In this document: in pieces, positions 1-64,000 of the stretch | How positions within the stretch are numbered: the stretch's first letter is position 1 | Layout: the number at the start of each line of letters is the position of its first letter | Origin: a virus | Direction: 5' to 3' (one strand) | Length of the DNA stretch: 64,000 nt | Virus record (IMG/VR): IMGVR_UViG_3300042892_002240 | Span: 28,495-92,494 of that record | Notes under the pieces: model-generated | What the model was told of the DNA's origin: nothing | What the model saw: the letters and a program-made list of their open reading frames with translations, nothing else | Database searches by the model: none | Made by a program: the position numbers and the translations under genes

Positions 1-2
1 GC

Positions 3-1163
3 ACCGACTTTTTAAATATGAATACTGGAAACGCGGCTTTTCTTATGCCAAACCCAGTGCGTTTAATGTTTGCATCTTTGTTTATGCTAGACGGATTTGT
101 TACCGCAACTAATGTTGAATTCTTAAAGTTCAGCACTAAAATGGTGCCTGTAACTTGCAAAGTAAGCATTTCAATGATGGCTGTATACATTGGATTTGCA
201 AGAAAAGACACATTTTTAACTACACAATTTCAATCAGCAGCTGATGCTGAAAATGAAGCAAGACGAGCCGATGAAGCAGGGAGTAGGGAACTTCTTGAAG
301 CTTTAAACATCACAGGTAAGTCTGTTACGTGGGGGTTTAACTGGGAGTTTACCAAAGGGATGGCGAACGACGGAACACTAAGTGGTCAAACAGATGTTGA
401 CAATTTTGAAGTATTTCCCGCTAATCCTAATGATATTAACAACGGTAACCCTTTAACGGTTGGCCTTGCTGTAAAAACAAAACCATCAAAATACGTTAAT
501 ACTAATAACAACGCCCCCGAAGAACTTAATGAAAACTTTGTTTTTAGATTTGATAAAGTTAAACCTAAAAGGGGCAGCGGACGAGACACTGATGAAATTT
601 TAAGATTATACGAAGAAGACGCTCAATTTACTGTATCTTATAATTGGTCGTGCAGAATATATGGAGACCCAACACGAAACTCTACTAATGGTGGGTGGTT
701 AAACACAACAGATCCTAACCGTATTATAATAGCCGCAACTGAAGAACAATCTTGGATTAATAAACGTTTTTCTGACAGTGTTTCTAGGGCGCTTGATGAC
801 AACAATGATTGTGTGTTGCTTGGATTATACCAAGGTTCTAAAAGTGCTTCAAGCAAAAGCGAGTGGGGTGCGGGAACAAGTGGGGATAACCATGGTGACT
901 CTAACGCTCGTAGATTACTAATTCGTGGTAAGCGGGGAAAAGTAGCTGAATTAACAAATGGTGCTGCTTCTGCTAGACAAAACGCAAACGGATCCGGGTA
1001 CTACATAGTTGTTTGGCAACTTGAAATGACAGGGCTTGTTGCTGGATTGCGCCCTCACTCGAGGCCTGCCCCAGAACAACAATGTATCGTACAAATAAAA
1101 AACTCTAGCGAGAGATTATACATAAATTATAACAACTTAGATTGGACAGCTGGAGGTTCCTAA
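3..1163 (+). CDS. Baseplate/tail-tube-like protein, 5' truncated
   Basis: The frame is open to the left edge of the window. The Met codon at 18 has no ribosome-binding site and the residues before it (TDFLN) read on smoothly, so I treat the gene as 5' partial. The visible N-terminal part has the pattern PNPVRLMF, then DGFVTATNVEF, then FSTKMVPVTCKVSI. This matches the core of contractile-injection-system tube-like proteins that sit just before a LysM gene in baseplate clusters (family knowledge). The remaining 300 residues are Asn/Asp-rich and not recognised. The stop lies 1 nt before the LysM gene, so the two are probably co-translated. A gp53/gp54-like baseplate role is an alternative. Confidence 0.6.
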   Translation, partial: TDFLNMNTGNAAFLMPNPVRLMFASLFMLDGFVTATNVEFLKFSTKMVPVTCKVSISMMAVYIGFARKDTFLTTQFQSAADAENEARRADEAGSRELLEALNITGKSVTWGFNWEFTKGMANDGTLSGQTDVDNFEVFPANPNDINNGNPLTVGLAVKTKPSKYVNTNNNAPEELNENFVFRFDKVKPKRGSGRDTDEILRLYEEDAQFTVSYNWSCRIYGDPTRNSTNGGWLNTTDPNRIIIAATEEQSWINKRFSDSVSRALDDNNDCVLLGLYQGSKSASSKSEWGAGTSGDNHGDSNARRLLIRGKRGKVAELTNGAASARQNANGSGYYIVVWQLEMTGLVAGLRPHSRPAPEQQCIVQIKNSSERLYINYNNLDWTAGGS

Positions 1164-1164
1164 T

Positions 1165-1407
1165 ATGGCTACATACACTAGTTCTAACCGATACAGATTG
1201 TCCGTAGCAAACACCACCGCTGATAGGGTTGCTTACACAACACGTAGCTACTACCAATACACTTCCAAACAAGGTGACACTTTTCAAATCATTGCTTCAA
1301 AAATCTTAAATGATGGTACACGCTATTGGGAAATTGCAGATTTTAATCCTCAAATTCAATGGCCGGATGTAATTCCTGCTGGAACAACCCTTCGGATACC
1401 TAGATGA
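1165..1407 (+). CDS. LysM-domain baseplate protein
   Basis: This 80-residue protein has a C-terminal LysM-like module (about residues 34-79): YTSKQGDTFQIIASKILNDG, then YWEIADFNPQI, then IPAGTTLRIPR. Small LysM proteins of contractile tails (P2 gpX, T4 gp53 relatives) connect tube, hub and baseplate and may touch peptidoglycan during assembly or injection. A GGAGG ribosome-binding site lies about 8 nt before the ATG, inside the end of the upstream gene. The stop overlaps the start of the hub gene by 4 nt (ATGA). Confidence 0.85.
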   Translation: MATYTSSNRYRLSVANTTADRVAYTTRSYYQYTSKQGDTFQIIASKILNDGTRYWEIADFNPQIQWPDVIPAGTTLRIPR

Positions 1408-2567
1408 TTATCCATAGTGGCAACCCACTTTCTCCAAAAACCTATATTGCTTTACATAATGTTGAAGTTGACTATCATTCAATCCAACAAGCAACTTTAG
1501 ACCTTTGTGTTAACAAACACGATATGGTTGTTTTAAAACTTGCAGGTATTCCTGCAAAATACATTACTGACTATATTGACGCACCAGTGAGATTAAATAT
1601 ATCTTCTGGGCCAGGTAGGTTTCAGGACTTTTGTGGACGTGTGTTGTACGTTGAACCCGAATCTGATAGCCGTGAGCCTCTTGTAAACAGAAGCCCTTTT
1701 CAAACAGTGCGTCTAGTTTGTTTTGGTGCATCAATGTCAATGATGGGCGCAAAAAGTAAACTTTGGGAAAATGTAAGTATTAAATCAATTGCTGAAGAGT
1801 TGTGTAATACCTATCGGTTTAGCCTTGATGTAATTGATGACAACTTCATTTTACCTAGACTTATGCAAAAAGGTGAGTCTGACTGGGCTTTTTTAATTCG
1901 CATATGTGAAAAATACGGGTATTCCGTTACTGTCCATGGGACTCACATGCACATCTGGGACCCTTTTAAAGCCATTGGGAGGCGCCCCTCATACGAAGAG
2001 TTAACTTCTGTTTCTGCAAAAATTGCTGCGGCTCCAGGAAACATCCTCAGTTTTAAAGGTACTTTTGGGTACGTAACTCCACAAGGTTACTCAACTAACT
2101 ACGAAGTTAGCTCGCTTGACAGTGATGGTGTTTCACAAACTGTTTCTAGCACTGCATTTTTAACGGGATCATGGTCTGGGGTTAACCACCCATCTAAATT
2201 TAACAACGTAGTTTTAGAGGCTGTACAGACAATTGCAGAGGCTGAAAAAATAGTTGGTGCAAAAGAACGACGCACATTCCCGTTTAATGCAAGTGTAGAG
2301 ATTAGCGCAGGTTCTGGAATTGTTCCCGGTGGAGTTGTTAAAGTAACTGGTTACAACTCACACTTTGACGGTTTGTGGTATGTTCGGGACGTAAAACATA
2401 CCATTGGTGGCTCTAGTTATTTTACAAAACTAGAAATTAGTAGAGACTTTAATACCTCTGAATCTTTTGTAGTACCCCCAACACAACTAGCACAAGCAGC
2501 CCCAGAGCCTGAGTTTGTTGCAGGAGAATGGCGCGCAAGTTCAGAAAGAGTAAATGCGTATGTATAA
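1404..2567 (+). CDS. Tail hub protein, gpD-like (late control D family)
   Basis: This 387-residue protein sits between a LysM gene and an OB-fold spike gene, the normal place of P2 gpD / T4 gp27-type hub proteins. Features typical of the family include an early IALHNVEVDYHSIQQ strand region, a central ICEKYGYSVTVHGTHMHIWD segment after WAFLIRI, and a C-terminal GIVPGGVVKVTGYNSHFDG followed by WYVRDVKHTIGG with a final LEISRDF. The hub trimer joins the tube to the spike. The gene starts with an ATGA overlap, and its end overlaps the next start by 14 nt. Confidence 0.8.
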   Translation: MIIHSGNPLSPKTYIALHNVEVDYHSIQQATLDLCVNKHDMVVLKLAGIPAKYITDYIDAPVRLNISSGPGRFQDFCGRVLYVEPESDSREPLVNRSPFQTVRLVCFGASMSMMGAKSKLWENVSIKSIAEELCNTYRFSLDVIDDNFILPRLMQKGESDWAFLIRICEKYGYSVTVHGTHMHIWDPFKAIGRRPSYEELTSVSAKIAAAPGNILSFKGTFGYVTPQGYSTNYEVSSLDSDGVSQTVSSTAFLTGSWSGVNHPSKFNNVVLEAVQTIAEAEKIVGAKERRTFPFNASVEISAGSGIVPGGVVKVTGYNSHFDGLWYVRDVKHTIGGSSYFTKLEISRDFNTSESFVVPPTQLAQAAPEPEFVAGEWRASSERVNAYV

Positions 2568-3318
2568 CGGGATGCAAATATATCGAGCAGTAGTAACTGC
2601 GTCGTCTTCAACTACTGGTTCTCTTTACGTTTCTATTCCATCAGTGCTTGGCACAAGCACAAGCATCGCTGTATCTACTATTGGCCGAGCAGCAGTATCT
2701 GGTGTATGGGCTGTTCCTAATGTTGGGGAACAAGTCCTTGTAGCAGTAGAAGACGACAAGTTTTCTAATGTGTTTTTGTTGTACCCAGTTGAGCCTCCAG
2801 TAATCGCAGTTGAGCCTCCAGTAATCGCAGATGCGTCTGTTACTACAGATAAATTAGCCAATGCGTCTGTTACTACAGATAAATTAGCCGATGATTCAGT
2901 AGTAAACGAAAACCTTGACATGTACCGCATGAGAGTTAGGCGGGTAACCCCACAAACTGTAGGCCCTTTATCAACTGGTCTTATTGAATTTGACACTTTA
3001 GATTTTGAAAAATACAATAATAACTCATGGATTGGGGGGCTTCCAAGTCAGGCAATTTTTCCCCAATCTGGATTATACGCAATTAGTGTAACAATAACTA
3101 CAAGTGCTGCTGCTGGAACGCAAACCGCAATGCTTACAGTAGATAATTTTGTGTCTGCTACTCCGGTAACGTCTTTTGCGGGAGCTTTGTCAATAGTACT
3201 TACATGTAATATGTTTTTTTATGGCACAGAGGTACTTTCACTTAAAGTTGTTAATTCAAACAGCAGTTTGAGCAGATCATACACAGCAATGTTATCAATG
3301 ATATTACTAACGGAGTAA
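2554..3318 (+). CDS. Baseplate spike, gpV-like OB fold with fibre-like C-terminus
   Basis: The N-terminal 75 residues (VTASSSTTGSLYVSIPSVLG ... VGEQVLVAVEDD) look like the OB fold of P2 gpV / T4 gp5 spikes. After it come two tandem duplications: VEPPVIA twice, then (D/N)ASVTTDKLA twice. The SVTTDKLA type of repeat is common in phage fibre connectors. The last 120 residues contain alternating Val/Thr strands and resemble a small fibre head rather than a metal-binding spike tip. Possible starts are ATG 2554, 2560 and 2572; 2554 is kept because an AAAGAG stretch lies upstream. A spike carrying a fibre-like domain is unusual. Confidence 0.65.
   Translation: MRMYNGMQIYRAVVTASSSTTGSLYVSIPSVLGTSTSIAVSTIGRAAVSGVWAVPNVGEQVLVAVEDDKFSNVFLLYPVEPPVIAVEPPVIADASVTTDKLANASVTTDKLADDSVVNENLDMYRMRVRRVTPQTVGPLSTGLIEFDTLDFEKYNNNSWIGGLPSQAIFPQSGLYAISVTITTSAAAGTQTAMLTVDNFVSATPVTSFAGALSIVLTCNMFFYGTEVLSLKVVNSNSSLSRSYTAMLSMILLTE
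2788..2889 (+). repeat. Two adjacent in-frame tandem duplications in the spike gene
   Basis: A 21-bp unit beginning GTTGAGCCTCC occurs twice without mismatch (2788-2808 and 2809-2829). It is followed directly by a 30-bp unit containing GCGTCTGTTACTACAG, repeated with one difference (2830-2859 and 2860-2889). Both units are multiples of 3, so they lengthen the linker between the OB fold and the C-terminal domain. Confidence 0.95.
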
Positions 3319-3320
3319 CT

Positions 3321-3731
3321 ATGAAAGCTATTAAAATTCCATTTCAATTTAGCGGTGGTAAGACTGCTACAACTTCATCTATGTCTGTGGCTACAGAGCA
3401 GAAAATTGTAAACGTTCTTGTGACCCAAAAGTATGAACGTGTTATGCGCCACAAATACGGCTTTGGTATCCAAACTTTACTATTTGATGTAATAGATGAA
3501 ATTGAGCTTACAGACCATATTGTAGAAGCAAAGCTAGATATCCAAGCGGCAGTTAGTGATGTATCTATCCTTGATGTAAAGCTTGCCCCAACAAACTCTA
3601 TAGCGGCTTTTGGGTCACCAGAGACTACACTAGGTATAACAGTAGTTTACAAACTACCTTTAGGTTCCCCTCAATTAGTAAAGTTTGATGTAGTTTCCCC
3701 AACGAATCTTACTGAAGATTCATTTATTTAG
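3321..3731 (+). CDS. Baseplate wedge protein, gp25/gpW-like
   Basis: This 136-residue protein has the gp25-type arrangement: a short N-terminal strand region, a TEQKIVNVLVTQKYERVMRH helix that corresponds to the family core, KYGFGIQTLLFD, and a C-terminal strand with VKLAP and VVYKLPLG. gp25-like proteins link the baseplate wedge to the first sheath ring. Length and place, directly before the gpJ-like gene, are as expected. An AACGGAGTAACT ribosome-binding site precedes the ATG. Confidence 0.82.
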   Translation: MKAIKIPFQFSGGKTATTSSMSVATEQKIVNVLVTQKYERVMRHKYGFGIQTLLFDVIDEIELTDHIVEAKLDIQAAVSDVSILDVKLAPTNSIAAFGSPETTLGITVVYKLPLGSPQLVKFDVVSPTNLTEDSFI

Positions 3732-3740
3732 GAGTAAGAA

Positions 3741-5186
3741 ATGGCACTTGAAAGACCAGGGTTTGACTTTGCAAGCCGAGATTATTCAAATATTCGTAGA
3801 GACCTTTTAGCCCGAGCTGAAAGGACTGTACCGGAATGGACGGACAGAGACCCGTCTGACTTTTCTATGGTCCTAGTTGACATGTGGGCATACATGGGGG
3901 ACATCCTCCATTACTACATTGACCGTGCTGCGGGAGAATCTTTTCTAGACACGGCTACTCAAAGAGAAAGTGTATTGGCCTTAGCTAACCTTTTTGATTA
4001 CAAACCACGCAATAGGACTGCAGCAAGAGCAACAGTTTACGTATCAAACTCAACTTCCTCGTCAGTTCCTATTGTTATCCCTGCTGAAACTGTGTTTTCT
4101 GGTTCTTTTAATAACACACTATACAATTTTTACTCAGAAAATGAAGTATCGGTTGCTGGTGGTGGAACAGTTGCGGTTACTGTAAAAGAAGGATCTATTA
4201 TATCTGCAGAACAATTAACTACCTCTGCATCTGGTCAGATTGGGCAAAGGTATTCTCTTTCAAAAACAAATGTTATTCCAAATACTGTTCAGGTATCAGT
4301 AGACGAAGATGGTACTTCATATATAAACTGGACAAGGGTTGAAGACACCAACGTTGTCGCTTCTGGTGTTAACGCCTACGCTGTTTATGTAAACTCAGCA
4401 AATACAACTGAAGTTGTTTTTGGCAACAGATTGAGTGGTCGTATTCCTCCAACTGGAGTAAAGATCCAAGCAAAGTACAAAATTACCAGTGGTTATTCTG
4501 GAAATGTTGGAACAAACTCAATTACTTCTATTAGGACTGCCATTTCTGGATTGTCGGTAGCTTCATCAACTTCTGCAGTTGGTGGGACTGACGGAGAAAC
4601 AGTTGCGTCATTAAAAACGTCTATTAAATCAATTATCAAATCTCAAGATCGTGCAGTAACTTTAGGCGACTTTGTTAATAGAGCTTTGTTGGTTGATGGT
4701 GTGTACAAAGCAGTATGTCAATTTGCCCCAAATGCTGGAGGTGGAAGTGTAACTGTTTATGCAATCCCCTACATTGCTGACTTCACTTCAGCTTCTGCAG
4801 GTTCCTACGCATTAGAAACTGACACAAAGACAAGCATTAACACATCATTGCAAGCGGTGGCTACCTTGGGCGTAACAGTTACTACTGCAGCTTCTGTTAC
4901 ATTTGTTCCTAAATCAATTTCTGCATCAGTAACAATTAACAATTCATATGTGCAATCATCAGTTGTTACCGCTGTTACTGCTGCTTTAACTGACTTGTTT
5001 GAATTAGACAGCTTAGATTTTGGTGAAGCACTAAACCTTGGTGTTGTGTACAAAACAATTCATGGAATTGAAGGAGTTGAGTACTCAACTGTTGCACTCA
5101 CTGGTAGTGATCCTACCAATATTCAATTTATGAAAAAAGGAAGTATTACAATTGTGCCTACTGGAGGAATTACTAGTTCGTCATGA
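3741..5186 (+). CDS. Baseplate J-like wedge protein
   Basis: This 481-residue protein matches the baseplate J family (P2 gpJ, T4 gp6). The N-terminus has the typical RPGFDFASRDYSNIRRDLL followed by TDRDPSDFSMVLVDMWAY and DILHYYIDRAAGESFLDTA. The centre has GNRLSGRIPP and a GYSGNVGTNSI strand. The C-terminal half has SQDRAVTLGDFVNRAL and a final domain with GEALNLGVVYKTIHGI. It forms the wedge dimer that triggers sheath contraction. GGAGTAAGA precedes the ATG. Its end overlaps the gpI-like gene by 4 nt. Confidence 0.9.
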   Translation: MALERPGFDFASRDYSNIRRDLLARAERTVPEWTDRDPSDFSMVLVDMWAYMGDILHYYIDRAAGESFLDTATQRESVLALANLFDYKPRNRTAARATVYVSNSTSSSVPIVIPAETVFSGSFNNTLYNFYSENEVSVAGGGTVAVTVKEGSIISAEQLTTSASGQIGQRYSLSKTNVIPNTVQVSVDEDGTSYINWTRVEDTNVVASGVNAYAVYVNSANTTEVVFGNRLSGRIPPTGVKIQAKYKITSGYSGNVGTNSITSIRTAISGLSVASSTSAVGGTDGETVASLKTSIKSIIKSQDRAVTLGDFVNRALLVDGVYKAVCQFAPNAGGGSVTVYAIPYIADFTSASAGSYALETDTKTSINTSLQAVATLGVTVTTAASVTFVPKSISASVTINNSYVQSSVVTAVTAALTDLFELDSLDFGEALNLGVVYKTIHGIEGVEYSTVALTGSDPTNIQFMKKGSITIVPTGGITSSS

Positions 5187-6919
5187 CACGTAAATCTTTT
5201 ACTCTTAGAAATATTAACTCTCCTTATGGTTCTTATTTAGCGTATCCATCAAATGGTGCTTCAGCACCTGGAATGGCCGCTAGGGCAGATGATGACACTC
5301 GTCTCCGTTCTGACGATATCCAGTTAGCACCAGTCCTCACATCTAACTTAATTCCAGGAACACCTGGTTCTTTGGTTGGCTTTTTTGGTGCTGAAGTAAC
5401 AGACTACACAAGCATTAACCTATCTTGGGCAGCACCCCTTGTTGAAACAATACCATCGTCAATCCCTGCTGCTACAAGAGTAATTATTGTTTATTCTGCT
5501 TTTGGAGAACCCCCAACTATTAGTGATGGGAACATCCTTGTAGACACTAACAACACAACCACGTACACTCATACTGTTCCTGAAGGGGTGTGGGCCTATT
5601 ACACCATATTTGTAAAATATGAGTCTATTGCTGGTGGAGCATTTTATGAAGCTGCTGAATCTTTGTCTGTTTTAGTACCTAAAAACTATGGTAGTTCTAG
5701 TGGCTTGTATTCAAAAATACCTTTGTATTACAGAATTTTAGATGGCGACATGGACTTTGGTGATGGGGGCCCCCTTAACAAGTACCTTTCAACTATTGGT
5801 TGGGACATTGACAAAGTAAGAACTGAAATTGATTATTTAATGACTTTTAAAGACCCGCAAATTGCGGATGGCCAAGCATTGGACTACTTAGCAAAAGACT
5901 TTGGAGTTAATTTAGAAAGTCGTGAATTAGGTGCTTATCGCCTTAGAAATATCCTAGGTAGCATTGGCACACTCCGCAGATCAATTGGAACTGTTTCCGG
6001 AATTGAAACGTTTATGACTGCTTTAACCGGCTCTAACGTAACAGTTGATACTGTAAACAAAGTTATAAAAGTGCACGCTCAAAGAATTAACTTAATTAAA
6101 GACCCAAACATATATTTTGGCCTTGACAGTGTTTTTGACATGGGTTCACCTGCAGGTGCATTTACAACGTCATATGACGCTGGATTTTATGACACTACGT
6201 CATACCCTGCTTCAGCAACCTTTGATGGTGGTTCTGCGTCAGCTACTGGTTCTGTTGGGACTAACCCAAACGCAAAATGGACAATAGCTTATGGAACAAC
6301 AACTTCGTTGTTGTTAACTACAAACGACGATGTAAAAGTTAGCTATGGGGACACTTTCTATTTTTCTGTACAAGATTCATCAACCGTAAGTGCACAAGCA
6401 GCTATTACAAAAGTTGGGCTATACACCTCTGGTGCTGTTGTGGTTGTTGAAGACTCTGCACCAAAAACTATTGGTAGTACAAAATATTGGAAGTTTGTAA
6501 TTCCAAGTTCTGTTTCTGCTAACACCCCTGTTTTTCTAGGTATTACTTATCAAAACGCTTTAATTACTGACCCTGCGACGGCATTTAGAAGAATGCTGCT
6601 TGAAAGATTTATTAATGGGCAGTACTTTGATGGTGACACAGTTTTAGGTGGGTGGCTTGTAGGTGCGTCATCTAACGTGTCTGATTACCGCTGGTATGAC
6701 TCGGCCAGACCAGACGCAACTCAAGACACTTTAAGAAACAACTCTTTTTCTGTGTACAACGCCAACTACCAAAAAACTAAGGTAGTAGCAAACAGACTTC
6801 TAATGGATATACTCCCAATTACACAACTTAGTACTAGCGCAACCCAATATAGTAATCAAGCTAGTATCCCAAGCCCTTTGTGGTCAATTAGGTTTAACTA
6901 TGTTCCAGGAGACACATGA
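5183..6919 (+). CDS. Tail protein I-like baseplate/fibre adaptor
   Basis: This 578-residue protein follows gpJ, as gpI does in P2-like tails. Residues about 55-160 resemble a fibronectin-III-like insertion (INLSWAAPLVETIP ... WAYYTIFVKYES). Residues about 175-290 carry the tail-protein-I core: YYRILDGDMDFG, then a helical DPQIADGQALDYLAKDFGV and YRLRNILGSIGTLRRSIGT, followed by GIETFMTALTGS. The C-terminal half is strand-rich and probably links to fibres. The ATG overlaps the upstream stop (ATGA). The length is well above P2 gpI because of the two added regions. Confidence 0.75.
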   Translation: MTRKSFTLRNINSPYGSYLAYPSNGASAPGMAARADDDTRLRSDDIQLAPVLTSNLIPGTPGSLVGFFGAEVTDYTSINLSWAAPLVETIPSSIPAATRVIIVYSAFGEPPTISDGNILVDTNNTTTYTHTVPEGVWAYYTIFVKYESIAGGAFYEAAESLSVLVPKNYGSSSGLYSKIPLYYRILDGDMDFGDGGPLNKYLSTIGWDIDKVRTEIDYLMTFKDPQIADGQALDYLAKDFGVNLESRELGAYRLRNILGSIGTLRRSIGTVSGIETFMTALTGSNVTVDTVNKVIKVHAQRINLIKDPNIYFGLDSVFDMGSPAGAFTTSYDAGFYDTTSYPASATFDGGSASATGSVGTNPNAKWTIAYGTTTSLLLTTNDDVKVSYGDTFYFSVQDSSTVSAQAAITKVGLYTSGAVVVVEDSAPKTIGSTKYWKFVIPSSVSANTPVFLGITYQNALITDPATAFRRMLLERFINGQYFDGDTVLGGWLVGASSNVSDYRWYDSARPDATQDTLRNNSFSVYNANYQKTKVVANRLLMDILPITQLSTSATQYSNQASIPSPLWSIRFNYVPGDT

Positions 6920-7170
6920 ACTACATAATTAGTGCATTAGCTGTTTACAAGCTGCTTCAAGTAATTGACTCTTTACTACCAAGAGAACCAATGCCATGGG
7001 TTAAAAACATTGCTGGGGTTATTCTTGGGTATGCGGCAGCATTGATAGTTGACATTGACAAGTGGTATGTGGCCGGGTTGGTAGTTGCCACTATTGCTGG
7101 TAGCGTCCAGTTAGTATTGAGGTTAACAACACTGTTGGGCGACTCAATAGAAAGAAAAACCCTACGTTAA
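6916..7170 (+). CDS. Small membrane protein, holin-like
   Basis: This 84-residue protein has two or three hydrophobic segments: IISALAVYKLLQVIDSLL, then IAGVILGYAAALIVDI, then VAGLVVATIAGSVQLVL. It ends in a basic ERKTLR tail. Size and topology fit a holin or other phage membrane protein placed after tail genes, but no endolysin sits beside it. Co-translation with the upstream gene is suggested by the 4-nt ATGA overlap. Confidence 0.5.
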   Translation: MNYIISALAVYKLLQVIDSLLPREPMPWVKNIAGVILGYAAALIVDIDKWYVAGLVVATIAGSVQLVLRLTTLLGDSIERKTLR

Positions 7171-7180
7171 GGAGAACCAC

Positions 7181-7909
7181 TTGAAAGAGTTTTACGGAAT
7201 TGTTGGTGCTGGATCTGCGCCAAAGAAAGTAATTGATGCCGCATTAAATGATATTGGCACTCAATCGTCATTTATTATTCCGTGGTACGGAAGCATGTCT
7301 AAAGGTTTAGAAGTTGTGTACGACTGGGTTCTTGACAATGACGTGTCTTTTATTATCGCTGCTTTAGAGGGTGTTAAAAAAGTTCCTAAATCTCTAGCTG
7401 AAAAAGCAGGAGGTATTGTGAATGTTGAAGATGTAAATGACTACATTCTGTGGGACCTTAAAGGTAAAGAAGTTCCTGGTATGTCATTAGTTCTTTGGGA
7501 TGAAGAAGATGAACCTTCATCAACGCGACTTGCAGCAATGTCAATTGGTATGCAATTGCCAACCCTTGAACTTACAAATGGCCTTGTTCCTATTATGCTG
7601 GATGACTCACCAGATGTGCAGGTTGTTGTAAGTGATGAGTTGCCAGACATTGATGAAGCTGCATATGACAGAGAAACCCTTGAAATCATGCCAACTGCGT
7701 TAGTTAAGCGAATGGCAAAAGATAAAGGGTTTGAACCTAAATCAAAAGAAGAAGCAGTAGAAATGCTTTCGCCTACAAAAGAAGATGAGAAAGTCATTGG
7801 TTCTATTATCTTCCTAATGAACGACGGTTCAGAAATTGGGTTTAATGGCACTGAAGCAATCCTTAAAGAAATGTTTAAGATTGTGGCCAAGCATTCTGTG
7901 CAATGGTAA
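7181..7909 (+). CDS. Conserved-looking protein of unknown function
   Basis: The start is TTG, chosen because AAGGAGAACCAC precedes it at good spacing. The 242-residue protein begins with a compact alpha/beta region (MKEFYGIVGAGSAPKKVIDA, IPWYGSMSKG, FIIAALEG). A very acidic, Pro-containing linker around residues 100-160 follows, then a C-terminal small domain ending MNDGSEIGFNGTEAILKEMF. The N-terminal pattern could be a nucleotide-binding or modification-sensing fold, but I do not recognise a family. It is the last gene of the rightward tail operon. Confidence 0.6.
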   Translation: MKEFYGIVGAGSAPKKVIDAALNDIGTQSSFIIPWYGSMSKGLEVVYDWVLDNDVSFIIAALEGVKKVPKSLAEKAGGIVNVEDVNDYILWDLKGKEVPGMSLVLWDEEDEPSSTRLAAMSIGMQLPTLELTNGLVPIMLDDSPDVQVVVSDELPDIDEAAYDRETLEIMPTALVKRMAKDKGFEPKSKEEAVEMLSPTKEDEKVIGSIIFLMNDGSEIGFNGTEAILKEMFKIVAKHSVQW

Positions 7910-7930
7910 ACCTACTTACATAAAAGAAAA

Positions 7931-7952
7931 GGCCCCCTTGCGGGGGCTTTTT
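7931..7952. terminator. Bidirectional intrinsic terminator
   Basis: A G+C-rich hairpin (GCCCCC, loop TTGC, GGGGGC) is followed by TTTTT on the + strand. It is preceded by AAAAGAAAA, which becomes a U-run on the - strand. It sits between the end of the tail operon (7909) and the end of the leftward Dps operon (7987), so it can serve both. Confidence 0.92.
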
Positions 7953-7986
7953 CATTTCTAGTGATAACTACCACTAGTTAGTGAGT

Positions 7987-8103
7987 TCACTTCTTCTTAG
8001 CAACTGCCTTTTTCTTTGCAGGAGCCGCCTTCTTCTTAGCGGGGCCCTTGCCAAAGCCGGGATCCTTCTTATCTTTCAAACCACATCCACATGCTGTGCA
8101 CAT
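7987..8103 (-). CDS. Small Lys/Ala/Pro-rich basic protein with CxxCxC start
   Basis: This 38-residue protein is MCTACGCG followed by a Lys-rich tail of (A/P)AKKK units. A GGGAGG ribosome-binding site lies 8-10 nt before the ATG. The AKKK tail resembles histone-H1-like nucleoid proteins, which suggests nucleic-acid binding. The N-terminal Cys cluster could bind a metal. It is the last gene of a leftward group with a Dps-like protein. The function is inferred from composition only. Confidence 0.6.
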   Translation of the reverse strand: MCTACGCGLKDKKDPGFGKGPAKKKAAPAKKKAVAKKK

Positions 8104-8104
8104 A

Positions 8105-8149
8105 TTATTTACCTCCCTTCCTATATTTGCTTGTCTTTTTAGCAGCCAT
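8105..8149 (-). CDS. Possible 14-residue basic leader peptide
   Basis: The ATG overlaps the stop of the upstream gene (TGATG), and the reading frame encodes MAAKKTSKYRKGGK. No independent ribosome-binding site is visible, so it would rely on re-initiation. Its last codons hold the GGGAGG used by the next gene. It may simply couple translation of the two neighbours, or be chance. Confidence 0.3.
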   Translation of the reverse strand: MAAKKTSKYRKGGK

Positions 8150-8448
8150 CAGCAGTCCCAAGCACGAAGAGATTTGTTAATACGAGAATCTGGGTCATTA
8201 GCTGTCTTGGCTGAAGTATTCTTCTTCTTCATACCTTCCATACGTGCACAAAAAGACTCACGACGTGCTGCTGACTTTTCAGACTTAGCTGCTTGTTCTT
8301 TTTTCACCGGAGGCTTGAGGTTGCTGCCCGGGTTTGCCTTTTCATAAGACTTGCGTCCCTTTTCATTAAGACCACCCTTAGGGTCCTTGCCTTCGGCACG
8401 AGACCAAGCGGCTGTCTTTTTTGCTGGGGCTTTTTTCTTTGCTGCCAT
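8149..8448 (-). CDS. DUF6321-like small basic protein
   Basis: The start is taken at 8448 because AAAGGAG sits before this ATG; an ORF extension upstream has none. The 99-residue product begins with a Lys/Ala-rich MAAKKKAPAKK segment. It then shows KGGLNEKGRKSYEKANPGSN, LKPPV, RRESFCARMEGMK and DPDSRINKSLRAWDC. The KGGL...LKPPV...SFCARM pattern is the signature I associate with phage DUF6321 proteins, whose role is unknown. The basic start suggests nucleic-acid contact. Confidence 0.7.
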   Translation of the reverse strand: MAAKKKAPAKKTAAWSRAEGKDPKGGLNEKGRKSYEKANPGSNLKPPVKKEQAAKSEKSAARRESFCARMEGMKKKNTSAKTANDPDSRINKSLRAWDC

Positions 8449-8458
8449 ATTGGCTCCT

Positions 8459-8893
8459 TTATTTGGTTGAGGCCCGAAGTTGCCAGGACCATTTATTGTG
8501 GTTGTCAATGCGATCAGCAAGGAAATTCATAATTCCTTGTTCGTCTTTCTTTTGAGCCTCATCAAATGCTTTTTTAAGAGATTTAAGAAGGGCTTCATTT
8601 GCCGTCAACAGGGACTTGGCCATTGCTTTTGGATTAGGTTGTACATCTTTAAAATCAAGGGTGCGAAGATCTAAGAACTTTTGCAGGCTAAATGGAGCGT
8701 AATCGTCAAGTTTACGAATGTTTTCTGCAATTAGGTCAATTGACCCATAGGCATCTTCGTAGATTTCTGAAAACAAAGCGTGATATTGGCTAAAATCAGA
8801 ACCTTCTACATTCCAATGGTATCCATGGGCCATAAAGTAAAAAGTGACTACATCTGAAACAAGCACTTTGAGAGCTTTAACAAGGGCTTCCAT
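8459..8893 (-). CDS. Dps/ferritin-like protein
   Basis: The start at 8893 is preceded by GTAGGAGACAAA. The 144-residue protein has the Dps helical pattern: FYFMAHGYHWNVEG, then FSQYHALFSEIYEDAYGSID, then AENIRKLDDYAPFS, and a last long helix with NFLADRIDNHNKWSWQLRA. His in HGYHW and the acidic E/D of SEIYEDAYGSID correspond to ferroxidase ligands of Dps (family knowledge). Dps oligomers bind DNA and store iron, protecting from peroxide. The Lys-rich genes beside it fit a DNA-packing or protection group. A four-helix ferritin-like fold is clear; a true Dps dodecamer is likely but not shown. Confidence 0.85.
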   Translation of the reverse strand: MEALVKALKVLVSDVVTFYFMAHGYHWNVEGSDFSQYHALFSEIYEDAYGSIDLIAENIRKLDDYAPFSLQKFLDLRTLDFKDVQPNPKAMAKSLLTANEALLKSLKKAFDEAQKKDEQGIMNFLADRIDNHNKWSWQLRASTK

Positions 8894-8914
8894 TTTGTCT
8901 CCTACAAAAATACT

Positions 8915-8991
8915 GGGGTATGTGAAGTATACCCCACACACCCCAGCGTTTTGTAAAAACGCCAGGCTGAAGAACCACCAACTAACCTGGC
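8915..8991. promoter_or_regulatory. Divergent control region with nested inverted repeats
   Basis: Between the leftward Dps operon and the rightward replication operon are three inverted repeats: GGGGTAT-N7-ATACCCC (8915-8935), GCGTTTT-gta-AAAACGC (8946-8962) and GCCAGG...CCTGGC (8961-8991). The first looks like an operator. The second could act as a hairpin. No clear -35/-10 pair was found, so promoter placement is inferred from gene orientation. Confidence 0.5.
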
Positions 8992-9074
8992 AGCCCCAGT
9001 ATAGAGGGTCTTTTTAAAAGATTACAACCCGGCTGTTGCAAAAGCCACAAGATCTCGTGTACAGTCATGGACCC

Positions 9075-10316
9075 ATGACCACCAACGTTTTTGACGGCCC
9101 TTTCTTAGCAGTCCCAGTTTGGGCTGTTGGGGAAATTAGGGATTACGGACAGCCCCGAGATTTACAAGTCTTGCTTGGGTTGGTCGCCCTTATGGAACGC
9201 CGAACCAAAGAAATTGCAGCTTCTGTAATACAGATAGCCGAGTATGTTGGTGTCTCAAAAGAGACCGCAAAACGGTCACTAAAGTGGTTGGCAGACCACA
9301 AAGTAATCACAGTTATCCACAGGCAAAAACCATTAGTAAATGTTTACACACTGCACTACACACCGCCCGTTAAACACGGAGATAGGGTCATGGGTGACCC
9401 TATGATGGGGTCACGAGAGACCCTATATGGGGTCACAGAAGACCCTATGGTGGGGTCACAGGTGACCCTATCTACAACAACAAAAGACCAGCATGATGAA
9501 CCTTTTTCAAATTTCAATATAAAGATACTAAATAGAAGTACTAAAGAGATAGTAAAGAAAGCCGCAAGCGGCACGGAGGGCGAGATGATTTTAGGTTCAG
9601 ATCCAGACGATCCAGTTAGTGGTTTTGAACTTCCCCCAAAGAAAAAAGTACCTAGAAAAACAAATCAGTTTGTTAACCATTTCCTCAGCAACAAACACTC
9701 AATCATGTCTAGCTCACACAGTCCAAAAGATGTAATGATTTTAAGAAAAACGTTTAGCACCTTGATTGACTCAGGTTTAACAGAGTTCACCATCATGCAA
9801 ATGGTCACAAAATTCTTTTCGGTACAACGTTGGCGGGAAGCAGACAACACTGTTTTGTTATTTTGCACCAAAGACATCCAACAGAAATTGATGGAGCAGG
9901 TTGAAACAACAGTAGTTTCAGACAACCCCGTATTGTCCCTGATGATGAATGACTTTGAGCGCCTAGATCTTGATATCCCCTGGCCAGCAGCAATGGACTT
10001 AGTTCTTAAAAAAGTTGTCATTCGTCACGGCATGGATGTTTGCTACAGATATCCTGAAATTGTTGCTGAGTTAATAACCATCCACAACGGTGCGTTTTAC
10101 TCAGATGAATTTAATACTTCTTTGTCTGCGCTAAACTCTCTTATAAGAGTTATATCCGGAGAAGAACAAGAAGACTCAGCGTTGCTTTTAAAAGAAGTTG
10201 CGCACTTGGGTTTACCAGAAGAACTACTTAAACTTTCAAGTTCCAATCTACGTCTACCAGCGGATTCCATTGTTGAAGCGGTCTACAACTACCGAAGGGC
10301 AACCCATGGACGATGA
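9075..10316 (+). CDS. Replication initiator-like protein with N-terminal winged helix
   Basis: I start at ATG 9075; an in-frame TTG at 9036 is possible, and neither has a strong ribosome-binding site. Residues about 25-95 form a helix-turn-helix domain (LLGLVALMERRTKEI, SVIQIAEYVGVSKETAKRSL, WLADHKVITVI) as in phage replication initiators and DnaD-like proteins. The middle is a low-complexity stretch that coincides with four DNA repeats. The C-terminal half is helical. It heads the replication operon before the helicase loader, as lambda O precedes P. It may bind its own internal repeats as origin. Confidence 0.65.
   Translation: MTTNVFDGPFLAVPVWAVGEIRDYGQPRDLQVLLGLVALMERRTKEIAASVIQIAEYVGVSKETAKRSLKWLADHKVITVIHRQKPLVNVYTLHYTPPVKHGDRVMGDPMMGSRETLYGVTEDPMVGSQVTLSTTTKDQHDEPFSNFNIKILNRSTKEIVKKAASGTEGEMILGSDPDDPVSGFELPPKKKVPRKTNQFVNHFLSNKHSIMSSSHSPKDVMILRKTFSTLIDSGLTEFTIMQMVTKFFSVQRWREADNTVLLFCTKDIQQKLMEQVETTVVSDNPVLSLMMNDFERLDLDIPWPAAMDLVLKKVVIRHGMDVCYRYPEIVAELITIHNGAFYSDEFNTSLSALNSLIRVISGEEQEDSALLLKEVAHLGLPEELLKLSSSNLRLPADSIVEAVYNYRRATHGR
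9385..9471 (+). repeat. Four palindromic iterons inside the initiator gene
   Basis: The unit GGGTCA-N5..6-GACCCTAT occurs four times, with left arms at 9385, 9408, 9430 and 9453, a period of 22-23 bp (about two helical turns). Each unit is itself an imperfect palindrome. Because 22 and 23 are not multiples of three, the encoded amino acids differ between copies, so the DNA is what repeats. Iterons inside an initiator gene are known from lambda-type origins. Confidence 0.85.
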
Positions 10317-10674
10317 CGACGACACCTACCACGAATACACCTTTAACAGCGTAGAAGACATTTTTGTTTTTGTTGAATGGGTAAGGGCCAATTTTGATGA
10401 TGCCGAAGAATACGAAACATGGTTTTTGTACGCGATGGACGATGACATCCCCCCAACAACTTTTTGCACAAGAGGGAAAAAGGTTGAACAACCCCTACAC
10501 TCCTGTGTAGAGTGCAAAGCCCAGTTCCTAACACAAGCCGGGTTAGACGTCCATCAAAAAGTAGTGCACAAGAATAAGAAGAAGATCCAAAAGCAGTTTT
10601 GGGAGATTGTAAACAACTCCTACGAGAACCACCAAGAGGAAACTAATGACAAAGGAATTTCAGACCCCGACTGA
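10306..10674 (+). CDS. C2H2 zinc-finger protein
   Basis: The ATG at 10306 overlaps the end of the initiator gene, with GAAGGG just before it. The 122-residue protein starts with a strongly acidic MDDDDDTYHEYTF stretch. It carries one finger, CVECKAQFLTQAGLDVHQKV plus VH, of the C-x2-C-x12-H-x4-H type, at about residues 68-89. A basic KNKKKIQKQF helix follows. It lies between initiator and helicase loader, so a DNA-binding accessory role in replication or regulation is likely. Its end overlaps the loader gene by 29 nt. Confidence 0.7.
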   Translation: MDDDDDTYHEYTFNSVEDIFVFVEWVRANFDDAEEYETWFLYAMDDDIPPTTFCTRGKKVEQPLHSCVECKAQFLTQAGLDVHQKVVHKNKKKIQKQFWEIVNNSYENHQEETNDKGISDPD

Positions 10675-11233
10675 TTGGAAGTCAGCAGCATGGTGGCGTA
10701 ATCGTTCACCTGAAGAGCGCGTGTTTCACGCAAAGGTTCCACCACGCTTTTACAGCGTTGAAGACATTACGGTTACTTCTAGCGTTAGCAAATGGCTTGC
10801 TAATTACAAACCAGGCGACAGCTTAATTCTTCATGGTAAATCCGGCACTGGCAAAACTACTGTTGCTCAAGCAATTCTTCGTGAGTTAATTTCTTCCCAC
10901 AAGTTGTCAGGCAGGTTTGTAACTTCTGATCGTTACCTTGAGATGCTCAAAGATCAGTTTGATAGCGAGAACGTTCTCCCATCCATGTACTCAAGCCCTT
11001 ACTTGGTTAAGTACATTCAAGGCGTATTTGACATCTTGCTTCTTGACGGGGTTGGCCAAGAAAGGGAAACAGACTTTTCTATCCACGAGATTGGGAGCCT
11101 TATCCGCCGCCGCTACGAAGACATGCGCACAACCATTATCACGACTACGTTAGGCACAACTGATTTCACCCGCAGGTACGGAGAGCGTGTAAAGAGTGCT
11201 GTCATTGACATGCACGAAGAAAAGGTGTCTTAG
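10646..11233 (+). CDS. DnaC/IstB-like helicase loader ATPase
   Basis: This 195-residue AAA+ protein has Walker A GKSGTGKT (residues 64-71), Walker B DILLLD (129-134) and a sensor-like TTIITTTLGTTDF. The FVTSDRYLEML segment after Walker A is typical of DnaC/DnaI-type loaders. It would place the DnaB-like helicase, encoded two genes downstream, on origin DNA. GAGGAAACTA precedes the ATG. The family also includes IstB transposition helpers, but the context supports replication. Confidence 0.85.
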   Translation: MTKEFQTPTDWKSAAWWRNRSPEERVFHAKVPPRFYSVEDITVTSSVSKWLANYKPGDSLILHGKSGTGKTTVAQAILRELISSHKLSGRFVTSDRYLEMLKDQFDSENVLPSMYSSPYLVKYIQGVFDILLLDGVGQERETDFSIHEIGSLIRRRYEDMRTTIITTTLGTTDFTRRYGERVKSAVIDMHEEKVS

Positions 11234-11234
11234 C

Positions 11235-11678
11235 ATGGAAGGCGGCAACATTTCCCAAAGTGTCCGTTCAGGACAAGCTTGTTTTTTTGAAGACTTACTT
11301 GTTTCCCGCCCCACAGGCGCTTCTTTAATAAAATCAAAATATTACGAAAAAACAGGTGACTGGAAATCTGCGTTAAAACTTTGGAAACCAAATGACCTTC
11401 CTTTAAAGTCTTTAATTGACACAGTTGAAAGGTTGCATGTCTCAACTGAAGTTATAACTTTTTTAAGTCCCGATGCCGTAGAACCTATTTATCAATGGTT
11501 AGTTCGCAAAGGCGTTATGACTAATGTTGAATACTACGAAAGCGTAGAGGACTACAGCGTTGACCTCCGGTATAACCGATCAATAACAACCGTCTATGTA
11601 GCAAAACAAGAAGATGCACTTATACTTGGCCCCCGGTCTACAGTCGTAAGTCCGAACACTCAGTGGGGAAGATTTTAA
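11235..11678 (+). CDS. Unknown protein between helicase loader and helicase
   Basis: The start at 11235 follows the previous stop by 1 nt, with AAAGGTG before it. The 147-residue protein has no motif I recognise. Visible are YYEKTGDWKSALKLWKPNDL and a C-terminal half rich in strands (GVMTNVEYYESVEDYSVDL). Its place between loader and helicase, with a 1-nt overlap into the helicase gene (TAATG), suggests a replisome accessory role by context only. Confidence 0.6.
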   Translation: MEGGNISQSVRSGQACFFEDLLVSRPTGASLIKSKYYEKTGDWKSALKLWKPNDLPLKSLIDTVERLHVSTEVITFLSPDAVEPIYQWLVRKGVMTNVEYYESVEDYSVDLRYNRSITTVYVAKQEDALILGPRSTVVSPNTQWGRF

Positions 11679-12931
11679 TGGCATCCAGCGAGCTCTATCT
11701 AATCTCAAAAGTAATTCACGAAAAAGATGCCTCTGCTCCAGTCAAGGCTGGACTTAAGCCAGATCACTTAACGGGTGAGTGGTCAGACATTTGGCGTTGG
11801 ATTTTAGAGTTCCAACAAACACACGGTTCCGTACCTACGGAACGCGTACTACTACGAGAGTACGGTGGGGTAACACTCCAAGACGTAAAAGATGAGCCAT
11901 TTTCGAGGCTGCTTGATGAAATCTTTGAGGCGTATAGAAAACGCTGTTTGTTGGATGCACTACAACCAGCAATCAACGCCTTAAACGCCGACGATGTAAA
12001 CGCCGCTTTAGCATCCCTTACTTCAGGCATTCAAAAAGCTTCAGTGGAAGCGGCACGCCTACGTGATGTTGACATTATTCAAAACTGGGAAAACCGTATT
12101 AACCGCTACGAAGAGATGCGTTTACAACCAAACGCTTTACGTGGTATTCCTACTGGGTTCTATGGTCTTGACAAAATCACTCACGGACTGCGCCCACAAC
12201 AATTCATTGTGTTTGCTGGAGAACCAAAACGTGGTAAATCTCTATTTGCCTTGATCCTCGCCAACTCAGCGCACGTTCATGGTAAACGCCCGTTGTTTGT
12301 TTCTTTTGAAATGAGCATTGAAGAGCAAGAAGCTCGCTATGACTCTTTGATTGCCAAAGTTCCGTATGACAGGATTTTGTCAGGAGATCTAAATACAAAG
12401 GACATGACCAAGATTCACAAAGCTTTATCTATCCGCAAACACATGCAGCCTTTTGTATTCAGTGAAGACACCGCGTCGTTGACTACAGTCAGTGCATTAG
12501 CAAGCAAGGTGCAGGAGTATTCTCCAGACGTGCTATTTGTTGACGGTGTGTATTTGATGGATGATGAAGAGGGTGAAGCAAAAGGTAGCCCCCAAGCGTT
12601 GACTAACATTACGCGTGCATTAAAGCGTATGGCTCAGCGTTTTGACATCCCTGTTGTTGCTACAACTCAGGTTTTGTCTTGGAAGCTACAGAACCGCAAG
12701 ACTCGTGCAGTTACTGCTGACGCAATTGGGTACACCTCTTCATTTGCTCAAGATGCCGACTTGATTCTTGGTGTAGAGCGCAACCCAGACATTGATGACC
12801 AAGCAATTATTAGAGTTGTCTTAGCTCGTACAGCCCCTACTGGAGAAGTACACGTTAAATGGGATTGGACAACCATGGAGTTTGAGGAGGTTATGGGTGA
12901 TGCAGAAGCAACTGACCCCTCATTTGACTGA
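11678..12931 (+). CDS. DnaB-like replicative helicase
   Basis: The ATG at 11678 shares its A with the upstream TAA stop, and GGGGAAGA precedes it. The 417-residue protein has an N-terminal helical domain and then a RecA-like core beginning RGIPTGFYGLDKITHGLRP. Walker A is GEPKRGKS (181-188), then FVSFEMSIEEQEAR. Walker B is VLFVDGVYLM, followed by the motif-3 region VATTQVLSW and an arginine-finger region. The order matches DnaB and phage gp41-type helicases. It acts with the primase in the next gene. Confidence 0.88.
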   Translation: MASSELYLISKVIHEKDASAPVKAGLKPDHLTGEWSDIWRWILEFQQTHGSVPTERVLLREYGGVTLQDVKDEPFSRLLDEIFEAYRKRCLLDALQPAINALNADDVNAALASLTSGIQKASVEAARLRDVDIIQNWENRINRYEEMRLQPNALRGIPTGFYGLDKITHGLRPQQFIVFAGEPKRGKSLFALILANSAHVHGKRPLFVSFEMSIEEQEARYDSLIAKVPYDRILSGDLNTKDMTKIHKALSIRKHMQPFVFSEDTASLTTVSALASKVQEYSPDVLFVDGVYLMDDEEGEAKGSPQALTNITRALKRMAQRFDIPVVATTQVLSWKLQNRKTRAVTADAIGYTSSFAQDADLILGVERNPDIDDQAIIRVVLARTAPTGEVHVKWDWTTMEFEEVMGDAEATDPSFD

Positions 12932-13820
12932 TCTTAGTGACATTCTAAAAGTCTCAGGGGTAGAAGTACTCCGTGTTAGTGATCGGGAAATAACAGGTAG
13001 GTGCCCAGTCCACGAAAGGGTTACTGGTCACGCAGACAACTCCCCTTCTTGGAGCATGAACGCGTCTACCGGACTTTGGCTTTGCTTTTCATGTGGAGCA
13101 CGTGGCACTCTTTCTATGCTCCTTTCCGAATTATCGGGAGAAGCAGGTATATCAGCTCAACAGTTTTTAATTAACGCTGGCATGCAGCGGCTTACTAGCT
13201 CAGACGCGTCTACTTACCAAGTCCCACAGAAACTAGATACTGAAGCTTTTTTTAAGTTTGAAAGAGTCTCCGATAAGCATTGCTTTTCAAAACACCTTGA
13301 TCCCGACATTATCTACCGTTACGGCGTTAGGTGGAACCCAACCAACAAGTCATGGTGCATACCCATTATTTCAAGCATGGGTAGCCTCATGGGGTGGCAA
13401 GAAAAACGACCGGGTTGGGTACGTAACTTTCCTGTTGGCATTGAAAAGTCCAAGACCTTATTTGGTGTAGAACGTTTCAGGAGCAAGACTTCGGTCCTTG
13501 TTGAATCTCCATTAGACGTAATTCGTTTTGCCATGGTGTTTTCTAAACCCCAAGCTGTCGCATCCTTTGGTGCTCAAGTTTCAAAAAGCCAAATGGACCT
13601 GCTTTTACACATGTCAGACACGATTGTTATAGCCATGGACAATGACGAGGCTGGGATTGAATCCAGCAAACGCCTGTACAAGAACCTCGGGACTCCCCGT
13701 AAGGGTATAAAGTGGTGGAACTACTCCACTACTAGTGCTAAAGATATTGGCGACATGACAGACGACGAAATAGAAACCGGACTACTAACTGCTACCGTTG
13801 TTCCTCCCTGGATTCGGTAA
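12900..13820 (+). CDS. DnaG-like primase
   Basis: The start at 12900 uses a GAGGAGG site inside the helicase gene. The 306-residue protein has a CHC2 zinc finger (C35, H38, C62, C65) and a Toprim core with VLVESPLDVIRF (Glu202) and MDNDEAG (Asp247, Asp249). It makes RNA primers for lagging-strand synthesis. It is shorter than bacterial DnaG and lacks a recognisable helicase-binding C-terminal domain, as is usual in phages. It overlaps the helicase by 32 nt. Confidence 0.88.
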   Translation: MQKQLTPHLTDLSDILKVSGVEVLRVSDREITGRCPVHERVTGHADNSPSWSMNASTGLWLCFSCGARGTLSMLLSELSGEAGISAQQFLINAGMQRLTSSDASTYQVPQKLDTEAFFKFERVSDKHCFSKHLDPDIIYRYGVRWNPTNKSWCIPIISSMGSLMGWQEKRPGWVRNFPVGIEKSKTLFGVERFRSKTSVLVESPLDVIRFAMVFSKPQAVASFGAQVSKSQMDLLLHMSDTIVIAMDNDEAGIESSKRLYKNLGTPRKGIKWWNYSTTSAKDIGDMTDDEIETGLLTATVVPPWIR

Positions 13821-15367
13821 TGTTTAAAGGAAAGCTTTACCCATATCAAGAAGAGTCGGTAACCAAAATGGTTGACCGTGGGCAAATGCTTTTAGGCCTT
13901 GTAATGGGTGCTGGCAAAACCGTAACTACTATTGCAGCCGTTGAAGAGTTGTTTGTTCTCAATGAGATTGACAAGTGCTTGATCATTGTTCCAGCTTCAT
14001 TAAAATACCAATGGAAACGGGAAATAGAAAGATTTACTGATTCTCGCGTAATAGTCATTGACGGTACACCAAAAGCCCGTGAAAAACTGTGGAGAGTAGC
14101 AATATCAGCAAGATACATTGTTGCCAATCCAGAAAGCCTTACAAAAGATGTTGAACATTTAAACCGGCTAAATGTTCAAGCAGTTGTTGTTGACGAAGCA
14201 ACCATTATTAAATCAAGGGTAAGCAAAAGATCTAAGTTAATTAAACGCATTGGCAAAAAAGTTAACTACCGGTTTGCCCTAACAGGGCAGCCAATTGAAA
14301 ACCGGCCAGAAGAGTTGTTTTCAATTATGGAATTTGTTGACCCAAGCATCCTGGGTAAGTTTGATTTGTTTGACCGTACTTTTATTGTTAGGGACCACTT
14401 TGGTAGACCCACTAGGTACAGGAATTTGGACAGCATGCACGCTTCGTTATCTGAATGTCTAATCCGCAAGACGCGAGAAGACATTGCAGATCAACTTCCA
14501 AAGATTGTTCATCAAACCATTCCAGTTCCCTTTGATGTAAAAGGTGCAATTTTATACAAAGCTATTTCTGCTGACTTATTGCATCAGCTACAACAGGCCA
14601 TGAGTAGCCATGGTGGTTCATTTAGCTTATGGAACCATTACAACGACCCAGAGTCAAATGCTGCGCAAGGCCAAATTATGTCTAGGTTGACAACCTTAAG
14701 AATGCTTTGTGACAACCCAGAATTAGTAAAACATTCTGCCCTTCTATACAGGGACCCATCAAAGCCAGATCAAGGCAGCGCATATGCCGACCTCCTAGAT
14801 AGTAAAGGCATGTTAACCGGGGTATCTGAAACTCCAAAATTGTCTGCTGTTTTAGATTACATTGAAGAAGTTCTGGCTGAAGATCCAATTAACAAAGTTG
14901 TTTTATTTTCTTTCTTTAAAGACAACCTTCGTTACATCCAAAAAGCCACTTCTAAGATAACAAACTCAGTCTTATTCATGGGTGGTATGAACGCCGAAGA
15001 AAAAGACGAAGCTAAGCAGTTATTCTCTAATGACCCCAACACACGCTTGTTCTTATCTTCAGATGCTGGTGGATACGGCGTTGACCTTCCAATGGCCAAC
15101 TACCTTATTTCCTATGACCTTCCTTGGAGCAGCGGAAAGCTTGAACAAAGAGAAGCTCGAATTATTCGTTTGTCATCCACTTTTGATCACGTAACCATTG
15201 CTACATTTGTCATGCAAGGTTCAATTGAAGAACGACAATACGAAATGCTCCAACAGAAACGTTCCATTAGTGAGGCGTTTATTGATGGAAAACATCACGA
15301 CGTACGTGGTGGTTTTGACATTACATTAGGTAGCCTAACAACATTCCTACGAGACTCAAAGGTTTAA
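13820..15367 (+). CDS. SNF2-type DNA helicase/translocase
   Basis: This 515-residue superfamily 2 protein has motif I VMGAGKT (28-34), Ia LIIVPASLKYQW, II VVVDEAT (122-128), III RFALTGQPIENRPEE, V GGYGVDLPMANYLISYDLPW and VI EQREARIIRLSS. These are SWI2/SNF2 signatures. Such proteins move along duplex DNA and may help fork restart or clear proteins. The ATG overlaps the primase stop. A second SNF2-type protein is encoded at 39610-41043. Confidence 0.88.
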   Translation: MFKGKLYPYQEESVTKMVDRGQMLLGLVMGAGKTVTTIAAVEELFVLNEIDKCLIIVPASLKYQWKREIERFTDSRVIVIDGTPKAREKLWRVAISARYIVANPESLTKDVEHLNRLNVQAVVVDEATIIKSRVSKRSKLIKRIGKKVNYRFALTGQPIENRPEELFSIMEFVDPSILGKFDLFDRTFIVRDHFGRPTRYRNLDSMHASLSECLIRKTREDIADQLPKIVHQTIPVPFDVKGAILYKAISADLLHQLQQAMSSHGGSFSLWNHYNDPESNAAQGQIMSRLTTLRMLCDNPELVKHSALLYRDPSKPDQGSAYADLLDSKGMLTGVSETPKLSAVLDYIEEVLAEDPINKVVLFSFFKDNLRYIQKATSKITNSVLFMGGMNAEEKDEAKQLFSNDPNTRLFLSSDAGGYGVDLPMANYLISYDLPWSSGKLEQREARIIRLSSTFDHVTIATFVMQGSIEERQYEMLQQKRSISEAFIDGKHHDVRGGFDITLGSLTTFLRDSKV

Positions 15368-15368
15368 A

Positions 15369-15824
15369 ATGATCAACAAACCAAAACTTCCAGATAGAGA
15401 AGATGCCAACATTCCTACAAAAGAGCTTCTTGGGCGGATTGCTGAGGAGTACAAAAAGGCAAAAGAATTTGCCGAAAGCACCGCTAAGCGTGCCGATGAA
15501 CTAAAGAAAGAACTTGTTCGTCAGGTCTCCCAGTACGGTACCCCAGACGACAAGGGACACAAATGGATGGCCGCCGGCAATATGCAATTAAAGCATGAGC
15601 GTCGTGTTGGTAAAGCCTTTGACCTAGCTTCAGCAATTGATTGGGCAAAACAAACTGGAATTTGGGATGCCGTAAAAGAAATTGTTGAAACAACCAATGA
15701 AGACTTAATCTTGCGGTACTCATGGGAACACCCCGAGCATCAAGACACAGTTGCAAGGTTTTACACAGAACGTGAAACTTGGGCTTTTAAATTAGTTGAT
15801 CAAAAAAGCTACGACGACGAATAA
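15369..15824 (+). CDS. Coiled-coil protein of unknown function
   Basis: This 151-residue protein has a long N-terminal helix (GRIAEEYKKAKEFAESTAKR, then ADELKKELVRQV), probably coiled coil. A compact domain follows with DDKGHKWMAAGNMQLKHERR and a C-terminal FYTERETWAFKLV. I do not recognise the family; similar small proteins accompany replication genes in actinophages. It starts 1 nt after the SNF2 gene and overlaps the next gene by 1 nt. Confidence 0.6.
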   Translation: MINKPKLPDREDANIPTKELLGRIAEEYKKAKEFAESTAKRADELKKELVRQVSQYGTPDDKGHKWMAAGNMQLKHERRVGKAFDLASAIDWAKQTGIWDAVKEIVETTNEDLILRYSWEHPEHQDTVARFYTERETWAFKLVDQKSYDDE

Positions 15825-16267
15825 TGTCAAAAGACCCTCTTGATCTTTTTAACTCCCTTCCGGATTACCCGGGAAAGACGCCGCCTAAAAACAGACAAGA
15901 AACAACAAAAAAGTTTAAGCCCATTGCCGAAGACCGGCTAAATGGGGCAAAGCCAACCATTTTTGTAATTAACGGTGTTGAGCAGCACTTCTTTTTAGTA
16001 GGGGATTTAGCAAAAGCCCTTAATAGGAGACCGGTTACAATCCGGAAGTGGGAACTTAACGGGTGGTTACCAAAAGCAAAGTACCGGACAACTTCTCCCA
16101 AGGGAACACAAATTCCTGGAAAAGTTCAAAAAGGACGTAGGCTTTACTCTTTGAATCAGGTAGAGTTTCTAATTACCGCGTTGTCGCGGTATGAGATAGA
16201 CAACCCAGCTAAGGCCAACTGGGACGGCTTCAGACAACACATCAAAAACGAATGGCCCAACGATTAA
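15824..16267 (+). CDS. MerR-like helix-turn-helix DNA-binding protein
   Basis: This 147-residue protein is basic in its first third. It has a winged-helix segment at about residues 58-115: VGDLAKALNRRPVTIRKWEL, NGWLPKAKYR, then RRLYSLNQVEFLITAL. This is the MerR/excisionase-type arrangement used for DNA recognition. It lies directly before the ssDNA-binding protein gene, so it may regulate or organise replication. No effector domain is present. Confidence 0.7.
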   Translation: MSKDPLDLFNSLPDYPGKTPPKNRQETTKKFKPIAEDRLNGAKPTIFVINGVEQHFFLVGDLAKALNRRPVTIRKWELNGWLPKAKYRTTSPKGTQIPGKVQKGRRLYSLNQVEFLITALSRYEIDNPAKANWDGFRQHIKNEWPND

Positions 16268-16273
16268 GGAAAA

Positions 16274-16984
16274 ATGATGAGCAGATATGATGATGATGAC
16301 GAAGAGACCATGGAAGAAGCACCAGTGCGTGCTACTTCTAACCTCAAGTTAGTAGTAGAGGACAAGGAAGAAGAGCCCGAAGCGGACGAAGCCCCTGCGG
16401 CTAGTTCAATCCGCCGTGGTTGGGGTGCTGCTGAAACAGTCAAGCACGCCGATTCTCCTTTTGCCCAGCGCCTACGAGTTACCGAAGAACCAACAATTGT
16501 TAAATTTGTTGAAGACGAGCCTTACGCTTCTTACCGCCAACACTGGGTAGAGCGTTCGGGGCAGAAGTCATTTACTTGTATTGCCGAGTCGGACCCCAAA
16601 GGGTGCCCACTTTGTGACGCTGGTATGCGCCCCTCAACTCGCTTTGCGTTCAACGTAATTCAAATGACCTCAGATGGTGAACCCACTTTGAAGTCCTACG
16701 AAGTTGGCCCACGAGTTATTGACCAACTTAAGAATTTCCATAACGACCCACGCCAAGGCCCATTGTCCAAGCATTTTTGGGCAGTTAGCCGTTCAGGCAA
16801 GGGTGCCACCTCAGCCACCAATCATCAGTTGGTTAAAGAGCGTGACCTTGAGGAATGGAACATTGACCAGTTAACAACAGAGACCTTTAAGCTTCTTAAG
16901 TCAAAAGCTTACGGTCCTGAGATTATTCAGATTCCTTCACGCAAGGATCTTCAGCAGATCGTTCTTGACGACCTGGATAGCTGA
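16274..16984 (+). CDS. Single-stranded DNA-binding protein, gp32-like
   Basis: This 236-residue protein has an acidic N-terminal 50 residues. An OB-like core contains EEPTIVKFVEDEPYASYRQH, FTCIAESD and a knuckle CPLCDAGMRPS, then TRFAFNVIQM and YEVGPRVIDQLKNFH. The order of strand, CPLC knuckle and FAFNV is what I associate with phage gp32-like binding proteins. The acidic tract at the N-terminus rather than the C-terminus is unusual. It sits just before DNA polymerase. The start may be either of two adjacent ATGs (16274 or 16277) after AAGGAAAA. Confidence 0.7.
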   Translation: MMSRYDDDDEETMEEAPVRATSNLKLVVEDKEEEPEADEAPAASSIRRGWGAAETVKHADSPFAQRLRVTEEPTIVKFVEDEPYASYRQHWVERSGQKSFTCIAESDPKGCPLCDAGMRPSTRFAFNVIQMTSDGEPTLKSYEVGPRVIDQLKNFHNDPRQGPLSKHFWAVSRSGKGATSATNHQLVKERDLEEWNIDQLTTETFKLLKSKAYGPEIIQIPSRKDLQQIVLDDLDS

Positions 16985-16998
16985 AGTTGGAGACAAAC

Positions 16999-19074
16999 TT
17001 GTCTAACGTAGGGGGCTTAACGGCCCCCTACGTTGTCTCTACGATAGAAGAACTACACGACATTGTTGCAGAAGTGACAAGGGTAGGTGCTTTTGCTTTT
17101 GACGTTGAGACCTTTGGTGCCGTAGACAGGCATCCTGACGTTTTAAAACATATTGAAAAAGAATGGCAAAGCCATGTTGCCACCCTTACTACAAAGAATG
17201 ATGACATCCTTGCTAGATCAAGGGACATTGTTTGTGGTCGGTGGAGAAACACCCTTGCTCTTGACCCTATGCGCAATAGCGTGTTTTGGTTGGGTATTGC
17301 TACAGAGGGTAAATCTTGGGCTATCCCTATGGGGCACCCAAATGGTGAAATCATTATTCCCGAAGAACGTGGTGATGGTACAACTATCCCACCGGAGGGC
17401 TACAGGAAATTTACGGCCAGTGGAAAAGAGTCCATGGCTAAGTCAAGGTACTTTAAACCTGCAGTATTCAGCGACCCACCAAGTCAGCTAACTTGCGCAG
17501 AGGTTTTTGAAGTCCTTAAACCTTTGTTCTTTAGCGACATTGTTAAGATTGGCCACAACGTAAAGTTTGACGCACGGTCTGTCAGAAAATACTTTGACGG
17601 TGAATTGCCCGCAGAGCCTTTCTTAGACACAATGATTATGCAGCACATAGTCAATGAGAACCTTTCTGAGTACAGCTTGACCCATATCATCTCTCATAAC
17701 TTTGAGGGGCACAACGCTTATCATGCAGATGGGAAGCTTGGCGCAATCATTATGGATGTGCCATTTTCAAAAGCCACAAAGTATGTGCACCTGGATGTTC
17801 GTTGGACATGGTTGCTTTACAAGACACTATGGCGCAAGATCTCTTCTGTACCTGAGCTACTCTCCTGCCTAAGGCAAGATATGCGAGTGCTCCATGTACT
17901 AATGGAGATGGAAGACACTGGGATTCCTGTTAATCACAGAGCAATGGTTGCTCTTGGAAAGCAACTAGAAATACGCCTTAGTGAGCTTCTGCTTGGCATG
18001 ATGGACTACGCCCCTCCTGGTTTCAACCCGGATAGCGTTAAACACAAACAACAATTACTGTTTAACAAGAAGCGTGAGGGTGGGTTAGGTCTAAAGCCAA
18101 CCAAGACAACCCCTAAGGGTACTGCTTCAGTAGATGAGGAAAGTCTTCACAATCTTGAAAGCAAACATCCAATTGTTCCAATGATGATTGAGTGGTCTGA
18201 AACTAAAAAGCTCGTGTCAACTTACGTTGACGGGTTGCTCCCCAAACTTCATCACGGTGGGCTTCACCCCTCTTTTCACTTGCACAGAACCGCAACTGGA
18301 AGATTGTCTTCAAGCAACCCTAATCTTCAAAACATTCCACGAGAGAGCAGCGTACGAAGCCTGTTTGTTGCCCCCGAGGGTTACCAACTACTTGTTGCTG
18401 ACTACGACCAAATTGAGCTTCGTGTTATGTGCATGTTTTCTCATGATCCCAAAATGAGCGAATTCTTCTTGACGGGATCGGACATCCACTCGGGTGCTGC
18501 GGCGCTGGTCCTAGGCAAGCCAATAGAGGAAGTTACCTCAGAAGAGAGGCAGCTTGGCAAAGGCGTCAACTTCCTGACTGCCTACGGTGGGGGGTCACAG
18601 AAGCTAGCCAGGACTACTGGTATTGACGAAGAACATGCCCGATTTGTGATTGATCAGTATTACAGACAGTTCTCTGGCATTACAAAATGGAAGCAAGATG
18701 TCATTGCAGAGGGTAGGCGCAAGGGTTATGTGCAGACAATTTCTGGCCGTAGACGCCATTTGCCTGACCTATCTGCATCAGACAACACTTTACGCTCCCG
18801 TGCAGAACGACAAGCGGTAAATGCAGTTGTTCAAGGTTCTGCAGCAGACATTTGCAAAAAAGCAATGATTGATGTGTATGATGACCTAACACCAAAAGGG
18901 GCAAAAATGCTTGTGCAAGTACACGACGAATTAGTTGTACTCGTAAAGGATTCAGACGTAGATGAGTTTATGCCCTTGCTTATGTCATCAATGGGTGATG
19001 GGGTCGTTTACGAAGGTATACCATTAAAGGTATCGTGTGACTCAGCAGGTAGTTGGTCTGAGGCGAAAGGTTAG
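16999..19074 (+). CDS. polA: Family A DNA polymerase with 3'-5' exonuclease
   Basis: I start at TTG 16999 because GGAGACAAAC precedes it; an upstream in-frame TTG at 16987 lacks a site. The exonuclease domain shows AFDVETFG near residue 36, GHNVKFDARS and the DTMIMQHIVNE region. The polymerase domain shows motif A VADYDQIELR (about 466-475), motif B RQLGKGVNFLTAYGG (about 515) and motif C VQVHDELV (about 640). Motif B has an aromatic-poor FLTAYGG form typical of phage enzymes. It is the replicative polymerase. Confidence 0.95.
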   Translation: MSNVGGLTAPYVVSTIEELHDIVAEVTRVGAFAFDVETFGAVDRHPDVLKHIEKEWQSHVATLTTKNDDILARSRDIVCGRWRNTLALDPMRNSVFWLGIATEGKSWAIPMGHPNGEIIIPEERGDGTTIPPEGYRKFTASGKESMAKSRYFKPAVFSDPPSQLTCAEVFEVLKPLFFSDIVKIGHNVKFDARSVRKYFDGELPAEPFLDTMIMQHIVNENLSEYSLTHIISHNFEGHNAYHADGKLGAIIMDVPFSKATKYVHLDVRWTWLLYKTLWRKISSVPELLSCLRQDMRVLHVLMEMEDTGIPVNHRAMVALGKQLEIRLSELLLGMMDYAPPGFNPDSVKHKQQLLFNKKREGGLGLKPTKTTPKGTASVDEESLHNLESKHPIVPMMIEWSETKKLVSTYVDGLLPKLHHGGLHPSFHLHRTATGRLSSSNPNLQNIPRESSVRSLFVAPEGYQLLVADYDQIELRVMCMFSHDPKMSEFFLTGSDIHSGAAALVLGKPIEEVTSEERQLGKGVNFLTAYGGGSQKLARTTGIDEEHARFVIDQYYRQFSGITKWKQDVIAEGRRKGYVQTISGRRRHLPDLSASDNTLRSRAERQAVNAVVQGSAADICKKAMIDVYDDLTPKGAKMLVQVHDELVVLVKDSDVDEFMPLLMSSMGDGVVYEGIPLKVSCDSAGSWSEAKG

Positions 19075-19078
19075 CACT

Positions 19079-19510
19079 ATGGCAATGAGCCCAATAGACA
19101 AACGCAATTTTTACTTATCCCTATCTATTATGGAAGGACAAAAGATTGCTTCAAACGCAGGGTTTGCTGTTCCTTCTGCAGAAGTGCAGGAAAGCGAAAT
19201 AGTAGACACTATTAGTAAATGGGTCATCCTTACAGGTTTAGGCATTTTTGACAATGTAAAACAATGCTCTGATTGGATGCTAGAAGTTGTTAAAGTGCAC
19301 AATGATTTAGATGACGACGAATTAGAAAGCACCCAAAACGTGTTGATGTCCTTTGGTATGTCTTTAATATCCCACCTGGTAGACAATGAATTACTTGAAC
19401 TTCCAGAAACCACGCATGCCCCAGTTTCAGAATTAAACAGAGAAGCATTACTAAACTTATTGTCGTTTAGAACCGACAGTGAAGATGATGAGGAGGAAGA
19501 CGATGAGTGA
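19079..19510 (+). CDS. Small acidic protein of unknown function
   Basis: The start is ATG 19079, 4 nt after the polymerase stop, with GGCGAAAGG upstream. The 143-residue protein is mostly helical and ends in a run of Asp/Glu (SEDDEEEDDE). Segments such as DTISKWVILTGLGIFDNVKQ and LMSFGMSLISHLVD suggest a helical bundle. No family recognised. Its end overlaps the next gene by 8 nt. Confidence 0.6.
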   Translation: MAMSPIDKRNFYLSLSIMEGQKIASNAGFAVPSAEVQESEIVDTISKWVILTGLGIFDNVKQCSDWMLEVVKVHNDLDDDELESTQNVLMSFGMSLISHLVDNELLELPETTHAPVSELNREALLNLLSFRTDSEDDEEEDDE

Positions 19511-19904
19511 TTGGTGGTCACGTAAACTTACAGGTAACGCTCCAGCAGCCCCTGCTCGTACTTTTAACACCCCAGTTTCTACACCACCAATTGGTATACG
19601 GCAAAACACCATGGCTGTTACCCCCTTGCATAGTCAAGATGTTGCCCAGCAACAAGTGCTTGATGAAGGCCGATCTGCAACAGATCAAATTGGCATGAGT
19701 GACGCAATCCGTTTATGGAAAGGCGGAGAAGCTCACAGACGTGACGGTAACTCTAGTTGCCCGTCATGCGGTAGTGGTCTAGTTTTTTCTAGAACAGGTA
19801 GAAGTGGTACAACAGTTAATGGTAACGCCCCAGCACCACGATGTTTTTCATGTGGGTGGAATGGTATGTACGAACAGGCAGACCAAATTTCTTGGTCAGC
19901 ATAA
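19503..19904 (+). CDS. Zinc-ribbon protein
   Basis: The start at 19503 follows a GAGGAGGA site. The 133-residue protein begins MSDWWSRKLTGN, has a Pro/Thr-rich linker, and ends with a zinc ribbon: CPSCG (about residue 87) and CFSCGW (about 119). Phages often carry such a ribbon protein just before recA. It may bind DNA or a polymerase; the function is not known to me. Confidence 0.65.
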   Translation: MSDWWSRKLTGNAPAAPARTFNTPVSTPPIGIRQNTMAVTPLHSQDVAQQQVLDEGRSATDQIGMSDAIRLWKGGEAHRRDGNSSCPSCGSGLVFSRTGRSGTTVNGNAPAPRCFSCGWNGMYEQADQISWSA

Positions 19905-19917
19905 CGAGGAGAACAAA

Positions 19918-20934
19918 TTGAAAACCGAAGAGCATGAGACGCTTGCGTCTATTATTGCATCCATTAACAAGAAGTACGGCGAAGACATTGTTGTACAAGG
20001 TAACCGTGTAAAAGAAGAACTTCCCCGCATTACAACTGGCATCCTTGCCTATGACTTAATGCTTGGTGGTGGCTGGCCTATGAATCAGTGGTCTGAAATC
20101 ATTGGGGATGAATCATCCGGTAAGACTGCAATTGCTTATAAAACTATTGCAGCCAATCAAGCGTTAGACCCTGAGTGGATTGCTATGTGGGTTGCAGCAG
20201 AAGAGTTTGTGCCTGAGTACGCCGCAGCAATTGGTGTTGACTTAGAACGTTTGTGGGTTGTTGAAACAAACATTATGGAACACGCTTATGATCTGATTAT
20301 TCGGACCATGCAGAACCGTGCCGTTGACTGTATTGTCCTAGACTCGCTTCCGGCACTTGTACCTAGTGATGAAAACGAAAAAACAATGGCAGAGTTCCAA
20401 ATGGGGCTTGGTGCACGACTTACTGGTAAGTTCTTCCGTAAGTCATCCAAAGCACAGAAACGTTCTATGGTTAATGAAGACCGTGGTTGTACTGGCTTGA
20501 TCATTAACCAATGGCGTGAAAAGATTGGCGTCATGTACGGTGACCCCCGCACTACACCAGGCGGTAAAGCCAAGAACTTCCATTACTTCTGTCGCGTTGA
20601 AGTAAAACGGGATGAATGGATTAAAGAAAAAGACGAGTCAGTAGGCCAAACTATTCGTGGGCGTACCATGAAGAACAAGACTTACAAGCCACAACAAGTA
20701 GCACAGGTAGATTTTTACTTTACTGACTCAAATGGTTTCTCCCTTGGGGAGTTTGACACCATTAAAGACATTGTAAACATTTGTATTGCTACAGAAATTG
20801 TTACTCGTGGTGGTGCTTACTACAACTACGATGGCCAGAAATGGCAAGGTAAGGATGCTTTGTTGCAAGCCGTAAGAGAAGACCTAGAGTTGCAAGCAGT
20901 ACTCAAACAGAAAGCTACAGAGAAGTTTCTATGA
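19918..20934 (+). CDS. recA: RecA/UvsX-like recombinase
   Basis: The start is TTG 19918 with GAGGAGAACAAA before it. An upstream extension would read through the previous gene. The 338-residue protein has RITTGILAYDLMLGGGWP, Walker A GDESSGKT (63-70), MWVAAEEFVPEYAAAIGVDL, Walker B VDCIVLDSLPALVP, and a motif GCTGLIINQWREKIGVMYG corresponding to L2 and the RecA core. It pairs homologous DNA in recombination-dependent replication and repair. The C-terminus is shorter than in bacterial RecA. Confidence 0.93.
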   Translation: MKTEEHETLASIIASINKKYGEDIVVQGNRVKEELPRITTGILAYDLMLGGGWPMNQWSEIIGDESSGKTAIAYKTIAANQALDPEWIAMWVAAEEFVPEYAAAIGVDLERLWVVETNIMEHAYDLIIRTMQNRAVDCIVLDSLPALVPSDENEKTMAEFQMGLGARLTGKFFRKSSKAQKRSMVNEDRGCTGLIINQWREKIGVMYGDPRTTPGGKAKNFHYFCRVEVKRDEWIKEKDESVGQTIRGRTMKNKTYKPQQVAQVDFYFTDSNGFSLGEFDTIKDIVNICIATEIVTRGGAYYNYDGQKWQGKDALLQAVREDLELQAVLKQKATEKFL

Positions 20935-21269
20935 TTCTTGGTCGTGAAGACCCCAAAGATAAACAACGACAAATAATGAAAGCTTCTAAAAAGCAGGAAT
21001 TACGTTCTGCTAAGGCTTACAATGGAAGTCGTAACGCAGGATCAGGTTCTGGGTGGATGCGTAAAAATGACGTGCGCACCCATGACATGCTTATAGAAAA
21101 CAAATTGACATACAATGAAAAGTCTTACTCAATTAAGTCCAAGGAACTACAGGAGTTAACGCAACGTGCTGTACTTGAAGATCGTCTTCCTGTGCTTCAG
21201 TTCGACCTTGGCGGGCGTAATTACGTCATTCTTAATGAAGCAGACTTCCAAATGATTATTGGAGAATAA
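20931..21269 (+). CDS. Putative Holliday-junction resolvase-like nuclease
   Basis: This 112-residue protein has GSRNAGSGSGWMRKNDVRTH, then MLIENKLTYNEKSYSIKSKE and RLPVLQFDLGGRNYVILNEA. The pattern G-S-G-S, then D, then E-x-K, then a strand with a final helix fits small PD-(D/E)XK resolvases and VRR-type nucleases. It overlaps the recA stop (ATGA), so a recombination role is natural. Identification is by motif only. Confidence 0.65.
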   Translation: MILGREDPKDKQRQIMKASKKQELRSAKAYNGSRNAGSGSGWMRKNDVRTHDMLIENKLTYNEKSYSIKSKELQELTQRAVLEDRLPVLQFDLGGRNYVILNEADFQMIIGE

Positions 21270-21451
21270 TGGACAAATACGATTATTATTGCGCAGGAAT
21301 GCTAGATGGCACTAATGATTTTAAAAAATCTGATGTTGACTGGCAAACTATTGCTAAAAATTTGTACAAAATTATTCAACAAGGAACAAAAATGCCTGTA
21401 CATTTAGGGATTCAATACATTGACGACTACTTGGAGGCAACACGTGACTGA
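21269..21451 (+). CDS. Small unknown protein in recombination operon
   Basis: This 60-residue protein starts with a 1-nt overlap (TAATG) with the upstream nuclease gene. It contains MDKYDYYCAGMLDGTNDF and a helix IAKNLYKIIQQGTK. No motif recognised. Its end overlaps the GTG start of the next gene. Confidence 0.5.
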   Translation: MDKYDYYCAGMLDGTNDFKKSDVDWQTIAKNLYKIIQQGTKMPVHLGIQYIDDYLEATRD

Positions 21452-22313
21452 TACACCATGGAACATGCAAGACTATAAAACTATGATGCGTGCAAAAGGT
21501 CGGTTGCTTCCTATTGTAGAACAAGTAGCTGCTAGAGAAGCAGCATCAAAAAACTCACATAGAGATACCAAGCATCTCCATCCAAGTGAGCTATCTAAAA
21601 AAGATTGGTGTGCTCGGGCCGCTGTATACAAGATTACTGATGTTCCAGGATCAGACGAATCAGTTGCTTTTGGTCGTCTAAACATTTTTGCTGAAGGGAA
21701 CTCTATTCATGCTAAATGGCAGACGTGGTTATGGAAAGCAGGAATCCTCTCGGGGGTATGGAATTGCAAAGCGTGTGGCGTTGTTTGGGTTGGTGTCTCC
21801 CCTACTGCTTGTGTTAGTTGTAAGTCTGATCGGATTAAGTACGGCGAGGTTCCTCTATCTAATGATGAACACCGGATACTCGGGCACGCGGATGGAGAGA
21901 TATGCGATAAAGACGGCGCAGCACTCATCGAGATCAAGAGCGTAGGTATTGGTACAGTTCGGTTTGAAAAACCCTCTTTGTTTATGGACTACAGCAAGGG
22001 TGAACTTACAATTGACAAAGTATGGAAAGAAATCAAAACACCATTTGCTTCCCATATTCGCCAAGGCAACATCTACATGTACTGCACTGGCATTGACACC
22101 ATGGTTTTTATCTATGAGTGGAAGCCCACGCAAGAGGTAAAAGAGTTTGTAGTTAAATACAACCCTGACATTATGGAACCCATCCTAGAAAATTGCAAAA
22201 CAGTAATTGAGCATCTTGATAATGAGACAACTCCAGATCGCCCATCTTGGGCAACAGTTAGTTCTTGTTCAGGATGCAAGTTTTGCCCGTACAAGAAAGT
22301 GTGTTGGAAATGA
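21444..22313 (+). CDS. PD-(D/E)XK exonuclease, Cas4/RecB-like
   Basis: The start is GTG 21444 with TTGGAGG upstream. The 289-residue protein has LHPSELSKKDWCARAAVYKI at the N-terminus. The nuclease core is GHADGEI, then ALIEIKS (the D...E-x-K site), and RQGNIYMYCTGID. A C-terminal Cys cluster CSGCKFCPYKKVC, together with the early Cys, could hold an Fe-S cluster as in Cas4 and AddB. An inserted zinc-ribbon CKACGV...CVSCKSD lies near residue 107. It probably processes DNA ends for RecA. Start and stop overlap both neighbours. Confidence 0.82.
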   Translation: MTDTPWNMQDYKTMMRAKGRLLPIVEQVAAREAASKNSHRDTKHLHPSELSKKDWCARAAVYKITDVPGSDESVAFGRLNIFAEGNSIHAKWQTWLWKAGILSGVWNCKACGVVWVGVSPTACVSCKSDRIKYGEVPLSNDEHRILGHADGEICDKDGAALIEIKSVGIGTVRFEKPSLFMDYSKGELTIDKVWKEIKTPFASHIRQGNIYMYCTGIDTMVFIYEWKPTQEVKEFVVKYNPDIMEPILENCKTVIEHLDNETTPDRPSWATVSSCSGCKFCPYKKVCWK

Positions 22314-22813
22314 CCCGAATCATATCTAGCGTTCCTACGGAGGAGAACCCAGCAATTGTTAGGTTTAATTCCAAGTTTGTACTCCCTAGTCGTCCTGGGG
22401 AATCCGCACCCTCTATTCCCCGCAATCTTGATGATATGAGCGACCGGGAGCTAATGGAACTGTACTCTCAGTTCATGGCTTGGGTTTCCTACAGCAAAGC
22501 GGAGCTTGTAAAAGCAGAAATTGAAGAAGAATCTGGCATTCATAAAAGCCGAGTAATTGAAGCTACTGCGTTGATTGACCAATGGGGTATTAGCGCCAAA
22601 GGGGACTTAGTAACCCTGGCCAAAGCACGACGAGACATTGACCCCAAGGTTGTTGCACAGCAAGAAAAAAACCAAATCTCAAAGGCTTACCGAAAGCTAG
22701 TAGAGACTATGTTTGAATCCTGCGAACGTGGAGCACAATTGCTTTCACGAGAGCTAAGTCGTAGAATTGGTTTAAACGGTAAAGAACAACGTACATCACG
22801 GTTTGGAGCATAA
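22310..22813 (+). CDS. Helical protein of unknown function
   Basis: The start is ATG 22310 overlapping the nuclease stop (ATGA). The 167-residue protein has LDDMSDRELMELYSQFMAWV, then a long charged helical region to residue 150. The basic C-terminus is KEQRTSRFGA. The helical layout could act as a structural or DNA-binding accessory. No family recognised. Confidence 0.55.
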   Translation: MTRIISSVPTEENPAIVRFNSKFVLPSRPGESAPSIPRNLDDMSDRELMELYSQFMAWVSYSKAELVKAEIEEESGIHKSRVIEATALIDQWGISAKGDLVTLAKARRDIDPKVVAQQEKNQISKAYRKLVETMFESCERGAQLLSRELSRRIGLNGKEQRTSRFGA

Positions 22814-22814
22814 A

Positions 22815-22988
22815 ATGACAACATGGCATGAAGTTGGCGCTAAAAACGCTCAAATAGAAAACGAACGCAGGCGTCAAGACGCTAACGCTCGTGCGTCAAT
22901 TGGCCCTATTAGTGATGTAAACCAGACTCTTAAAGAAATTAAAGCATTATTAATTGAAATCCGAGAAGCCATTAAAAATGGCGAATAA
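22815..22988 (+). CDS. Small helical protein
   Basis: The start is ATG 22815, 1 nt after the previous stop, with TTGGAG at the end of the upstream gene. The 57-residue protein is charged and ends with an amphipathic helix (TLKEIKALLIEIREAIKNGE). No family recognised. It overlaps the next gene by 11 nt. Confidence 0.5.
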   Translation: MTTWHEVGAKNAQIENERRRQDANARASIGPISDVNQTLKEIKALLIEIREAIKNGE

Positions 22989-23340
22989 AGCAAAACAAAA
23001 GGGAACTTCCTTTGAAACCCTAATTCGTCAATACCTAAACGACAATGGTTTCCCGGTAGCACACCGAACCGTCCTTAAAGGCGGGGGGGACACTGGGGAC
23101 ATCAATGGCATTAGGAATAAAGCAAATCGTCAAGTTGCTGTACAATGTAAAAACCAAAAGGCGTTTGCCCTTAGCCAATGGTTAAACGCCACTATTGAGC
23201 AAGCAGACAATTTAGGTGGTGCAGTTCCCGCTTTGGTTGTTAAACGCCCAGGTAAGGGTGAAAAAGCCGTGGGTGATTCCTACGCTGTGCTTAGGTTATC
23301 TGATTTGGTTCAATTACTTAATGAGGCTGGTTACTTCTAA
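22978..23340 (+). CDS. PD-(D/E)XK endonuclease, Holliday-junction-resolvase-like
   Basis: The start is ATG 22978 inside the upstream gene. The 120-residue protein has KGTSFETLIRQYLNDNGFPV, then GGGDTGDINGI and VAVQCKNQKAFALSQWL. This is the E...D-x-G-D-I...Q-C-K form of archaeal-type Hjc and related nucleases. The C-terminal half has VPALVVKRPGKG. It could resolve branched DNA or cut host DNA. It is the third nuclease candidate of this operon. Confidence 0.75.
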   Translation: MANKAKQKGTSFETLIRQYLNDNGFPVAHRTVLKGGGDTGDINGIRNKANRQVAVQCKNQKAFALSQWLNATIEQADNLGGAVPALVVKRPGKGEKAVGDSYAVLRLSDLVQLLNEAGYF

Positions 23341-23399
23341 ACTTATGTACCACAGTGCATGTTGCATTACCCGTACATAAAGTAAATGGAGACACCCCC

Positions 23400-23684
23400 A
23401 TGTCAGACGAAGAACAAATTGAAGACATCGTAAAAGTATCCGGCACAAGTAACCCACAAAGCGTTGGGTCTATTGTTGCCCGCTCGGTTGTAGCAGGACA
23501 GTCACCCAAGATTCGCGCAATTGGCGCAAGTGCTGTAAACCAAGCTTCTAAAGCTTGTGCTATTGCTAGAGGGTTTGTTGCACCAAGAGGCATTGACCTC
23601 TTGTTTGTAATCGGCTTTGATGACATTAAAGGTGATAACGGAGAAACAATCTCAGCTATTACATTCAGACCAGTCGCCCGATAG
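23400..23684 (+). CDS. SpoVS-domain protein
   Basis: The start is ATG 23400 with GGAGACACCCCC before it. The 94-residue protein is almost entirely a SpoVS domain: VKVSGTSNPQSVGSIVARSV, then IRAIGASAVNQASKACAIAR, GFVAPRGIDLLFVIGF and ETISAITFRPV. SpoVS is an Alba-like small protein that affects sporulation and septation in Bacillus; its biochemical role is still poorly understood (established knowledge). In a phage it may bind nucleic acid or act on host development or division. It stands apart from the neighbours by 59 nt upstream and 57 nt downstream. Confidence 0.88.
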   Translation: MSDEEQIEDIVKVSGTSNPQSVGSIVARSVVAGQSPKIRAIGASAVNQASKACAIARGFVAPRGIDLLFVIGFDDIKGDNGETISAITFRPVAR

Positions 23685-23741
23685 TACTTCTTTAAAAGTG
23701 GTAATATTTGATAGAGCTGCTACAACTATGCGAGGTTTCTA

Positions 23742-26700
23742 ATGGCAAAAAAGACCCCTAAAGTTATCAAATCTGGTAACAACAGAGAAAACACTAAAAA
23801 CCCAACACCGGCTGCGGAAAAGTCAGAACCCAAAGCAAAAAGAACTAAGACGCAAGCTAAAGCAGATCGTCAATTAAAAATTCAAATTGATGCTGAAGCT
23901 CGTGACTTAATATACGACGATCCAAGCTTAAGCATGGAAGAAGCTCGCTCAGAAATTATTGCTCGTCGTTACAAGCTTGACGAAAAAGTTGCTAATGAAG
24001 ATGACACTGCCGAAGCCCGAGAAGTTGCGGTAGACCCAACAGACATCACTAGTGCGGACACCGGTGAAGCTCGCATTGCTGACACCACTGAATTTTCGGA
24101 CCTTGAAAACACAGGGGAAAACGTTCAAACAGAGACTTTTGACCCTACAACCATCCGTGGTTACACCCCAGAAGAGGGTGCACCATTAGGTGGTCCTGAT
24201 AAAGAAACATACGCATATTTATCCCCTGAAGAGCGTGTTGCTAAATTAGCTGATCAAAGACTTGCAGCTGGCGCTGAAGGCGGTCTTGACGATCAAACAA
24301 CTTTGCCTGCAGACTTGCGTAGTACAACACCTCGTCCAGGGAGAACTCCTCGTCGTTCAATCTTTTCAAGAAGAGGACAAGTTGCTCAAAGTTACGTAGA
24401 CACTCTTGATGTTTCTGACGAAGCTGCGCAAGGAAAAATGGATTCAAACAGGCGTGGTGCAGCCTTTGCTGTAGGCGGTACGCCACTTGCAGAAGGGGAA
24501 CTTGGCCCCCGTTTAACGTCCCCAATTTATAATGACACTGACCCCCGCAGATCAGCGACTACACGTACTCCAGAAGAAATTGTTATGGACAGAAAGCCAG
24601 GAACCCCAGGACGCAGCCTTGGTGGCGGGTTAATCCTAGGTCGTCGTTTTAGAGGTAGAAAAGGATACAACCAAACCCCAGGTGTCGTTGAAGTTAACGA
24701 AGATAACGCAACAAGGGCTCTAATTGGCAACGTTGATTTAGCCATTCAAAACGCAATGAGTAGTGTTGGTGCACGCCCAGCAGGACCAAGAAGTTCTGGG
24801 GCAGACCTTACCGTTGAACAAGCTCGTACCTCTCCAGAACTTAGAGGAGCTTTGCAACAAGGAAGCATGCAAGGTGTGCTTTCTACTCAAACAGGCGACG
24901 ACGTAACTCAAATGGTTGGCTCGTTCACAACCCGAGATAGCTCCGCCCGTACTTCAGGAACAATGCCTGCAGAGGAAGCAGATGCTGCGTCACGCGAAAC
25001 AACTCGTGTAGTTCCTAAAATTGACGCAAGTGGCAATGAAATGAAAGATCCTCGCAATGCTGATGTAACTTTGACAGAGCTTGCCAATCCTCGTGTTGCC
25101 CCACGCCCAGCAGCATTTCCTGAAGAAGGATTCGCAATCCCTTCAATTTTTGGTAGCCAGCAATTTCGAATGACTGCTGAATACTTACAGGCACGCAATG
25201 ACGCAGAAACAGCCGCACGCGCAAGAGCCACTAGCGGTAGGGTTAAAGACGCAGATTTTGCTGCTTCTCCTGTAGGGCAAGAAGCCGCAGCACGTGCAGA
25301 GGCCAACGAACCATTGCCTCACACCATGGTTCCAAACCCAGCGTTCACTCCTGTTGATGAACAAGGTATGCCTTATGAAGAAGGCCCAGAAGCTGACGCT
25401 GAACGAATTGGTATGGCAGAAGCAATGGCTAGAGGACGTCGCTCTACCGGTCGTTCATTCCGCGTTAGAAAAACCGGCCGTACCGGTGAATCTAGAAACA
25501 GAGACTTTGTTAGCACCCGTACTCCAGGACAAGATGAGTACTACCCTACAAAACCAGAGTACAAAAAAGTAATTAGAGTTGCACCAGGTTCCGCAACAAG
25601 ACAATACGCTAAAGATGAAAACGGAAAAACAATCCTTGACGAAAGAGGAAAGCCAGTACCGTTGCGCGATGCTGAGGGCAAACCGGTTGTTTCTGCACAG
25701 GAAACAAAAACTGTGGATGAACCTACTGGCAGAAGAGTAGCTGATTACGGCCCAGAAACTGCTGTTGGCCCAGATATTGTTAGAGAAGCTACCGCTGCAT
25801 TGCGTGAATCAAACGGTGGCATGACAGAAGAGCAGGCACTTGAAGGTGCTACTTTGTTTACAGCAGCTGAAGATGAAGCTCAAAAATCTAGGGAATCAGA
25901 AATGGTTCATCAAGGCCAAACTGCTGGGATTTCTGATCATGGTGAAGTTTCCACAACCACTGGTTCTGGTAAAAACCCTCTTCCAAAAGATGTTACGGCA
26001 CGTAAAGCCCTTATCCCAGCAACTGTTGGTGGAACTGTTCAAGCTGACATTATTGACCCGGAAAAAAAGGTTACTAAAAAGGTATTAGATCCAACTACTG
26101 GAAAAATGGTTAACCAAGAGGTATCTCAGTTGGTTGAGCATGTTACTGCTGGTGTTGCTGACCCAGAAAAAAAAGCACGTATTGCTGAAGGTTTGTTAGT
26201 TAAAACAACCGACACTCAATTTACTGCTCCAAAAGAAGACGAGTTTGGTGTAGAAATTGAAGAAGAAGCAGAAACAAACCCACTTGATACTGGTGTAGAC
26301 AAAACGCCTGCAAGAGGGTACTCCCCAACAATGCGCCCTCACCCACTCACTGGAACCCCAGCACCAGAGTTTAAAGACACTGGTCGTCCAAGAAGAGATA
26401 AAGTTCAACATGAAGCAGCTTTAGCAGAGTGGTCAAAGTACAACACAGTTGATAAGTCCCCAGAAGCTATTCAACAAGCAAGAGACCTACAACAAGCAAG
26501 CCGTATTGCTGAACGTGATCAAAGACTTGCAGATTCGGGCAATAGTCCAGAAGCCTTGCAAAGAAGCAACGATGCAAAAGCTGCAGATATTGCAGCCGGC
26601 ATTGCAGCAAGTACCCCAGAAGCTATAGCAGCCAACGCAGAAGCTGCTAAAGCAGACGCAGCCAAACGCAAAGAACAGAGTGATGCTACTGCACGACGCC

Positions 26701-27890
26701 AAAGAGAAAACCCTCCTTTGGAAGCCTCGGCTCCACCAGGAACTCCTTCTAAAGAAGAGCTTGCAGTTGCAGAGAAATCAGGCAGATCAGTAGAAGAGGT
26801 TATGGCTGCCCCCGCAGCAATTGCCGCAAAGACTGCAGCAGAAGCAAAAGAAAGAAAAGCCAATGACCCGTATGACGAAGCAAACACGCCAACCCTTGCA
26901 ATTGGCGGCGGTAGCAGGATACGCAACGCTGTTTACCCACAAACATTACCTTCAGGAGCAGCACACCCTTCTGCTGGTCAGATAGTCCGTACTCGTAATG
27001 GCGCTGTTGTTGAACACGACGTGGCTACACACACCCCACGTTTTGATGAAAACGGGAACTTTAGCCACCTTGAGAGCACCCTTCCTGCGTACGAACAAAA
27101 GGTTGAACCAATCACTTTGTCAAGAGTTTCTCCTGAGGATAGGTTCCGTATTGAGACGGCTAACAAGTTATTGGCAAAAGAAGGAAAGCCTGCAATTGTT
27201 GCTACAAGCGCAAACCGTGGCGTTCTTGAACCTGGCGTAGAAGACCATGGCACTACTTTTGGAGCAATTCCAGGTATTGTTCCGCCTTCACCAACTGTCA
27301 CTAGGCCGGTTAGCACTAGCGTTCCTGGAGCAGGTGTTTCACAGCGCATTGTTAGAGATGCCAGCGGTGAAATTGACAGAGCAGCATCAAGCGGAACTGT
27401 TACATCTATGGATGTTACTGTTGCCAACCCACGTTGGCACCTTGGAAGCCAGGTTAGAGTTGGTCAGCCAGCGGTAACAACTAGAGGAGTCTCTTCCCCT
27501 AATGCACCTATTACTAATCAACGTCAAGAAGCACTTGCTCAACTACGTAGACGTCCTGGCCAACCATTGGAAGGTCAGCCAATGCCTCGTAGAGCGCAAG
27601 AAGGTATTATTGTGCAACCGTCTGGGTACATCCACCCAGCGTTAACCAGGGATGCTGTTGCTAGAGGCGCCAACTCAGGTACTACAGAATCACGACCTGC
27701 ATTCTTGGTTGAAAACCCTGCCACCCAGGGCCCAGGCACTTATGTATCTCCGGATGCAACTGCACAACCAATTAATGCAAATTCACGACGGGTTGCAGAA
27801 CGACGATTTGGTCCTGCAATGGACCGCACTGCAGAGGAAGAACAAGCCCGCATAACTAGCGCAATGGGTGGCGGACAGTTTAATAAGTGA
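23742..27890 (+). CDS. Very large, probably disordered protein of unknown function
   Basis: This is the largest gene of the window (1,382 residues). It is rich in Ala, Glu, Arg, Pro and Thr throughout, with no hydrophobic core segments, no membrane helices and no recognisable enzyme motif. It begins with a Lys-rich MAKKTPKVIKSGNN stretch. Imperfect internal motifs recur, for example DPEKK(V/A) twice, SPEA(I/L)Q twice and TPRPGRTPRR-like basic patches. The RBS region is GCGAGGTTTCTA. It opens a block of small unknown genes, so an internal virion, ejected or scaffold-like role is possible, but nothing in the sequence proves it. Confidence 0.65.
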   Translation: MAKKTPKVIKSGNNRENTKNPTPAAEKSEPKAKRTKTQAKADRQLKIQIDAEARDLIYDDPSLSMEEARSEIIARRYKLDEKVANEDDTAEAREVAVDPTDITSADTGEARIADTTEFSDLENTGENVQTETFDPTTIRGYTPEEGAPLGGPDKETYAYLSPEERVAKLADQRLAAGAEGGLDDQTTLPADLRSTTPRPGRTPRRSIFSRRGQVAQSYVDTLDVSDEAAQGKMDSNRRGAAFAVGGTPLAEGELGPRLTSPIYNDTDPRRSATTRTPEEIVMDRKPGTPGRSLGGGLILGRRFRGRKGYNQTPGVVEVNEDNATRALIGNVDLAIQNAMSSVGARPAGPRSSGADLTVEQARTSPELRGALQQGSMQGVLSTQTGDDVTQMVGSFTTRDSSARTSGTMPAEEADAASRETTRVVPKIDASGNEMKDPRNADVTLTELANPRVAPRPAAFPEEGFAIPSIFGSQQFRMTAEYLQARNDAETAARARATSGRVKDADFAASPVGQEAAARAEANEPLPHTMVPNPAFTPVDEQGMPYEEGPEADAERIGMAEAMARGRRSTGRSFRVRKTGRTGESRNRDFVSTRTPGQDEYYPTKPEYKKVIRVAPGSATRQYAKDENGKTILDERGKPVPLRDAEGKPVVSAQETKTVDEPTGRRVADYGPETAVGPDIVREATAALRESNGGMTEEQALEGATLFTAAEDEAQKSRESEMVHQGQTAGISDHGEVSTTTGSGKNPLPKDVTARKALIPATVGGTVQADIIDPEKKVTKKVLDPTTGKMVNQEVSQLVEHVTAGVADPEKKARIAEGLLVKTTDTQFTAPKEDEFGVEIEEEAETNPLDTGVDKTPARGYSPTMRPHPLTGTPAPEFKDTGRPRRDKVQHEAALAEWSKYNTVDKSPEAIQQARDLQQASRIAERDQRLADSGNSPEALQRSNDAKAADIAAGIAASTPEAIAANAEAAKADAAKRKEQSDATARRQRENPPLEASAPPGTPSKEELAVAEKSGRSVEEVMAAPAAIAAKTAAEAKERKANDPYDEANTPTLAIGGGSRIRNAVYPQTLPSGAAHPSAGQIVRTRNGAVVEHDVATHTPRFDENGNFSHLESTLPAYEQKVEPITLSRVSPEDRFRIETANKLLAKEGKPAIVATSANRGVLEPGVEDHGTTFGAIPGIVPPSPTVTRPVSTSVPGAGVSQRIVRDASGEIDRAASSGTVTSMDVTVANPRWHLGSQVRVGQPAVTTRGVSSPNAPITNQRQEALAQLRRRPGQPLEGQPMPRRAQEGIIVQPSGYIHPALTRDAVARGANSGTTESRPAFLVENPATQGPGTYVSPDATAQPINANSRRVAERRFGPAMDRTAEEEQARITSAMGGGQFNK

Positions 27891-27902
27891 TAACCTGACC
27901 AT

Positions 27903-28193
27903 ATGACATCACTATTTGCAGCAAACGGATTACTAGAAACAACTGAAGGCAAGACTTCAACACTTCTAACAGGTGGTGGGGAATGGTCTCCAGAAGAGAT
28001 TAAAGCAATGACACCACGTCTGGCTACCCAAGCAGAGTACAACTTTAGAGCAAAGCAAGAAGCGGATAAGAAAATTAAACAAGCTGAAGAAAACGCCTAC
28101 AACATGGAATTAATGAAAAACTACAAAAACAACGTAAAGACATTCCGAATTTACGACCCGATCACAAAGACGTATTCTCCGCCTAATAAGTAA
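27903..28193 (+). CDS. Unknown small protein
   Basis: This 96-residue protein starts MTSLFAANGLLETTEGK and has a charged helix (FRAKQEADKKIKQAEENAYN), ending PITKTYSPPNK. It follows the 1,382-residue gene by 12 nt and probably belongs to the same transcript. No family recognised. Confidence 0.55.
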   Translation: MTSLFAANGLLETTEGKTSTLLTGGGEWSPEEIKAMTPRLATQAEYNFRAKQEADKKIKQAEENAYNMELMKNYKNNVKTFRIYDPITKTYSPPNK

Positions 28194-28197
28194 CTAT

Positions 28198-28362
28198 ATG
28201 TCACCAAAGAAGAACCAAAATGATTGGCGCACCCTAGCCAACAACCAAGATTACGCTGATCAATTTGATGACTGGTACACAGAAGAAGCAATTCGGGATA
28301 CCAAAAACAAGCGTCGTGAAAAGGATCGACATGCCAGCAAAGAAGATAACTTCTATTATTAA
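28198..28362 (+). CDS. Unknown 54-residue protein
   Basis: This reading frame begins ATG 28198, 4 nt after the previous stop. It encodes a highly polar protein starting MSPKKNQNDWRTLANNQDYA and ending EDNFYY. The ribosome-binding site is weak (TAAGTAACTAT). It overlaps the following small gene, whose AAGGA site lies inside it. The tight tiling supports both. Confidence 0.5.
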   Translation: MSPKKNQNDWRTLANNQDYADQFDDWYTEEAIRDTKNKRREKDRHASKEDNFYY

Positions 28363-28474
28363 AAGGAATGAAGAAGCCCGCAGGCAAGCGGCGCCTAGAC
28401 CCATTTCTATGGTTGGCGCTGGTAGCCAAGGTGGGATGTTAACGGGCATGGGAACTGGTGGAGATCGTGGCTAG
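28331..28474 (+). CDS. Unknown 47-residue protein
   Basis: The start is ATG 28331 preceded by AAAAGGATCGAC. The product starts MPAKKITSIIKRNEEARRQA, and the second half is Gly/Met-rich (GAGSQGGMLTGMGTGGDRG). Its stop overlaps the next start by 8 nt. No function recognised. Confidence 0.5.
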   Translation: MPAKKITSIIKRNEEARRQAAPRPISMVGAGSQGGMLTGMGTGGDRG

Positions 28475-28979
28475 TCAGCAAGCTGCCAATCAACAAACAT
28501 TTACAAACTGGGGCAGCAGTTACGACCCCTACTCCAATGACGCTCAGACGGCAGCACTTGGACCAACCCCTACCTTTCGTAACCCTAAAGACGCTCGTTT
28601 AGCCGCCTGGGGCTCTTCCCCAGACACACAGTATCCAGATGGGTACCTTGGCACCTTATCGGCCAACAGGCGCCAGGATAAGGTTACAAACGCCATTCAA
28701 CGCAATAACGCTCGCCCATACACCAGAGGCGTCCACAAAGGTGAGCGTATTAACCCCGGTGACTACGTTTGGCCCGATGAATTCAACCCCATGACTGGCT
28801 TGTTACTGCAATCACAAGGTAAGAAGTTTGCTCCAACTGGGGCTGTAAACGCTCACCTTACTAACGGTGGTAAGGCTGGGCCTAAAGGCGTACCGGGAAG
28901 CTTGAATCGCCCCAAGCAAGAAGTAATCAACCTCCAGAGGCAGTCAATGCTCAAATCATTAGCTCCGTCCTGGAAGTGA
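28467..28979 (+). CDS. Unknown protein, Asn/Pro/Gly-rich
   Basis: The start is GTG 28467, preceded by GGTGGAGATC; another GTG at 28458 is possible. The 170-residue protein has FTNWGSSYDPYSNDAQTAAL, DARLAAWGSSPDTQYPDGYL and NPGDYVWPDEFNPMTGLLLQ. The two WGSS motifs may mark an internal repeat. It looks like an extended, poorly folded structural protein. No family recognised. Confidence 0.55.
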   Translation: MASQQAANQQTFTNWGSSYDPYSNDAQTAALGPTPTFRNPKDARLAAWGSSPDTQYPDGYLGTLSANRRQDKVTNAIQRNNARPYTRGVHKGERINPGDYVWPDEFNPMTGLLLQSQGKKFAPTGAVNAHLTNGGKAGPKGVPGSLNRPKQEVINLQRQSMLKSLAPSWK

Positions 28980-28991
28980 CATTAAATAACC

Positions 28992-29000
28992 TGATAGAAT
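28992..29000 (+). promoter_or_regulatory. Extended -10 promoter candidate
   Basis: TGA-TAGAAT (an extended -10, TGn plus TAnnnT) lies 28 nt before the ATG of the gene at 29028, which also has AAAGGACTTTATT. No convincing -35 is seen. The same extended -10 type appears at 59709. Confidence 0.45.
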
Positions 29001-29027
29001 TATCACAACTTAACAAAGGACTTTATT

Positions 29028-29468
29028 ATGGCATTTAACCTTCCAGGCATTTTAGGACGCAATAACCAAGCACGACAAGATCGCCTTAATGAAGTTCATA
29101 ACGATACACTCCGTCGAGCAAAAAGTGATGTTGACAATGCAATATTTAGTCGGGAACAAGCACTTAACAGTAAAGACGCATCTCCTGACAGTTTTTCTCG
29201 TAGATCAAACAATTCAAAAGCAAAAACTGAGGTTTCACTTGCGGGTACTGCACAAGATTCTTTGTATGGACATAAACTTAACGCTGTTAAAACAGCTAAA
29301 GAGCATGTTTCTAACTTAAAAGAAAAAAGTTTATTAGGCAAAGGTGAAGACCGCCGCAAACTGGGTGAGGTTAGTTCTGCTAAAAAAGATGCTAAAGCAT
29401 TGGCTGCAGACGCTGAAAGTTTTAACCCTATGAAGAAAAAAATATACAACCCGCTAGCTGAGTTATAA
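29028..29468 (+). CDS. Unknown protein, paralogue A of a tandem pair
   Basis: This 146-residue protein begins MAFNLPGILGRNNQARQ, shares this start with the next gene, and ends with an SSAKKDAKALAA helix that also recurs there. The middle is a charged helical region. AAAGGA precedes the ATG. The shared ends with diverged middles indicate an old tandem duplication. The PGILGRN start could be a signal recognised by a partner or protease. Function unknown. Confidence 0.6.
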   Translation: MAFNLPGILGRNNQARQDRLNEVHNDTLRRAKSDVDNAIFSREQALNSKDASPDSFSRRSNNSKAKTEVSLAGTAQDSLYGHKLNAVKTAKEHVSNLKEKSLLGKGEDRRKLGEVSSAKKDAKALAADAESFNPMKKKIYNPLAEL

Positions 29469-29478
29469 AGGAGCCATC

Positions 29479-29913
29479 ATGGCATTTAACATTCCAGGAA
29501 TTTTAGGACGTAACCGTCAAGCACGCCAAAGCATGGTTGAAAATACTATAGCTGATGCTCACCAAGCAGGTGAAAGCCGTTTTCAAGACAAGTATCATGA
29601 CACCAGAGAGCAGTTAGTAGACAGCATTGGTAAAAAGAAGGCTGAAAAAAGTGCTCGAGTTATTGGTCAAATGGGATACGAGAACGTAACTAACGACAGC
29701 ATGACTGACGCTGTTAGTAAAGCAGCTTCAAAAGTTGAAGAATTAAAATATGCCCGTGCTAATAGCAAATGGGACGAAGAAGTGGAACGCCGCCCAGGCC
29801 GTGGAGAAGTACGCGGTGCTAAAAAAGATGTAAAAGCTTTGAAAAAAGCTGAAGTTAAAGTAGCACGCCATTTAAATAACGCATGGAACGAACCTCCCCT
29901 AAACGAGGACTGA
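29479..29913 (+). CDS. Unknown protein, paralogue B of a tandem pair
   Basis: This 144-residue protein begins MAFNIPGILGRNRQARQ and has RGAKKDVKALKKAEVKV near its end, matching the upstream gene. AAAGGAGCCATC precedes the ATG. It is more basic than its partner. Conservation of both termini suggests they bind the same partner. Function unknown. Confidence 0.6.
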   Translation: MAFNIPGILGRNRQARQSMVENTIADAHQAGESRFQDKYHDTREQLVDSIGKKKAEKSARVIGQMGYENVTNDSMTDAVSKAASKVEELKYARANSKWDEEVERRPGRGEVRGAKKDVKALKKAEVKVARHLNNAWNEPPLNED

Positions 29914-29918
29914 AACTT

Positions 29919-30194
29919 ATGGCTACTCCTCGTAAACCAGGTATGTGGGCTGATGGTATGCCAATTGCTCCAGGCTCTCGCCTTCGCGTAGATCGCCCAA
30001 CTCTTGCCGCAAAGAAGATTAGGCCTACTTTAAGTCTTACTTCTAATCAAGATGATGCACCACCCATGGGTATGGCTCGCCCACAGATTCCTGCCCACCT
30101 AAAAGCTCCGGTTTACAACGAACCAGATCCAGCTGGAGGTATGGCCCGCCCACAACTTCCCGAACACTTAAGAAATCTACAGCAAGGAAAGTAA
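29919..30194 (+). CDS. Unknown Pro/Arg-rich protein with internal repeat
   Basis: The start is ATG 29919, after AGGACTGAAACTT. The 91-residue protein has a repeated GMARPQ(I/L)P(A/E)HL motif (two copies, about 26 residues apart) linked by KAPVYNEPDPAG. Such short repeated linear motifs suggest binding to repeated partners, for example virion proteins. No family recognised. Confidence 0.5.
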   Translation: MATPRKPGMWADGMPIAPGSRLRVDRPTLAAKKIRPTLSLTSNQDDAPPMGMARPQIPAHLKAPVYNEPDPAGGMARPQLPEHLRNLQQGK

Positions 30195-30196
30195 TC

Positions 30197-30493
30197 ATGG
30201 CACGCCCCTGGCAGTCACGACAAGAGTTTCTTACGGATCAGGCTTTGCAGTCTGCTATTAGCGATCCTGAAACTATTCGCAAGACCCGCCCTGTTGTGCC
30301 CCAGCAGCTATTCCCCGAACGTGAAGGCTTTAGTAAACAAGAAGGCACTATTCAAACAATTCTAAACATTGATCGTTACATGCCTACTAAGCGTTCATGG
30401 TTGTCTGGTATGCCAGTTATGCGCACATCTATTGAAGATGGTAGTTTTGAAGGCTCAGGAAGATACTCAATGAACAGTATGTGGGGTGGCTAA
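30197..30493 (+). CDS. Unknown small protein
   Basis: This 98-residue protein begins MARPWQSRQEFLTDQALQSA, which echoes the MARPQ motif of the gene before it. It ends with a Gly/Ser/Met-rich tail. It starts 2 nt after the upstream stop and overlaps the next start by 1 nt (TAATG). No family recognised. Confidence 0.5.
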   Translation: MARPWQSRQEFLTDQALQSAISDPETIRKTRPVVPQQLFPEREGFSKQEGTIQTILNIDRYMPTKRSWLSGMPVMRTSIEDGSFEGSGRYSMNSMWGG

Positions 30494-30780
30494 TGAAGAG
30501 TGAATGGGACCCAATGGGTGGGGATATCACCCAAGCATCTACTTTAGGTAAAAACCCAGCCCAAACCAATATGGCAGCTAGTTCGGTTACAACTGGATAC
30601 GCACGGGATTTGGCAGAGGCGGGCCATGGTCCAGGAAGCGACCCTGCTTTGTTTCGTCACAAAAAAGCAAACATGTCAGGAAATGCGCTTTTACCCACAC
30701 CTTCATTTGAAAAATCTCAAGGTAATACTCCACGAGCAATGCAACGTGCTGACATGCCTAAGACAAGGATGGTTGTCTAA
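30493..30780 (+). CDS. Unknown small protein
   Basis: The start is ATG 30493, overlapping the upstream stop. The 95-residue protein begins MKSEWDPMGGDITQASTLG and is polar with no clear fold. It overlaps the next gene by 1 nt. The chain of 1-nt overlaps shows strict translational coupling in this block. Confidence 0.5.
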   Translation: MKSEWDPMGGDITQASTLGKNPAQTNMAASSVTTGYARDLAEAGHGPGSDPALFRHKKANMSGNALLPTPSFEKSQGNTPRAMQRADMPKTRMVV

Positions 30781-31337
30781 TGCCTAGAGAAGACTTAAGT
30801 CCTTTGTCAACCTCTAACAGAGGTGCTACATCCAACCTTTTAATGGCTGGTAGCACAGTTAAAAGTGGCATGGATGTCAAGCTAGAAATGCGCTACGGTG
30901 GTCAAGCAGACGCTGGTTCTTACTCTGGCCATATGGGTTCTATCATGGATAATGGTGGAGCTTTCATGCAAGACAGGGTAAACCGTCGAGGTAGTTTTGG
31001 TGGCGGTAGCAGTTTTGGTGGCGGTGGCGGTGGTGTAGGTGGTACTGCTCGTAACTATGGCCCAGGTAACCCTGGTGGTTACAACTGGAACACTGTTGAT
31101 AAAGGCGTTAACTTTGTTAAGAAGAAACTAAAAAATGTAAATAACGCTATGACCCAAAGCAGAAACGATTACAATCGTAATCTTATTGAGAACAAAATTG
31201 ACGAAATTCGTGACCAAGTTAAAAGCACAAAAAAACAAATAAAAAGTTGGAACGCACCAATTAAAGCAGCCAACAAACGTTTTCCTGGGATGCCCCCCCT
31301 ACCTACAATCCCCACTCCATGGGCTCAATCGCCCTGA
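30780..31337 (+). CDS. Unknown Gly-rich protein with helical C-terminus
   Basis: In this 185-residue protein residues about 75-105 form a Gly/Ser-rich stretch (GGGSSFGGGGGGVGG). Residues about 115-160 form a charged helix (VDKGVNFVKKKLKNVNNAM ... IDEIRDQVKSTKKQIKSW). It ends in Pro-rich PPLPTIPTPW. Such a layout is seen in minor structural proteins, but I cannot assign a role. Confidence 0.5.
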   Translation: MPREDLSPLSTSNRGATSNLLMAGSTVKSGMDVKLEMRYGGQADAGSYSGHMGSIMDNGGAFMQDRVNRRGSFGGGSSFGGGGGGVGGTARNYGPGNPGGYNWNTVDKGVNFVKKKLKNVNNAMTQSRNDYNRNLIENKIDEIRDQVKSTKKQIKSWNAPIKAANKRFPGMPPLPTIPTPWAQSP

Positions 31338-31349
31338 TAGGATATAACT

Positions 31350-31574
31350 ATGGCAGTTAACGAATCCCGATCAATGAACGACGACCTCCACTCAGGTGTT
31401 AATGATGGTCGCCTAAAGAGCATTACCCCTGATCGTGGGGGTGTTGTTGATATGGCTGAGGTTACAGTTCGGGCAAACCTGCTTCAAACACAGTATGGAA
31501 TGTCTGACCTTATGAATAGAGTTCAGACCCCAAACGTAGACAACAACTTTGAAACAGGGTATGCTGAAGACTGA
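31350..31574 (+). CDS. Unknown small protein
   Basis: This 74-residue protein begins MAVNESRSMNDDLHSGVND and contains AEVTVRANLLQTQYGMSDLM. It is preceded by TGATAGGATATAACT, which offers either an AGGA ribosome-binding site or a TAGGAT box 6 nt before the ATG. No family recognised. Confidence 0.5.
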   Translation: MAVNESRSMNDDLHSGVNDGRLKSITPDRGGVVDMAEVTVRANLLQTQYGMSDLMNRVQTPNVDNNFETGYAED

Positions 31575-31579
31575 ATAGT

Positions 31580-31596
31580 GTTGTCAAAGTGACAAC
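31580..31596. promoter_or_regulatory. Perfect inverted repeat, operator candidate
   Basis: GTTGTCA-aag-TGACAAC is a perfect 7-bp inverted repeat in the 47-nt gap between genes. TTGTCA can also serve as a -35 element with TACTAA 17 nt further. This would place an operator over a promoter for the gene at 31622. A hairpin role in RNA is the alternative. Confidence 0.4.
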
Positions 31597-31621
31597 GTTG
31601 TACTACTAATTAGGAGCACAA

Positions 31622-32077
31622 ATGCCTCGGCTATTGACTTGCCAGTCGTGCGGCACAATGTACCGTATGCGGGACTACGAAGGACCAACTGAGTATGACA
31701 TGGAGCTCATTGAGCTCTGTCAGAGGCACCTTGGTCAAGCTGCTGACCCAAACCCTGACTCTCACCTATCTCTCATTCTGCGTTGTGATGAAGAAACGTG
31801 GGCCAAGCTTGGGGATGAAACCCAAGTTAAAAAAGAACTTATGCAAAATGAGATTGAAGTTCGTGAAGTTCGTGACGATCTTAAAGTGGAAGCACTCAAG
31901 TGTTTTGCTAGGCACTCAAGCCCCAAGCAAGGTTGCATTGATTACGAAGATGAGTCTAAGACTATTGGCCGCAAAATTGGTGTACCTCAAGCACACAGGC
32001 AATACCTCTGCCACTATTGTCCAGCCCAAGCATTTGTAACTCATGGCATTCGCAAGAAAAAGGGTATGTACGACTAG
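31622..32077 (+). CDS. Cys-rich zinc-binding-like protein
   Basis: In this 151-residue protein the N-terminus has CQSCGTMYRMRDY (a zinc-ribbon half) and the C-terminus has YLCHYCPAQAFVTHGIRKKK (second pair). A long acidic helical section lies between them. CFARHSSPKQGC adds two further Cys. The arrangement suggests a zinc-stabilised fold. TTAGGAGCACAA precedes the ATG. The role is not recognised. Confidence 0.6.
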   Translation: MPRLLTCQSCGTMYRMRDYEGPTEYDMELIELCQRHLGQAADPNPDSHLSLILRCDEETWAKLGDETQVKKELMQNEIEVREVRDDLKVEALKCFARHSSPKQGCIDYEDESKTIGRKIGVPQAHRQYLCHYCPAQAFVTHGIRKKKGMYD

Positions 32078-32550
32078 TGATCATTTTTAACTTTGATGTA
32101 CTCGCACGACCGGGTGCGTCACTAGCAGTACGCCAACCAGACCCAGACGGCAGGGCAATTTGGCGCATGATGTTTGAACACTACACAGGGCGTATTTGTG
32201 TTGTTTCAACTACTGAATACCCAAAGATTCAATTTGAGGAATGGTTAAAACGGGAACAATTTAAAGCTTCTGTTTATGAGTTTTTAGATGTACCAGATGC
32301 GGTTCTTAAAGCTGAGCGTGTTCACATCATTGGTTCATCTTTTGGCAGAATCACTTGGTATGTAGACAACGACCCTCTTGCCTGCGCAGAAACTCTTAAA
32401 TTAGGCATTCCTACCTTGTTGGTTGCTTCTCCTTACATTGTTAGACCTGAGTGGGGTGGCACCAAAACAACTAAGGAATGGGGAACCCTTGTAACAGAGA
32501 TGGACGAACAAGCCTTAAAAGCATCTGAAAAGTCTTGGAGGGAAATGTGA
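32077..32550 (+). CDS. HAD-like hydrolase fold protein
   Basis: The start is GTG 32077, overlapping the upstream TAG. The 157-residue protein begins MIIFNFDVLARPG (motif I region, with a single clear Asp), continues ICVVSTTEYPKIQFEEWLKR (motif II Ser/Thr), and ends with WYVDNDPLACAETLKLGIPT, typical of HAD motif IV and the strand after it. Phage HAD-like proteins act as nucleotidases or polynucleotide phosphatases. The usual DxD of motif I is not evident (F-D-V), so catalysis is uncertain. Confidence 0.6.
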   Translation: MIIFNFDVLARPGASLAVRQPDPDGRAIWRMMFEHYTGRICVVSTTEYPKIQFEEWLKREQFKASVYEFLDVPDAVLKAERVHIIGSSFGRITWYVDNDPLACAETLKLGIPTLLVASPYIVRPEWGGTKTTKEWGTLVTEMDEQALKASEKSWREM

Positions 32551-33977
32551 AAGTGTTCTTTGGTGGGGCTGAGAAAGGCTCCCACAGAAACATCCTGTTA
32601 GCTAATGACGTTGAGTACATGGCAGTCAATTTGACTCATTTGCCTATTCCTAAAACTAAAGAATTCAGCATTCCTAATACGTTTAAAAACGCTGGGGTTA
32701 TTGTGTACACCTCTGAGGGTGACGAAGACACAAATAGATACAATGACTTTATTCGGCAGCATGCTGATGACCTTGCCTTTGTAGTGGGTCGCCCTGATTA
32801 TGACGGAGAATGGCTTGGGGAAAAGTACATTCCTGTGTGGTCAGATGGTGATGACTTAGAACGCTTAGCTTGGTTGTGCCAACGCCATGGTCGGGCAGCT
32901 ATCTCAGACAAAGCAATTAATGCTAAAACTCTTCCCCGAATTAGGTCGCTGTCACAAAGATGGGGCGCTGCATTGCTCGGTATTACTAGCAAGCCAGACA
33001 TCATTGAAGCCCTTCCTTGGGCAGCAGTAATTGTTGGTTCATGGACTAGCACTTTGCGTTATGGGGAAACTCAAATCTGGGACGGACACGCTTTGCGACG
33101 ATATCCAGCTCAACAAAAAGAGTCGTCTAGACGGAAGCACCGGCCCGACATTATTCGTCTAGGAATTGACTTTGATGCTGTTATGGAAGACGACGTAACT
33201 ACTGTTGGAGCGTTAGCAATTCGTTCTTGGCTAGCTTGGGAAGACCATACAAATTTGGGCTATGACCCTGAAGAAGGTGTAGACGAAGAGGAGTTTGTAA
33301 ACAATGAAGAGGGGGAGATAGCAACTATACCCCCTGAAACCCATAGTGGGGTTAAACCGGCTTCTAGGGGGTCTGGTATTGCTACCGGCCCTATAGAAAA
33401 GCGGCACGACAGTGAACGGCTATTACTCCCTGTTATGGGTATTGAGCACATTGTTTCAATGGGTACACAAATGCCTAATGAGCAGGGAGAAGTCATTGAA
33501 ATCGACCCTGCAGAAACCGCTGTCATTAGATATCAATCAAACCCATTGCGACAGTGTGATAGTTGCTATCTGGCCTCAAGATGTCCTGCATTCAAGGAAC
33601 ATTCAGATTGTGGTTTTAGATTGCCTATTGAGATCCGTACAAAGGATCAACTTAACGCCGTTTTGCAAGCCATGATTGAAATGCAAGCAAGCCGAGTTTT
33701 GTTTGCTAGGTTTGCCGAAGAGCTTGAGGGCCAAGGTCTTGACCCAGCTTTGTCGTCTGAAATGGATCGCTTGTTTTCGCTCATTGACAAGTTTAAGAAC
33801 ATCTCAGATACCCGAGATCTCATGAGAATTGAGGTTGAGGCAAGGGGTGGAGCCGGCGTTCTCTCTAGATTGTTTGGAAGCAAAGCAGGGGAATCAGCCA
33901 AGCAACTTCCTGGCGGGGGTATGAGTGCTAGTCGCACTGATCAGTTTATTTCTGATGTAATCAATATTGGCGAATAA
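32547..33977 (+). CDS. Possible TGT/DpdA-like TIM-barrel protein with C-terminal Cys domain
   Basis: The start is GTG 32547 after GGAGGGAAAT. In this 476-residue protein residues about 85-190 read as alternating strands and helices: YIPVWSDGDDLERLAWLCQR, HGRAAISDK, GAALLGITSK, then LPWAAVIVGSWTSTLRYGET. This resembles the end of the barrel in phage tRNA-guanine-transglycosylase-like DpdA proteins (G-I-T-S ... P-W ... S-W ... R-Y-G). The catalytic Asp motifs I would expect are not seen. A second domain has CDSCYLASRCPAFKEHSDC, a possible metal site, and a helical C-terminus. Queuosine-pathway genes are absent from the window. Homology is tentative. Confidence 0.45.
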   Translation: MKVFFGGAEKGSHRNILLANDVEYMAVNLTHLPIPKTKEFSIPNTFKNAGVIVYTSEGDEDTNRYNDFIRQHADDLAFVVGRPDYDGEWLGEKYIPVWSDGDDLERLAWLCQRHGRAAISDKAINAKTLPRIRSLSQRWGAALLGITSKPDIIEALPWAAVIVGSWTSTLRYGETQIWDGHALRRYPAQQKESSRRKHRPDIIRLGIDFDAVMEDDVTTVGALAIRSWLAWEDHTNLGYDPEEGVDEEEFVNNEEGEIATIPPETHSGVKPASRGSGIATGPIEKRHDSERLLLPVMGIEHIVSMGTQMPNEQGEVIEIDPAETAVIRYQSNPLRQCDSCYLASRCPAFKEHSDCGFRLPIEIRTKDQLNAVLQAMIEMQASRVLFARFAEELEGQGLDPALSSEMDRLFSLIDKFKNISDTRDLMRIEVEARGGAGVLSRLFGSKAGESAKQLPGGGMSASRTDQFISDVINIGE

Positions 33978-34013
33978 TGGTGTATGCTAAGTTCCCCTAC
34001 TAAAGGATGTACG

Positions 34014-34325
34014 ATGAACAACTCGCATAACTCCATAGAAGAACTTGACCCATATCAAACTGCCGAGCAGCTAGTAAAGATGGCCATTGACTTAGGTTCA
34101 GATACTTTAAGCATGACTATCAATGATGTATCAAAATCATTAGTTGAAGCAGCCCACTTGATTACCCATCTTGCCGATGAATCAAACCATTACCGTTTAA
34201 AGACTCAAGTAGTGGTCAATGTAAACGGGACAGATCTACTGGTTGACCAAGCAGTGGTAGACAAGCTGTTTGCTTCTACTGTTCAGAATCTCATTACTAA
34301 TGCCCTGAATGAAACTACGGTCTGA
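34014..34325 (+). CDS. Unknown small protein
   Basis: The start is ATG 34014 with AAAGGATGTACG before it. The 103-residue protein is acidic and helical in the first half (EQLVKMAIDLGSDTLSMTIN) and ends TVQNLITNALNETTV. Upstream TATGCT (33984-33989) may be a -10 box. It overlaps the next gene by 1 nt (TGATG). Confidence 0.5.
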   Translation: MNNSHNSIEELDPYQTAEQLVKMAIDLGSDTLSMTINDVSKSLVEAAHLITHLADESNHYRLKTQVVVNVNGTDLLVDQAVVDKLFASTVQNLITNALNETTV

Positions 34326-34627
34326 TGGATACTGACGCTTCAAAGCAGGCAATGATTAACGCCCTGACACAACGTGTTGAGCAACTTGAAGAAGTGTTAC
34401 AAAGTATTCTTCCCCCAGCAATGTCGTATTACTCAGAAGAGTTATTTGCTGCTGGGTGGTTGACTGGTTTAGAGAAAGAACTACCCCAGCACGTATCATC
34501 TATTGACAAGGCCGCTACTCTTCTTGGTATGATACCTGTATCGTGGCATTATAAGGAAGAGAACTCGATTTGGCACACAACTTGGAAAAAGTACCCAATT
34601 ACGTCTACCAAGACCGACGACGTTTAG
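34325..34627 (+). CDS. Unknown protein with coiled-coil start
   Basis: The first 30 of 100 residues (NALTQRVEQLEEVLQSIL) form a likely coiled coil. The rest includes YYSEELFAAGWLTGLEKELP. No family recognised. The end overlaps the start of the membrane protein gene by 58 nt in another frame. Confidence 0.5.
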   Translation: MDTDASKQAMINALTQRVEQLEEVLQSILPPAMSYYSEELFAAGWLTGLEKELPQHVSSIDKAATLLGMIPVSWHYKEENSIWHTTWKKYPITSTKTDDV

Positions 34628-34791
34628 CTTCTGCTATTTTTTTAACTACCATTGTTTCAGTATCTAATTCTTTTTCAAAGAACGGAACTGGTTGGCCTTT
34701 CTTATCTACTTTTGGATTCTTTTTTATCCTAACAACTGGACCACTTGTACTTGGAAAACTACTTGACATTTTGGGTGAAAAAGATGTTTAA
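34570..34791 (+). CDS. Small two-helix membrane protein
   Basis: The start is TTG 34570 with AAGGAAGAG 9 nt upstream. The 73-residue protein has a basic YQDRRR stretch, a hydrophobic helix LASAIFLTTIVSVS, a short loop, a second helix STFGFFFILTTGPLVLGKLL, and an acidic end. It could be a holin-like or other phage membrane protein. Overlap with the upstream gene makes the start uncertain. Confidence 0.5.
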   Translation: MAHNLEKVPNYVYQDRRRLASAIFLTTIVSVSNSFSKNGTGWPFLSTFGFFFILTTGPLVLGKLLDILGEKDV

Positions 34792-34809
34792 AGAAATTAA
34801 TAACAACTA

Positions 34810-35184
34810 ATGGATTGGCTTGAGCAATCTGCTTGCCGTGGTAAAAATGTTGACATGTGGTATGCGCCACTAGATGCATCAAACCCTAATGATTACTACG
34901 CTGTAGGTAAAACTGCTTGTAGAAATTGTTCTGTGTGGAAAGATTGCATGAAGTTAGGTGCAGAAGAAACATGGGGCATGTGGGGTGGGTTAACACCACA
35001 AGAGCGTAGAGGTACAGTAAAACTTCAACACGGAACACTTGAGAGTTACCGAAAAGGTTGCCGGTGTACTCCGTGTATTGATGAATCAATTGCTGCTATG
35101 GACTACATCATGCCAATAGTTCTTCCTTCTCGCGGAGAAACTTTTGATGTAAAGTCCCTGCTCTACGCACTAATTAATCCTTGA
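34810..35184 (+). CDS. WhiB-like iron-sulfur transcription regulator (first copy)
   Basis: In this 124-residue protein four Cys (C9, C37, C40, C46) are in the C-x(n)-C-x2-C-x5-C layout that binds the WhiB [4Fe-4S] cluster. The WhiB turn GMWGG (56-60) follows, with LTPQERR. WhiB proteins bind the primary sigma factor and tune host transcription; phage WhiB proteins can repress host whiB or block division genes (established for mycobacteriophage TM4). An extra pair, GCRCTPC, near residue 82 is not part of the core. No clear ribosome-binding site precedes the ATG. Confidence 0.9.
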   Translation: MDWLEQSACRGKNVDMWYAPLDASNPNDYYAVGKTACRNCSVWKDCMKLGAEETWGMWGGLTPQERRGTVKLQHGTLESYRKGCRCTPCIDESIAAMDYIMPIVLPSRGETFDVKSLLYALINP

Positions 35185-35192
35185 TGTAGGGA

Positions 35193-35214
35193 GTTACCGT
35201 CATGAGATGGTAAC
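35193..35214. promoter_or_regulatory. Inverted repeat, operator or hairpin
   Basis: GTTACCGTC-atga-GATGGTAAC is an inverted repeat of 9 bp with one G-T position, just after the WhiB stop and before the terminator at 35225. It may bind a regulator or strengthen termination. Confidence 0.4.
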
Positions 35215-35224
35215 ATATGTGTAT

Positions 35225-35250
35225 GGCCCTACCCCCAAAGTAGGGCCTTT
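35225..35250 (+). terminator. Intrinsic terminator
   Basis: Hairpin GGCCCTAC-cccaaa-GTAGGGCC is followed by TTT and a pyrimidine stretch. It lies after the first WhiB gene and before the lipoprotein gene. The U-run is short, so efficiency may be moderate. Confidence 0.75.
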
Positions 35251-35277
35251 CCATATCCCCTATCAAGGAGAAAACTA

Positions 35278-35787
35278 TTGCGTAAACTTACCCTCACGAG
35301 TGCAGTCATTGTGGGCGCTCTACTACTCACAAACTGTAACGGAACAGTAAGGACACAAGAAGTTCCAATCTCAGTAACTACCACAACAATTACCCCACAA
35401 ACAACTACATCCACTACATCCACAACAACTACGACAACCACAACAACTACGACAACACTTGTTCCATTAGGTTCTAAATGCGAAGAACTCGCCCCCATTG
35501 CTTTACAAGCTGGCTGGCCCCAAGAACTACTTGTAGATGTTCTTGAAGAAGCATGGTCAGAGTCACGTTGTTTAAATATCATTCCAGGACACCCAAACTG
35601 GAATGGTCATGATTATGGCCCTCTTCAGATCAACCAAGTTTGGTCTAATGAAGTTGAAGACTTCTTTGGAAGTTGGGACATGGTTCAAGATCCTCTTGTG
35701 AACTTCACATGGGCTTGGGAAATGTACAAATGGTTTGACGACCATAAAGGTTGCGGGTTCATACCTTGGACTCGTAGTTGCAAGTAA
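35278..35787 (+). CDS. Secreted lipoprotein with lysozyme/transglycosylase-like domain
   Basis: The start is TTG 35278 with AAGGAGAAAACTA. Residues 1-20 are a lipoprotein signal peptide ending in lipobox LLTNC. Residues about 33-60 are almost pure Thr, typical of actinobacterial wall-spanning linkers. The rest resembles a lytic-transglycosylase-like fold, with EEAWSESRCLNI (Glu candidate) and GPLQINQVW, as in SLT/resuscitation-factor type domains. It would act on peptidoglycan outside the membrane: host lysis, superinfection exclusion, or wall remodelling. It is unlike a normal cytoplasmic endolysin. Confidence 0.75.
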   Translation: MRKLTLTSAVIVGALLLTNCNGTVRTQEVPISVTTTTITPQTTTSTTSTTTTTTTTTTTTLVPLGSKCEELAPIALQAGWPQELLVDVLEEAWSESRCLNIIPGHPNWNGHDYGPLQINQVWSNEVEDFFGSWDMVQDPLVNFTWAWEMYKWFDDHKGCGFIPWTRSCK

Positions 35788-35852
35788 TTGCGTTACTGCC
35801 TTTAACTGTGTAGTATGTACTAAGAATGAAAACCCTTACAAAAGGACAACAA

Positions 35853-36050
35853 ATGGATCTCAATAACATTGGAGGAACATCTGAAGTAGCGGAGCTACTG
35901 GGATGCCCTAAGCAACAAATTCACGCTTTGCGCAAGCGAGCTAACTTTCCAAAGCCAATTAAAATCTTGGCTGCAACGCCCTTGTGGAACTTAGATGACA
36001 TCAGGAACTTTGCTACTACATGGATTCGCAGAACACCAACAGATAAATAA
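35853..36050 (+). CDS. AlpA/MerR-like small DNA-binding protein
   Basis: The start is ATG 35853 after AAAAGGACAACAA. An in-frame ATG at 35826 is also possible as a leaderless start, since TATGTA lies 6 nt before it. The product (65 residues) has GGTSEVAELLGCPKQQIHAL, then RKRANFPKPIKILAATPLWN and LDDIRNFATTW. This is the single-winged-helix pattern of AlpA and excisionase-type proteins. It probably regulates transcription nearby. Confidence 0.75.
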   Translation: MDLNNIGGTSEVAELLGCPKQQIHALRKRANFPKPIKILAATPLWNLDDIRNFATTWIRRTPTDK

Positions 36051-36051
36051 C

Positions 36052-36225
36052 ATGGGTAGCAGTTCCCTACCCGCAGGGTATTACAAATGCCCCCAATGCA
36101 ACAGTGGGATAAAGGTGCACGTACCTCTAGTTACTGCACCCACCCATTGTTGTGGGGTAGGTAAAAAGACGTACACAATGCAACTTGTTGAAGGACACAA
36201 TGAAACTAGGAATCGCATCAGGTGA
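36052..36225 (+). CDS. Small zinc-ribbon protein
   Basis: The start is ATG 36052, 1 nt after the previous stop. The 57-residue protein contains YYKCPQCNSGIKVHVPL followed by HCCGVGKKTYTMQLV, a CxxC...CC arrangement. It overlaps the glycosyltransferase start by 26 nt. No function known. Confidence 0.55.
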   Translation: MGSSSLPAGYYKCPQCNSGIKVHVPLVTAPTHCCGVGKKTYTMQLVEGHNETRNRIR

Positions 36226-37267
36226 TTGGCAAGCCCCGCTTAGACCCGAAGAGAACCACCGATGGGGTGGATCAGGATGGGCACGAATTGGCCAATACTT
36301 AAAGTACCTACCTGAAGATACGGTCATTGGTACATTGGCCTGGAACAACGAAGATCACTTTGTAATTATTGATCACCTCACAAAAGAGCAATGTGAAGTT
36401 GACACCATCCTCATGCAACGTTTGATGCATGGAGGTATCAACGAACACATTTCTCAAGCCCAAGCCTACGGTCAAAAGTTTATTAATGATATTGACGACT
36501 GGTATTGGGGAGTATCTCCTTCCAACAAAGCGTTTAACCACAACCACCCTCAAGTAAACCCTAATGAAAACATTAACCATTACAGAGGGACTATTGCTAA
36601 ATCAGACATGGTGCTTTGTAGCACTCCTTACTTGCAAGATCGTTTACGTGATTTGGTAAAAGGTGAAATGATTCTGCTAGAAAACACCATTGATTTATCT
36701 AGGTTTACACAACACATTGACTCCGGAGACACAGCCCCAACTGTTGGTTGGGTAGGCAGTACCGCTCATAGAAGTGGGGACATTGAAACGCTTCGTGGTG
36801 TACTAGACGTAATGGCAAAACGTGGTGACATCAAGCTTTATCATGGTGGAAACCACATGAGCTATCCAACCTTTGCATCTCTACTTAACGTTTCAGACGA
36901 ATTAGTTTCTACGGCCCCGCTACACCCTATTGAAACTTACGCAACGCTCATGTCCATGGACATTGGGATCATTCCGTTACGTGACTTCCCATTCAACCGC
37001 TGCAAGTCAGATATCAAAGGAATGGAGTACGCAGCTTCAGGCATTCCTTTTATTGCGCAAAACTTAGATGCCTATGTAAAACTTCATGAACAATTAGGTG
37101 TTGGCAGAGTAGCTAAGAAACCTGCTGATTGGATTAAGCACTTAAAACAACTGATTGCTGATCCGGAGTTGCGCAAAGAAGAGGGAATGCGCAACAGAGA
37201 AGCAATTGCATCAAGAGATATATCTTTTGGTGCTAAACGATTTGTTGATGCAATTAACAGCCTGTAG
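36200..37267 (+). CDS. Glycosyltransferase, GT-B type
   Basis: The start is ATG 36200 after GAAGGACACA. The 355-residue protein has an N-terminal IASGDW ... GSGWARIGQYLKYLPEDT half. The C-terminal half shows ILLENTIDLSRF, TVGWVGSTAHRSGDIETLRG, then IDIGIIPLRDFPFNRCKSDI with KGMEYAASGIPFIA, the acceptor/donor-binding region of family 4-like enzymes. It may decorate virion proteins, DNA or the host surface. Two further glycosyltransferases lie at 57952 and 58568. Confidence 0.75.
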   Translation: MKLGIASGDWQAPLRPEENHRWGGSGWARIGQYLKYLPEDTVIGTLAWNNEDHFVIIDHLTKEQCEVDTILMQRLMHGGINEHISQAQAYGQKFINDIDDWYWGVSPSNKAFNHNHPQVNPNENINHYRGTIAKSDMVLCSTPYLQDRLRDLVKGEMILLENTIDLSRFTQHIDSGDTAPTVGWVGSTAHRSGDIETLRGVLDVMAKRGDIKLYHGGNHMSYPTFASLLNVSDELVSTAPLHPIETYATLMSMDIGIIPLRDFPFNRCKSDIKGMEYAASGIPFIAQNLDAYVKLHEQLGVGRVAKKPADWIKHLKQLIADPELRKEEGMRNREAIASRDISFGAKRFVDAINSL

Positions 37268-37277
37268 GATACACACT

Positions 37278-37709
37278 ATGAACGAGACCACTGTTGTATC
37301 TGCATTAGTTGACCTTCCTCAATTAAAAGAATGGGGGGATGGTAGATGGCGTGTAAAAGCAGCATGCGCTAACAGCGACACCGAAAAGTTCTTCCCTAAC
37401 AGAGATGGGGTTGACGCTGCCATGATTGTTGCTCAGGCACAGCTATGTTGTGCTACATGCACAGTGCGTAAAGAATGTTTAGAGTTTGCGCTAACTAACA
37501 AGCTTAAGTATGGTATTTGGGGTGGAGTAACTTCTCGGAATCGCCGTGGTTTAGAGTTAGAGCATGCTGAAGAAGCATCAAAGCTAACAGCAACTGGTCT
37601 TATTAAAATATTGCGTAAATTAAAAGACGCAACTCCTTTAAAAACTTCAGCAAAAATGATGAATTTGGATTTAGATGAGTTTCGTGAGCTTTTATCTCAA
37701 AAAAAGTAG
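37278..37709 (+). CDS. WhiB-like iron-sulfur transcription regulator (second copy)
   Basis: The start is ATG 37278 after AGGATACACACT. In this 143-residue protein the Cys are at 30, 58, 61 and 67, followed by GIWGGVTSRNRRG (79-91). A C-terminal extension has helical repeats ending DLDEFRELLSQKK. It is clearly diverged from the copy at 34810. Its stop directly abuts the stop of the convergent HNH gene, with no intergenic base. Confidence 0.9.
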   Translation: MNETTVVSALVDLPQLKEWGDGRWRVKAACANSDTEKFFPNRDGVDAAMIVAQAQLCCATCTVRKECLEFALTNKLKYGIWGGVTSRNRRGLELEHAEEASKLTATGLIKILRKLKDATPLKTSAKMMNLDLDEFRELLSQKK

Positions 37710-38180
37710 TTACATTTCTTTTTGAAGGCTGTCAGGGTTGTACCCAATGTCCTCAAGGAAGCCACGCAGTCGGTTAATCTCTGCTCGCATAGCGTGGTAC
37801 AAGTGCTGGCGCTCAATGTTCTCAATGAGCGACACTTTTTCTAAATGTTCAGGATTGCAGCAAAGGGTGTTGCGACATAAGTGGTCTAGTGTCTCAACCT
37901 TAGTAAGGGAAACATGCATGTGTTGTTCGTATGACCACCGGTGAGCTTGGAAAGCTTTGTTACCAACGTACATACGACCATACCCTTTATCAACAGGGCC
38001 AGTCCATGTCCAACAGCCATCATCTTGCTTTTTGATGTGTTTCCAGAACTTATCTTCTGGGAGCTTTGATTTATCAATAATATGCATGCGTCCATCGCGT
38101 TGCATTTGCTTGTAGTGGGCTGCGCACAGCCCTTTGGCTACAGCTTTTTCGTTACATACTGGACCTCTACACATGTACAT
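37710..38180 (-). CDS. HNH endonuclease
   Basis: The start at 38180 is preceded by AAGGAGATTAGT. The 156-residue protein begins with a Cys cluster (CRGPVCNEKAVAKGLCAAHY), a common zinc start in phage HNH proteins. It then has CWTWTGPVDKGYG, AHRWSYEQHM and the HNH core VETLDHLCRNTLCCNPEHLE. It may be a free-standing homing nuclease. It is the last gene of the leftward cluster. Confidence 0.85.
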   Translation of the reverse strand: MYMCRGPVCNEKAVAKGLCAAHYKQMQRDGRMHIIDKSKLPEDKFWKHIKKQDDGCWTWTGPVDKGYGRMYVGNKAFQAHRWSYEQHMHVSLTKVETLDHLCRNTLCCNPEHLEKVSLIENIERQHLYHAMRAEINRLRGFLEDIGYNPDSLQKEM

Positions 38181-38345
38181 ACTAATCTCCTTGGACGGCG
38201 CCACAATTGCGCAGACACATAGTCTAACCCAGGTTCGCCCCTTACCCCATAACAATCAGCACGGATGCATGTTTTGTGCTGTATGGGGCAGGGGGAGGAA
38301 AGATCCCGACAAGAAAGGGTAGATGTCAGGCCCTGGCTTCTTTCC

Positions 38346-38705
38346 TTACGTCCTTTGTTTGTAGTTTTCCGTCTTTCTACGGAGTTCAACTGGGTGGCCT
38401 AGTTTTGCTAGATGCCTAATTCTTTGATAAATGGTTTGGTGGCTACGCTCAAGCATGTTAGCAATGTTAACTGCACGCTCCCCGTTATTCCAGCTCGCAA
38501 TGAGTTTCTCATCTTCTTCCCTCGTCCAATGTCGTGACTGACGCTTTTGACTTCCGTAGATTGTAAACATAAATCGCTCAGGATCTACGTCATACGCATT
38601 GGCTATAAGAGTTAAACCAATCTTTGGATCAAGGTGTCCGTCAATCATCAACTTAAAGATTACCTTGAGATCAAGGGTTGCTACAGTTTCATATTCACAT
38701 TCCAT
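38346..38705 (-). CDS. Helix-turn-helix (Myb/SANT-like) protein
   Basis: The start is ATG 38705 with AAGAGGAAACC. The 119-residue protein has an N-terminal helical part (DLKVIFKLMIDGHLDPKIGL). It then has a Trp-containing HTH: WTREEDEKLIASWNNGERAV, NIANMLERSHQTIYQRIRHL. This is the SANT/GcrA-like type of DNA-binding domain. It probably regulates the leftward cluster or host genes. 165 nt without a gene separate it from the HNH gene; I see nothing in them beyond A+G-rich text. Confidence 0.7.
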   Translation of the reverse strand: MECEYETVATLDLKVIFKLMIDGHLDPKIGLTLIANAYDVDPERFMFTIYGSQKRQSRHWTREEDEKLIASWNNGERAVNIANMLERSHQTIYQRIRHLAKLGHPVELRRKTENYKQRT

Positions 38706-38716
38706 GGTTTCCTCTT

Positions 38717-39073
38717 TCACTTAACTCGTAGTTGCGAGTATGGGGTTTTGTTGGTGACTGACTCAGCTACATCAGCTGTAATCTTGCCTAAGCTAAACGC
38801 AGCATCAAACAACTGAGTCTTAACTGCTGGCTCAGTGATCTGTTTAAACACTGCAGGAGACACCAGCTTCTTCAATGTCTCAATGTCAAACGAGCGACGC
38901 TCTGCCTGAACTAAAGAGACGACTTTGCCGTCTACTTCTACCTTGTCAAGAGACTCACTAAGCATCGCCGTCTTAAGTTCTTCTTCAAGACCCTTAAGTA
39001 ACGTTGCCCATGAGTCTGCTTCTTTCTTTGCAGCTAAGTAACTTCTTACTGTGGTTTCCATATTGTTTGTCAT
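38717..39073 (-). CDS. Unknown protein with coiled coil
   Basis: In this 118-residue protein the first half is a long helix (YLAAKKEADSWATLLKGLEE, ELKTAML). This is followed by DGKVVSLVQAERRSFDIETL, like small phage proteins with a coiled coil and hairpin such as Gam-type nuclease inhibitors. That comparison is weak. The ATG overlaps the upstream stop (ATGA). Confidence 0.5.
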   Translation of the reverse strand: MTNNMETTVRSYLAAKKEADSWATLLKGLEEELKTAMLSESLDKVEVDGKVVSLVQAERRSFDIETLKKLVSPAVFKQITEPAVKTQLFDAAFSLGKITADVAESVTNKTPYSQLRVK

Positions 39074-39384
39074 GATGATAATTTACCTTCTCTCGCTAGT
39101 TGTAACAACTTTTCTAATGAACAATCAGGCCCAAGTACTACTACAACAACCTGATTTGGTTGCGGGCCACTAATTACTTTTGGTTCTACCGAACCAACTA
39201 ACTTAAGTTGCTTAGGAATAATGAACGTGCTACCAACACCCTCAATATCCACAAGCATCTTTCTCTGTTCCGGGTGTCCATCGGGCATAACGTCAGGGTC
39301 TACGACTTCAGCCATAAGCCCCTTGTATGGCCCGCTTGAAACCTCCACGGACATTCCTTTTCTTAAGGCTTTTGCGCCTACCAT
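39070..39384 (-). CDS. KOW-domain protein
   Basis: In this 104-residue protein the N-terminal 65 residues form a KOW/SH3-like barrel: LRKGMSVEVSSGPYKGLMAE, VVDPDV, then MLVDIEGVGSTFIIPKQLKL. KOW domains bind RNA or ribosomal partners, as in NusG and L24. A small KOW protein in a leftward cluster with conserved leader hairpins could act on those RNAs; this link is inference. The C-terminus is LEKLLQLAREGKLSS. Confidence 0.6.
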   Translation of the reverse strand: MVGAKALRKGMSVEVSSGPYKGLMAEVVDPDVMPDGHPEQRKMLVDIEGVGSTFIIPKQLKLVGSVEPKVISGPQPNQVVVVVLGPDCSLEKLLQLAREGKLSS

Positions 39385-39403
39385 TTTGTTACCTTTCTGT
39401 GGG

Positions 39404-39592
39404 TCACACTACTGTTGGGAGTACGTTTAATGTAAAGAGGAACTCATCGAGCACCTCTAGAGCGTCGTGTGTCTCGTCGCTGTTGTCAAACCTTGCAGAG
39501 TCAAGCAAGTGCTCAAGAGCCTTGATTTCGTCACTGCTAAAGATGACCACAGTAATGGGTCCACTGTTTTCTGATGATTTGATAATTGTCAT
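39404..39592 (-). CDS. Unknown small acidic protein
   Basis: This 62-residue protein begins MTIIKSSENSGPITVVIFSS followed by an acidic helix DEIKALEHLLDSARFDNSDE. No family recognised. Spacing to neighbours is 17-19 nt. Confidence 0.5.
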   Translation of the reverse strand: MTIIKSSENSGPITVVIFSSDEIKALEHLLDSARFDNSDETHDALEVLDEFLFTLNVLPTVV

Positions 39593-39609
39593 TGTTTTCC
39601 CTTTGTTTG

Positions 39610-41043
39610 TTATCGGTATGTGTTAATAAGACTGTCTTGTATTTCTTCTAGCAAGTATTCACCCTTGCCATCTACTATTTCCCCTGCAGAAAACGCTTTG
39701 CTTTCTAACAGGCCCCATAACCGCTCATCAATTGTCCATGAGCCATCAATACTGGCCAAGCAAACTTCTACTGTTACATCGTTTATCTGGCCAATTCTGT
39801 GGAGCCTATCTTCTACTTGTGTTAGATCACTGGGTGACCAAGGTAATTGTGTGATTAATACATGGTGGTTTCTGCCATCACCATGCAATGTCAACCCAAC
39901 ACCAACTGACTTGATCTGCCCAATCATTACTCGTGCTTCACCACTATTAAAAGCACGTATAGATTCTGCTTTCATGTTGTCATCCATGCGACCGTTGAAC
40001 TCAACTACACCGTACTTACTAAGTTCCTCACTCAGGCTTTCCATGACATCATGATGCTCAGCAACTATAAAGAGCCCATGGTCTTCTGGCAAGGTCTCTT
40101 TAAATAACTCTTTTGCACGTTCTACTACCCCCTTTACTTTGCACGCCCCTGCTAGCTTCCGCATAGTAGTGAGCTTTACTAACGCTTCATTACGCATTGC
40201 GCCACGCCACTCTTTACCAGCCCCTGCTAAGTACGCGACTAAATCCTCTTCAGCAAGTAAATAATCTTTGACGGGCTGACCTCTTCCTTCAATATGGACA
40301 CCAGCACGACCTTTGTTGGGCAGGTCTAGCACATCATCTCTTTTAAGCCGCAGCATAAACGATGAGATCATCGCTGCATTGAGCCCAAGAGAGTCAACGT
40401 TGGCACGCTTACCAAACTTATTGCGCTTACCATTACCATCTAGCTCCACCGGACAGTAGTAGTTCCAAAAGACACCCTTACCACCAATGGCTTTCCAAGC
40501 TTCGTCACCAAGTATTTCTATTTGAGCACCCATCTCCATGTTCCTACCATTGGGGGTAGGTGTACCAGACATAAGTATCTTGAATCCGCTTATTGTCTTA
40601 GATATCTTTATGACTGCTTGTGTACGCCTGGCAGAGATGTTCTTAACACGGTGAGACTCATCAACAACAAGAGTCTTGAACCTACCTAGCAACGACAATG
40701 GGTCATCTGCTAACTCAGGTGTCCAATTTGCTATTACTGAATCTCCAATGATGTACACATCGGCTAAGGGAAGATCTTTAGGATACGATCCCCTAAGAAC
40801 TTCCACAGTCAAGTGTGGGGCAAACTTCTCTAACTCTTTTACCCAAGTTAAACGCAAGGACGGTGGGACGACTACAAGGGCTGGGGATTCACCCAACTCT
40901 TTTGCTCTGCTAATAACTTCAATTGCACATGCTGTTTTGCCAAGGCCCATGTCAAGAGCTAAGTAAGCCTGCTTCTTGTCCATGACAAACTCAACGGCTG
41001 CTTCTTGGTGAAACATTAACGGAGTAGGTACCACCGCTTTCAT
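39610..41043 (-). CDS. SNF2-type helicase (second copy)
   Basis: The start is ATG 41043, sharing its A with the stop of the small upstream gene. The 477-residue protein has LDMGLGKTACAIEV (motif I, 33-37), VVVPPSLRLTWVKEL, LVVDESHRVKN (motif II, 128-131), ILMSGTPTPNGRNME, then GLFIVAEHHDVMESL, GVGLTLHGDGRNHHVLITQL and DLTQVEDRLHRIGQ (motif VI). Motif VI with HRIGQ is the clear SNF2 type. It differs from the copy at 13820, which has DEAT. Possible roles include displacement of proteins from DNA or defence-related DNA scanning. Confidence 0.88.
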   Translation of the reverse strand: MKAVVPTPLMFHQEAAVEFVMDKKQAYLALDMGLGKTACAIEVISRAKELGESPALVVVPPSLRLTWVKELEKFAPHLTVEVLRGSYPKDLPLADVYIIGDSVIANWTPELADDPLSLLGRFKTLVVDESHRVKNISARRTQAVIKISKTISGFKILMSGTPTPNGRNMEMGAQIEILGDEAWKAIGGKGVFWNYYCPVELDGNGKRNKFGKRANVDSLGLNAAMISSFMLRLKRDDVLDLPNKGRAGVHIEGRGQPVKDYLLAEEDLVAYLAGAGKEWRGAMRNEALVKLTTMRKLAGACKVKGVVERAKELFKETLPEDHGLFIVAEHHDVMESLSEELSKYGVVEFNGRMDDNMKAESIRAFNSGEARVMIGQIKSVGVGLTLHGDGRNHHVLITQLPWSPSDLTQVEDRLHRIGQINDVTVEVCLASIDGSWTIDERLWGLLESKAFSAGEIVDGKGEYLLEEIQDSLINTYR

Positions 41044-41153
41044 CACTCTAACTCCTCCTCGTCGCCGTAGTAATCTTTTTCTTCTCGGTATCTATCGTCT
41101 GCCCGTTGTTCAGCGTCGCAACCGCAACATGGTCTGTCTTCGCATTGGCACAT
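41043..41153 (-). CDS. 36-residue Cys-rich acidic peptide
   Basis: ATG 41153 is preceded by a strong AAGGAGAAAAAG site. The product starts MCQCEDRPCCGC (five Cys in 12 residues) and ends in an acidic EEKDYYGDEEELE stretch. The stop overlaps the helicase start (TGATG), so it is translationally coupled to the helicase. The Cys cluster may bind a metal. No family recognised. Confidence 0.65.
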   Translation of the reverse strand: MCQCEDRPCCGCDAEQRADDRYREEKDYYGDEEELE

Positions 41154-41167
41154 CTTTTTCTCCTTAA

Positions 41168-41413
41168 TTAGTTGTTGATGAACTCATCAGGAACTTGCAC
41201 TGTAGTAGTCCAACCACGATTGGATCGCCATTGCATGTACATGATGTTTTTAATTGCAGTGAATAGTGCGACAAGGAACATTGCTATACCTACACCCAAA
41301 TACACTTTGTTTGATTCAATTACTAACAACCGCCCAATTGTTATCACCATTAGAAAACTAATAACAACTTGTTTGATAACTGCTCGCTTAGGCGAAACCA
41401 CTAAATTTCCCAC
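41168..41413 (-). CDS. Small membrane protein
   Basis: The start is GTG 41413 (GAGGTAGAGTT before it) or GTG 41401 directly over the upstream stop. The 81-residue protein has two hydrophobic helices, VVISFLMVITIGRLLVI and YLGVGIAMFLVALFTAI, and a polar C-terminal tail with Trp residues. No family recognised. Confidence 0.6.
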   Translation of the reverse strand: MGNLVVSPKRAVIKQVVISFLMVITIGRLLVIESNKVYLGVGIAMFLVALFTAIKNIMYMQWRSNRGWTTTVQVPDEFINN

Positions 41414-42087
41414 AACTCTACCTCGTTTCTTTTTACAAACTCGTAAGCTTTATTAAAAGCGTTAGTACTTAATTCTTGCGTTGCTTGCTCATGGCAATTG
41501 CATCCATCGTGTTCGTTGTCTGCTTCAGAACAATCTTCTTCGTACTTGAGGTCATCATACCCATAAGTTTCATAAAACACCAATATGCCTCCAATCCAAA
41601 CGTGCGCACCACCAAACCCCATACCCCACTCTTCATAACTATTAATGAAGTGCAGTCGTGGAAACTTAGATGATACGTACGACCAGAAGTTGTTTTCAAA
41701 TGGCCCCCATGCGGTTTCGTAGTTAAACGATAATGTTTTAGATGTTTCTCCTAATTCATGCCGTTCAAAACACCTTGTCTCACAATCACCCCATTTGGTA
41801 CCCCACTCGGCATTTGCCCATTCATAACTGTTCTTGTGTCCAGTTATTTTTAGGCACAACTCTTGATGCTCTTTTATTAGCTGATCTTTTTCAAAAGCCA
41901 ACTCAAGAGTAAAGGGATGCTTGTTGTACTTCTTAAGCTTTACAGGGTCCCTTGTAAGTACCGCTGGCATCTTTTTTAAGTTTGTCAAACTTGTTGTGCC
42001 ATCTTTGTTTGTGACTTTTAAAAGAAGCTTTTCGAGCTGCTTCTGGTTACCTCTTATGACTGTTGTGTTGTTACACCAGTTGGGCAT
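41401..42087 (-). CDS. Api92-like / DUF1281-type protein
   Basis: This 228-residue protein begins MPNWCNNTTVIRGNQKQLEK, the start of the Api92-like (ferredoxin-fold DUF1281) family. It continues with WANAEWGTKWGDCETRCF and NYETAWGPFENNFWSYVSSK, and a final FGGAHVWIGGILVFYETYG. These proteins are frequent in phages and plasmids; their role is unknown, though anti-defence roles are often suspected. AAAGGAGAAAC precedes the ATG. A conserved hairpin-like motif lies 15 nt before the start. Confidence 0.8.
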   Translation of the reverse strand: MPNWCNNTTVIRGNQKQLEKLLLKVTNKDGTTSLTNLKKMPAVLTRDPVKLKKYNKHPFTLELAFEKDQLIKEHQELCLKITGHKNSYEWANAEWGTKWGDCETRCFERHELGETSKTLSFNYETAWGPFENNFWSYVSSKFPRLHFINSYEEWGMGFGGAHVWIGGILVFYETYGYDDLKYEEDCSEADNEHDGCNCHEQATQELSTNAFNKAYEFVKRNEVELWEI

Positions 42088-42102
42088 GTTTCTCCTTTGT
42101 TA

Positions 42103-42121
42103 TTGGACCTGACCACGATTG
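42103..42121 (-). promoter_or_regulatory. Leader motif A (weak hairpin) before the Api92-like gene
   Basis: Sense strand reads CAATCGTGGTCAGGTCCAA, the conserved core of the cluster's leader elements. Pairing is weak here (CCATG/CGTGG only), so sequence is conserved more than structure. It lies 11 nt after an upstream stop and 15 nt before the start. Confidence 0.55.
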
Positions 42122-42132
42122 AGCCATGGCGT

Positions 42133-42399
42133 TTACCATCTTTCTCTGTACTCAAAGTCCTCGGGTGGTTCAGGCGGTTCGTTAAGCATTCTCCAATAAG
42201 AATCAACGCAGCTGTCATAGTGGCTACTATCACGCCAATCGCCTTCGTCTAGACCGGGGTTCTCTTTTAAGAACTCGTCTAACCCCTCCCAGTAAGAGTC
42301 TGTGTCGTTGTATAACTCACAGGCATTTTCAAAATCATCTGCTGCTTTGCACATGTCTTGAAATGGTTGTTCAAGCCATGCGTCGTAGTTAGTACCCAT
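42133..42399 (-). CDS. Unknown acidic protein
   Basis: This 88-residue protein begins MGTNYDAWLEQPFQDMCKAA and is rich in Trp, Asp and Glu. The upstream gene also begins MG(A/T)NYD, so the two starts may be related. No family recognised. It is the last gene of the group begun at 43802. Confidence 0.55.
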   Translation of the reverse strand: MGTNYDAWLEQPFQDMCKAADDFENACELYNDTDSYWEGLDEFLKENPGLDEGDWRDSSHYDSCVDSYWRMLNEPPEPPEDFEYRERW

Positions 42400-42562
42400 T
42401 GATGTATATACTCCATTCCTCGTCTGTCATGTTGTCACGATTACGTTCTGAACAACCCCAACACTCACCAGTATCTGCATCATGATCTATACGACTAGAG
42501 GCAACATACTTTTGCCCACAATCGCACATACCTAATTCAGTATCGTCGTAGTTAGCGCCCAT
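42389..42562 (-). CDS. Small zinc-ribbon-like protein
   Basis: This 57-residue protein begins MGANYDDTELGMCDCGQ and has CWGCSERNRDNM, giving CxC and CxxC pairs about 18 residues apart. The ATG overlaps the upstream stop (TAATG) and the end overlaps the next gene by 11 nt. The tight tiling supports it as real. Confidence 0.6.
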   Translation of the reverse strand: MGANYDDTELGMCDCGQKYVASSRIDHDADTGECWGCSERNRDNMTDEEWSIYINGY

Positions 42563-42780
42563 TACTCACTCTCACAGTCGTGTCCGTATAGCCATTCGGC
42601 ATGGTCAATTTCATTAGTGTGATCAAAGATCCGATCACATTCAGCACATTTGTCAACAAGCAGATGACCCCACCCGTCACAGTGAGTGCATTCAACGTAG
42701 TCTGTTACTCCATTCCACGTGCCACCATGGCCCTTACAGTCAGGGCACATCTTTTTAGTTGTAGCAATAGGGCTACCCAT
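42562..42780 (-). CDS. DnaJ-type zinc-finger protein
   Basis: The start is ATG 42780 after GAGGAAAAAGA. The 72-residue protein has CPDCKGHGGTW, CTHCDGWGHLL and CAECDRIFDH. The CxxCxGxG-type repeats match the zinc centre of DnaJ without a J domain. Such small proteins are common in phages. Function unknown, possibly protein binding. Confidence 0.7.
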   Translation of the reverse strand: MGSPIATTKKMCPDCKGHGGTWNGVTDYVECTHCDGWGHLLVDKCAECDRIFDHTNEIDHAEWLYGHDCESE

Positions 42781-43030
42781 TCTTTTTCCTCGCTTTTGCA
42801 CTCAGGGTCATTCCAACCCATGCCCAAATTCTCCATTCTTCTTGGGGCAACAAACCACCATTCTCTTTGCCACCCCATTGCTCTAATGCTTCAAGCACAC
42901 CACAGTCACTACAGATTTCTGTCTTGTCATCTGTGCGGCTAATGGCACCCGGGTACTGCCCACGCTCGGAAGCGTTGGGCACAGCACCTAGGCACCTTGG
43001 GCAGGTATGGTCAGGGAACTTTTCACTCAT
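42773..43030 (-). CDS. Zinc-binding small protein
   Basis: This 85-residue protein has CPRCLGAVPNASERGQYPGA, then ICSDCGVLEALEQWGG and the Trp-rich EEWRIWAWVGM. Two CxxC pairs about 30 residues apart form a likely zinc ribbon. It is similar in style to small proteins of many actinophages. It overlaps both neighbours. Confidence 0.6.
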   Translation of the reverse strand: MSEKFPDHTCPRCLGAVPNASERGQYPGAISRTDDKTEICSDCGVLEALEQWGGKENGGLLPQEEWRIWAWVGMTLSAKARKKNG

Positions 43031-43317
43031 GCTTTTACTCCTAATTCGTTGATTGCGTTGACGTACGCGATAGCAGACAACTCTTCTAATTGCTTGGTTG
43101 CTGCTTCAATGATTTGCTTTAGGGTATCAACAAGGTTGGGGCCATCGCAGTGTTCCTTGAAGAATACATTTACCGTGTGATCTCCTGCATTTAATTGCAA
43201 TGTTCTAAACGGCACAGCAGAAAGAACGGGGTCTGTAAAGTCCCCAAACTCCATGCTCACTCTGCTATCACCACGTAGGTGAACGCTTGTTGATGTTCTT
43301 GTGTAGTCGTAACTCAT
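43027..43317 (-). CDS. Unknown protein
   Basis: This 96-residue protein has an N-terminal strand-rich part (STSVHLRGDSRVSMEFGDF) and a C-terminal helix (TLKQIIEAATKQLEELSAIA). Start and stop overlap the neighbours by 4 nt each. No family recognised. Confidence 0.55.
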   Translation of the reverse strand: MSYDYTRTSTSVHLRGDSRVSMEFGDFTDPVLSAVPFRTLQLNAGDHTVNVFFKEHCDGPNLVDTLKQIIEAATKQLEELSAIAYVNAINELGVKA

Positions 43318-43802
43318 TTTGTTTCCTTTGCTGTTTTTATTAGGTCTGATGCAAGCTCTTGCAATTCTTCAATTTTTTGCATAACGTTTTCAACTGCTTC
43401 GTTGATGGCATCTGCTAACGCCCCAACGCCAGTCTCATTCATAATTTGTAACTCTTCATCTCTTGGGTGCAGAGCCACGGTTAATTTACCGTCGTCATTC
43501 TGAATATGCAAATACATAACGATGCGCTGGCGCTTGGGATGTTGTGAAGGACGAATGTCATTAACATTGTCAGGGTCGTCAACGGGTGCACCCCAACCTC
43601 TAATGGCCAGTACTGCTCCATGAGCAACGCCATATGTTGCTACTGCGTCCATTAAGTCGTATGGGTTGTCAGCTTCAGCAACAACACACGGCTCATTGTC
43701 TTTCCATACGCCTAGATCCCATACGGTTGCTGGGGCGTTGTCCCAACCCTCGTATTCTTTAAAGTACATTTCATCAAAGGCGATGAAGTCTTGCTCATTC
43801 AT
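43314..43802 (-). CDS. Unknown protein
   Basis: The start is ATG 43802 after AATAAGGAGAACCACC. The 162-residue protein is acidic and contains FKEYEGWDNAPATVWDLGVW and a C-terminal helix VENVMQKIEELQELASDLIK. The centre has a DDPDNVNDIRPSQHP loop. No family recognised. It is the first gene of a group headed by leader element B. Confidence 0.55.
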   Translation of the reverse strand: MNEQDFIAFDEMYFKEYEGWDNAPATVWDLGVWKDNEPCVVAEADNPYDLMDAVATYGVAHGAVLAIRGWGAPVDDPDNVNDIRPSQHPKRQRIVMYLHIQNDDGKLTVALHPRDEELQIMNETGVGALADAINEAVENVMQKIEELQELASDLIKTAKETK

Positions 43803-43827
43803 GGTGGTTCTCCTTATTGTTGGTTTA

Positions 43828-43846
43828 TTGGACTGCGGCACTATTA
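43828..43846 (-). promoter_or_regulatory. Leader motif B
   Basis: Sense strand reads TAATAGTGCCGCAGTCCAA, matching the AATCGTGnnGCnGTCCAA consensus with one change in the loop. It lies 14 nt after an upstream stop and 25 nt before ATG 43802. Pairing is poor. Confidence 0.5.
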
Positions 43847-43860
43847 AAGATGTTGCTGTA

Positions 43861-44097
43861 CTAACTAAATGGGTCAGCCCATTTTCTTTGTTCTTGCTCT
43901 GACAGTGATGCATCCATCACATTCTCATAATCAACATAATAAGTTGATATGAGTTTGTCAATGCGATCAAGCCTTTTGCGTAAGTTTCGGTTGCGTAACA
44001 ACCTCCACCAAGGTGTTTCAATTAGGACTGTTTCTACTAATGAAGCTTCAATGCGAGCCTCATAGAGTTTTTGCGCTAAGAACTTATTGTTCAACAT
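43861..44097 (-). CDS. Unknown basic helical protein
   Basis: This 78-residue protein begins MLNNKFLAQKLYEARIEASL and has RNRNLRKRLDRIDKLISTYY. GGAGGA lies right before the ATG. It overlaps the upstream gene by 14 nt. No family recognised. Confidence 0.55.
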   Translation of the reverse strand: MLNNKFLAQKLYEARIEASLVETVLIETPWWRLLRNRNLRKRLDRIDKLISTYYVDYENVMDASLSEQEQRKWADPFS

Positions 44098-44374
44098 GTT
44101 CCTCCGGTGAATCTATTCCGCACTTGGGACAGTACGAGTCATACTCATGGTCACATGGATCGTCGTAAGGTGCTGGTAACTTAGGCATCTGTGCCAACAA
44201 CTTACTGACTACTCCACGAATATCCAACAAGACATCAGCAACTTCTGATACAGGGGTCATGCTATGGCCTGCATTGTTTTCTAATGACTTATCAACCATT
44301 GCCATTACTTCTAAACAAACAGCGATAGTGGCAATTGTTTCAAACGATTGAAATTTTGTTATGGTGTCGCTCAT
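44084..44374 (-). CDS. Unknown protein with C-terminal Cys pair
   Basis: This 96-residue protein is mostly helical (IATIAVCLEVMAMVDKSLEN). It ends CDHEYDSYCPKCGIDSPEEH, a likely metal-binding tail of one Cys, a His and a CxxC. It overlaps the upstream stop by 1 nt. Confidence 0.55.
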   Translation of the reverse strand: MSDTITKFQSFETIATIAVCLEVMAMVDKSLENNAGHSMTPVSEVADVLLDIRGVVSKLLAQMPKLPAPYDDPCDHEYDSYCPKCGIDSPEEHVEQ

Positions 44375-44637
44375 TATTTCATAGCTCCATAGAACACACC
44401 GGCGTAGCCAAGCAGAAACTCCGAGACAAGATAATCAATCTCAATTGTTGATCTACTTTCGCTGTAGTCTGTCATGTCTTCTACAAACACCATGTAAAGC
44501 AAGATGATGTCTGAGATATCTTTTCGTGGATTTTCATTGCTTTTATCCACTCCGTATGGCACGTCTCGCTCTCCAAGCTTTACACCTCTTTCAAAAGCTT
44601 TCTCTGCTAGCGTTTCCAATGTGGGGTCTGGTCTCAT
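44374..44637 (-). CDS. Unknown protein
   Basis: This 87-residue protein begins MRPDPTLETLAEKAFERGVK and has IILLYMVFVEDMTDYSES and a hydrophobic end (LVSEFLLGYAGVFYGAM). The upstream small gene overlaps its start by 4 nt. No family recognised. Confidence 0.5.
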   Translation of the reverse strand: MRPDPTLETLAEKAFERGVKLGERDVPYGVDKSNENPRKDISDIILLYMVFVEDMTDYSESRSTIEIDYLVSEFLLGYAGVFYGAMK

Positions 44638-44783
44638 AGGTCATCCTCTGTTTCTTTGTCATTGGTTTCGTCATCAAACGGCAACACTGTTTCAGGTCGT
44701 GGAAGTTCTATATAACCTCCAAAGATATCCCTGACGTAGGTGCCGTTGGATAGGTAACTGTATGTTGGTTCTTCTGTTGTCAT
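44634..44783 (-). CDS. 49-residue acidic protein
   Basis: ATG 44783 follows GGAGGCAGA. The product begins MTTEEPTYSYLSNGTYVRDI and ends DDETNDKETEDDL. Start and stop overlap both neighbours in ATGA fashion, which supports coding. No function known. Confidence 0.6.
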   Translation of the reverse strand: MTTEEPTYSYLSNGTYVRDIFGGYIELPRPETVLPFDDETNDKETEDDL

Positions 44784-45163
44784 TCTGCCTCCGTAGTTAC
44801 TAGGTCATGCTTGTGGTCTAACCACATTTTGAATGGTGGGTAAAGGCCAGCAATACGCTCTAATGCTTTCTCAGGTACTGAATGGCTATCCCCATCGTAG
44901 ACGCCATTGGCATCAAGCGCCCCAACGATTACACAAGTACCTACAAGCACTTGTCCAAACAATGCTGTGGCAATTGGGTTGATGTCAAGCCCTAATAGCA
45001 AGCCCTCGTCATGTACATAACCAACGATCTCTAAGTCGCTGTTATGCACACAGTCAAACCAACCTCCGACTGCATTGTTGAGGTACTCACCGATACCACT
45101 TTCTTTGGTATGCAGGTTGACCCCTACCACATTGTCTGTACCAATTTGAATGACCTTGATCAT
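44780..45163 (-). CDS. Unknown protein
   Basis: This 127-residue protein begins MIKVIQIGTDNVVGVNLHTK and reads as a mixed alpha/beta fold with GLLLGLDINPIATALFGQVL and VGTCVIVGALDANGVYDGDS. The N-terminal strand pattern is compact. Small proteins of this style occur in many actinophages; the role is unknown. ATGA overlaps at both ends. Confidence 0.55.
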   Translation of the reverse strand: MIKVIQIGTDNVVGVNLHTKESGIGEYLNNAVGGWFDCVHNSDLEIVGYVHDEGLLLGLDINPIATALFGQVLVGTCVIVGALDANGVYDGDSHSVPEKALERIAGLYPPFKMWLDHKHDLVTTEAE

Positions 45164-45540
45164 TTGTTTTCCTCCTTGATTAATAGGTGAGATTGGACGG
45201 AGACCAGGGCTCGGATGAGCGCCGTCTTTTGTTCTTCAGTTAAAGGTTTAGCCATGGTGTCATTCCACTCTGCTTCACACAAATCAGGGCCGTAGTACTC
45301 TTCGTAACGGCCCAACAATGTGCAACGCTCACACTCAGAGATAACTGATTCCTCAGGTTCCGGTGCTTCATTGGCAATGCTCCAAAGCATTCTTTCCTCA
45401 GCTGTTTTGTTTTGAGACAATCGATATTGATAGTCTTTCTCAATATCTGACTCCACACAAGAACATGGGGTGGAACCAATGAACCACCTCATGTCTTTCA
45501 CTAATGAACGCAACACTTTCTTTTTGCTGTTGTTGAACAT
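45160..45540 (-). CDS. Unknown protein with scattered Cys
   Basis: This 126-residue protein has MFNNSKKKVLRSLVKDMRWF at the start, and Cys in GSTPCSCVESD, ISECERCTLLG and PDLCEAEW. Two CxC/CxxC pairs could form a zinc site. No family recognised. Confidence 0.55.
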   Translation of the reverse strand: MFNNSKKKVLRSLVKDMRWFIGSTPCSCVESDIEKDYQYRLSQNKTAEERMLWSIANEAPEPEESVISECERCTLLGRYEEYYGPDLCEAEWNDTMAKPLTEEQKTALIRALVSVQSHLLIKEENK

Positions 45541-45548
45541 GCTTCCTC

Positions 45549-46139
45549 CTATTTGTTTTTCTCTGATAAAGACAGTAAGGCTGCTTCTCTGGCAAGTGCT
45601 TCAGCTTGCTGCATTAACTCTTGCGCTTCTCTAGCCAAGTTCATGCTCTTGCGCATCAAATCACCTACAGCACCACAGCCACCATGATCTATAGACCACT
45701 TGAGGCTAAGGGATGCTAACGCAATTGGCAACTCTCCTTGATAACGACTTTCATCGTCATCATCAGAAATAATTTCTACTTTGTTAGTAGCAAGATCCCA
45801 ACATCCAAACTCAATGGTGTTATGGTCACTTACAACTGCAAGCATGATGATTTGAGATACAACTTCACCTGTATCGGGGTCACGCTTACGGGCGGGCACA
45901 AAGAAGCCAAAGCTTTCTTTTGGAAGCCTGTCAGTTTCGTGACACAAGTTTGCTATAAATGCGTATGAGTCACCCTCATACTCTTCTTTCTCCATTGACG
46001 AGATCTCTGGAAGAAACTCGTCATCTAGAGATAAAGGAACAACACTGGCCCAAAGATCATCAAACGGATCGTTGACTTTGTTGCCAATGTTGTTACTGAA
46101 GTGTTTCCACAAATCGTGGATTGATTTATTAGTAGCCAT
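45549..46139 (-). CDS. Unknown protein
   Basis: This 196-residue protein has FGFFVPARKRDPDTGEVVSQ, then IIMLAVVSDHNTIEFGCWDL and a C-terminal long helix of Ala/Glu (AREAQELMQQAEALAREAAL). ACAAGGAAGAGGCT precedes the ATG. It is the first gene of the group headed by leader element C. No family recognised. Confidence 0.55.
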   Translation of the reverse strand: MATNKSIHDLWKHFSNNIGNKVNDPFDDLWASVVPLSLDDEFLPEISSMEKEEYEGDSYAFIANLCHETDRLPKESFGFFVPARKRDPDTGEVVSQIIMLAVVSDHNTIEFGCWDLATNKVEIISDDDDESRYQGELPIALASLSLKWSIDHGGCGAVGDLMRKSMNLAREAQELMQQAEALAREAALLSLSEKNK

Positions 46140-46158
46140 AGCCTCTTCCTTGTGTTAA

Positions 46159-46187
46159 TTGGACCGCATCACGATTGTGATGTGGGT
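46159..46187 (-). promoter_or_regulatory. Leader hairpin C
   Basis: Sense strand hairpin CACATCAC-aatc-GTGATGcGG ends in GTCCAA, with the AATC loop of the consensus. It begins 1 nt after the stop of the VWA gene and ends 19 nt before ATG 46139. No U-run follows. Confidence 0.65.
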
Positions 46188-46188
46188 A

Positions 46189-47619
46189 TTAGTACTCCAA
46201 CCCGCGAGTAAGCTTTACGGGCAACTTGTCACCACGGGCAACTTTCTTGAGAGCCTCAACAGTCTCTGCGACGTCGTATGTCATGTGAATGCCATGTTTA
46301 CGAACAATGCTGATGCACTGCTTGGTCAATTCTGTGCGCTGCTGGTCACTCTGACCGTCAGTCACATAACCATCGCATAGCCAGATGAATGGCTCACTCT
46401 TCCTGCGCATTGATAGTGCAAACGCCAGTGCAGGTCCATCTACACCATTGCCACCGTTACCTCTGCGTACATTCTTGACAACCTTGCCACGATCAGCAAG
46501 CACCCAGATGTTGGGCTCATCAGTAGTTGAACCAGTTGAATGGCTGTAACCAATAACTACACACCCAGGCGAAGCCTTGATGATTTGCCACAGGTCATCA
46601 GTATCCAACTGCATTGAACCGGATTGGTCAATCAAGATGACGCCACCAACGCCCCGAATGGTCTTGTCAAACACTCGCTGATCAGGATCAGTGAGCATAC
46701 GACTGATGCGTCGTGGAGCTTTACCAATGTCAGTAGCTACACGACGACGACCGAGACGACCAGCGACCCGTTCAGTCAAAGGGATCTTGTCAATGATAGG
46801 GACTGCAAACCCTGTATCACCACCGATACTAACTTCCTCACCGTGTATGCCATCACTAGCTTTACGCTCGGCTTTGGACCTGGTAACCATGCGTGACAAG
46901 TCACGAGCTAACGGTAGTGTGAATGCCCGATAACCCTTAGGCACAGACGCATACTCAGTTGAAGTCTCACCATCGTCATCCTCTTTGCTAGACACTGCAA
47001 TTGAGTACGGCTCAGTGCTGGCAATACGGCTGGCATGCAGACGATTCCATGAACGCTCGTGTCTCGCACAAACTTTCTTGACATCCTTGGCAAACTGGTA
47101 CATATTTGCGTCAGCACCAGCGTCAACTGCTTTCTTGATACCTCGCATAAACGCAGTGCATGCTTTAGTACCGTAGGTCGCAGAGACCATACGCATGATG
47201 CCCATGAGGTCCTGACCATTGGTAAGAATCTCACCTGAAGTCTGCTCACTGCCATCTTTGAGCATGTCCGTGTCAAAGCCAAGACGCTTTGCCAAGTAAT
47301 TGACACGCAACTCCTCAGCTGACTCAACAAGCTCGGGGTGGATAGTGTCTGCCCAGTCAAGCGGAATAGCAGGCCCAATCTCAGGAGAGACCTTGGCATG
47401 CAATGCTTCATGAGCACGGATCACACGTGACAACTGGTCAGTACCCATTGGAACTTTCATGCGCCGATTCTTGATGTCAGTGAATGCATCACCACGCTGT
47501 GCTGATGCAGACGTGACATTCCACGGAGTATCGTTAGACAGGTCATCTCTGTCTAGCCACTCAGGGAACACACTGACAAGCTTTGGCTTTGGCTTTGGCT
47601 TATCTGTTTTATTGCTCAT
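46189..47619 (-). CDS. VWA-domain protein with zincin-like N-terminal domain
   Basis: The start at 47619 follows TGAGGAGGGAT. This 476-residue protein has HEALH at residues 70-74, an HExxH metalloprotease-like motif, followed by ESAEELRVNYLAKRLG, which could supply the third ligand. A von Willebrand A domain in the C-terminal third has the MIDAS start DQSGS (331-335) and FIWLCDGYVTDGQ. This is the layout of DUF2201-type metallopeptidase/VWA proteins. It lies one gene below a MoxR-type ATPase, its usual partner. The DNA is visibly more G+C-rich than neighbours. Confidence 0.78.
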   Translation of the reverse strand: MSNKTDKPKPKPKLVSVFPEWLDRDDLSNDTPWNVTSASAQRGDAFTDIKNRRMKVPMGTDQLSRVIRAHEALHAKVSPEIGPAIPLDWADTIHPELVESAEELRVNYLAKRLGFDTDMLKDGSEQTSGEILTNGQDLMGIMRMVSATYGTKACTAFMRGIKKAVDAGADANMYQFAKDVKKVCARHERSWNRLHASRIASTEPYSIAVSSKEDDDGETSTEYASVPKGYRAFTLPLARDLSRMVTRSKAERKASDGIHGEEVSIGGDTGFAVPIIDKIPLTERVAGRLGRRRVATDIGKAPRRISRMLTDPDQRVFDKTIRGVGGVILIDQSGSMQLDTDDLWQIIKASPGCVVIGYSHSTGSTTDEPNIWVLADRGKVVKNVRRGNGGNGVDGPALAFALSMRRKSEPFIWLCDGYVTDGQSDQQRTELTKQCISIVRKHGIHMTYDVAETVEALKKVARGDKLPVKLTRGLEY

Positions 47620-47644
47620 ATCCCTCCTCAGGGTGTAGTGGGCA

Positions 47645-47676
47645 GGACGGCGGCACAATTGAATGCGCCACCGTCC
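47645..47676 (-). promoter_or_regulatory. Leader hairpin D
   Basis: Stem GGACGGTGGCGCA / TGTGCCGCCGTCC with loop TTCAAT, nearly perfect with G-U pairs. It lies 15 nt after the ATPase stop and 25 nt before the VWA start. No U-run follows, so it is not a normal terminator. Confidence 0.75.
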
Positions 47677-47691
47677 CACCCGATTGGTTAC

Positions 47692-48414
47692 TTAGGCATT
47701 AACGCTGTTGACTTTGATGGAGTCAATAATCCCCATCCACATGTCGTTGAATACGAGCTGTGCTGCACGCTCGTCACCCAACACCTTGCGCACTTGATCG
47801 AAAGCCTTCCAAGTACGCAAAGAGATGCGGCGGTCATTGTCAAGGTCACACGACAATGCCGCAGCCGAACGAATGTCCTCTGACAAGAATGTCAAAGCGT
47901 CCGGGTGGGGGCAATTGATGCGCACGACAAGTGGGAAACGATCCTTGAGGGCAGTCGGGAGTTCCCGCATGTCCTCAATGTTGGTCGTCATAACTGCTGA
48001 GAAGCCGGCATTGGGCTTGACTGTACGGTCATTCTCGGGGTGCAAGAATGATGCAGACTCAGGGCTGTCAAGCATGCTGAGCATGAGTGACAACACGTCG
48101 CCAGATGCACGGTCAATTTCGTCAATGATGACGCGACCGCCGACAGAGCCATTGCCTTCCCAAGCACGAAGTACTGCGCCGTCGTGCCATTTCCATGTGC
48201 CACCACCGGTGGGCATGAAGTGACCAGTGATGTCACTACTGGTCATGTCTTCATTACAGATCAAGCGATGTGCTCCACCTGCAATGTTGCCCATGGTGAG
48301 GCCTGCAAACGTTTTGCCAGTTCCTGGCGGCCCGTGCAGAATGATGCGGTCAACGCCAGCCGTAAGCAAGTCTGATACGTCTGCCCAGCACTGGGGTAGG
48401 TTTGATGTGGTCAT
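47692..48414 (-). CDS. MoxR-type AAA+ ATPase
   Basis: The start at 48414 follows GGAAGAGGAAAAC. The 240-residue protein has Walker A GPPGTGKT (28-35), Walker B RVIIDEID (94-101), sensor 1 SAVMTTNIEDM and an arginine finger in ALKDRFPLVVRI. The HDGAVLRAW loop is typical of the MoxR/CbbQ group. These ATPases work with VWA proteins to remodel or load metals into target proteins. The VWA gene is directly downstream. Confidence 0.87.
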   Translation of the reverse strand: MTTSNLPQCWADVSDLLTAGVDRIILHGPPGTGKTFAGLTMGNIAGGAHRLICNEDMTSSDITGHFMPTGGGTWKWHDGAVLRAWEGNGSVGGRVIIDEIDRASGDVLSLMLSMLDSPESASFLHPENDRTVKPNAGFSAVMTTNIEDMRELPTALKDRFPLVVRINCPHPDALTFLSEDIRSAAALSCDLDNDRRISLRTWKAFDQVRKVLGDERAAQLVFNDMWMGIIDSIKVNSVNA

Positions 48415-48485
48415 GTTTTCCTCTTCCTGTTTGTTTTGTGCGTTAAAGATGCGCACCCCCTTTTATTAGATGGCATTACAAACTA

Positions 48486-48516
48486 GACAGCCGCCCGATT
48501 GAACGAGCGGCTGTCC
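48486..48516 (-). promoter_or_regulatory. Leader hairpin E
   Basis: Stem GACAGCCGC / GCGGCTGTC (9 bp), with CGTTCAATCGG inside, contains the AATCG loop of the consensus. It lies 22 nt after an upstream stop and 71 nt before ATG 48414. A second small hairpin, GTGCG...CGCAC, lies between it and the gene. Confidence 0.7.
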
Positions 48517-48538
48517 TACTTACCTTGACTTGTTAAGG

Positions 48539-48937
48539 TCAGGCGATGTATTGGCTAACACTCTTATAAGTGCTAGCGTTTACAAACTCTTCCTCACTGA
48601 TGTTAAGAATCGCAATCGCGTTCTCAATCTCTTGGATCTCCCGTGTGCTGATGTTCCTAGGGAAGTCTGGCATTTCAGGGCGCTTGAACTTTTTTGCGTC
48701 CAACTGGAAGCTTATTGAAACACTTCGGGTATGCCCATACATGTAATTACTTATGTCCACGTGGGATACCTTGAGCTTTCCTGAAACAATTGCTTCAAGT
48801 ATTGTTGCTTCAAAGGCCTTAAGTGCATCTTTGTGTGCTTCTCCAGCTTTTTCGTACGCTGCCTTGGCATCCAGACGCTGCTTCAATGCTTTCTGAAGTG
48901 CCTTGATTAAGGCAACACGCTTGACTTTGATGTTCAT
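48539..48937 (-). CDS. Unknown helical protein
   Basis: This 132-residue protein begins with a basic coiled-coil helix (KRVALIKALQKALKQRLDAK, AAYEKAGEAHKDALK). A strand region VSHVDISNYMYGHTRSVSIS and a C-terminal helix follow. No family recognised. Its ATG overlaps the upstream gene by 4 nt. Confidence 0.55.
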   Translation of the reverse strand: MNIKVKRVALIKALQKALKQRLDAKAAYEKAGEAHKDALKAFEATILEAIVSGKLKVSHVDISNYMYGHTRSVSISFQLDAKKFKRPEMPDFPRNISTREIQEIENAIAILNISEEEFVNASTYKSVSQYIA

Positions 48938-49074
48938 TGGTTTTCCTCTTCCTTGTGAGCTGTTGTAGGTCGCTCTTCACCTAATAATTCTCCCCTGAAC
49001 AGGAAGAAAAGAAAGAAAGCCACACCAAAAAAGATGAGGCCGACCTCAAAAAGGTCATTGAGTAACTCAATCAT
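48934..49074 (-). CDS. 46-residue single-helix membrane protein
   Basis: The start is ATG 49074 with GGAGGTTGCTCA. One transmembrane helix (VGLIFFGVAFFLFFLFRG) is followed by a charged tail (EEENQ). The start lies inside the end of the upstream small gene. It could be a small membrane toxin-like or holin-like protein, but nothing proves it. Confidence 0.6.
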   Translation of the reverse strand: MIELLNDLFEVGLIFFGVAFFLFFLFRGELLGEERPTTAHKEEENQ

Positions 49075-49225
49075 TGAGCAACCTCCGTTTGTCCCTGGCT
49101 GGTGGGTTGGCTTTACGCTCAGCCTTACACCAGCACTTTCCACCACATCCATTATCTGAGTGGTCTTTCCATCCCTGTGACTGTGACCAGCCCCAGGAAT
49201 TCTTATTTCGTATTGTTCTGCTCAT
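49067..49225 (-). CDS. 52-residue basic Cys-containing protein
   Basis: ATG 49225 follows a strong AAGGAGGGGAC. The product begins MSRTIRNKNSWGWSQSQGWK and has CGGKCWCKAERKANPP near the middle, a CxxxCxC cluster. It overlaps the membrane protein gene by 8 nt. It is headed by leader hairpin F. No family recognised. Confidence 0.6.
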   Translation of the reverse strand: MSRTIRNKNSWGWSQSQGWKDHSDNGCGGKCWCKAERKANPPARDKRRLLND

Positions 49226-49246
49226 GTCCCCTCCTTATGGGGTGTT

Positions 49247-49279
49247 GGACGGCGGCACGATTACATCGCACCGCCGTCC
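49247..49279 (-). promoter_or_regulatory. Leader hairpin F
   Basis: Stem GGACGGCGG / CCGCCGTCC with an inner CGAT/ATCG pair. The sense strand contains AATCGTGCCGCCGTCCAA, the best match to consensus. It lies 4 nt after an upstream stop and 21 nt before ATG 49225. No U-run. Confidence 0.8.
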
Positions 49280-49283
49280 GTTG

Positions 49284-49613
49284 TTAGTTACTTTGAAGTT
49301 CTTCAGGAAACTCACTGAAGCCGGTAAACCAGCCCCAGAGTTCGGGTAGAACTTTGGCGCACTCTTCCAAGGAGTTATACCCCTTGCAATGCGCCTCCCC
49401 TGCAAGCATGGGAGTGTCGTCACTGGGCAGGTAACCGTTTTCTTGGCGGTACATCTCCCTGATGTCTTCGGGTGCATTGCTGCCCGTGAACATTCGTGGC
49501 TTGACAGCCATGAACATCCATTTTGCACTATCCCGATCCCACATGATTTGAACCGCCGGAGGTGGCAGTTCAAACCCCTCGGGAAGCCCGTTGAATCCGT
49601 CACCGTCAGACAT
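49284..49613 (-). CDS. Unknown protein
   Basis: The start is taken at ATG 49613, overlapping the end of the upstream gene. The 109-residue protein has GFELPPPAVQIMWDRDSAKW, KPRMFTGSNAPEDIREMYRQ and a Trp/Phe-rich end (LWGWFTGFSEFPEEL). No family recognised. Confidence 0.5.
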   Translation of the reverse strand: MSDGDGFNGLPEGFELPPPAVQIMWDRDSAKWMFMAVKPRMFTGSNAPEDIREMYRQENGYLPSDDTPMLAGEAHCKGYNSLEECAKVLPELWGWFTGFSEFPEELQSN

Positions 49614-49854
49614 TACGTGCCTGACGCTGACGGCGAGCCTTGAGACGAAGATGCGCAGCAAGGCTCTGCGAATCTACATTAGGCACAACTGCCTTGGCTC
49701 TACGCACTACATCACGGTTGATGATGCGGTGCAACGTGTCGTCTTCCGGAGTCAAACCCCATGTAGGGGCCCACTTCCAGAAGTTCTGGTTTGACTGGAT
49801 GTCAGTCTCGTCACCGAGACTTTCAGCCACTAACTTACCAAGCAAGGAATCCAT
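49606..49854 (-). CDS. Unknown basic protein
   Basis: The start is ATG 49854 with GAGGGAGAATCTATA; ATG 49887 is possible. The product (82 residues) has WKWAPTWGLTPEDDTLHRII and a basic C-terminus (HLRLKARRQRQARNV), suggesting nucleic-acid contact. No family recognised. Confidence 0.5.
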   Translation of the reverse strand: MDSLLGKLVAESLGDETDIQSNQNFWKWAPTWGLTPEDDTLHRIINRDVVRRAKAVVPNVDSQSLAAHLRLKARRQRQARNV

Positions 49855-49898
49855 TATAGATTCTCCCTCTCTGTTTACTATATCCACACGGTGTGGAG

Positions 49899-49971
<73 letters not shown>

Positions 49972-49976
49972 TGGGG

Positions 49977-50201
49977 CTAGAACCCGTCTGTCATAGACAG
50001 CATTTCTAGAATCGGGCTCGCTACTAAAAAGTCACAGATGTTTTTATGCCCCTCTATGACTAACACTGGTTCTCCATTTTTGAGAACCTTGTATTCGGTA
50101 TATTGCACGTCAAACTCATTGACGTGCCAATTAAAAGTGAGATGTATGTCCCACTCTCCTTGTGGGTGGCGTGCTACAAGAGCACGCTTCACCTCACTCA
50201 T
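49977..50201 (-). CDS. Unknown protein
   Basis: The start is ATG 50201, overlapping the end of the upstream gene. The 74-residue protein is strand-rich: WDIHLTFNWHVNEFDVQYTE, YKVLKNGEPVLVIEGHKNI. No family recognised. Its stop lies 5 nt before the tRNA-Arg 5' end, so the tRNA is probably processed from the same transcript. Confidence 0.5.
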   Translation of the reverse strand: MSEVKRALVARHPQGEWDIHLTFNWHVNEFDVQYTEYKVLKNGEPVLVIEGHKNICDFLVASPILEMLSMTDGF

Positions 50202-50511
50202 CACGGTGCACCACGTGGTTGATAAAACTCTCAACCATGCGCTGCTGCGCAAGTGTCAATTTGCGACAGTCAAACACACCGGGTTGCCCCAGCATGTCTG
50301 TCTCAATGTCCGACCAATAATCTTTCTCATTGGAAGTTATGAGAATATGGTTTGAGTACGCCATAGCGCCACACTCAAACCATTCGTCAACCATGGCGTG
50401 TGCCATTTGTTTGGCACCCGCTTGGTCCTGTATGTCATACGTGACGCCTGATTCGGCAGACGTCAATTCGTTTTCATAACGAATTTCTAACGTAATCAAT
50501 GGTCTTTCCAT
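50194..50511 (-). CDS. Unknown protein
   Basis: The start is ATG 50511 after CAAGGAGGGGTAATA. The 105-residue protein has ITLEIRYENELTSAESGVTY, a helix MAHAMVDEWFECGAMAYSN and a C-terminal LTLAQQRMVESFINHVV. It is headed by leader hairpin G. No family recognised. Confidence 0.55.
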   Translation of the reverse strand: MERPLITLEIRYENELTSAESGVTYDIQDQAGAKQMAHAMVDEWFECGAMAYSNHILITSNEKDYWSDIETDMLGQPGVFDCRKLTLAQQRMVESFINHVVHRDE

Positions 50512-50552
50512 TATTACCCCTCCTTGGGTTGTTCCTCTCATTGAGGCTTTTT

Positions 50553-50585
50553 GGACGCCAGCACGATTTTTGGTCGTGCTTGTCC
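50553..50585 (-). promoter_or_regulatory. Leader hairpin G
   Basis: Inner stem GCACGA / TCGTGC with outer GGAC/GTCC. The sense strand carries AATCGTGCTGGCGTCCAA. It begins 3 nt after the 3' end of a tRNA-like structure and ends 41 nt before ATG 50511. In this place it could also separate the tRNA-like RNA from the mRNA. Confidence 0.7.
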
Positions 50586-50588
50586 TAG

Positions 50589-50708
50589 TGGGGCTGAGGG
50601 GAATCGAACCCCTGAGACACTTTCGTGATCCTGTCTTCTGGCTTTTAGTTAATTAATAACAAGCCGCGACTCGGTAATTGAAATTGTTGTGCTCTACCGT
50701 ACAACCCC
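50589..50708 (-). ncRNA. tRNA-like element, 120 nt, non-canonical
   Basis: Ends pair as a tRNA acceptor (GGGGTTG/CAGCCCC, discriminator A). A perfect T-arm is present (AGGGG-TTCGATT-CCCCT), and the fragment GGTAGAGCA matches a D-arm 3' half. The 5' half of the D-arm is missing and the middle is about 45 nt too long, holding GGCTT...AAGCC and a CAC-GAAA-GTG hairpin. It may be a decayed tRNA, a tRNA with an insertion, or a functional tRNA mimic. Confidence 0.5.
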
Positions 50709-51002
50709 CAGTGGCATACTGATAAGCCATTTGCCTTGTGCATGCCAGACAAGGACATAGTACGCAGGTTGCTTATCAATCCTGACCCGTCACTATCGGC
50801 ACGGTGCAGCCGTTTGGCAATGGTGCAAGTATTTCGAGACCCATGCATGAACGTATCCATGCACTTCGTGCTATTGCCAAACTTTCCCTCAGGCTACTGC
50901 TGTCACAGTAGATGGCATATCTGACAGGATATAACATCAATCCACGCTTGCCCGTACATTATCCGGGATTCGCATACACTAAGTGTTACCTGAGGTACTC
51001 GG
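50709..51002 (-). ncRNA. Highly structured spacer between two tRNA-like elements
   Basis: This 294-nt stretch has no supported gene but several strong stems. GATAAGC (50721) pairs with GCTTATC (50771), enclosing CCTTGT/ACAAGG. TTTGGCAAT (50813) pairs with ATTGCCAAA (50873). CTACTG-ctgt-CACAGTAG is at about 50893. Density and perfection of stems suggest a functional RNA, perhaps transcribed with the tRNA-like elements. Confidence 0.45.
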
Positions 51003-51098
51003 TGGAGGGAAGAGGAATCGAACCTCTTAGGAGAGTGCGTCCGGACGTCTTTTGCGCCCCGCGATGACTCTGGCCTGTGCAACCAGCATTCTCCCCCC
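51003..51098 (-). ncRNA. tRNA-like element, 96 nt, non-canonical
   Basis: Acceptor GGGGGGA/TCCCTCC with discriminator A, perfect T-arm AGAGG-TTCGATT-CCTCT, and a D-like stem CTGG/CCAG. A GGGCG-CAAAAGA-CGTCC stem has a 7-nt loop at the expected anticodon-arm place, but it lacks U33, and about 12 extra nt lie between the D-like and anticodon-like stems. Its 3' end resembles type II tRNAs. It may be a decayed or highly diverged tRNA. Confidence 0.5.
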
Positions 51099-51134
51099 TG
51101 GGGGTGGCCTTTTTACATCGGCCAGGATGTTCCG

Positions 51135-51350
51135 TCAGTCAAACGGACTGAACTGCGACGACGTATCGTCACAGCGAAACGCAAGGTCTGCTGCGTACAG
51201 TTTGTCTAAATCGACGCTTTGACGAGCTGCCTTGATGACACCCTTTCGGGTCTCACGCAGCAATTGCCGCTCAAACTTACGAGCCAAGCGTTGTTCCCGC
51301 TTGTATTCACGAACCTGGCGGTACGTCGTTGCAACCGACATTGTTTCCAT
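51135..51350 (-). CDS. Unknown basic helical protein
   Basis: This 71-residue protein begins METMSVATTYRQVREYKREQ and has RLARKFERQLLRETRKGVIK, strongly basic and helical. AAGAGGTAAATA precedes the ATG. It may bind nucleic acid. It is headed by leader motif H and followed by the tRNA-like region. Confidence 0.55.
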   Translation of the reverse strand: METMSVATTYRQVREYKREQRLARKFERQLLRETRKGVIKAARQSVDLDKLYAADLAFRCDDTSSQFSPFD

Positions 51351-51396
51351 TATTTACCTCTTCCTTTTAAACTCCCACTCGGTGTGGAAGATCAAT

Positions 51397-51426
51397 TTGG
51401 ACGGCGACACGGGCGCCGAGGCGCCC
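51397..51426 (-). promoter_or_regulatory. Leader hairpin H
   Basis: The sense strand has GGGCGC-ctcg-GCGCCC followed by GTGTCGCCGTCCAA. The GTCCAA end matches the consensus, but the AATCG loop is replaced by a separate GC-rich hairpin. It lies 46 nt before ATG 51350. Confidence 0.55.
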
Positions 51427-51509
51427 AGTCAAGCCAGTCCGAGAATGGGCACCTGTAGCGCCAAAGGGGGATATGTCGCTTTATGGGGCAGGTGCTACTC
51501 CCAATCAGA

Positions 51510-51837
51510 CCTCATATGCTGATTAGATGGTGCGAACCAAGTGATTTATTTGTGGAACTTCCCCAAGAATGGGGAGTCCGATGGTGTTAAATGCAACTGA
51601 CCTTTGTGCTGATACGCACAGGCCAGAATGACTGACACCGCAGCCACTTTTTGAGGGTCAAGCTCTGGCCAGCCCTCTGCTTTTGACAGGCCATTGCGAT
51701 TTTTGATTGCCTTTATGATGAAGGCTTGTTCCCTAGCTGAGAACAAACCCTCAATCTTTTTCCTCTTTTTGAACATGCTGTACTCATTTCTGCCCGCAGG
51801 CAATAGGAGGTTCGCACCAACTAATCAACATATGAGG
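51510..51837. repeat. 29-bp inverted repeats enclosing one small gene
   Basis: Left arm 51510-51538 (CCTCATATGCTGATTAG...) and right arm 51809-51837 are inverted copies, 27 of 29 positions identical. They enclose 270 bp holding only the gene at 51546-51776. No target-site duplication or transposase is seen. The arms could form a long RNA stem, serve as recombination sites, or be the ends of a small mobile cassette. Confidence 0.85.
51546..51776 (-). CDS. Unknown small protein inside an inverted-repeat cassette
   Basis: The start is ATG 51776; ATG 51803 is possible, and neither has a strong ribosome-binding site. The 76-residue product begins MFKKRKKIEGLFSAREQAFI and has ELDPQKVAAVSVILACAYQH. 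Basic start and a helical centre; no family recognised. It is enclosed by 29-bp inverted repeats, which is unique in this window. Confidence 0.55.
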   Translation of the reverse strand: MFKKRKKIEGLFSAREQAFIIKAIKNRNGLSKAEGWPELDPQKVAAVSVILACAYQHKGQLHLTPSDSPFLGKFHK

Positions 51838-51858
51838 CCATAAGACCTATGGGAATAT

Positions 51859-51890
51859 GGACGGTGCCTCAGTTGCCCGAGGCACCGTCC
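51859..51890 (-). promoter_or_regulatory. Leader hairpin I
   Basis: Stem GGACGGTGCCTC / GAGGCACCGTCC (12 bp, perfect) with an 8-nt loop. It matches the GGAC...GTCC frame of the other leaders but has a different loop. It lies 82 nt before ATG 51776, outside the inverted repeat. On the + strand TCCCGTTTT follows, so it could act as a weak terminator in that direction. Confidence 0.65.
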
Positions 51891-52074
51891 TCCCGTTTTG
51901 ATTAGATGGAGGAGGTGACAACGCCCAAGCCCTCTATTAGCCAGAGGTAATCTCTTGGGAGGGCAAGGACGCCATCTCCACAATGGCTCACTATCAGGAA
52001 CACTCCAGTGATGCCCACCATAGATTGTCCCTCTATAACTGCTTACCTTGCTATGTCGTCCCCACGAGTACCTC
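51891..52074. other. Non-coding stretch with short repeats
   Basis: These 184 nt have no supported gene. GATTAGATGG at about 51896 also occurs in the left inverted-repeat arm (about 51521). A local hairpin CCTCTattagccAGAGG lies near 51931. This may be the 3' end of the transcript of the gene at 52075. Confidence 0.35.
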
Positions 52075-52644
52075 TCAGGCTGAGAGGAGTGCTAGGAATT
52101 CTGCCTTTTGGGCAGGAGTCCACTTGCCGACGTGCTTCTTGGCGCCATTGAATGACGAGGTGCCAAGTTGGGCATCGGTACGAGGAGTACTCTCACCCTT
52201 GGGGGTGATAGCACTCGTCAGTTTGCCAACAGCCTCGGCTGCTGTGCCACGGGCGATAGACGCCCAAACTGACTTACGGTCGATTTCGTCGACCCTCGCC
52301 AAGAGGGTAACCAACTGTTGGGGGTGAACCCCAATAGCAGTCTCTCCCTTGAAGAGTTTGCCAACTGCCATAAAAGCGAACAAAGCGTTCGCACTGACAG
52401 CGTGCACCTCGGAGACGGCAATGATGGCGTCGAATCGGCCAACCTTGAAAGTCGCCATATGACTCTCGATGGAGGAGACAGCAACGCTGCCCATTTCCAA
52501 CTGAGCCACAGAGAGGAGACCCATCTCTTCCGTGTGCTTAGAGGCAAGGATCATTGAGTCATTGAAGACCTTATTGATCGTTGCGATTGATACGACATTA
52601 GTAACCTCAGTCGTTGGTTGGTTTGCGGTTGCGGTAGCGTTCAT
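52075..52644 (-). CDS. Unknown protein, first gene of the leftward cluster
   Basis: The 189-residue protein begins with a Thr/Ala-rich MNATATANQPTTEVTNVV, then helical segments (TEEMGLLSVAQLEMGSVAVS, ANALFAFMAVGKLF). The C-terminal tail is basic: GAKKHVGKWTPAQKAEFLAL. The AGAAAGGTGCCTAGCA leader gives a fair ribosome-binding site. It is nearest to the divergent origin-like region, so probably early expressed. No family recognised. Confidence 0.55.
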   Translation of the reverse strand: MNATATANQPTTEVTNVVSIATINKVFNDSMILASKHTEEMGLLSVAQLEMGSVAVSSIESHMATFKVGRFDAIIAVSEVHAVSANALFAFMAVGKLFKGETAIGVHPQQLVTLLARVDEIDRKSVWASIARGTAAEAVGKLTSAITPKGESTPRTDAQLGTSSFNGAKKHVGKWTPAQKAEFLALLSA

Positions 52645-53226
52645 TGCTAGGCACCTTTCTGTTTAGGGAATGGAATTTGCTATAACAACTCGCGGGGACT
52701 AGATAACAATGGATAAGCAGGGGTCGCAATTTAGAATGAGCTAATTCTCAAACTTTAGCCCTATTTCTAGGACTAAATTACAACTTTGTAGAGGGGCAAC
52801 CTATGGTAGGTACCACTAGACCCACGAACCACTGTGGAATGTGCTTCTATTCATAGAGTCCTACTGTTTGACAGTCAGGCGAAGAGTATTGCCCCCCTTA
52901 CGGGGGTACTCACCTCGGAGACACTCTCGGTCGGGGCGACGGTGTGTCCCGTCGCTCACGCTCCCGTTGGGGAGGGGCGTCATTAGAGACCAGAGGTGGA
53001 CTCCAAAGGGTCAGGACCCAGCCCCCGATGATTGCCTAATTGCTGAATAGCCCTATTCCGAACTGGGGGGTTACCTGTGGATAAGTAGGCACCTGTGGAT
53101 AACTTTATATAGCCCTATTCTCCCTGTGGATAACTATTCATGATGCAATGCTCCAACGCGCAGGTTGGGCCAACATGTACAAAATATACATCGCCCAACC
53201 GTCTGTGGATAAGGTAATATTTAAAT
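52645..53226. promoter_or_regulatory. Divergent intergenic region with origin-like features
   Basis: 582 nt without a gene separate the leftward cluster from rightward genes. It holds four perfect TTATCCACA boxes on the - strand, three copies of AGCCCTATT (52757, 53049, 53111), an inverted repeat GGTTGGGC...GCCCAACC (53163-53200), G+C-rich hairpins (for example GCCCCCC-tta-CGGGGGT near 52893) and A+T-rich stretches. The mix of DnaA boxes, direct repeats and strand switch fits an origin or a DnaA-regulated divergent promoter region. Confidence 0.6.
53076..53212 (-). repeat. Four perfect DnaA boxes
   Basis: TGTGGATAA (reverse complement TTATCCACA) occurs at 53076-53084, 53094-53102, 53125-53133 and 53204-53212, all in one orientation and each preceded by C. 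This matches the strong DnaA-box consensus TTATNCACA. Four in 137 bp is far beyond chance. Confidence 0.88.
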
Positions 53227-53694
53227 ATGACGCTTAACCCTACCCAGTTCAATACACAAAAAAGGGTAGTTGATCCTGACGAGGCACACCCCAATGCTAA
53301 AGGGTTTAGCAATACTGGTCACCCTATATATGATCACAATGAATTTGTAAACTCTAAGTTTGAAAAGGGATGGATTAACACAGACGGAGACATCATCCAA
53401 GTACCAGAACACGGTGTTTATGAGCCACAATATGCCTATGGGTCTGGGATGGTGAGGTTGCATGTCAACCAAGGGAGATCACCATTTTTAGGTTTAGAAA
53501 TACGTGACAATAGACCCACCCAACAGCAACTAACCACTATCAGTGGACTCCACACACAATCACAGTCTAAGAAACTTTTACTAGATGTGCTTAAAACAAA
53601 CACAGATGATTCTGTAGATATGGAAAGTTATGAGCATGACGGTACCTCAAATAGTATTACAAAATTTATTAAGAAATCAACATCACATTTGTAA
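53227..53694 (+). CDS. Unknown protein downstream of the origin-like region
   Basis: This 155-residue protein begins MTLNPTQFNTQKRVVDPDEA. It is polar, with HGVYEPQYAYGSGMVRLHVN and a Lys-rich end (ITKFIKKSTSHL). No ribosome-binding site is evident before the ATG. The next three genes also carry similar Asn/Pro/Asp-rich text. No family recognised. Confidence 0.55.
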   Translation: MTLNPTQFNTQKRVVDPDEAHPNAKGFSNTGHPIYDHNEFVNSKFEKGWINTDGDIIQVPEHGVYEPQYAYGSGMVRLHVNQGRSPFLGLEIRDNRPTQQQLTTISGLHTQSQSKKLLLDVLKTNTDDSVDMESYEHDGTSNSITKFIKKSTSHL

Positions 53695-53799
53695 CGGTAT
53701 TTCTAATCTCGAGGGGTAAATGATTCTAACTTCGAGGGGTCGGCCCAACCGTCACATGGATAATGTAATATAGAACTATTCTTAACTAAGGAGTTAACC

Positions 53800-54093
53800 A
53801 TGGCATCAGATCACAGGGGACAACCCCTACATGCAGGCAAGCGTACTGACGATGAAATGCATGCAACTCGATTAGCTAAGGTAATACAGACTCATGCAAA
53901 TAACGCAAATCAAGATGCGGGGGACCCACCCGTATCACTACAGTCGGCACAAGACCATCTTGATGGGTACCGTAATGGCCGACACAGAGATTATGATCCA
54001 GAAATTCAGAAAATAAAAACCGTAATAAAAAGTTCTTTTAAAAACAGGCATGATAACCAATATGGTTTTGAGGATATATTAGATTCCCTATAA
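53800..54093 (+). CDS. Unknown small polar protein
   Basis: This 97-residue protein begins MASDHRGQPLHAGKRTDDEM and has LAKVIQTHANNANQDAGDPP and a C-terminal KTVIKSSFKNRHDNQYGFED. AAGGAGTTAACC precedes the ATG. Two TCGAGGGGT direct repeats lie in the upstream gap. No family recognised. Confidence 0.55.
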   Translation: MASDHRGQPLHAGKRTDDEMHATRLAKVIQTHANNANQDAGDPPVSLQSAQDHLDGYRNGRHRDYDPEIQKIKTVIKSSFKNRHDNQYGFEDILDSL

Positions 54094-54212
54094 TCGTATT
54101 CGGCCCAACCGTTTGTGGCTTTGATTGTTACCATTCGGCTAATGCTCTATTAGTTGTGTAAGATTGGTTCAGTCAGGTGGCGTAAAAATTCGCCGTTAGG
54201 TTTGGAGTATTT

Positions 54213-54779
54213 ATGGCAACAATGACAGGACCAGGGTACCCAGATGACGATCCAGATCGTAGGCCATCTAATAGCATGAAATGGCCCAGAGAAGGAAAAT
54301 CTGGTGGGTGGCATGGTCTTGAAGTGCACTTACCTCAAACAAACATTCTTCCTGATCCTGAAGCCAATGCTCATAACTATGCAGGTTGGGCAAGATCTAA
54401 AGAAGAAGCTGCAAAAGACCCTGATAACGTAGTACCAGACGAAAGTAAGATTTTTGGTATTAAACCAAAGCCCCACCTAAGTGACGGCCAATTTGATGGC
54501 ATAGTACATGTTGATGGGGACGGCAATTCAAGATGGATTACTAGCAGTGAGTTTCTAGGTATGGCACATGAACTTGGTGAAGCACTTACTCCCGGTAACA
54601 GAATTGATCCACACGACGATCCAGATAATCCCAGTACCCCAGAAGGCCCGCGAAATCAAGAAAACCTTATTGCTGGTCCTGGCATTCCATTACCACCGCA
54701 TCTTCGACCTAAGTACAATCCAAATAGAGCATTTAAGCCAAACAGCAAAAAGAAACCCCCCACCGGTCCTCCTGTATGA
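54213..54779 (+). CDS. Unknown Pro/Asp-rich protein
   Basis: This 188-residue protein begins MATMTGPGYPDDDPDRRPSN and ends in a basic Pro-rich tail (NSKKKPPTGPPV). The middle has DGQFDGIVHVDGDGNSRWIT and SEFLGMAHELGEALTPGNRI; the HELGE text recalls a metalloprotease helix but lacks the second His. TTGGAGTATTT precedes the ATG. Confidence 0.55.
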   Translation: MATMTGPGYPDDDPDRRPSNSMKWPREGKSGGWHGLEVHLPQTNILPDPEANAHNYAGWARSKEEAAKDPDNVVPDESKIFGIKPKPHLSDGQFDGIVHVDGDGNSRWITSSEFLGMAHELGEALTPGNRIDPHDDPDNPSTPEGPRNQENLIAGPGIPLPPHLRPKYNPNRAFKPNSKKKPPTGPPV

Positions 54780-54812
54780 CTCTCAACCCTAACCAGTTAG
54801 AAGGTATGCACT

Positions 54813-55979
54813 ATGTCGGCATTTCATGCACTAAATAGAAATCAACTACAGGATATGCCACATGGTCGAGCAATTGGGGAATCTTTAGATTATGATCATT
54901 TAACTGATTCTGATAAAGTTGGATATGAATTAGCTGAAGATTTTAAAAACGCTAGGGGTGTTGATGCTCTAACATCTCTTCGTGGGAGAGTTGCGGAAGC
55001 AGCTCAAAAACTTGCCGCTGCCCATCAAAATTACCAAAAAACAGGTGTATGGGATCACAGTACTTTTAATGTACCTAATCCACGTGGGGGTGAATTCTCT
55101 AAACACCCTATTTGGGAAACTACTAACTGGCCAAAATTTTGGAATGATCAAGGTGGCACGGACGAAGAGTTTTCACCAAGAGCACTTAAATCTATGATTT
55201 CTCGACAATCTGCATTGCACGCTAGAGCATTGTCACATATTGACACACGTATTGCTAATGCTCAAAACTTTCAAAAAGGGAATATACCAAACCATTTTAG
55301 TTCTCTGTTGCCAGAAGACCTTCCTGAAGATACTCAAGCTGAATTAGTAACTCGTGGTAAAGAGTTAAATAACCCAGGAACTGCTTCAATCCTTCACCCT
55401 AACCGAACAGATACTTCCCATGTGTTCCATCAAGGAACATCATTACTAGAAAATGATGTACTAGACCCAAATAAAACTGGAACTAATATAGATAAAGGGG
55501 ACGTTAACACAACGGTATTGAATAATTATGGCCGTGATGAAGTACTTAGACAGTTAATTAGTAAAAAAGAAGATGGTGAAGCAAAAGGTAACGAAGATTT
55601 ACTTGACAAACATATTGCTGAGTTAGAAAACGGTGGGGATTATTTATCGTTTTACCCAATTAGCAACATGAATATAAACCAATATCGAAGAACCAGTGAA
55701 CCTACTTCTACCATGTACGCTGCTAGAACTCCTTATAGAGCCCCCTACGCACAGGGTGACGAACTTAAATATAGTGGCCAACTACGACCATACGCATCAG
55801 TGACTAGCCCAAATATTTATCGTGGTGCTAATGCTGCCGGTATTCTCGCTCCTCGGGATACCAATCCAGCGGCAGCGGCTATTTTTGAAAGAATTGCAAC
55901 GCGCAATGAAGCTCAAGAACCTGCAATTGCTAACGCCATGACTGTCATGTCTGGCGGAAAGTATAAACCTGTCGAATAG
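54813..55979 (+). CDS. Unknown large polar protein
   Basis: This 388-residue protein begins MSAFHALNRNQLQDMPHGRA and has long helical stretches (TSLRGRVAEAAQKLAAAHQN, KSMISRQSALHARALSHIDT). An Asn/Tyr-rich C-terminal part has YPISNMNINQYRRTSEPTST. Expression with the neighbouring unknown genes suggests an internal virion or structural-type protein. No family recognised. AGAAGGTATGCACT precedes the ATG. Confidence 0.55.
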   Translation: MSAFHALNRNQLQDMPHGRAIGESLDYDHLTDSDKVGYELAEDFKNARGVDALTSLRGRVAEAAQKLAAAHQNYQKTGVWDHSTFNVPNPRGGEFSKHPIWETTNWPKFWNDQGGTDEEFSPRALKSMISRQSALHARALSHIDTRIANAQNFQKGNIPNHFSSLLPEDLPEDTQAELVTRGKELNNPGTASILHPNRTDTSHVFHQGTSLLENDVLDPNKTGTNIDKGDVNTTVLNNYGRDEVLRQLISKKEDGEAKGNEDLLDKHIAELENGGDYLSFYPISNMNINQYRRTSEPTSTMYAARTPYRAPYAQGDELKYSGQLRPYASVTSPNIYRGANAAGILAPRDTNPAAAAIFERIATRNEAQEPAIANAMTVMSGGKYKPVE

Positions 55980-55993
55980 GCTAACATCTACTT

Positions 55994-57139
55994 ATGGCTT
56001 TAGGAAATCAATTCAACAAAACCTATTGGGAAAACCCTAATTCTGGGAATATACACGCCTTTGAACCTATTGGTATGTCAAAGACTCCTGAGGACGACTT
56101 TCCGGGAAGAACCACTGAGAATGCTCAAATTAAACATACGCGTAACCCAAGTAACGAGTCAATTGAAAACTATCAAGGTTTGTTGTTTAACCCATACGAA
56201 GGTACTGGCCTCCCAGCAGACCCACTAGTTCCCCCCGCAGACAGACGGGCTGCTGTAAATAAAGTTTTGAGACTTGGAGATGTTGGCAGTAAAGACCCAG
56301 TTCAAATCGGTAGGGACAATCAAGGGTATGTAGAAAAGCAAAACAGGGATTTTACAAATTACAAAAGTACTGGTGTATTTAGAAAAGTACTTAATGTTGT
56401 AAATAGGAACGTAAATTCAATGATTGGGTATAAAAAGGCTGAAGGAGATAGGAAACTACTTAGCAACCTTATTGTAAATTCCAGTATGCCTATGCAAGAA
56501 ATTCAAAAATTAGAAAATACTGTACAAATGCCAACTATGCGTACACGTGGTGCAGTGTACAGCGAAAGTACTGGAAGTTTTAGTCCTCGATCAAAACGTA
56601 TAAACATTGCAAGAGGTAGATCTTTTCACCAAACTCGGGACACTCTAATGCACGAATTGGGCCATGCTCAAGATCCCGCCATCACAGAACCTCAAACTTG
56701 GAGACAATCACAAAAAGCTGACCCCCTTGAAGAGGGTGTTGCAGATGGGTACAAAGATGCAATGCGAACTGGAAACTTGTCGCGTGATTTTGTTCCAGAA
56801 TTTTATAATGATGGTGGCTACACAACTAATTCCCGTATATGGAACAGCCCAGAACAACGCGCCCTATACGCAGCCACTAGAGCACATCGAGCAACAAACC
56901 CAAACCAACACAATCCAGTGCCAAGAAGGTCATGGTACAAAACTTCTGGGGGTTCTAGAGAAGATAATTTGCGGCATAGTGATGATTCTATGCTTCATCA
57001 CCTTGTCTCAAACAACCCACACCTTTATGACATCTTAGATAAAGAAGGTTTAGGAGACGCTGCTAGAGGATCTAGCCAACGCCATTTAGAACGCACTTAC
57101 GGACCTGCTCCAGAGCAGCTAAAGTTATTTGAAGATTAA
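55994..57139 (+). CDS. Large protein with HELGH zinc-metalloprotease-like motif
   Basis: In this 381-residue protein TLMHELGHAQDPAI places HExxH at residues 220-224, followed about 20 residues later by LEEGVADGYKDAM, whose Glu or Asp could be the third ligand. This is the layout of zincin proteases, including toxin-like and phage internal proteases. The first 200 residues are polar with no motif. It may cleave a virion or host protein. Activity is unproven. Confidence 0.6.
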   Translation: MALGNQFNKTYWENPNSGNIHAFEPIGMSKTPEDDFPGRTTENAQIKHTRNPSNESIENYQGLLFNPYEGTGLPADPLVPPADRRAAVNKVLRLGDVGSKDPVQIGRDNQGYVEKQNRDFTNYKSTGVFRKVLNVVNRNVNSMIGYKKAEGDRKLLSNLIVNSSMPMQEIQKLENTVQMPTMRTRGAVYSESTGSFSPRSKRINIARGRSFHQTRDTLMHELGHAQDPAITEPQTWRQSQKADPLEEGVADGYKDAMRTGNLSRDFVPEFYNDGGYTTNSRIWNSPEQRALYAATRAHRATNPNQHNPVPRRSWYKTSGGSREDNLRHSDDSMLHHLVSNNPHLYDILDKEGLGDAARGSSQRHLERTYGPAPEQLKLFED

Positions 57140-57149
57140 AGGAGATCCT

Positions 57150-57323
57150 ATGGATGATATTGGAAAAATTGCAGATCACCGTGGCCGTAAGAATATTCAT
57201 GGTGGAAAGCCCACTCATGACGCTCAGTACGCTGTTGTTACCGCCATGGAAAACAAGTATGACCGTGAAGGTTTCCCTGTTGACACTACCCCTTATGAAG
57301 CACAAGACCCCATGGGGGCCTAA
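57150..57323 (+). CDS. Unknown small protein
   Basis: The start is ATG 57150 after AAAGGAGATCCT. The 57-residue protein begins MDDIGKIADHRGRKNIHGGK and has AVVTAMENKYDREGFPVDTT. The His/Gly-rich middle could bind metal. No family recognised. Confidence 0.55.
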   Translation: MDDIGKIADHRGRKNIHGGKPTHDAQYAVVTAMENKYDREGFPVDTTPYEAQDPMGA

Positions 57324-57328
57324 TAGCC

Positions 57329-57721
57329 ATGCCTATTACTGCTGTGGGCGCTCCAGACCCAGACAATGAGCCTGAGTTCAAAAGCATGTATGAAGGCTAC
57401 ACGCCTAACATTCAAGATAGTAACGAAATGGCTTTAATTGAAAAGAAAAAGCGTCAGGAAAAGCAAGCGCATGCTCGCTTAAAGAAAACTGGCGATGCAA
57501 GGCACCCAGCTACTATCAAAGCTGCACAGAGAAAAGAACAGCGTAGCGCCGAACAAACTGATTATGAAGCAAAATCTTCGTACTACACTAATCCTTTTAG
57601 CCGTACTAACGACGAAGGTGATGTAATTAATCCAGCTGACGCTAATGCTTGCAATCAAGGTACTCGGTACGGTAGTTTCAGCCATGGAACAAACAGCTGT
57701 GGCTGTAACGGATGCGATTAA
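57329..57721 (+). CDS. Unknown protein with C-terminal Cys cluster
   Basis: This 130-residue protein has a basic helical middle (KKKRQEKQAHARLKKTGDAR, HPATIKAAQRKEQRSAE) and a C-terminus ACNQGTRYGSFSHGTNSCGC plus NGCD, with four Cys. It starts 5 nt after the previous stop. It may bind nucleic acid with a Cys-stabilised tail. No family recognised. Confidence 0.55.
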   Translation: MPITAVGAPDPDNEPEFKSMYEGYTPNIQDSNEMALIEKKKRQEKQAHARLKKTGDARHPATIKAAQRKEQRSAEQTDYEAKSSYYTNPFSRTNDEGDVINPADANACNQGTRYGSFSHGTNSCGCNGCD

Positions 57722-57730
57722 GGAGCAAGA

Positions 57731-57955
57731 ATGGACTTTAATGAGTGGCTTAAACTAGGTATGGAAAGCAATTGGTGTGGTCCGGTGGTCTGTGAGACCC
57801 ACGATGGCCTCCCAATGAGCGAGCAAGAGAACGAAGAGTTCTGGGAAAGCGACCCTTGCATCCATATTATTCGTCTCTATGAAGACGAAGACCACGCAAA
57901 AGCTGTTGAAGATGCACACTCTCCTTCAGTTTGGCGTAAACCTTATAGTCAATGA
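57731..57955 (+). CDS. Unknown small acidic protein
   Basis: This 74-residue protein begins MDFNEWLKLGMESNWCGPVV and has THDGLPMSEQENEEFWESDP. Trp- and Glu-rich, like many phage accessory proteins, with CIHIIRLYEDEDHAKAV. AAGGAGCAAGA precedes the ATG. Its stop overlaps the next start (ATGA). Confidence 0.55.
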   Translation: MDFNEWLKLGMESNWCGPVVCETHDGLPMSEQENEEFWESDPCIHIIRLYEDEDHAKAVEDAHSPSVWRKPYSQ

Positions 57956-58584
57956 CCAAAATCCATCACTTTTATCACGTCTATGCAGACGGTGATTGGC
58001 ATTTTAAGCTAAGTGATCACATTAGGGCGTTAAAAACTTACGGTTTGTACGAAAAACTTGAGTCTTTTAACATTGGCTGCGTTGGTTCTGATGAAAATTT
58101 CAATAATGTTGTTGCATTTTTACAAGAAAATGACATTAAATGCACAATTGTGGGTCATGCACACGCTGGTTGGGAGCAAATTACTCTAAACCACCTGTGG
58201 TTGCAGGCAAAAACACATCAAAATGATATATTTTTGTATTGCCACACTAAAGGCGCTGCAAATAACAGTGAATTAAATGAGTTATGGCGTAAAGGAATGA
58301 CTAGAAAGCTAGTTGTTGAGTGGGAACACTGTTTAACTTTGTTAGAACAAGGGCATTCTACTTTAGGGTGCCATTATTTCCCAGATAACCCAGATAATCC
58401 AAACCCATTTTGGGGTGGAAACTTCTGGTGGGCTACTGGGAGCCACATAAACCTATTAAAAATGTGTGGAAACAACAAAAGACACGAAGCAGAATCTTGG
58501 ATTGGCACAATTCATACGCATGAGGGTTACAAACCTGCAGGTGTTTGGAATGCACCTATAGCTTCACCTACTGAAGGGTATTAA
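57952..58584 (+). CDS. Glycosyltransferase-like protein
   Basis: This 210-residue protein has FYHVYADGDWHFKLSDHIRA, then NDIFLYCHTKGAANNSELNE and NPFWGGNFWWATGSHINLLK. The YCHTKG core and W-x-G-N-F-W-W-A motif resemble rhamnan-synthesis F / small sugar transferases. It lies tail-to-tail over the GT-B glycosyltransferase gene by 17 nt. Sugar addition to virion or DNA is a reasonable inference. Confidence 0.65.
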   Translation: MTKIHHFYHVYADGDWHFKLSDHIRALKTYGLYEKLESFNIGCVGSDENFNNVVAFLQENDIKCTIVGHAHAGWEQITLNHLWLQAKTHQNDIFLYCHTKGAANNSELNELWRKGMTRKLVVEWEHCLTLLEQGHSTLGCHYFPDNPDNPNPFWGGNFWWATGSHINLLKMCGNNKRHEAESWIGTIHTHEGYKPAGVWNAPIASPTEGY

Positions 58585-59662
58585 GGTGCTCAACCATGCG
58601 ATGCCCACATGTTTCTAATGAAAAATGATCTTCCATATCTTTTTTAGCCCGATTACCAAGCTTTTTAGCTTCTGATTGATTAAAGTACACGTATCTCATT
58701 GCGTGGGAAGCTTCGTTTACGTTTGGTTCGGCCCAGCGTGCGTCTGCTTGGTAGGGGAACGCGTTGGGTCCGGCAAATGTGTATTCCCAAGAAATAGGAA
58801 TTGAATTATTTTCCGTCATAAAATCCATGTTTCCTGAATACCCAGTAGCAATCACTGGTTTACCTAAGCACATAGCTTCCGAAATAGTTAATCCAAGGCC
58901 CTCTGACCGGTGTAACGACACATAGCAATCACATAGATTTCGTAACGCACTTACTTTAGAGTGATCAAAATGCTCATTAAAGAAAATAATGTCTTTGCGC
59001 CCTTCTGCGTAAGCCATTAAATCATTTAACTGCCCAGGGAAAACGTGCTCATTTACAGATTTAATGACAAGGATTGGCCCTTCATTTTCAATAAATGCTT
59101 GTTTAAAAGCCCTTATAACAGCTTGTGGGTTTTTTCGGGCAGTACTACTACAAAAATCAAATGTAAACAAAAACATAAATCGGTCATTATCTATGTTAAA
59201 AACGTCACGTTTTATTGATTCGTCTACCTCAGGGGGTAATAAAGGTAACGGCATATGCACAACTTTTACGTTTTCAGGAGCATACTTTGAAATTGTTTCT
59301 TGAATAAATTTAGTTGGTGCCCATAGTTCATTTACGTACTGGTAACCAACGTGGCAACGCTGTGGAAATTCTTCTAATTCCCAAAACCATTGACCAATAA
59401 CATACCTATTACGAAACGGGTCAGGACCAAAGGTGCGGTACACATCCGGCAATTCAGTTGCATTTACTGAAATGATGGCAGTATCGTGTTGCCAAACATT
59501 TTCTGTTGGAAAATAATGGTTATTTCTATGATTTGGAACTGTTGTTAACATTGTAGATACGGGGTAGTTAACACTACGAAGAGACCTTACAAGTAATCTT
59601 CCGGCTTCTGCTAATCCAAATTCCCCATTAAAAAACCCAATTGCGTCTACTCCAGGCAACAT
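58568..59662 (-). CDS. GT-B glycosyltransferase (family 4-like)
   Basis: The 364-residue protein has NGEFGLAEAGRLLVRSLRSV and ELWAPTKFIQETISKYAPEN at the N-terminal side. At the C-terminal side it has FLFTFDFCSSTARKNPQAVI, DIIFFNEHFDHSKVSALRNL, CYVSLHRSEGLGLTISEAMC and LGKPVIATGYSGNMDFM. The E-G-L-G-L-x-x-x-E motif is the GT4 donor site. It is the only leftward gene in this part. GGAGTAATAG precedes the ATG. Confidence 0.9.
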   Translation of the reverse strand: MLPGVDAIGFFNGEFGLAEAGRLLVRSLRSVNYPVSTMLTTVPNHRNNHYFPTENVWQHDTAIISVNATELPDVYRTFGPDPFRNRYVIGQWFWELEEFPQRCHVGYQYVNELWAPTKFIQETISKYAPENVKVVHMPLPLLPPEVDESIKRDVFNIDNDRFMFLFTFDFCSSTARKNPQAVIRAFKQAFIENEGPILVIKSVNEHVFPGQLNDLMAYAEGRKDIIFFNEHFDHSKVSALRNLCDCYVSLHRSEGLGLTISEAMCLGKPVIATGYSGNMDFMTENNSIPISWEYTFAGPNAFPYQADARWAEPNVNEASHAMRYVYFNQSEAKKLGNRAKKDMEDHFSLETCGHRMVEHLNTLQ

Positions 59663-59708
59663 CTATTACTCCTTAATAGGTCCCCTTGATACTACCGTAT
59701 CAACACTT

Positions 59709-59717
59709 TGGTATACT
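59709..59717 (+). promoter_or_regulatory. Extended -10 promoter, possibly leaderless
   Basis: TGG-TATACT is an extended -10. It lies 6 nt before the GTG at 59724, the spacing expected for a leaderless transcript of an actinobacterium. A hairpin-like TGATACtaccGTATCA lies just upstream at about 59684. Confidence 0.55.
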
Positions 59718-59723
59718 GAGCAA

Positions 59724-59882
59724 GTGTTACTAACTTATACCATCCACACTCAAATGATGCATGATGCACGCTCACAAGCGGTGCGTCGGGCAACATCTGA
59801 AGGTTGGAAGCGTGTGAGTGTTACGGCTGTCAAAAAAGTTGCAGACCAAACGTACGAAGTATCTGTCGTTCTATCAGTATAA
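59724..59882 (+). CDS. Small protein, dodecin-like in style
   Basis: GTG 59724 sits 6 nt after TATACT (leaderless start); ATG 59754 is an alternative. The 52-residue product has a strand, a helix DARSQAVRRATSEGWKRV, and two strands (VSVTAVKKV, TYEVSVVLSV). This beta-alpha-beta-beta order resembles dodecin-like small proteins. Its stop overlaps the next ATG. The family is uncertain. Confidence 0.55.
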   Translation: MLLTYTIHTQMMHDARSQAVRRATSEGWKRVSVTAVKKVADQTYEVSVVLSV

Positions 59883-60010
59883 TGTCAGATAGCAAATGTG
59901 ACACATCCACGCAGTGCGTGTACTGCGGTGGAGAAATGAAACCTGAACACGCTCATTACAAATGTAAAGATTGCGGGCAAAGAGACGCCTGCTGTGAAGG
60001 AGTATATTGA
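59882..60010 (+). CDS. 42-residue zinc-ribbon protein
   Basis: The start is ATG 59882, overlapping the previous stop. The product begins MSDSKCDTSTQCVYCGGEMK and continues with YKCKDCGQRDACCEGVY, giving CxxCG and CxxCG knuckles. It is followed with a 4-nt overlap by the secreted protein gene. A zinc ribbon is nearly certain; the role is unknown. Confidence 0.65.
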   Translation: MSDSKCDTSTQCVYCGGEMKPEHAHYKCKDCGQRDACCEGVY

Positions 60011-61299
60011 TAAGAAAAGCTTTCTGGAATATCATAAGTATCTCAAGATGGTCCCTCATAGCTTTATCAATATTTCCAATGTCAACAGCAAAAGCTGATG
60101 GCCAAATAACTATTACGGAAATTACCGACTTTTGGTTCTCCTACTCAGAACCAACTCAGTTTTTGGCACAAACATATCAGTCACCTGGATTTGAGTCAGA
60201 CCCACAACTTTGGTTATACAACGACGATACTGGGGAATTAATCATTTCTAATGACGATTACATCGGTCTTCAATCTAAAATTGACTTAGAGGTACCAGCA
60301 GGTAATTACCGCTTACGAGCAGGTACTTGTTGCTGGGAACCTAATGTATGGCGTGATGGAGTTGTTTGGAACATTCAATACGAATTGTCATACAATGGGT
60401 TGCAGAGTGATTCACCAACCACTACTATTCCAGAAACCACCACAACTGTACCGGAGACTACGACAACATGGGCCCCAACTACAACATCCACGGAACCGCC
60501 GACGACGAGTACTACTACTGCCCCAACAACGACTGTGCCTGTAACGGAAGTTCCAACCACCGTGGAAACGACAACTACGACTACGACAAGCACAACCTCG
60601 CTGCCGTTATCGGAGACTACGAGCACTACTGTTGCGGACACTGTGGCGCCTTCTACAATGCCTACGACGAGCCCATCTGTAACGACTGTGGAGCCCCCTC
60701 AAACTTCTCTGACTCCTACAACTACTTTAAGTCCCTTTTTCCCGACACCCCTGACGACCTTGCCGAACACTACGACAACATCTTTGGCTCCTACAACAAT
60801 TCCGGAGAATATAGAACCACCTATAACGACCGCACCTGAAGAAGAAATAGTAATACCTGATAACCCTACGCCAGAAGAAGTTAATGAATTAGCGGAAGAA
60901 CTAGTCTTGTCAATTGATGAGCTATCTGACGAAGAGATCACCAACCTAGTAGAATCTATAGATGTAAGTGAACTAACCGAGGAATCAATCTCCGCTGTTT
61001 TTAGCGAAGAAGTACTTAACGAACTATCTGATGACCAGGTTACAGAACTTATTGACGCAATCGTCCCAAGTGAATTGTCTGATGATCAGGCTTTGGCGCT
61101 TTCAGAAGCACTAACAGATGCCCCAGACAACGTAAAACAAGAGTTTGAGCAACAGCTTGATGTATTTGGTGGACAGTTTGATACTTATGTAGCAACTGGT
61201 TCCGCCGTCCCAGTAGGCGCACGACGAGTAATTGTAGCTGCGGCAGTAGCAGCTTTTGCCATGCCAGCCCCTTCTAGCTCCTCAAGGAAGCAACCATGA
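60007..61299 (+). CDS. Secreted Thr-rich protein with acidic repeat region
   Basis: The start is TTG 60007 after GAAGGAGTATA. Residues 1-31 look like a Sec signal peptide (LIALSIFPMSTAKA end). Residues about 32-130 form a strand-rich domain resembling pre-peptidase C-terminal-type domains (FLAQTYQSPGFESDPQLWLY, LEVPAGNYRLRAGTCCW). Residues about 138-280 are a Thr/Pro-rich linker. Residues about 285-385 hold repeats of the (E)LSD(D/E)(Q/E)(V/I/A) type. A hydrophobic VIVAAAVAAFAM with a basic end may be a membrane anchor. Such a protein would sit in or outside the host wall. A possible overlapping gene is at 60468-60839. Confidence 0.75.
   Translation: MIRKAFWNIISISRWSLIALSIFPMSTAKADGQITITEITDFWFSYSEPTQFLAQTYQSPGFESDPQLWLYNDDTGELIISNDDYIGLQSKIDLEVPAGNYRLRAGTCCWEPNVWRDGVVWNIQYELSYNGLQSDSPTTTIPETTTTVPETTTTWAPTTTSTEPPTTSTTTAPTTTVPVTEVPTTVETTTTTTTSTTSLPLSETTSTTVADTVAPSTMPTTSPSVTTVEPPQTSLTPTTTLSPFFPTPLTTLPNTTTTSLAPTTIPENIEPPITTAPEEEIVIPDNPTPEEVNELAEELVLSIDELSDEEITNLVESIDVSELTEESISAVFSEEVLNELSDDQVTELIDAIVPSELSDDQALALSEALTDAPDNVKQEFEQQLDVFGGQFDTYVATGSAVPVGARRVIVAAAVAAFAMPAPSSSSRKQP
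60468..60839 (+). CDS. Possible overprinted zinc-ribbon protein (different frame)
   Basis: Inside the Thr-rich part of the gene above, another frame reads 123 residues from ATG. It includes YYYCPNNDCACNG and the double knuckle CCGHCGAFYNAYDEPICNDC plus G, then a normal-looking acidic helical end (FPDTPDDLAEHYDNIFG). GGAG lies 12 nt before the ATG. The Thr-codon repeats force Tyr/His/Asn/Asp codons in this frame, so part of the composition is explained without selection. Listed as a hypothesis only. Confidence 0.3.
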   Translation: MGPNYNIHGTADDEYYYCPNNDCACNGSSNHRGNDNYDYDKHNLAAVIGDYEHYCCGHCGAFYNAYDEPICNDCGAPSNFSDSYNYFKSLFPDTPDDLAEHYDNIFGSYNNSGEYRTTYNDRT

Positions 61300-61484
61300 T
61301 TAAGAAATTCTTTAAAGAAACGTCCGCCCTCTCTTGGACCCTTGGTGGTACAGCTTTAGTACTTATTACACTTAGTGGCCCTACTAAAGTAATTGGTCTC
61401 TGGATTTCAGCATTTTCCCTAATTGTCCATTTCTTGGGCGTTCTCTTTAGTCCAGATGAAGAAAAGGAAGAGGATACAGAATGA
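61296..61484 (+). CDS. Small two-helix membrane protein
   Basis: This 62-residue protein has two transmembrane helices, LSWTLGGTALVLITLSG and VIGLWISAFSLIVHFLGVLF, with basic start and acidic tail. It overlaps the secreted protein stop. With the next three genes it forms a compact membrane-protein cassette that resembles a lysis or holin region. Confidence 0.6.
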   Translation: MIKKFFKETSALSWTLGGTALVLITLSGPTKVIGLWISAFSLIVHFLGVLFSPDEEKEEDTE

Positions 61485-61612
61485 AAAAAGTTGTACTATT
61501 GTTATTACTCTTAAGCGTATCCGCATGCACAGACAGATACAGGAACCCAGCAGATGACCCAAGAAACCAGACCACAACGATCAGTCCCATCACGGCGACG
61601 CCTCTCCCCTGA
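61481..61612 (+). CDS. 43-residue lipoprotein
   Basis: ATG 61481 overlaps the upstream stop (ATGA), with AAGGAAGAGG upstream. The product has a Lys-rich start, a hydrophobic stretch VVLLLLLLSVSAC (lipobox SVSAC), and a short polar, Thr/Pro-rich tail. The next gene overlaps its end in another frame. Size and overlap recall outer spanins (Rz1), but hosts without an outer membrane do not need them. An anchored small lipoprotein is sure enough; its role is not. Confidence 0.65.
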   Translation: MKKVVLLLLLLSVSACTDRYRNPADDPRNQTTTISPITATPLP

Positions 61613-61850
61613 CGAGATTGAAGCCAGAACACGGGCGGTTGTAATCATATGCTTAGTAAGCGTTTTATTAGGGAGTGTTGGAGCCCTGCTTTATTCTTTG
61701 ATTTTTGTTTATCAGCCGGCGGAGCAATCACCAAATGATGCGGCTTTTCTCAAGATCCTTGAGCCTCTTATGTTTAGCATTGGCGGCGCCCTTACTGGTT
61801 TGGCTGCTGGTCGTGCTATGTCTTCTGGCAAAAAAGAAGATGATGAGTGA
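61554..61850 (+). CDS. Holin-like membrane protein
   Basis: This 98-residue protein has an Arg-rich N-terminus (PQRSVPSRRRL), a first helix AVVIICLVSVLLGSVGALLY, and a second weaker helix LMFSIGGALTGLAAGRAM. The basic/acidic tail is SGKKEDDE. This looks like small class II holins of actinophages. It overlaps both neighbours. Confidence 0.6.
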   Translation: MTQETRPQRSVPSRRRLSPDEIEARTRAVVIICLVSVLLGSVGALLYSLIFVYQPAEQSPNDAAFLKILEPLMFSIGGALTGLAAGRAMSSGKKEDDE

Positions 61851-62101
61851 TGGAACCCATCTACATTCCCATCGCCGTGGCCCTTATTGGAGGGCCAGTA
61901 ATGTGGTTTCTAAGCCGTTTTGACAAACGGAACACAGAACAACACGGTGCAAACATGGAGATACTTGAAAGAGTAGAAACTAAACTTGACCGAATGGATG
62001 GGAAAGTAGATCGGGTAGACGAGAAGGTTGAACGGTTAGATAACCGTGTTACTAACCTTGAGTCCCCAAAAGCTACCGTTAGGCGCAAAAAGATAGCTTA
62101 A
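61847..62101 (+). CDS. Membrane protein with coiled coil
   Basis: This 84-residue protein has an N-terminal helix IYIPIAVALIGGPVMWFL, then a heptad-patterned coiled coil (LERVETKLDRMDGKVDRVDE, KVERLDNRVTNLE) and a basic tail. The topology is that of small phage membrane proteins beside holins in actinophages. It overlaps the previous stop by 4 nt. Confidence 0.65.
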   Translation: MMEPIYIPIAVALIGGPVMWFLSRFDKRNTEQHGANMEILERVETKLDRMDGKVDRVDEKVERLDNRVTNLESPKATVRRKKIA

Positions 62102-62120
62102 TTATTAAATTTCTATGAGT

Positions 62121-62132
62121 TAGAATGGTGCT
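62121..62132 (+). promoter_or_regulatory. Leaderless promoter candidate for the fibre genes
   Basis: TAGAAT (at about 62121) is followed by 6 nt and then ATG 62133. No ribosome-binding site lies between. The spacing is that of leaderless transcripts. The same arrangement is seen at 59712. Confidence 0.5.
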
Positions 62133-62870
62133 ATGACAACTACGGTTAACTACACAATCGAAAAGGGCATTTCATGGGAACGCCTTATTATTGTTCAAGA
62201 TGGCCGCACACGTCGAAATATCCGCCCCACCTCAGCAAGGGGCAGCATTAAAACTAGTACTACTGGTAGAAAAGAATTTACCATTACGTTTACAGCTGAA
62301 GGTGGCCTATTACTATGCCTTACAGAAGAAGAGACTGCAGACCTTCCTTCTGGAAACCTAGAGTTTGATGTTGTTGCTACATACGCTAAAAAAGCGCCGT
62401 ATTACGGAGCAAGCACCGAAATAACACGACCTGTTGCAAAGGGTACAATCACTGTTATCGGATTAGATAACATCACCCCGATGGAGGACACACAAGCAAT
62501 GGAAATCCGATTTAAACAACGTATTGATTTCCGCCGTACATTTACTTGGCGTGACTCTACAGACACTATTATCTCTGTACAAAATGCTTATATGCAGGCA
62601 AAAGACTCAACTGGAGCAACAGTCCTTGACCTCCGGTGGTACAGCACTAAGCCTAGCGAAGAAACAATTGTTGCTCTTACCGGAGCACGGCGTGGTTATT
62701 TGGCCCCAATTGCTGGTGCCACATTAGAAATGCACGTATCAGATAAGAACACAATCCCAGCAGGGGCATACCCATTTGACATGTTTGTACAAGATTCAGC
62801 AGGGGATTGGGATTGTCTCGCATCAGGAACAGTGGTTGTTGAAGCGGCAGTATCGGCTCCCCCCACATGA
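62133..62870 (+). CDS. Tail protein with duplicated strand-rich domain, BppU-like
   Basis: This 245-residue protein consists of two related halves: residues about 1-105 (YTIEKGISWERLIIVQD, FTITFTAEGGLLLCLTEEET) and about 120-240 (IRFKQRIDFRRTFTWRDSTD, YLAPIAGATLEMHVSDKNTI). The F-x-R-x-x-x-x-x-D and Y-x-x-x-x-Q pattern resembles the N-terminal domain of baseplate upper proteins. It opens the rightward fibre gene group. Confidence 0.6.
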   Translation: MTTTVNYTIEKGISWERLIIVQDGRTRRNIRPTSARGSIKTSTTGRKEFTITFTAEGGLLLCLTEEETADLPSGNLEFDVVATYAKKAPYYGASTEITRPVAKGTITVIGLDNITPMEDTQAMEIRFKQRIDFRRTFTWRDSTDTIISVQNAYMQAKDSTGATVLDLRWYSTKPSEETIVALTGARRGYLAPIAGATLEMHVSDKNTIPAGAYPFDMFVQDSAGDWDCLASGTVVVEAAVSAPPT

Positions 62871-63292
62871 CAACAGTAGAAGTAACTAAAAACCCAAGCA
62901 AATATGTAACGGTAACCAAAACATCTACAATCTCTACTGTTTCTAAGCCATTAGAAGGTGTATTAGAAGTACGAGACCCTGGTGTTGCTGGCCCACCCAA
63001 TACTCTTACAATCGGGACTGTTGTATCTGGGGCTGCGCCTGCGGTCTCAATTACTGGTATAGCCCCAACTCAAACAATTAACTTTGTATTACCAGTTGGT
63101 GGTAATTACACGCATACCCAATCAACAGCGTCTTCAACTTGGACAATTACCCACAACCTTGGCTTTAGCCCCGCAGTATCCGTAGTGGACAGCGGGGGTA
63201 ACCATGTTATAGGTGATGTAAACTATGTGTCGGTTAACGTTTTAACAGTTTCATTCTCAGCCCCATTTGGGGGTTCGGCTTACTTATCGTGA
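62867..63292 (+). CDS. Tail fibre protein with C-terminal fibre domain
   Basis: In this 141-residue protein the C-terminus has STWTITHNLGFSPAVSVVDS and GDVNYVSVNVLTVSFSAPFG, a small strand domain common in phage tail fibre tips and adhesins. The middle is Ala/Thr/Val-rich. It starts with an ATGA overlap to the gene above. Confidence 0.7.
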   Translation: MTTVEVTKNPSKYVTVTKTSTISTVSKPLEGVLEVRDPGVAGPPNTLTIGTVVSGAAPAVSITGIAPTQTINFVLPVGGNYTHTQSTASSTWTITHNLGFSPAVSVVDSGGNHVIGDVNYVSVNVLTVSFSAPFGGSAYLS

Positions 63293-63298
63293 GGTACC

Positions 63299-64000
63299 AT
63301 GTCTAAGTTTCTAAATAATCTTGATCTCAATGGCAATTCATTGTACAATGTTAGGTTACAAAACCTAGCTACGGCACCAGCAACCAGCGCAGCCGCAGGT
63401 GGTATCTACTACGATACCGTTGGTAACGTTATTAAGTTCCATAACGGGACATCTTGGATAACCGTATCAGTTGGTGGTCCAAACACTTACCAACCTCTTG
63501 ATGCTGACCTTACAGCTATTGCCGCGCTTACTGCTACCGAAGGCTTCCTCAGGACTAATGGTGCTGGAACTTGGACTGTTGACACCAACACCTACCTAAC
63601 CTCAAGTACTGGTGTAACCACGGTTAACGGTTCTAGTGGTGCTATTTCTAATGTGGCCCTAACTACTAATACTTTGGCACAATTTGCTGCTACTACGTCT
63701 TCCCAGCTAGCAGGGGTGATTTCAGACGAGACTGGTACTGGCGCGTTGGTTTTTGCTAACACCCCAACATTTGTTAGCCCTATTCTTGGTACTCCTACAT
63801 CAGGAACATTGACTAATGCAACTGGTCTCCCCATTACAACTGGTGTTTCTGGGCTTGGTACAGGTGTTGCTACGTTCCTGGCCACCCCGTCATCTGCCAA
63901 CTTGGCATCTGCAGTTACAGATGAAACTGGTTCTGGATTACTAGTTTTTGGTACCAGCCCTGCAATTACTACCTCCATTACTACTGGTAGTGCTTCTTTT
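63299..64000 (+). CDS. Tail fibre protein, 3' truncated by the window end
   Basis: The frame from ATG 63299 (after GAGGTACC) stays open to the end of the window (234 codons). It begins MSKFLNNLDLNGNSLYNVRL, has YYDTVGNVIKFHNGTSWITV, the start typical of phage side fibres. It then has repeats of (S/T)DETG(T/S)G(A/L)LVF...P(T/A) about 80 residues apart. This is the standard fibre shaft repeat. The receptor-binding tip lies outside the window. Confidence 0.85.
   Translation, partial: MSKFLNNLDLNGNSLYNVRLQNLATAPATSAAAGGIYYDTVGNVIKFHNGTSWITVSVGGPNTYQPLDADLTAIAALTATEGFLRTNGAGTWTVDTNTYLTSSTGVTTVNGSSGAISNVALTTNTLAQFAATTSSQLAGVISDETGTGALVFANTPTFVSPILGTPTSGTLTNATGLPITTGVSGLGTGVATFLATPSSANLASAVTDETGSGLLVFGTSPAITTSITTGSASF

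Follow-up and report, generated by a model that had tools for sequence, protein, structure and literature searches.

The four exact DnaA boxes (TTATCCACA) clustered between two divergent genes of a 92.5-kb actinobacteriophage, distant kin of Streptomyces phage BRock, are probably a control site that binds host DnaA within a divergent promoter/operator region, and not the main replication origin; we put the probability of this reading, made from sequence comparison, at about 55 %. It draws on the boxes, their conservation in relatives, the promoter-like and operator-like sequences beside them and a separate candidate origin with iterons, from which we infer DnaA binding, an effect on transcription and titration of DnaA. 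A further-reaching version, in which a family of actinobacteriophages would carry an array that mimics oriC and serves both as a sensor of host DnaA and as a multicopy sink that shuts off initiation on the host chromosome, is put forward tentatively, with the odds somewhat against it.

The box array and its divergent gap

The window is the whole stretch of DNA that was analysed, 64,000 nucleotides representing bases 28495–92494 of an IMG/VR virus record of 92,494 b, and all coordinates are those of the window. The preliminary description had reported four perfect, co-oriented DnaA boxes within 137 bp at the point where leftward and rightward genes diverge. Exact copies were found at these sites (53076–53212), all on the minus strand (TGTGGATAA on the plus strand), and the gap between the two ORFs holds the whole array.

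52075–52644, minus strand: leftward gene, 189 aa (ORF list; no family match)
52645–53226, no strand: divergent non-coding gap holding the whole array (ORF list; equivalent gap in relatives)
53076–53084, minus strand: DnaA box 1, TTATCCACA (sequence match)
53094–53102, minus strand: DnaA box 2, TTATCCACA (sequence match), 2 nt upstream of -10-like TTATAT
53125–53133, minus strand: DnaA box 3, TTATCCACA (sequence match)
53204–53212, minus strand: DnaA box 4, TTATCCACA (sequence match), 2 nt upstream of -10-like TAATAT
53227–53694, plus strand: rightward gene, 155 aa (ORF list; no family match)

Only one further exact copy of TTATCCACA/TGTGGATAA, at 9313 on the plus strand, is present in the whole 92,494 b record. 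A second-order Markov estimate predicts 0.62 exact boxes per whole record and 0.004 per 582 bp gap, and the estimated probability of finding four exact boxes within 137 bp anywhere is approximately 1e-10. As one-mismatch DnaA-like boxes are at the chance level in the whole window (19 seen vs 18 expected), the signal lies in the exact, clustered boxes only. With just five exact copies in the record, TGTGGATAA was rejected as a general phage promoter element.

The genes on either side of the gap are not constant. In relatives, a different gene occupies the place of the rightward gene, and the similar-sized ORFs at the place of the leftward gene are too divergent to align well; a profile of the leftward protein and its counterparts was likewise too divergent for use. 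The gap (52645–53226) gave no Rfam match that would indicate a structured RNA, and a search of isolated-phage DNA with the array region found no match.

Promoter-like and operator-like neighbours of the boxes

The array is interspersed with short sequences resembling promoter and operator elements.

52757–52765, plus strand: third AGCCCTATT copy, in the left part of the gap (repeat search)
53045–53058, plus strand: palindromic operator-like site GAATAG-CC-CTATTC, upstream member of a conserved TAGCCCTATTC pair
53105–53110: -10-like TTATAT, 2 nt past box 2
53111–53120, plus strand: AGCCCTATTC, directly after -10-like TTATAT, downstream member of the conserved TAGCCCTATTC pair
53163–53200, no strand: operator-like inverted repeat, GGTTGGGC (53163–53170) and GCCCAACC (53193–53200) with a 22-nt spacer (direct reading)
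53215–53220, plus strand: -10-like TAATAT, 6 nt before the ATG at 53227 (direct reading)

DnaA boxes thus stand at defined positions beside a predicted promoter, as at lambda pR. The promoters were assigned by comparison among relatives and are predicted only; a consensus promoter scan of the window did not list the -10-like hexamers by boxes 2 and 4. The arrangement in which a box is followed after 2 nt by a -10-like hexamer is fixed in the present phage (G000), G014 and G002, and a degenerate box and -10-like copy at 53757–53771 have a layout like that of boxes 2 and 4. As no Shine-Dalgarno sequence was seen ahead of the ATG at 53227, a leaderless message is possible.

The three direct repeats of AGCCCTATT and the inverted repeat noted in the preliminary description are also present, the former at 52757, 53049 and 53111, the latter as GGTTGGGC and GCCCAACC by direct reading. 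The AGCCCTATT repeat is one half of the palindrome GAATAG-CC-CTATTC. The members of the TAGCCCTATTC pair are 43–66 bp apart in most relatives, and in G018 and G025 a variant, AGACCTATTC, lies directly 3' of TATAAT; the AGCCCTATT/AGACCTATTC element is likely to be an operator at the transcription start. Since the iterons described below differ among relatives while TAGCCCTATTC stays constant, AGCCCTATT was rejected as a site bound by the replication initiator. Part of the inverted repeat, GCCCAACCGTC, recurs at 53743. Repeated palindromes, e.g. GTGACAAATGTCAC and GTGACGAACGTCAC, were also seen beside DnaA boxes in the divergent gaps of three relatives (L160, L161 and L162), and are possibly the operator of another regulator.

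The phage, its likely hosts and the DnaA that would read the boxes

The phage encodes baseplate-wedge proteins, a DnaB-like helicase, a DnaC-like loader, a primase, a DNA polymerase and a UvsX-like recombinase, and its capsid protein shares 58 % identity with the BRock (Streptomyces phage) capsid protein. It also carries two WhiB-family genes.

34810–35184: WhiB-family gene (family match)
37155–37709: WhiB-family gene (family match)

Because WhiB is encoded in 14 of the 15 phage records tested (the present phage included) and, among 14 control genomes, only in Corynebacterium, the hosts are very likely actinobacteria.

At all nine positions, TTATCCACA is the high-affinity DnaA box of Escherichia coli and Bacillus subtilis, and the box of Streptomyces and Mycobacterium is tabulated as TTGTCCACA (PMC4285127). 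No DnaA C-terminal domain was found in the ten phages tested, and host DnaA is hence the likely, and simplest, reader of the boxes. That they would be genuine DnaA boxes usable by the host protein, as first proposed, is strongly supported by their conservation in relatives.

Triple TTATCCACA arrays occur in 15 of 198 genomes sampled from the phylum of Terracoccus and are absent from the other 183, which, like the different box of Streptomyces, counts against the control-site reading. Twelve of the loci with such arrays, placed between dnaA and dnaN by reading the translated ends of the ORFs by eye as DnaA and DnaN, contain 12–18 boxes each when TTGTCCACA is included in the count. Box spacings in actinobacterial oriC include 12, 17–18, 20–23 and 32 bp, and those in the phage arrays are, among others, 11–12, 18, 20–22 and 30–32; a test for helical phase of the phage box spacings was weakly positive (p 0.017 for all spacings, 0.054 for unique ones). 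The phage array therefore resembles the oriC of the dnaA-dnaN region in its spacings and, for some genomes, in the TTATCCACA 9-mer itself, but it has no adjoining dnaA or dnaN, fewer boxes and no strong AT-rich tract.

Coincidental identity to a DnaA box, with the 9-mer serving as operator for some other regulator of phage or host, would account for its repetition, within a promoter region, among operator-like sites (GAATAG-CC-CTATTC and the inverted repeat of GGTTGGGC). We consider this highly improbable, however, given the identity to the high-affinity box at all nine positions, the invariance of the 9-mer among divergent relatives and the spacings like those of chromosomal oriC.

Conservation and turnover of the array in relatives

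Relatives of the phage were found in many IMG/VR contigs. In seven of them the equivalent divergent gap contains a cluster of 2–11 exact boxes (G001, 5; G002, 7; G014, 5; G011, 11; G020, 6; G012, 2; G013, 2). Equivalence of the gap was established from shared flanking genes for G001, G002 and G014, and from the layout and the TAGCCCTAT.C marker for the other relatives. A single exact box in the equivalent gap is common to G004, G006, G021 and G023, and in G010, G016, G018, G019 and G025 the marked gap is present with no exact box inside it. As these five have no boxes, the phage family can do without the array. BRock has four scattered TTRTCCACA sites that form no cluster, and no close pair of boxes was found in three other BRock-type isolates. 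A helicase tree places the array-bearing phages in one group (support 88/86) and those with a single box in a second (100/100); a capsid tree, for which other members were sampled, needs two changes.

The sequence of the gap and the number, position and, in part, orientation of the boxes vary among relatives, and the 9-mer stays exact. The 11 boxes of G011 are in both orientations within about 660 bp. A sister contig, L009, which is 98.8 % identical nearby, points to selection on the boxes, though this is a single comparison in which the differences are clumped. Neither boxes 1 and 2 nor the two AGCCCTATTC sites have changed in L009, and the spacers directly flanking the boxes differ; ahead of box 3 there is an inserted gene, box 3 is retained beyond the insert, and box 4 has been lost together with the gene at 53227–53694. 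The translation of the inserted ORF (6535–6790 of L009, between boxes 2 and 3) looks ParB-like by eye.

These comparisons bear on whether DnaA would act at the array as a transcription factor only, regulating the divergent promoters without titration of any consequence. The 2-nt interval between box and -10-like hexamer, fixed in G000, G014 and G002, the conserved operator-like sites adjoining the boxes and the precedent of lambda pR all suit such a role. Yet there are up to 11 boxes, many of them away from any recognisable promoter and turning over in number and position, and we regard control of the promoters alone as rather unlikely. Boxes in G001, G011 and G020 are away from any recognisable -10, and titration therefore fits them better than promoter control does. 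Overall, promoter control is favoured by the constant spacing in G000, G014 and G002, and titration by the way in which box number and position turn over elsewhere.

The probable replication origin

The array had been proposed as a second origin. A different site, within the initiator gene, is the more likely replication origin on sequence grounds, and it is separate from the array.

Approximately 9069–10316: initiator gene (matches to phage replication-initiation families)
9382–9471, plus strand: iterons, 4 x GGGTCAY...GACCCTAT, inside the initiator gene, candidate origin

The iterons are followed by an 80 % A+T tract starting at 9511, and iterons and tract together span 9382–9560. Each of the nine related loci tested carries its own iterons at this position, whether or not the array site has boxes, though the iteron sequences differ between relatives (GGGTCA..TGACCC, GGTGTCACCGGTGACACT, AGGTCACCGGTGACCT). 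Lambda O and ori-lambda likewise have the iterons inside the initiator gene. Although it lies near the iterons, the lone box at 9313 is taken to be a probable chance occurrence (0.62 expected per record) and not a part of the origin.

The array does include a cluster of DnaA boxes of the kind found at oriC. However, no strong AT-rich tract of the kind expected for an unwinding element adjoins it; the A+T maximum there is 0.70 (94th–97th percentile of the window) vs 0.80 at the iteron site. Raw skew tracks gene orientation and coding-strand third-position skew of the plus-strand genes shows no change across 53 kb, phage skew being a weak marker in either case. The box-free relatives keep the same replication genes as the array-bearing phages. 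With an iteron origin in every relative checked, replication genes retained where boxes are missing, and neither a strong AT-rich tract nor a skew signal at the array, a second origin is disfavoured and was rejected as the main role of the array.

An accessory role for the array as a DnaA-dependent, oriC-like origin is a narrower proposal; such an origin might for instance serve the first rounds, when the phage initiator has yet to be made. The close packing of exact boxes, including 12-bp tandem pairs like those of actinobacterial oriC, the large non-coding gap and the 11 boxes of G011, in both orientations over about 660 bp, lend themselves to it. It is nonetheless unlikely in view of the iteron origin and AT-rich tract that all nine relatives tested have within the initiator gene, the same replication genes in box-free relatives, A+T maxima at the relatives' arrays of just 0.56–0.72 per 50 bp, and the unchanged third-position skew of plus-strand genes across 53 kb. 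Occasional or early starts of replication at the array may nevertheless occur.

DnaA boxes are found on a phage genome, besides the lytic replication system, at P1 oriR, which is similar to other theta plasmid origins in this respect, and the array shares this feature. In contrast to P1 oriR, the array has no recognised adjoining Rep gene and no iterons, these being at 9.4 kb, and a set of Rep gene, iterons and partition genes like that of oriR was not found there. No recognised Rep family was detected in the flanking genes tested, where a Rep of unknown family is possible. An origin for a plasmid prophage was rejected, as the present phage has no ParA-type match (PF13614).

Proposed function and comparison with known systems

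Transcription control and DnaA titration are the options from the preliminary description that the evidence leaves standing. In the reading that we prefer, a DnaA-binding control site, host DnaA would bind the boxes of the array cooperatively and act on the divergent promoters, boxes 2 and 4 being 2 nt upstream of -10-like hexamers, and expression of the flanking gene blocks would thereby follow the DnaA state of the cell. As phage copies multiply, the array could tie up DnaA and lower firing at the host oriC. In having high-affinity boxes packed into a non-coding stretch, the array matches one feature of a datA-like site.

Each part of this proposal has a counterpart in a known system. In lambda, DnaA acts on replication via pR even though the phage has its own initiator, O (PMC7466680, PMC8203912). 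As here, host DnaA would act at a phage promoter in a phage with its own initiator and an iteron origin in the initiator gene; the array differs in having several exact consensus boxes, 44 kb from the iteron origin, and its effect is putative. Titration of DnaA by chromosomal sites is supported in E. coli (PMC12371093), where datA and regions of high DnaA-box density have this role (PMC12371093, PMC4585315). The array is similarly a box-dense non-coding stretch that could hold DnaA away from oriC, but it is on a phage, would be multicopy during infection and lies inside a promoter region.

The earlier premise that phages with an initiator of their own rarely keep DnaA boxes is doubtful in the light of lambda pR (PMC7466680, PMC8203912) and of a scan in which three exact boxes with gaps of 32 bases or less were found in at least 120 IMG/VR contigs. 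Among the matches listed, the G+C content of these contigs ranges from 28 % to 66 % and the TAGCCCTAT.C marker is in none of 120 three-box stretches. Though some of the contigs may be misfiled host origins, their number suggests that the array habit is wider than the present phage family. No report of phage DnaA-box arrays of this kind was found in the literature searched, subscription journals being mostly outside it. Should host DnaA bind the array, the phages would read or drain the host's licence to replicate by DNA alone, with no inhibitor protein. As otherwise similar relatives have from 0 to 11 boxes, the family offers a natural series in which the use of DnaA arrays to a phage could be tested.

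Small proteins of the rightward block

Small, otherwise unrelated proteins encoded in the rightward block start with a similar peptide, roughly (N)LxxQF (MTLNPKQFALYHGTS, MAAHENLSGQLSMF, MSAKNSLGDQFVRVFHSS). Starts of this type were seen in several relatives, namely L158, L160, L161, L297, L302, L303 and L305 and in the product of the window gene at 53227–53694. Some of the proteins look ADP-ribosyltransferase-like or acetyltransferase-like by eye, and the shared start resembles a targeting tag, for instance the sequence that directs T4 internal proteins to the capsid.
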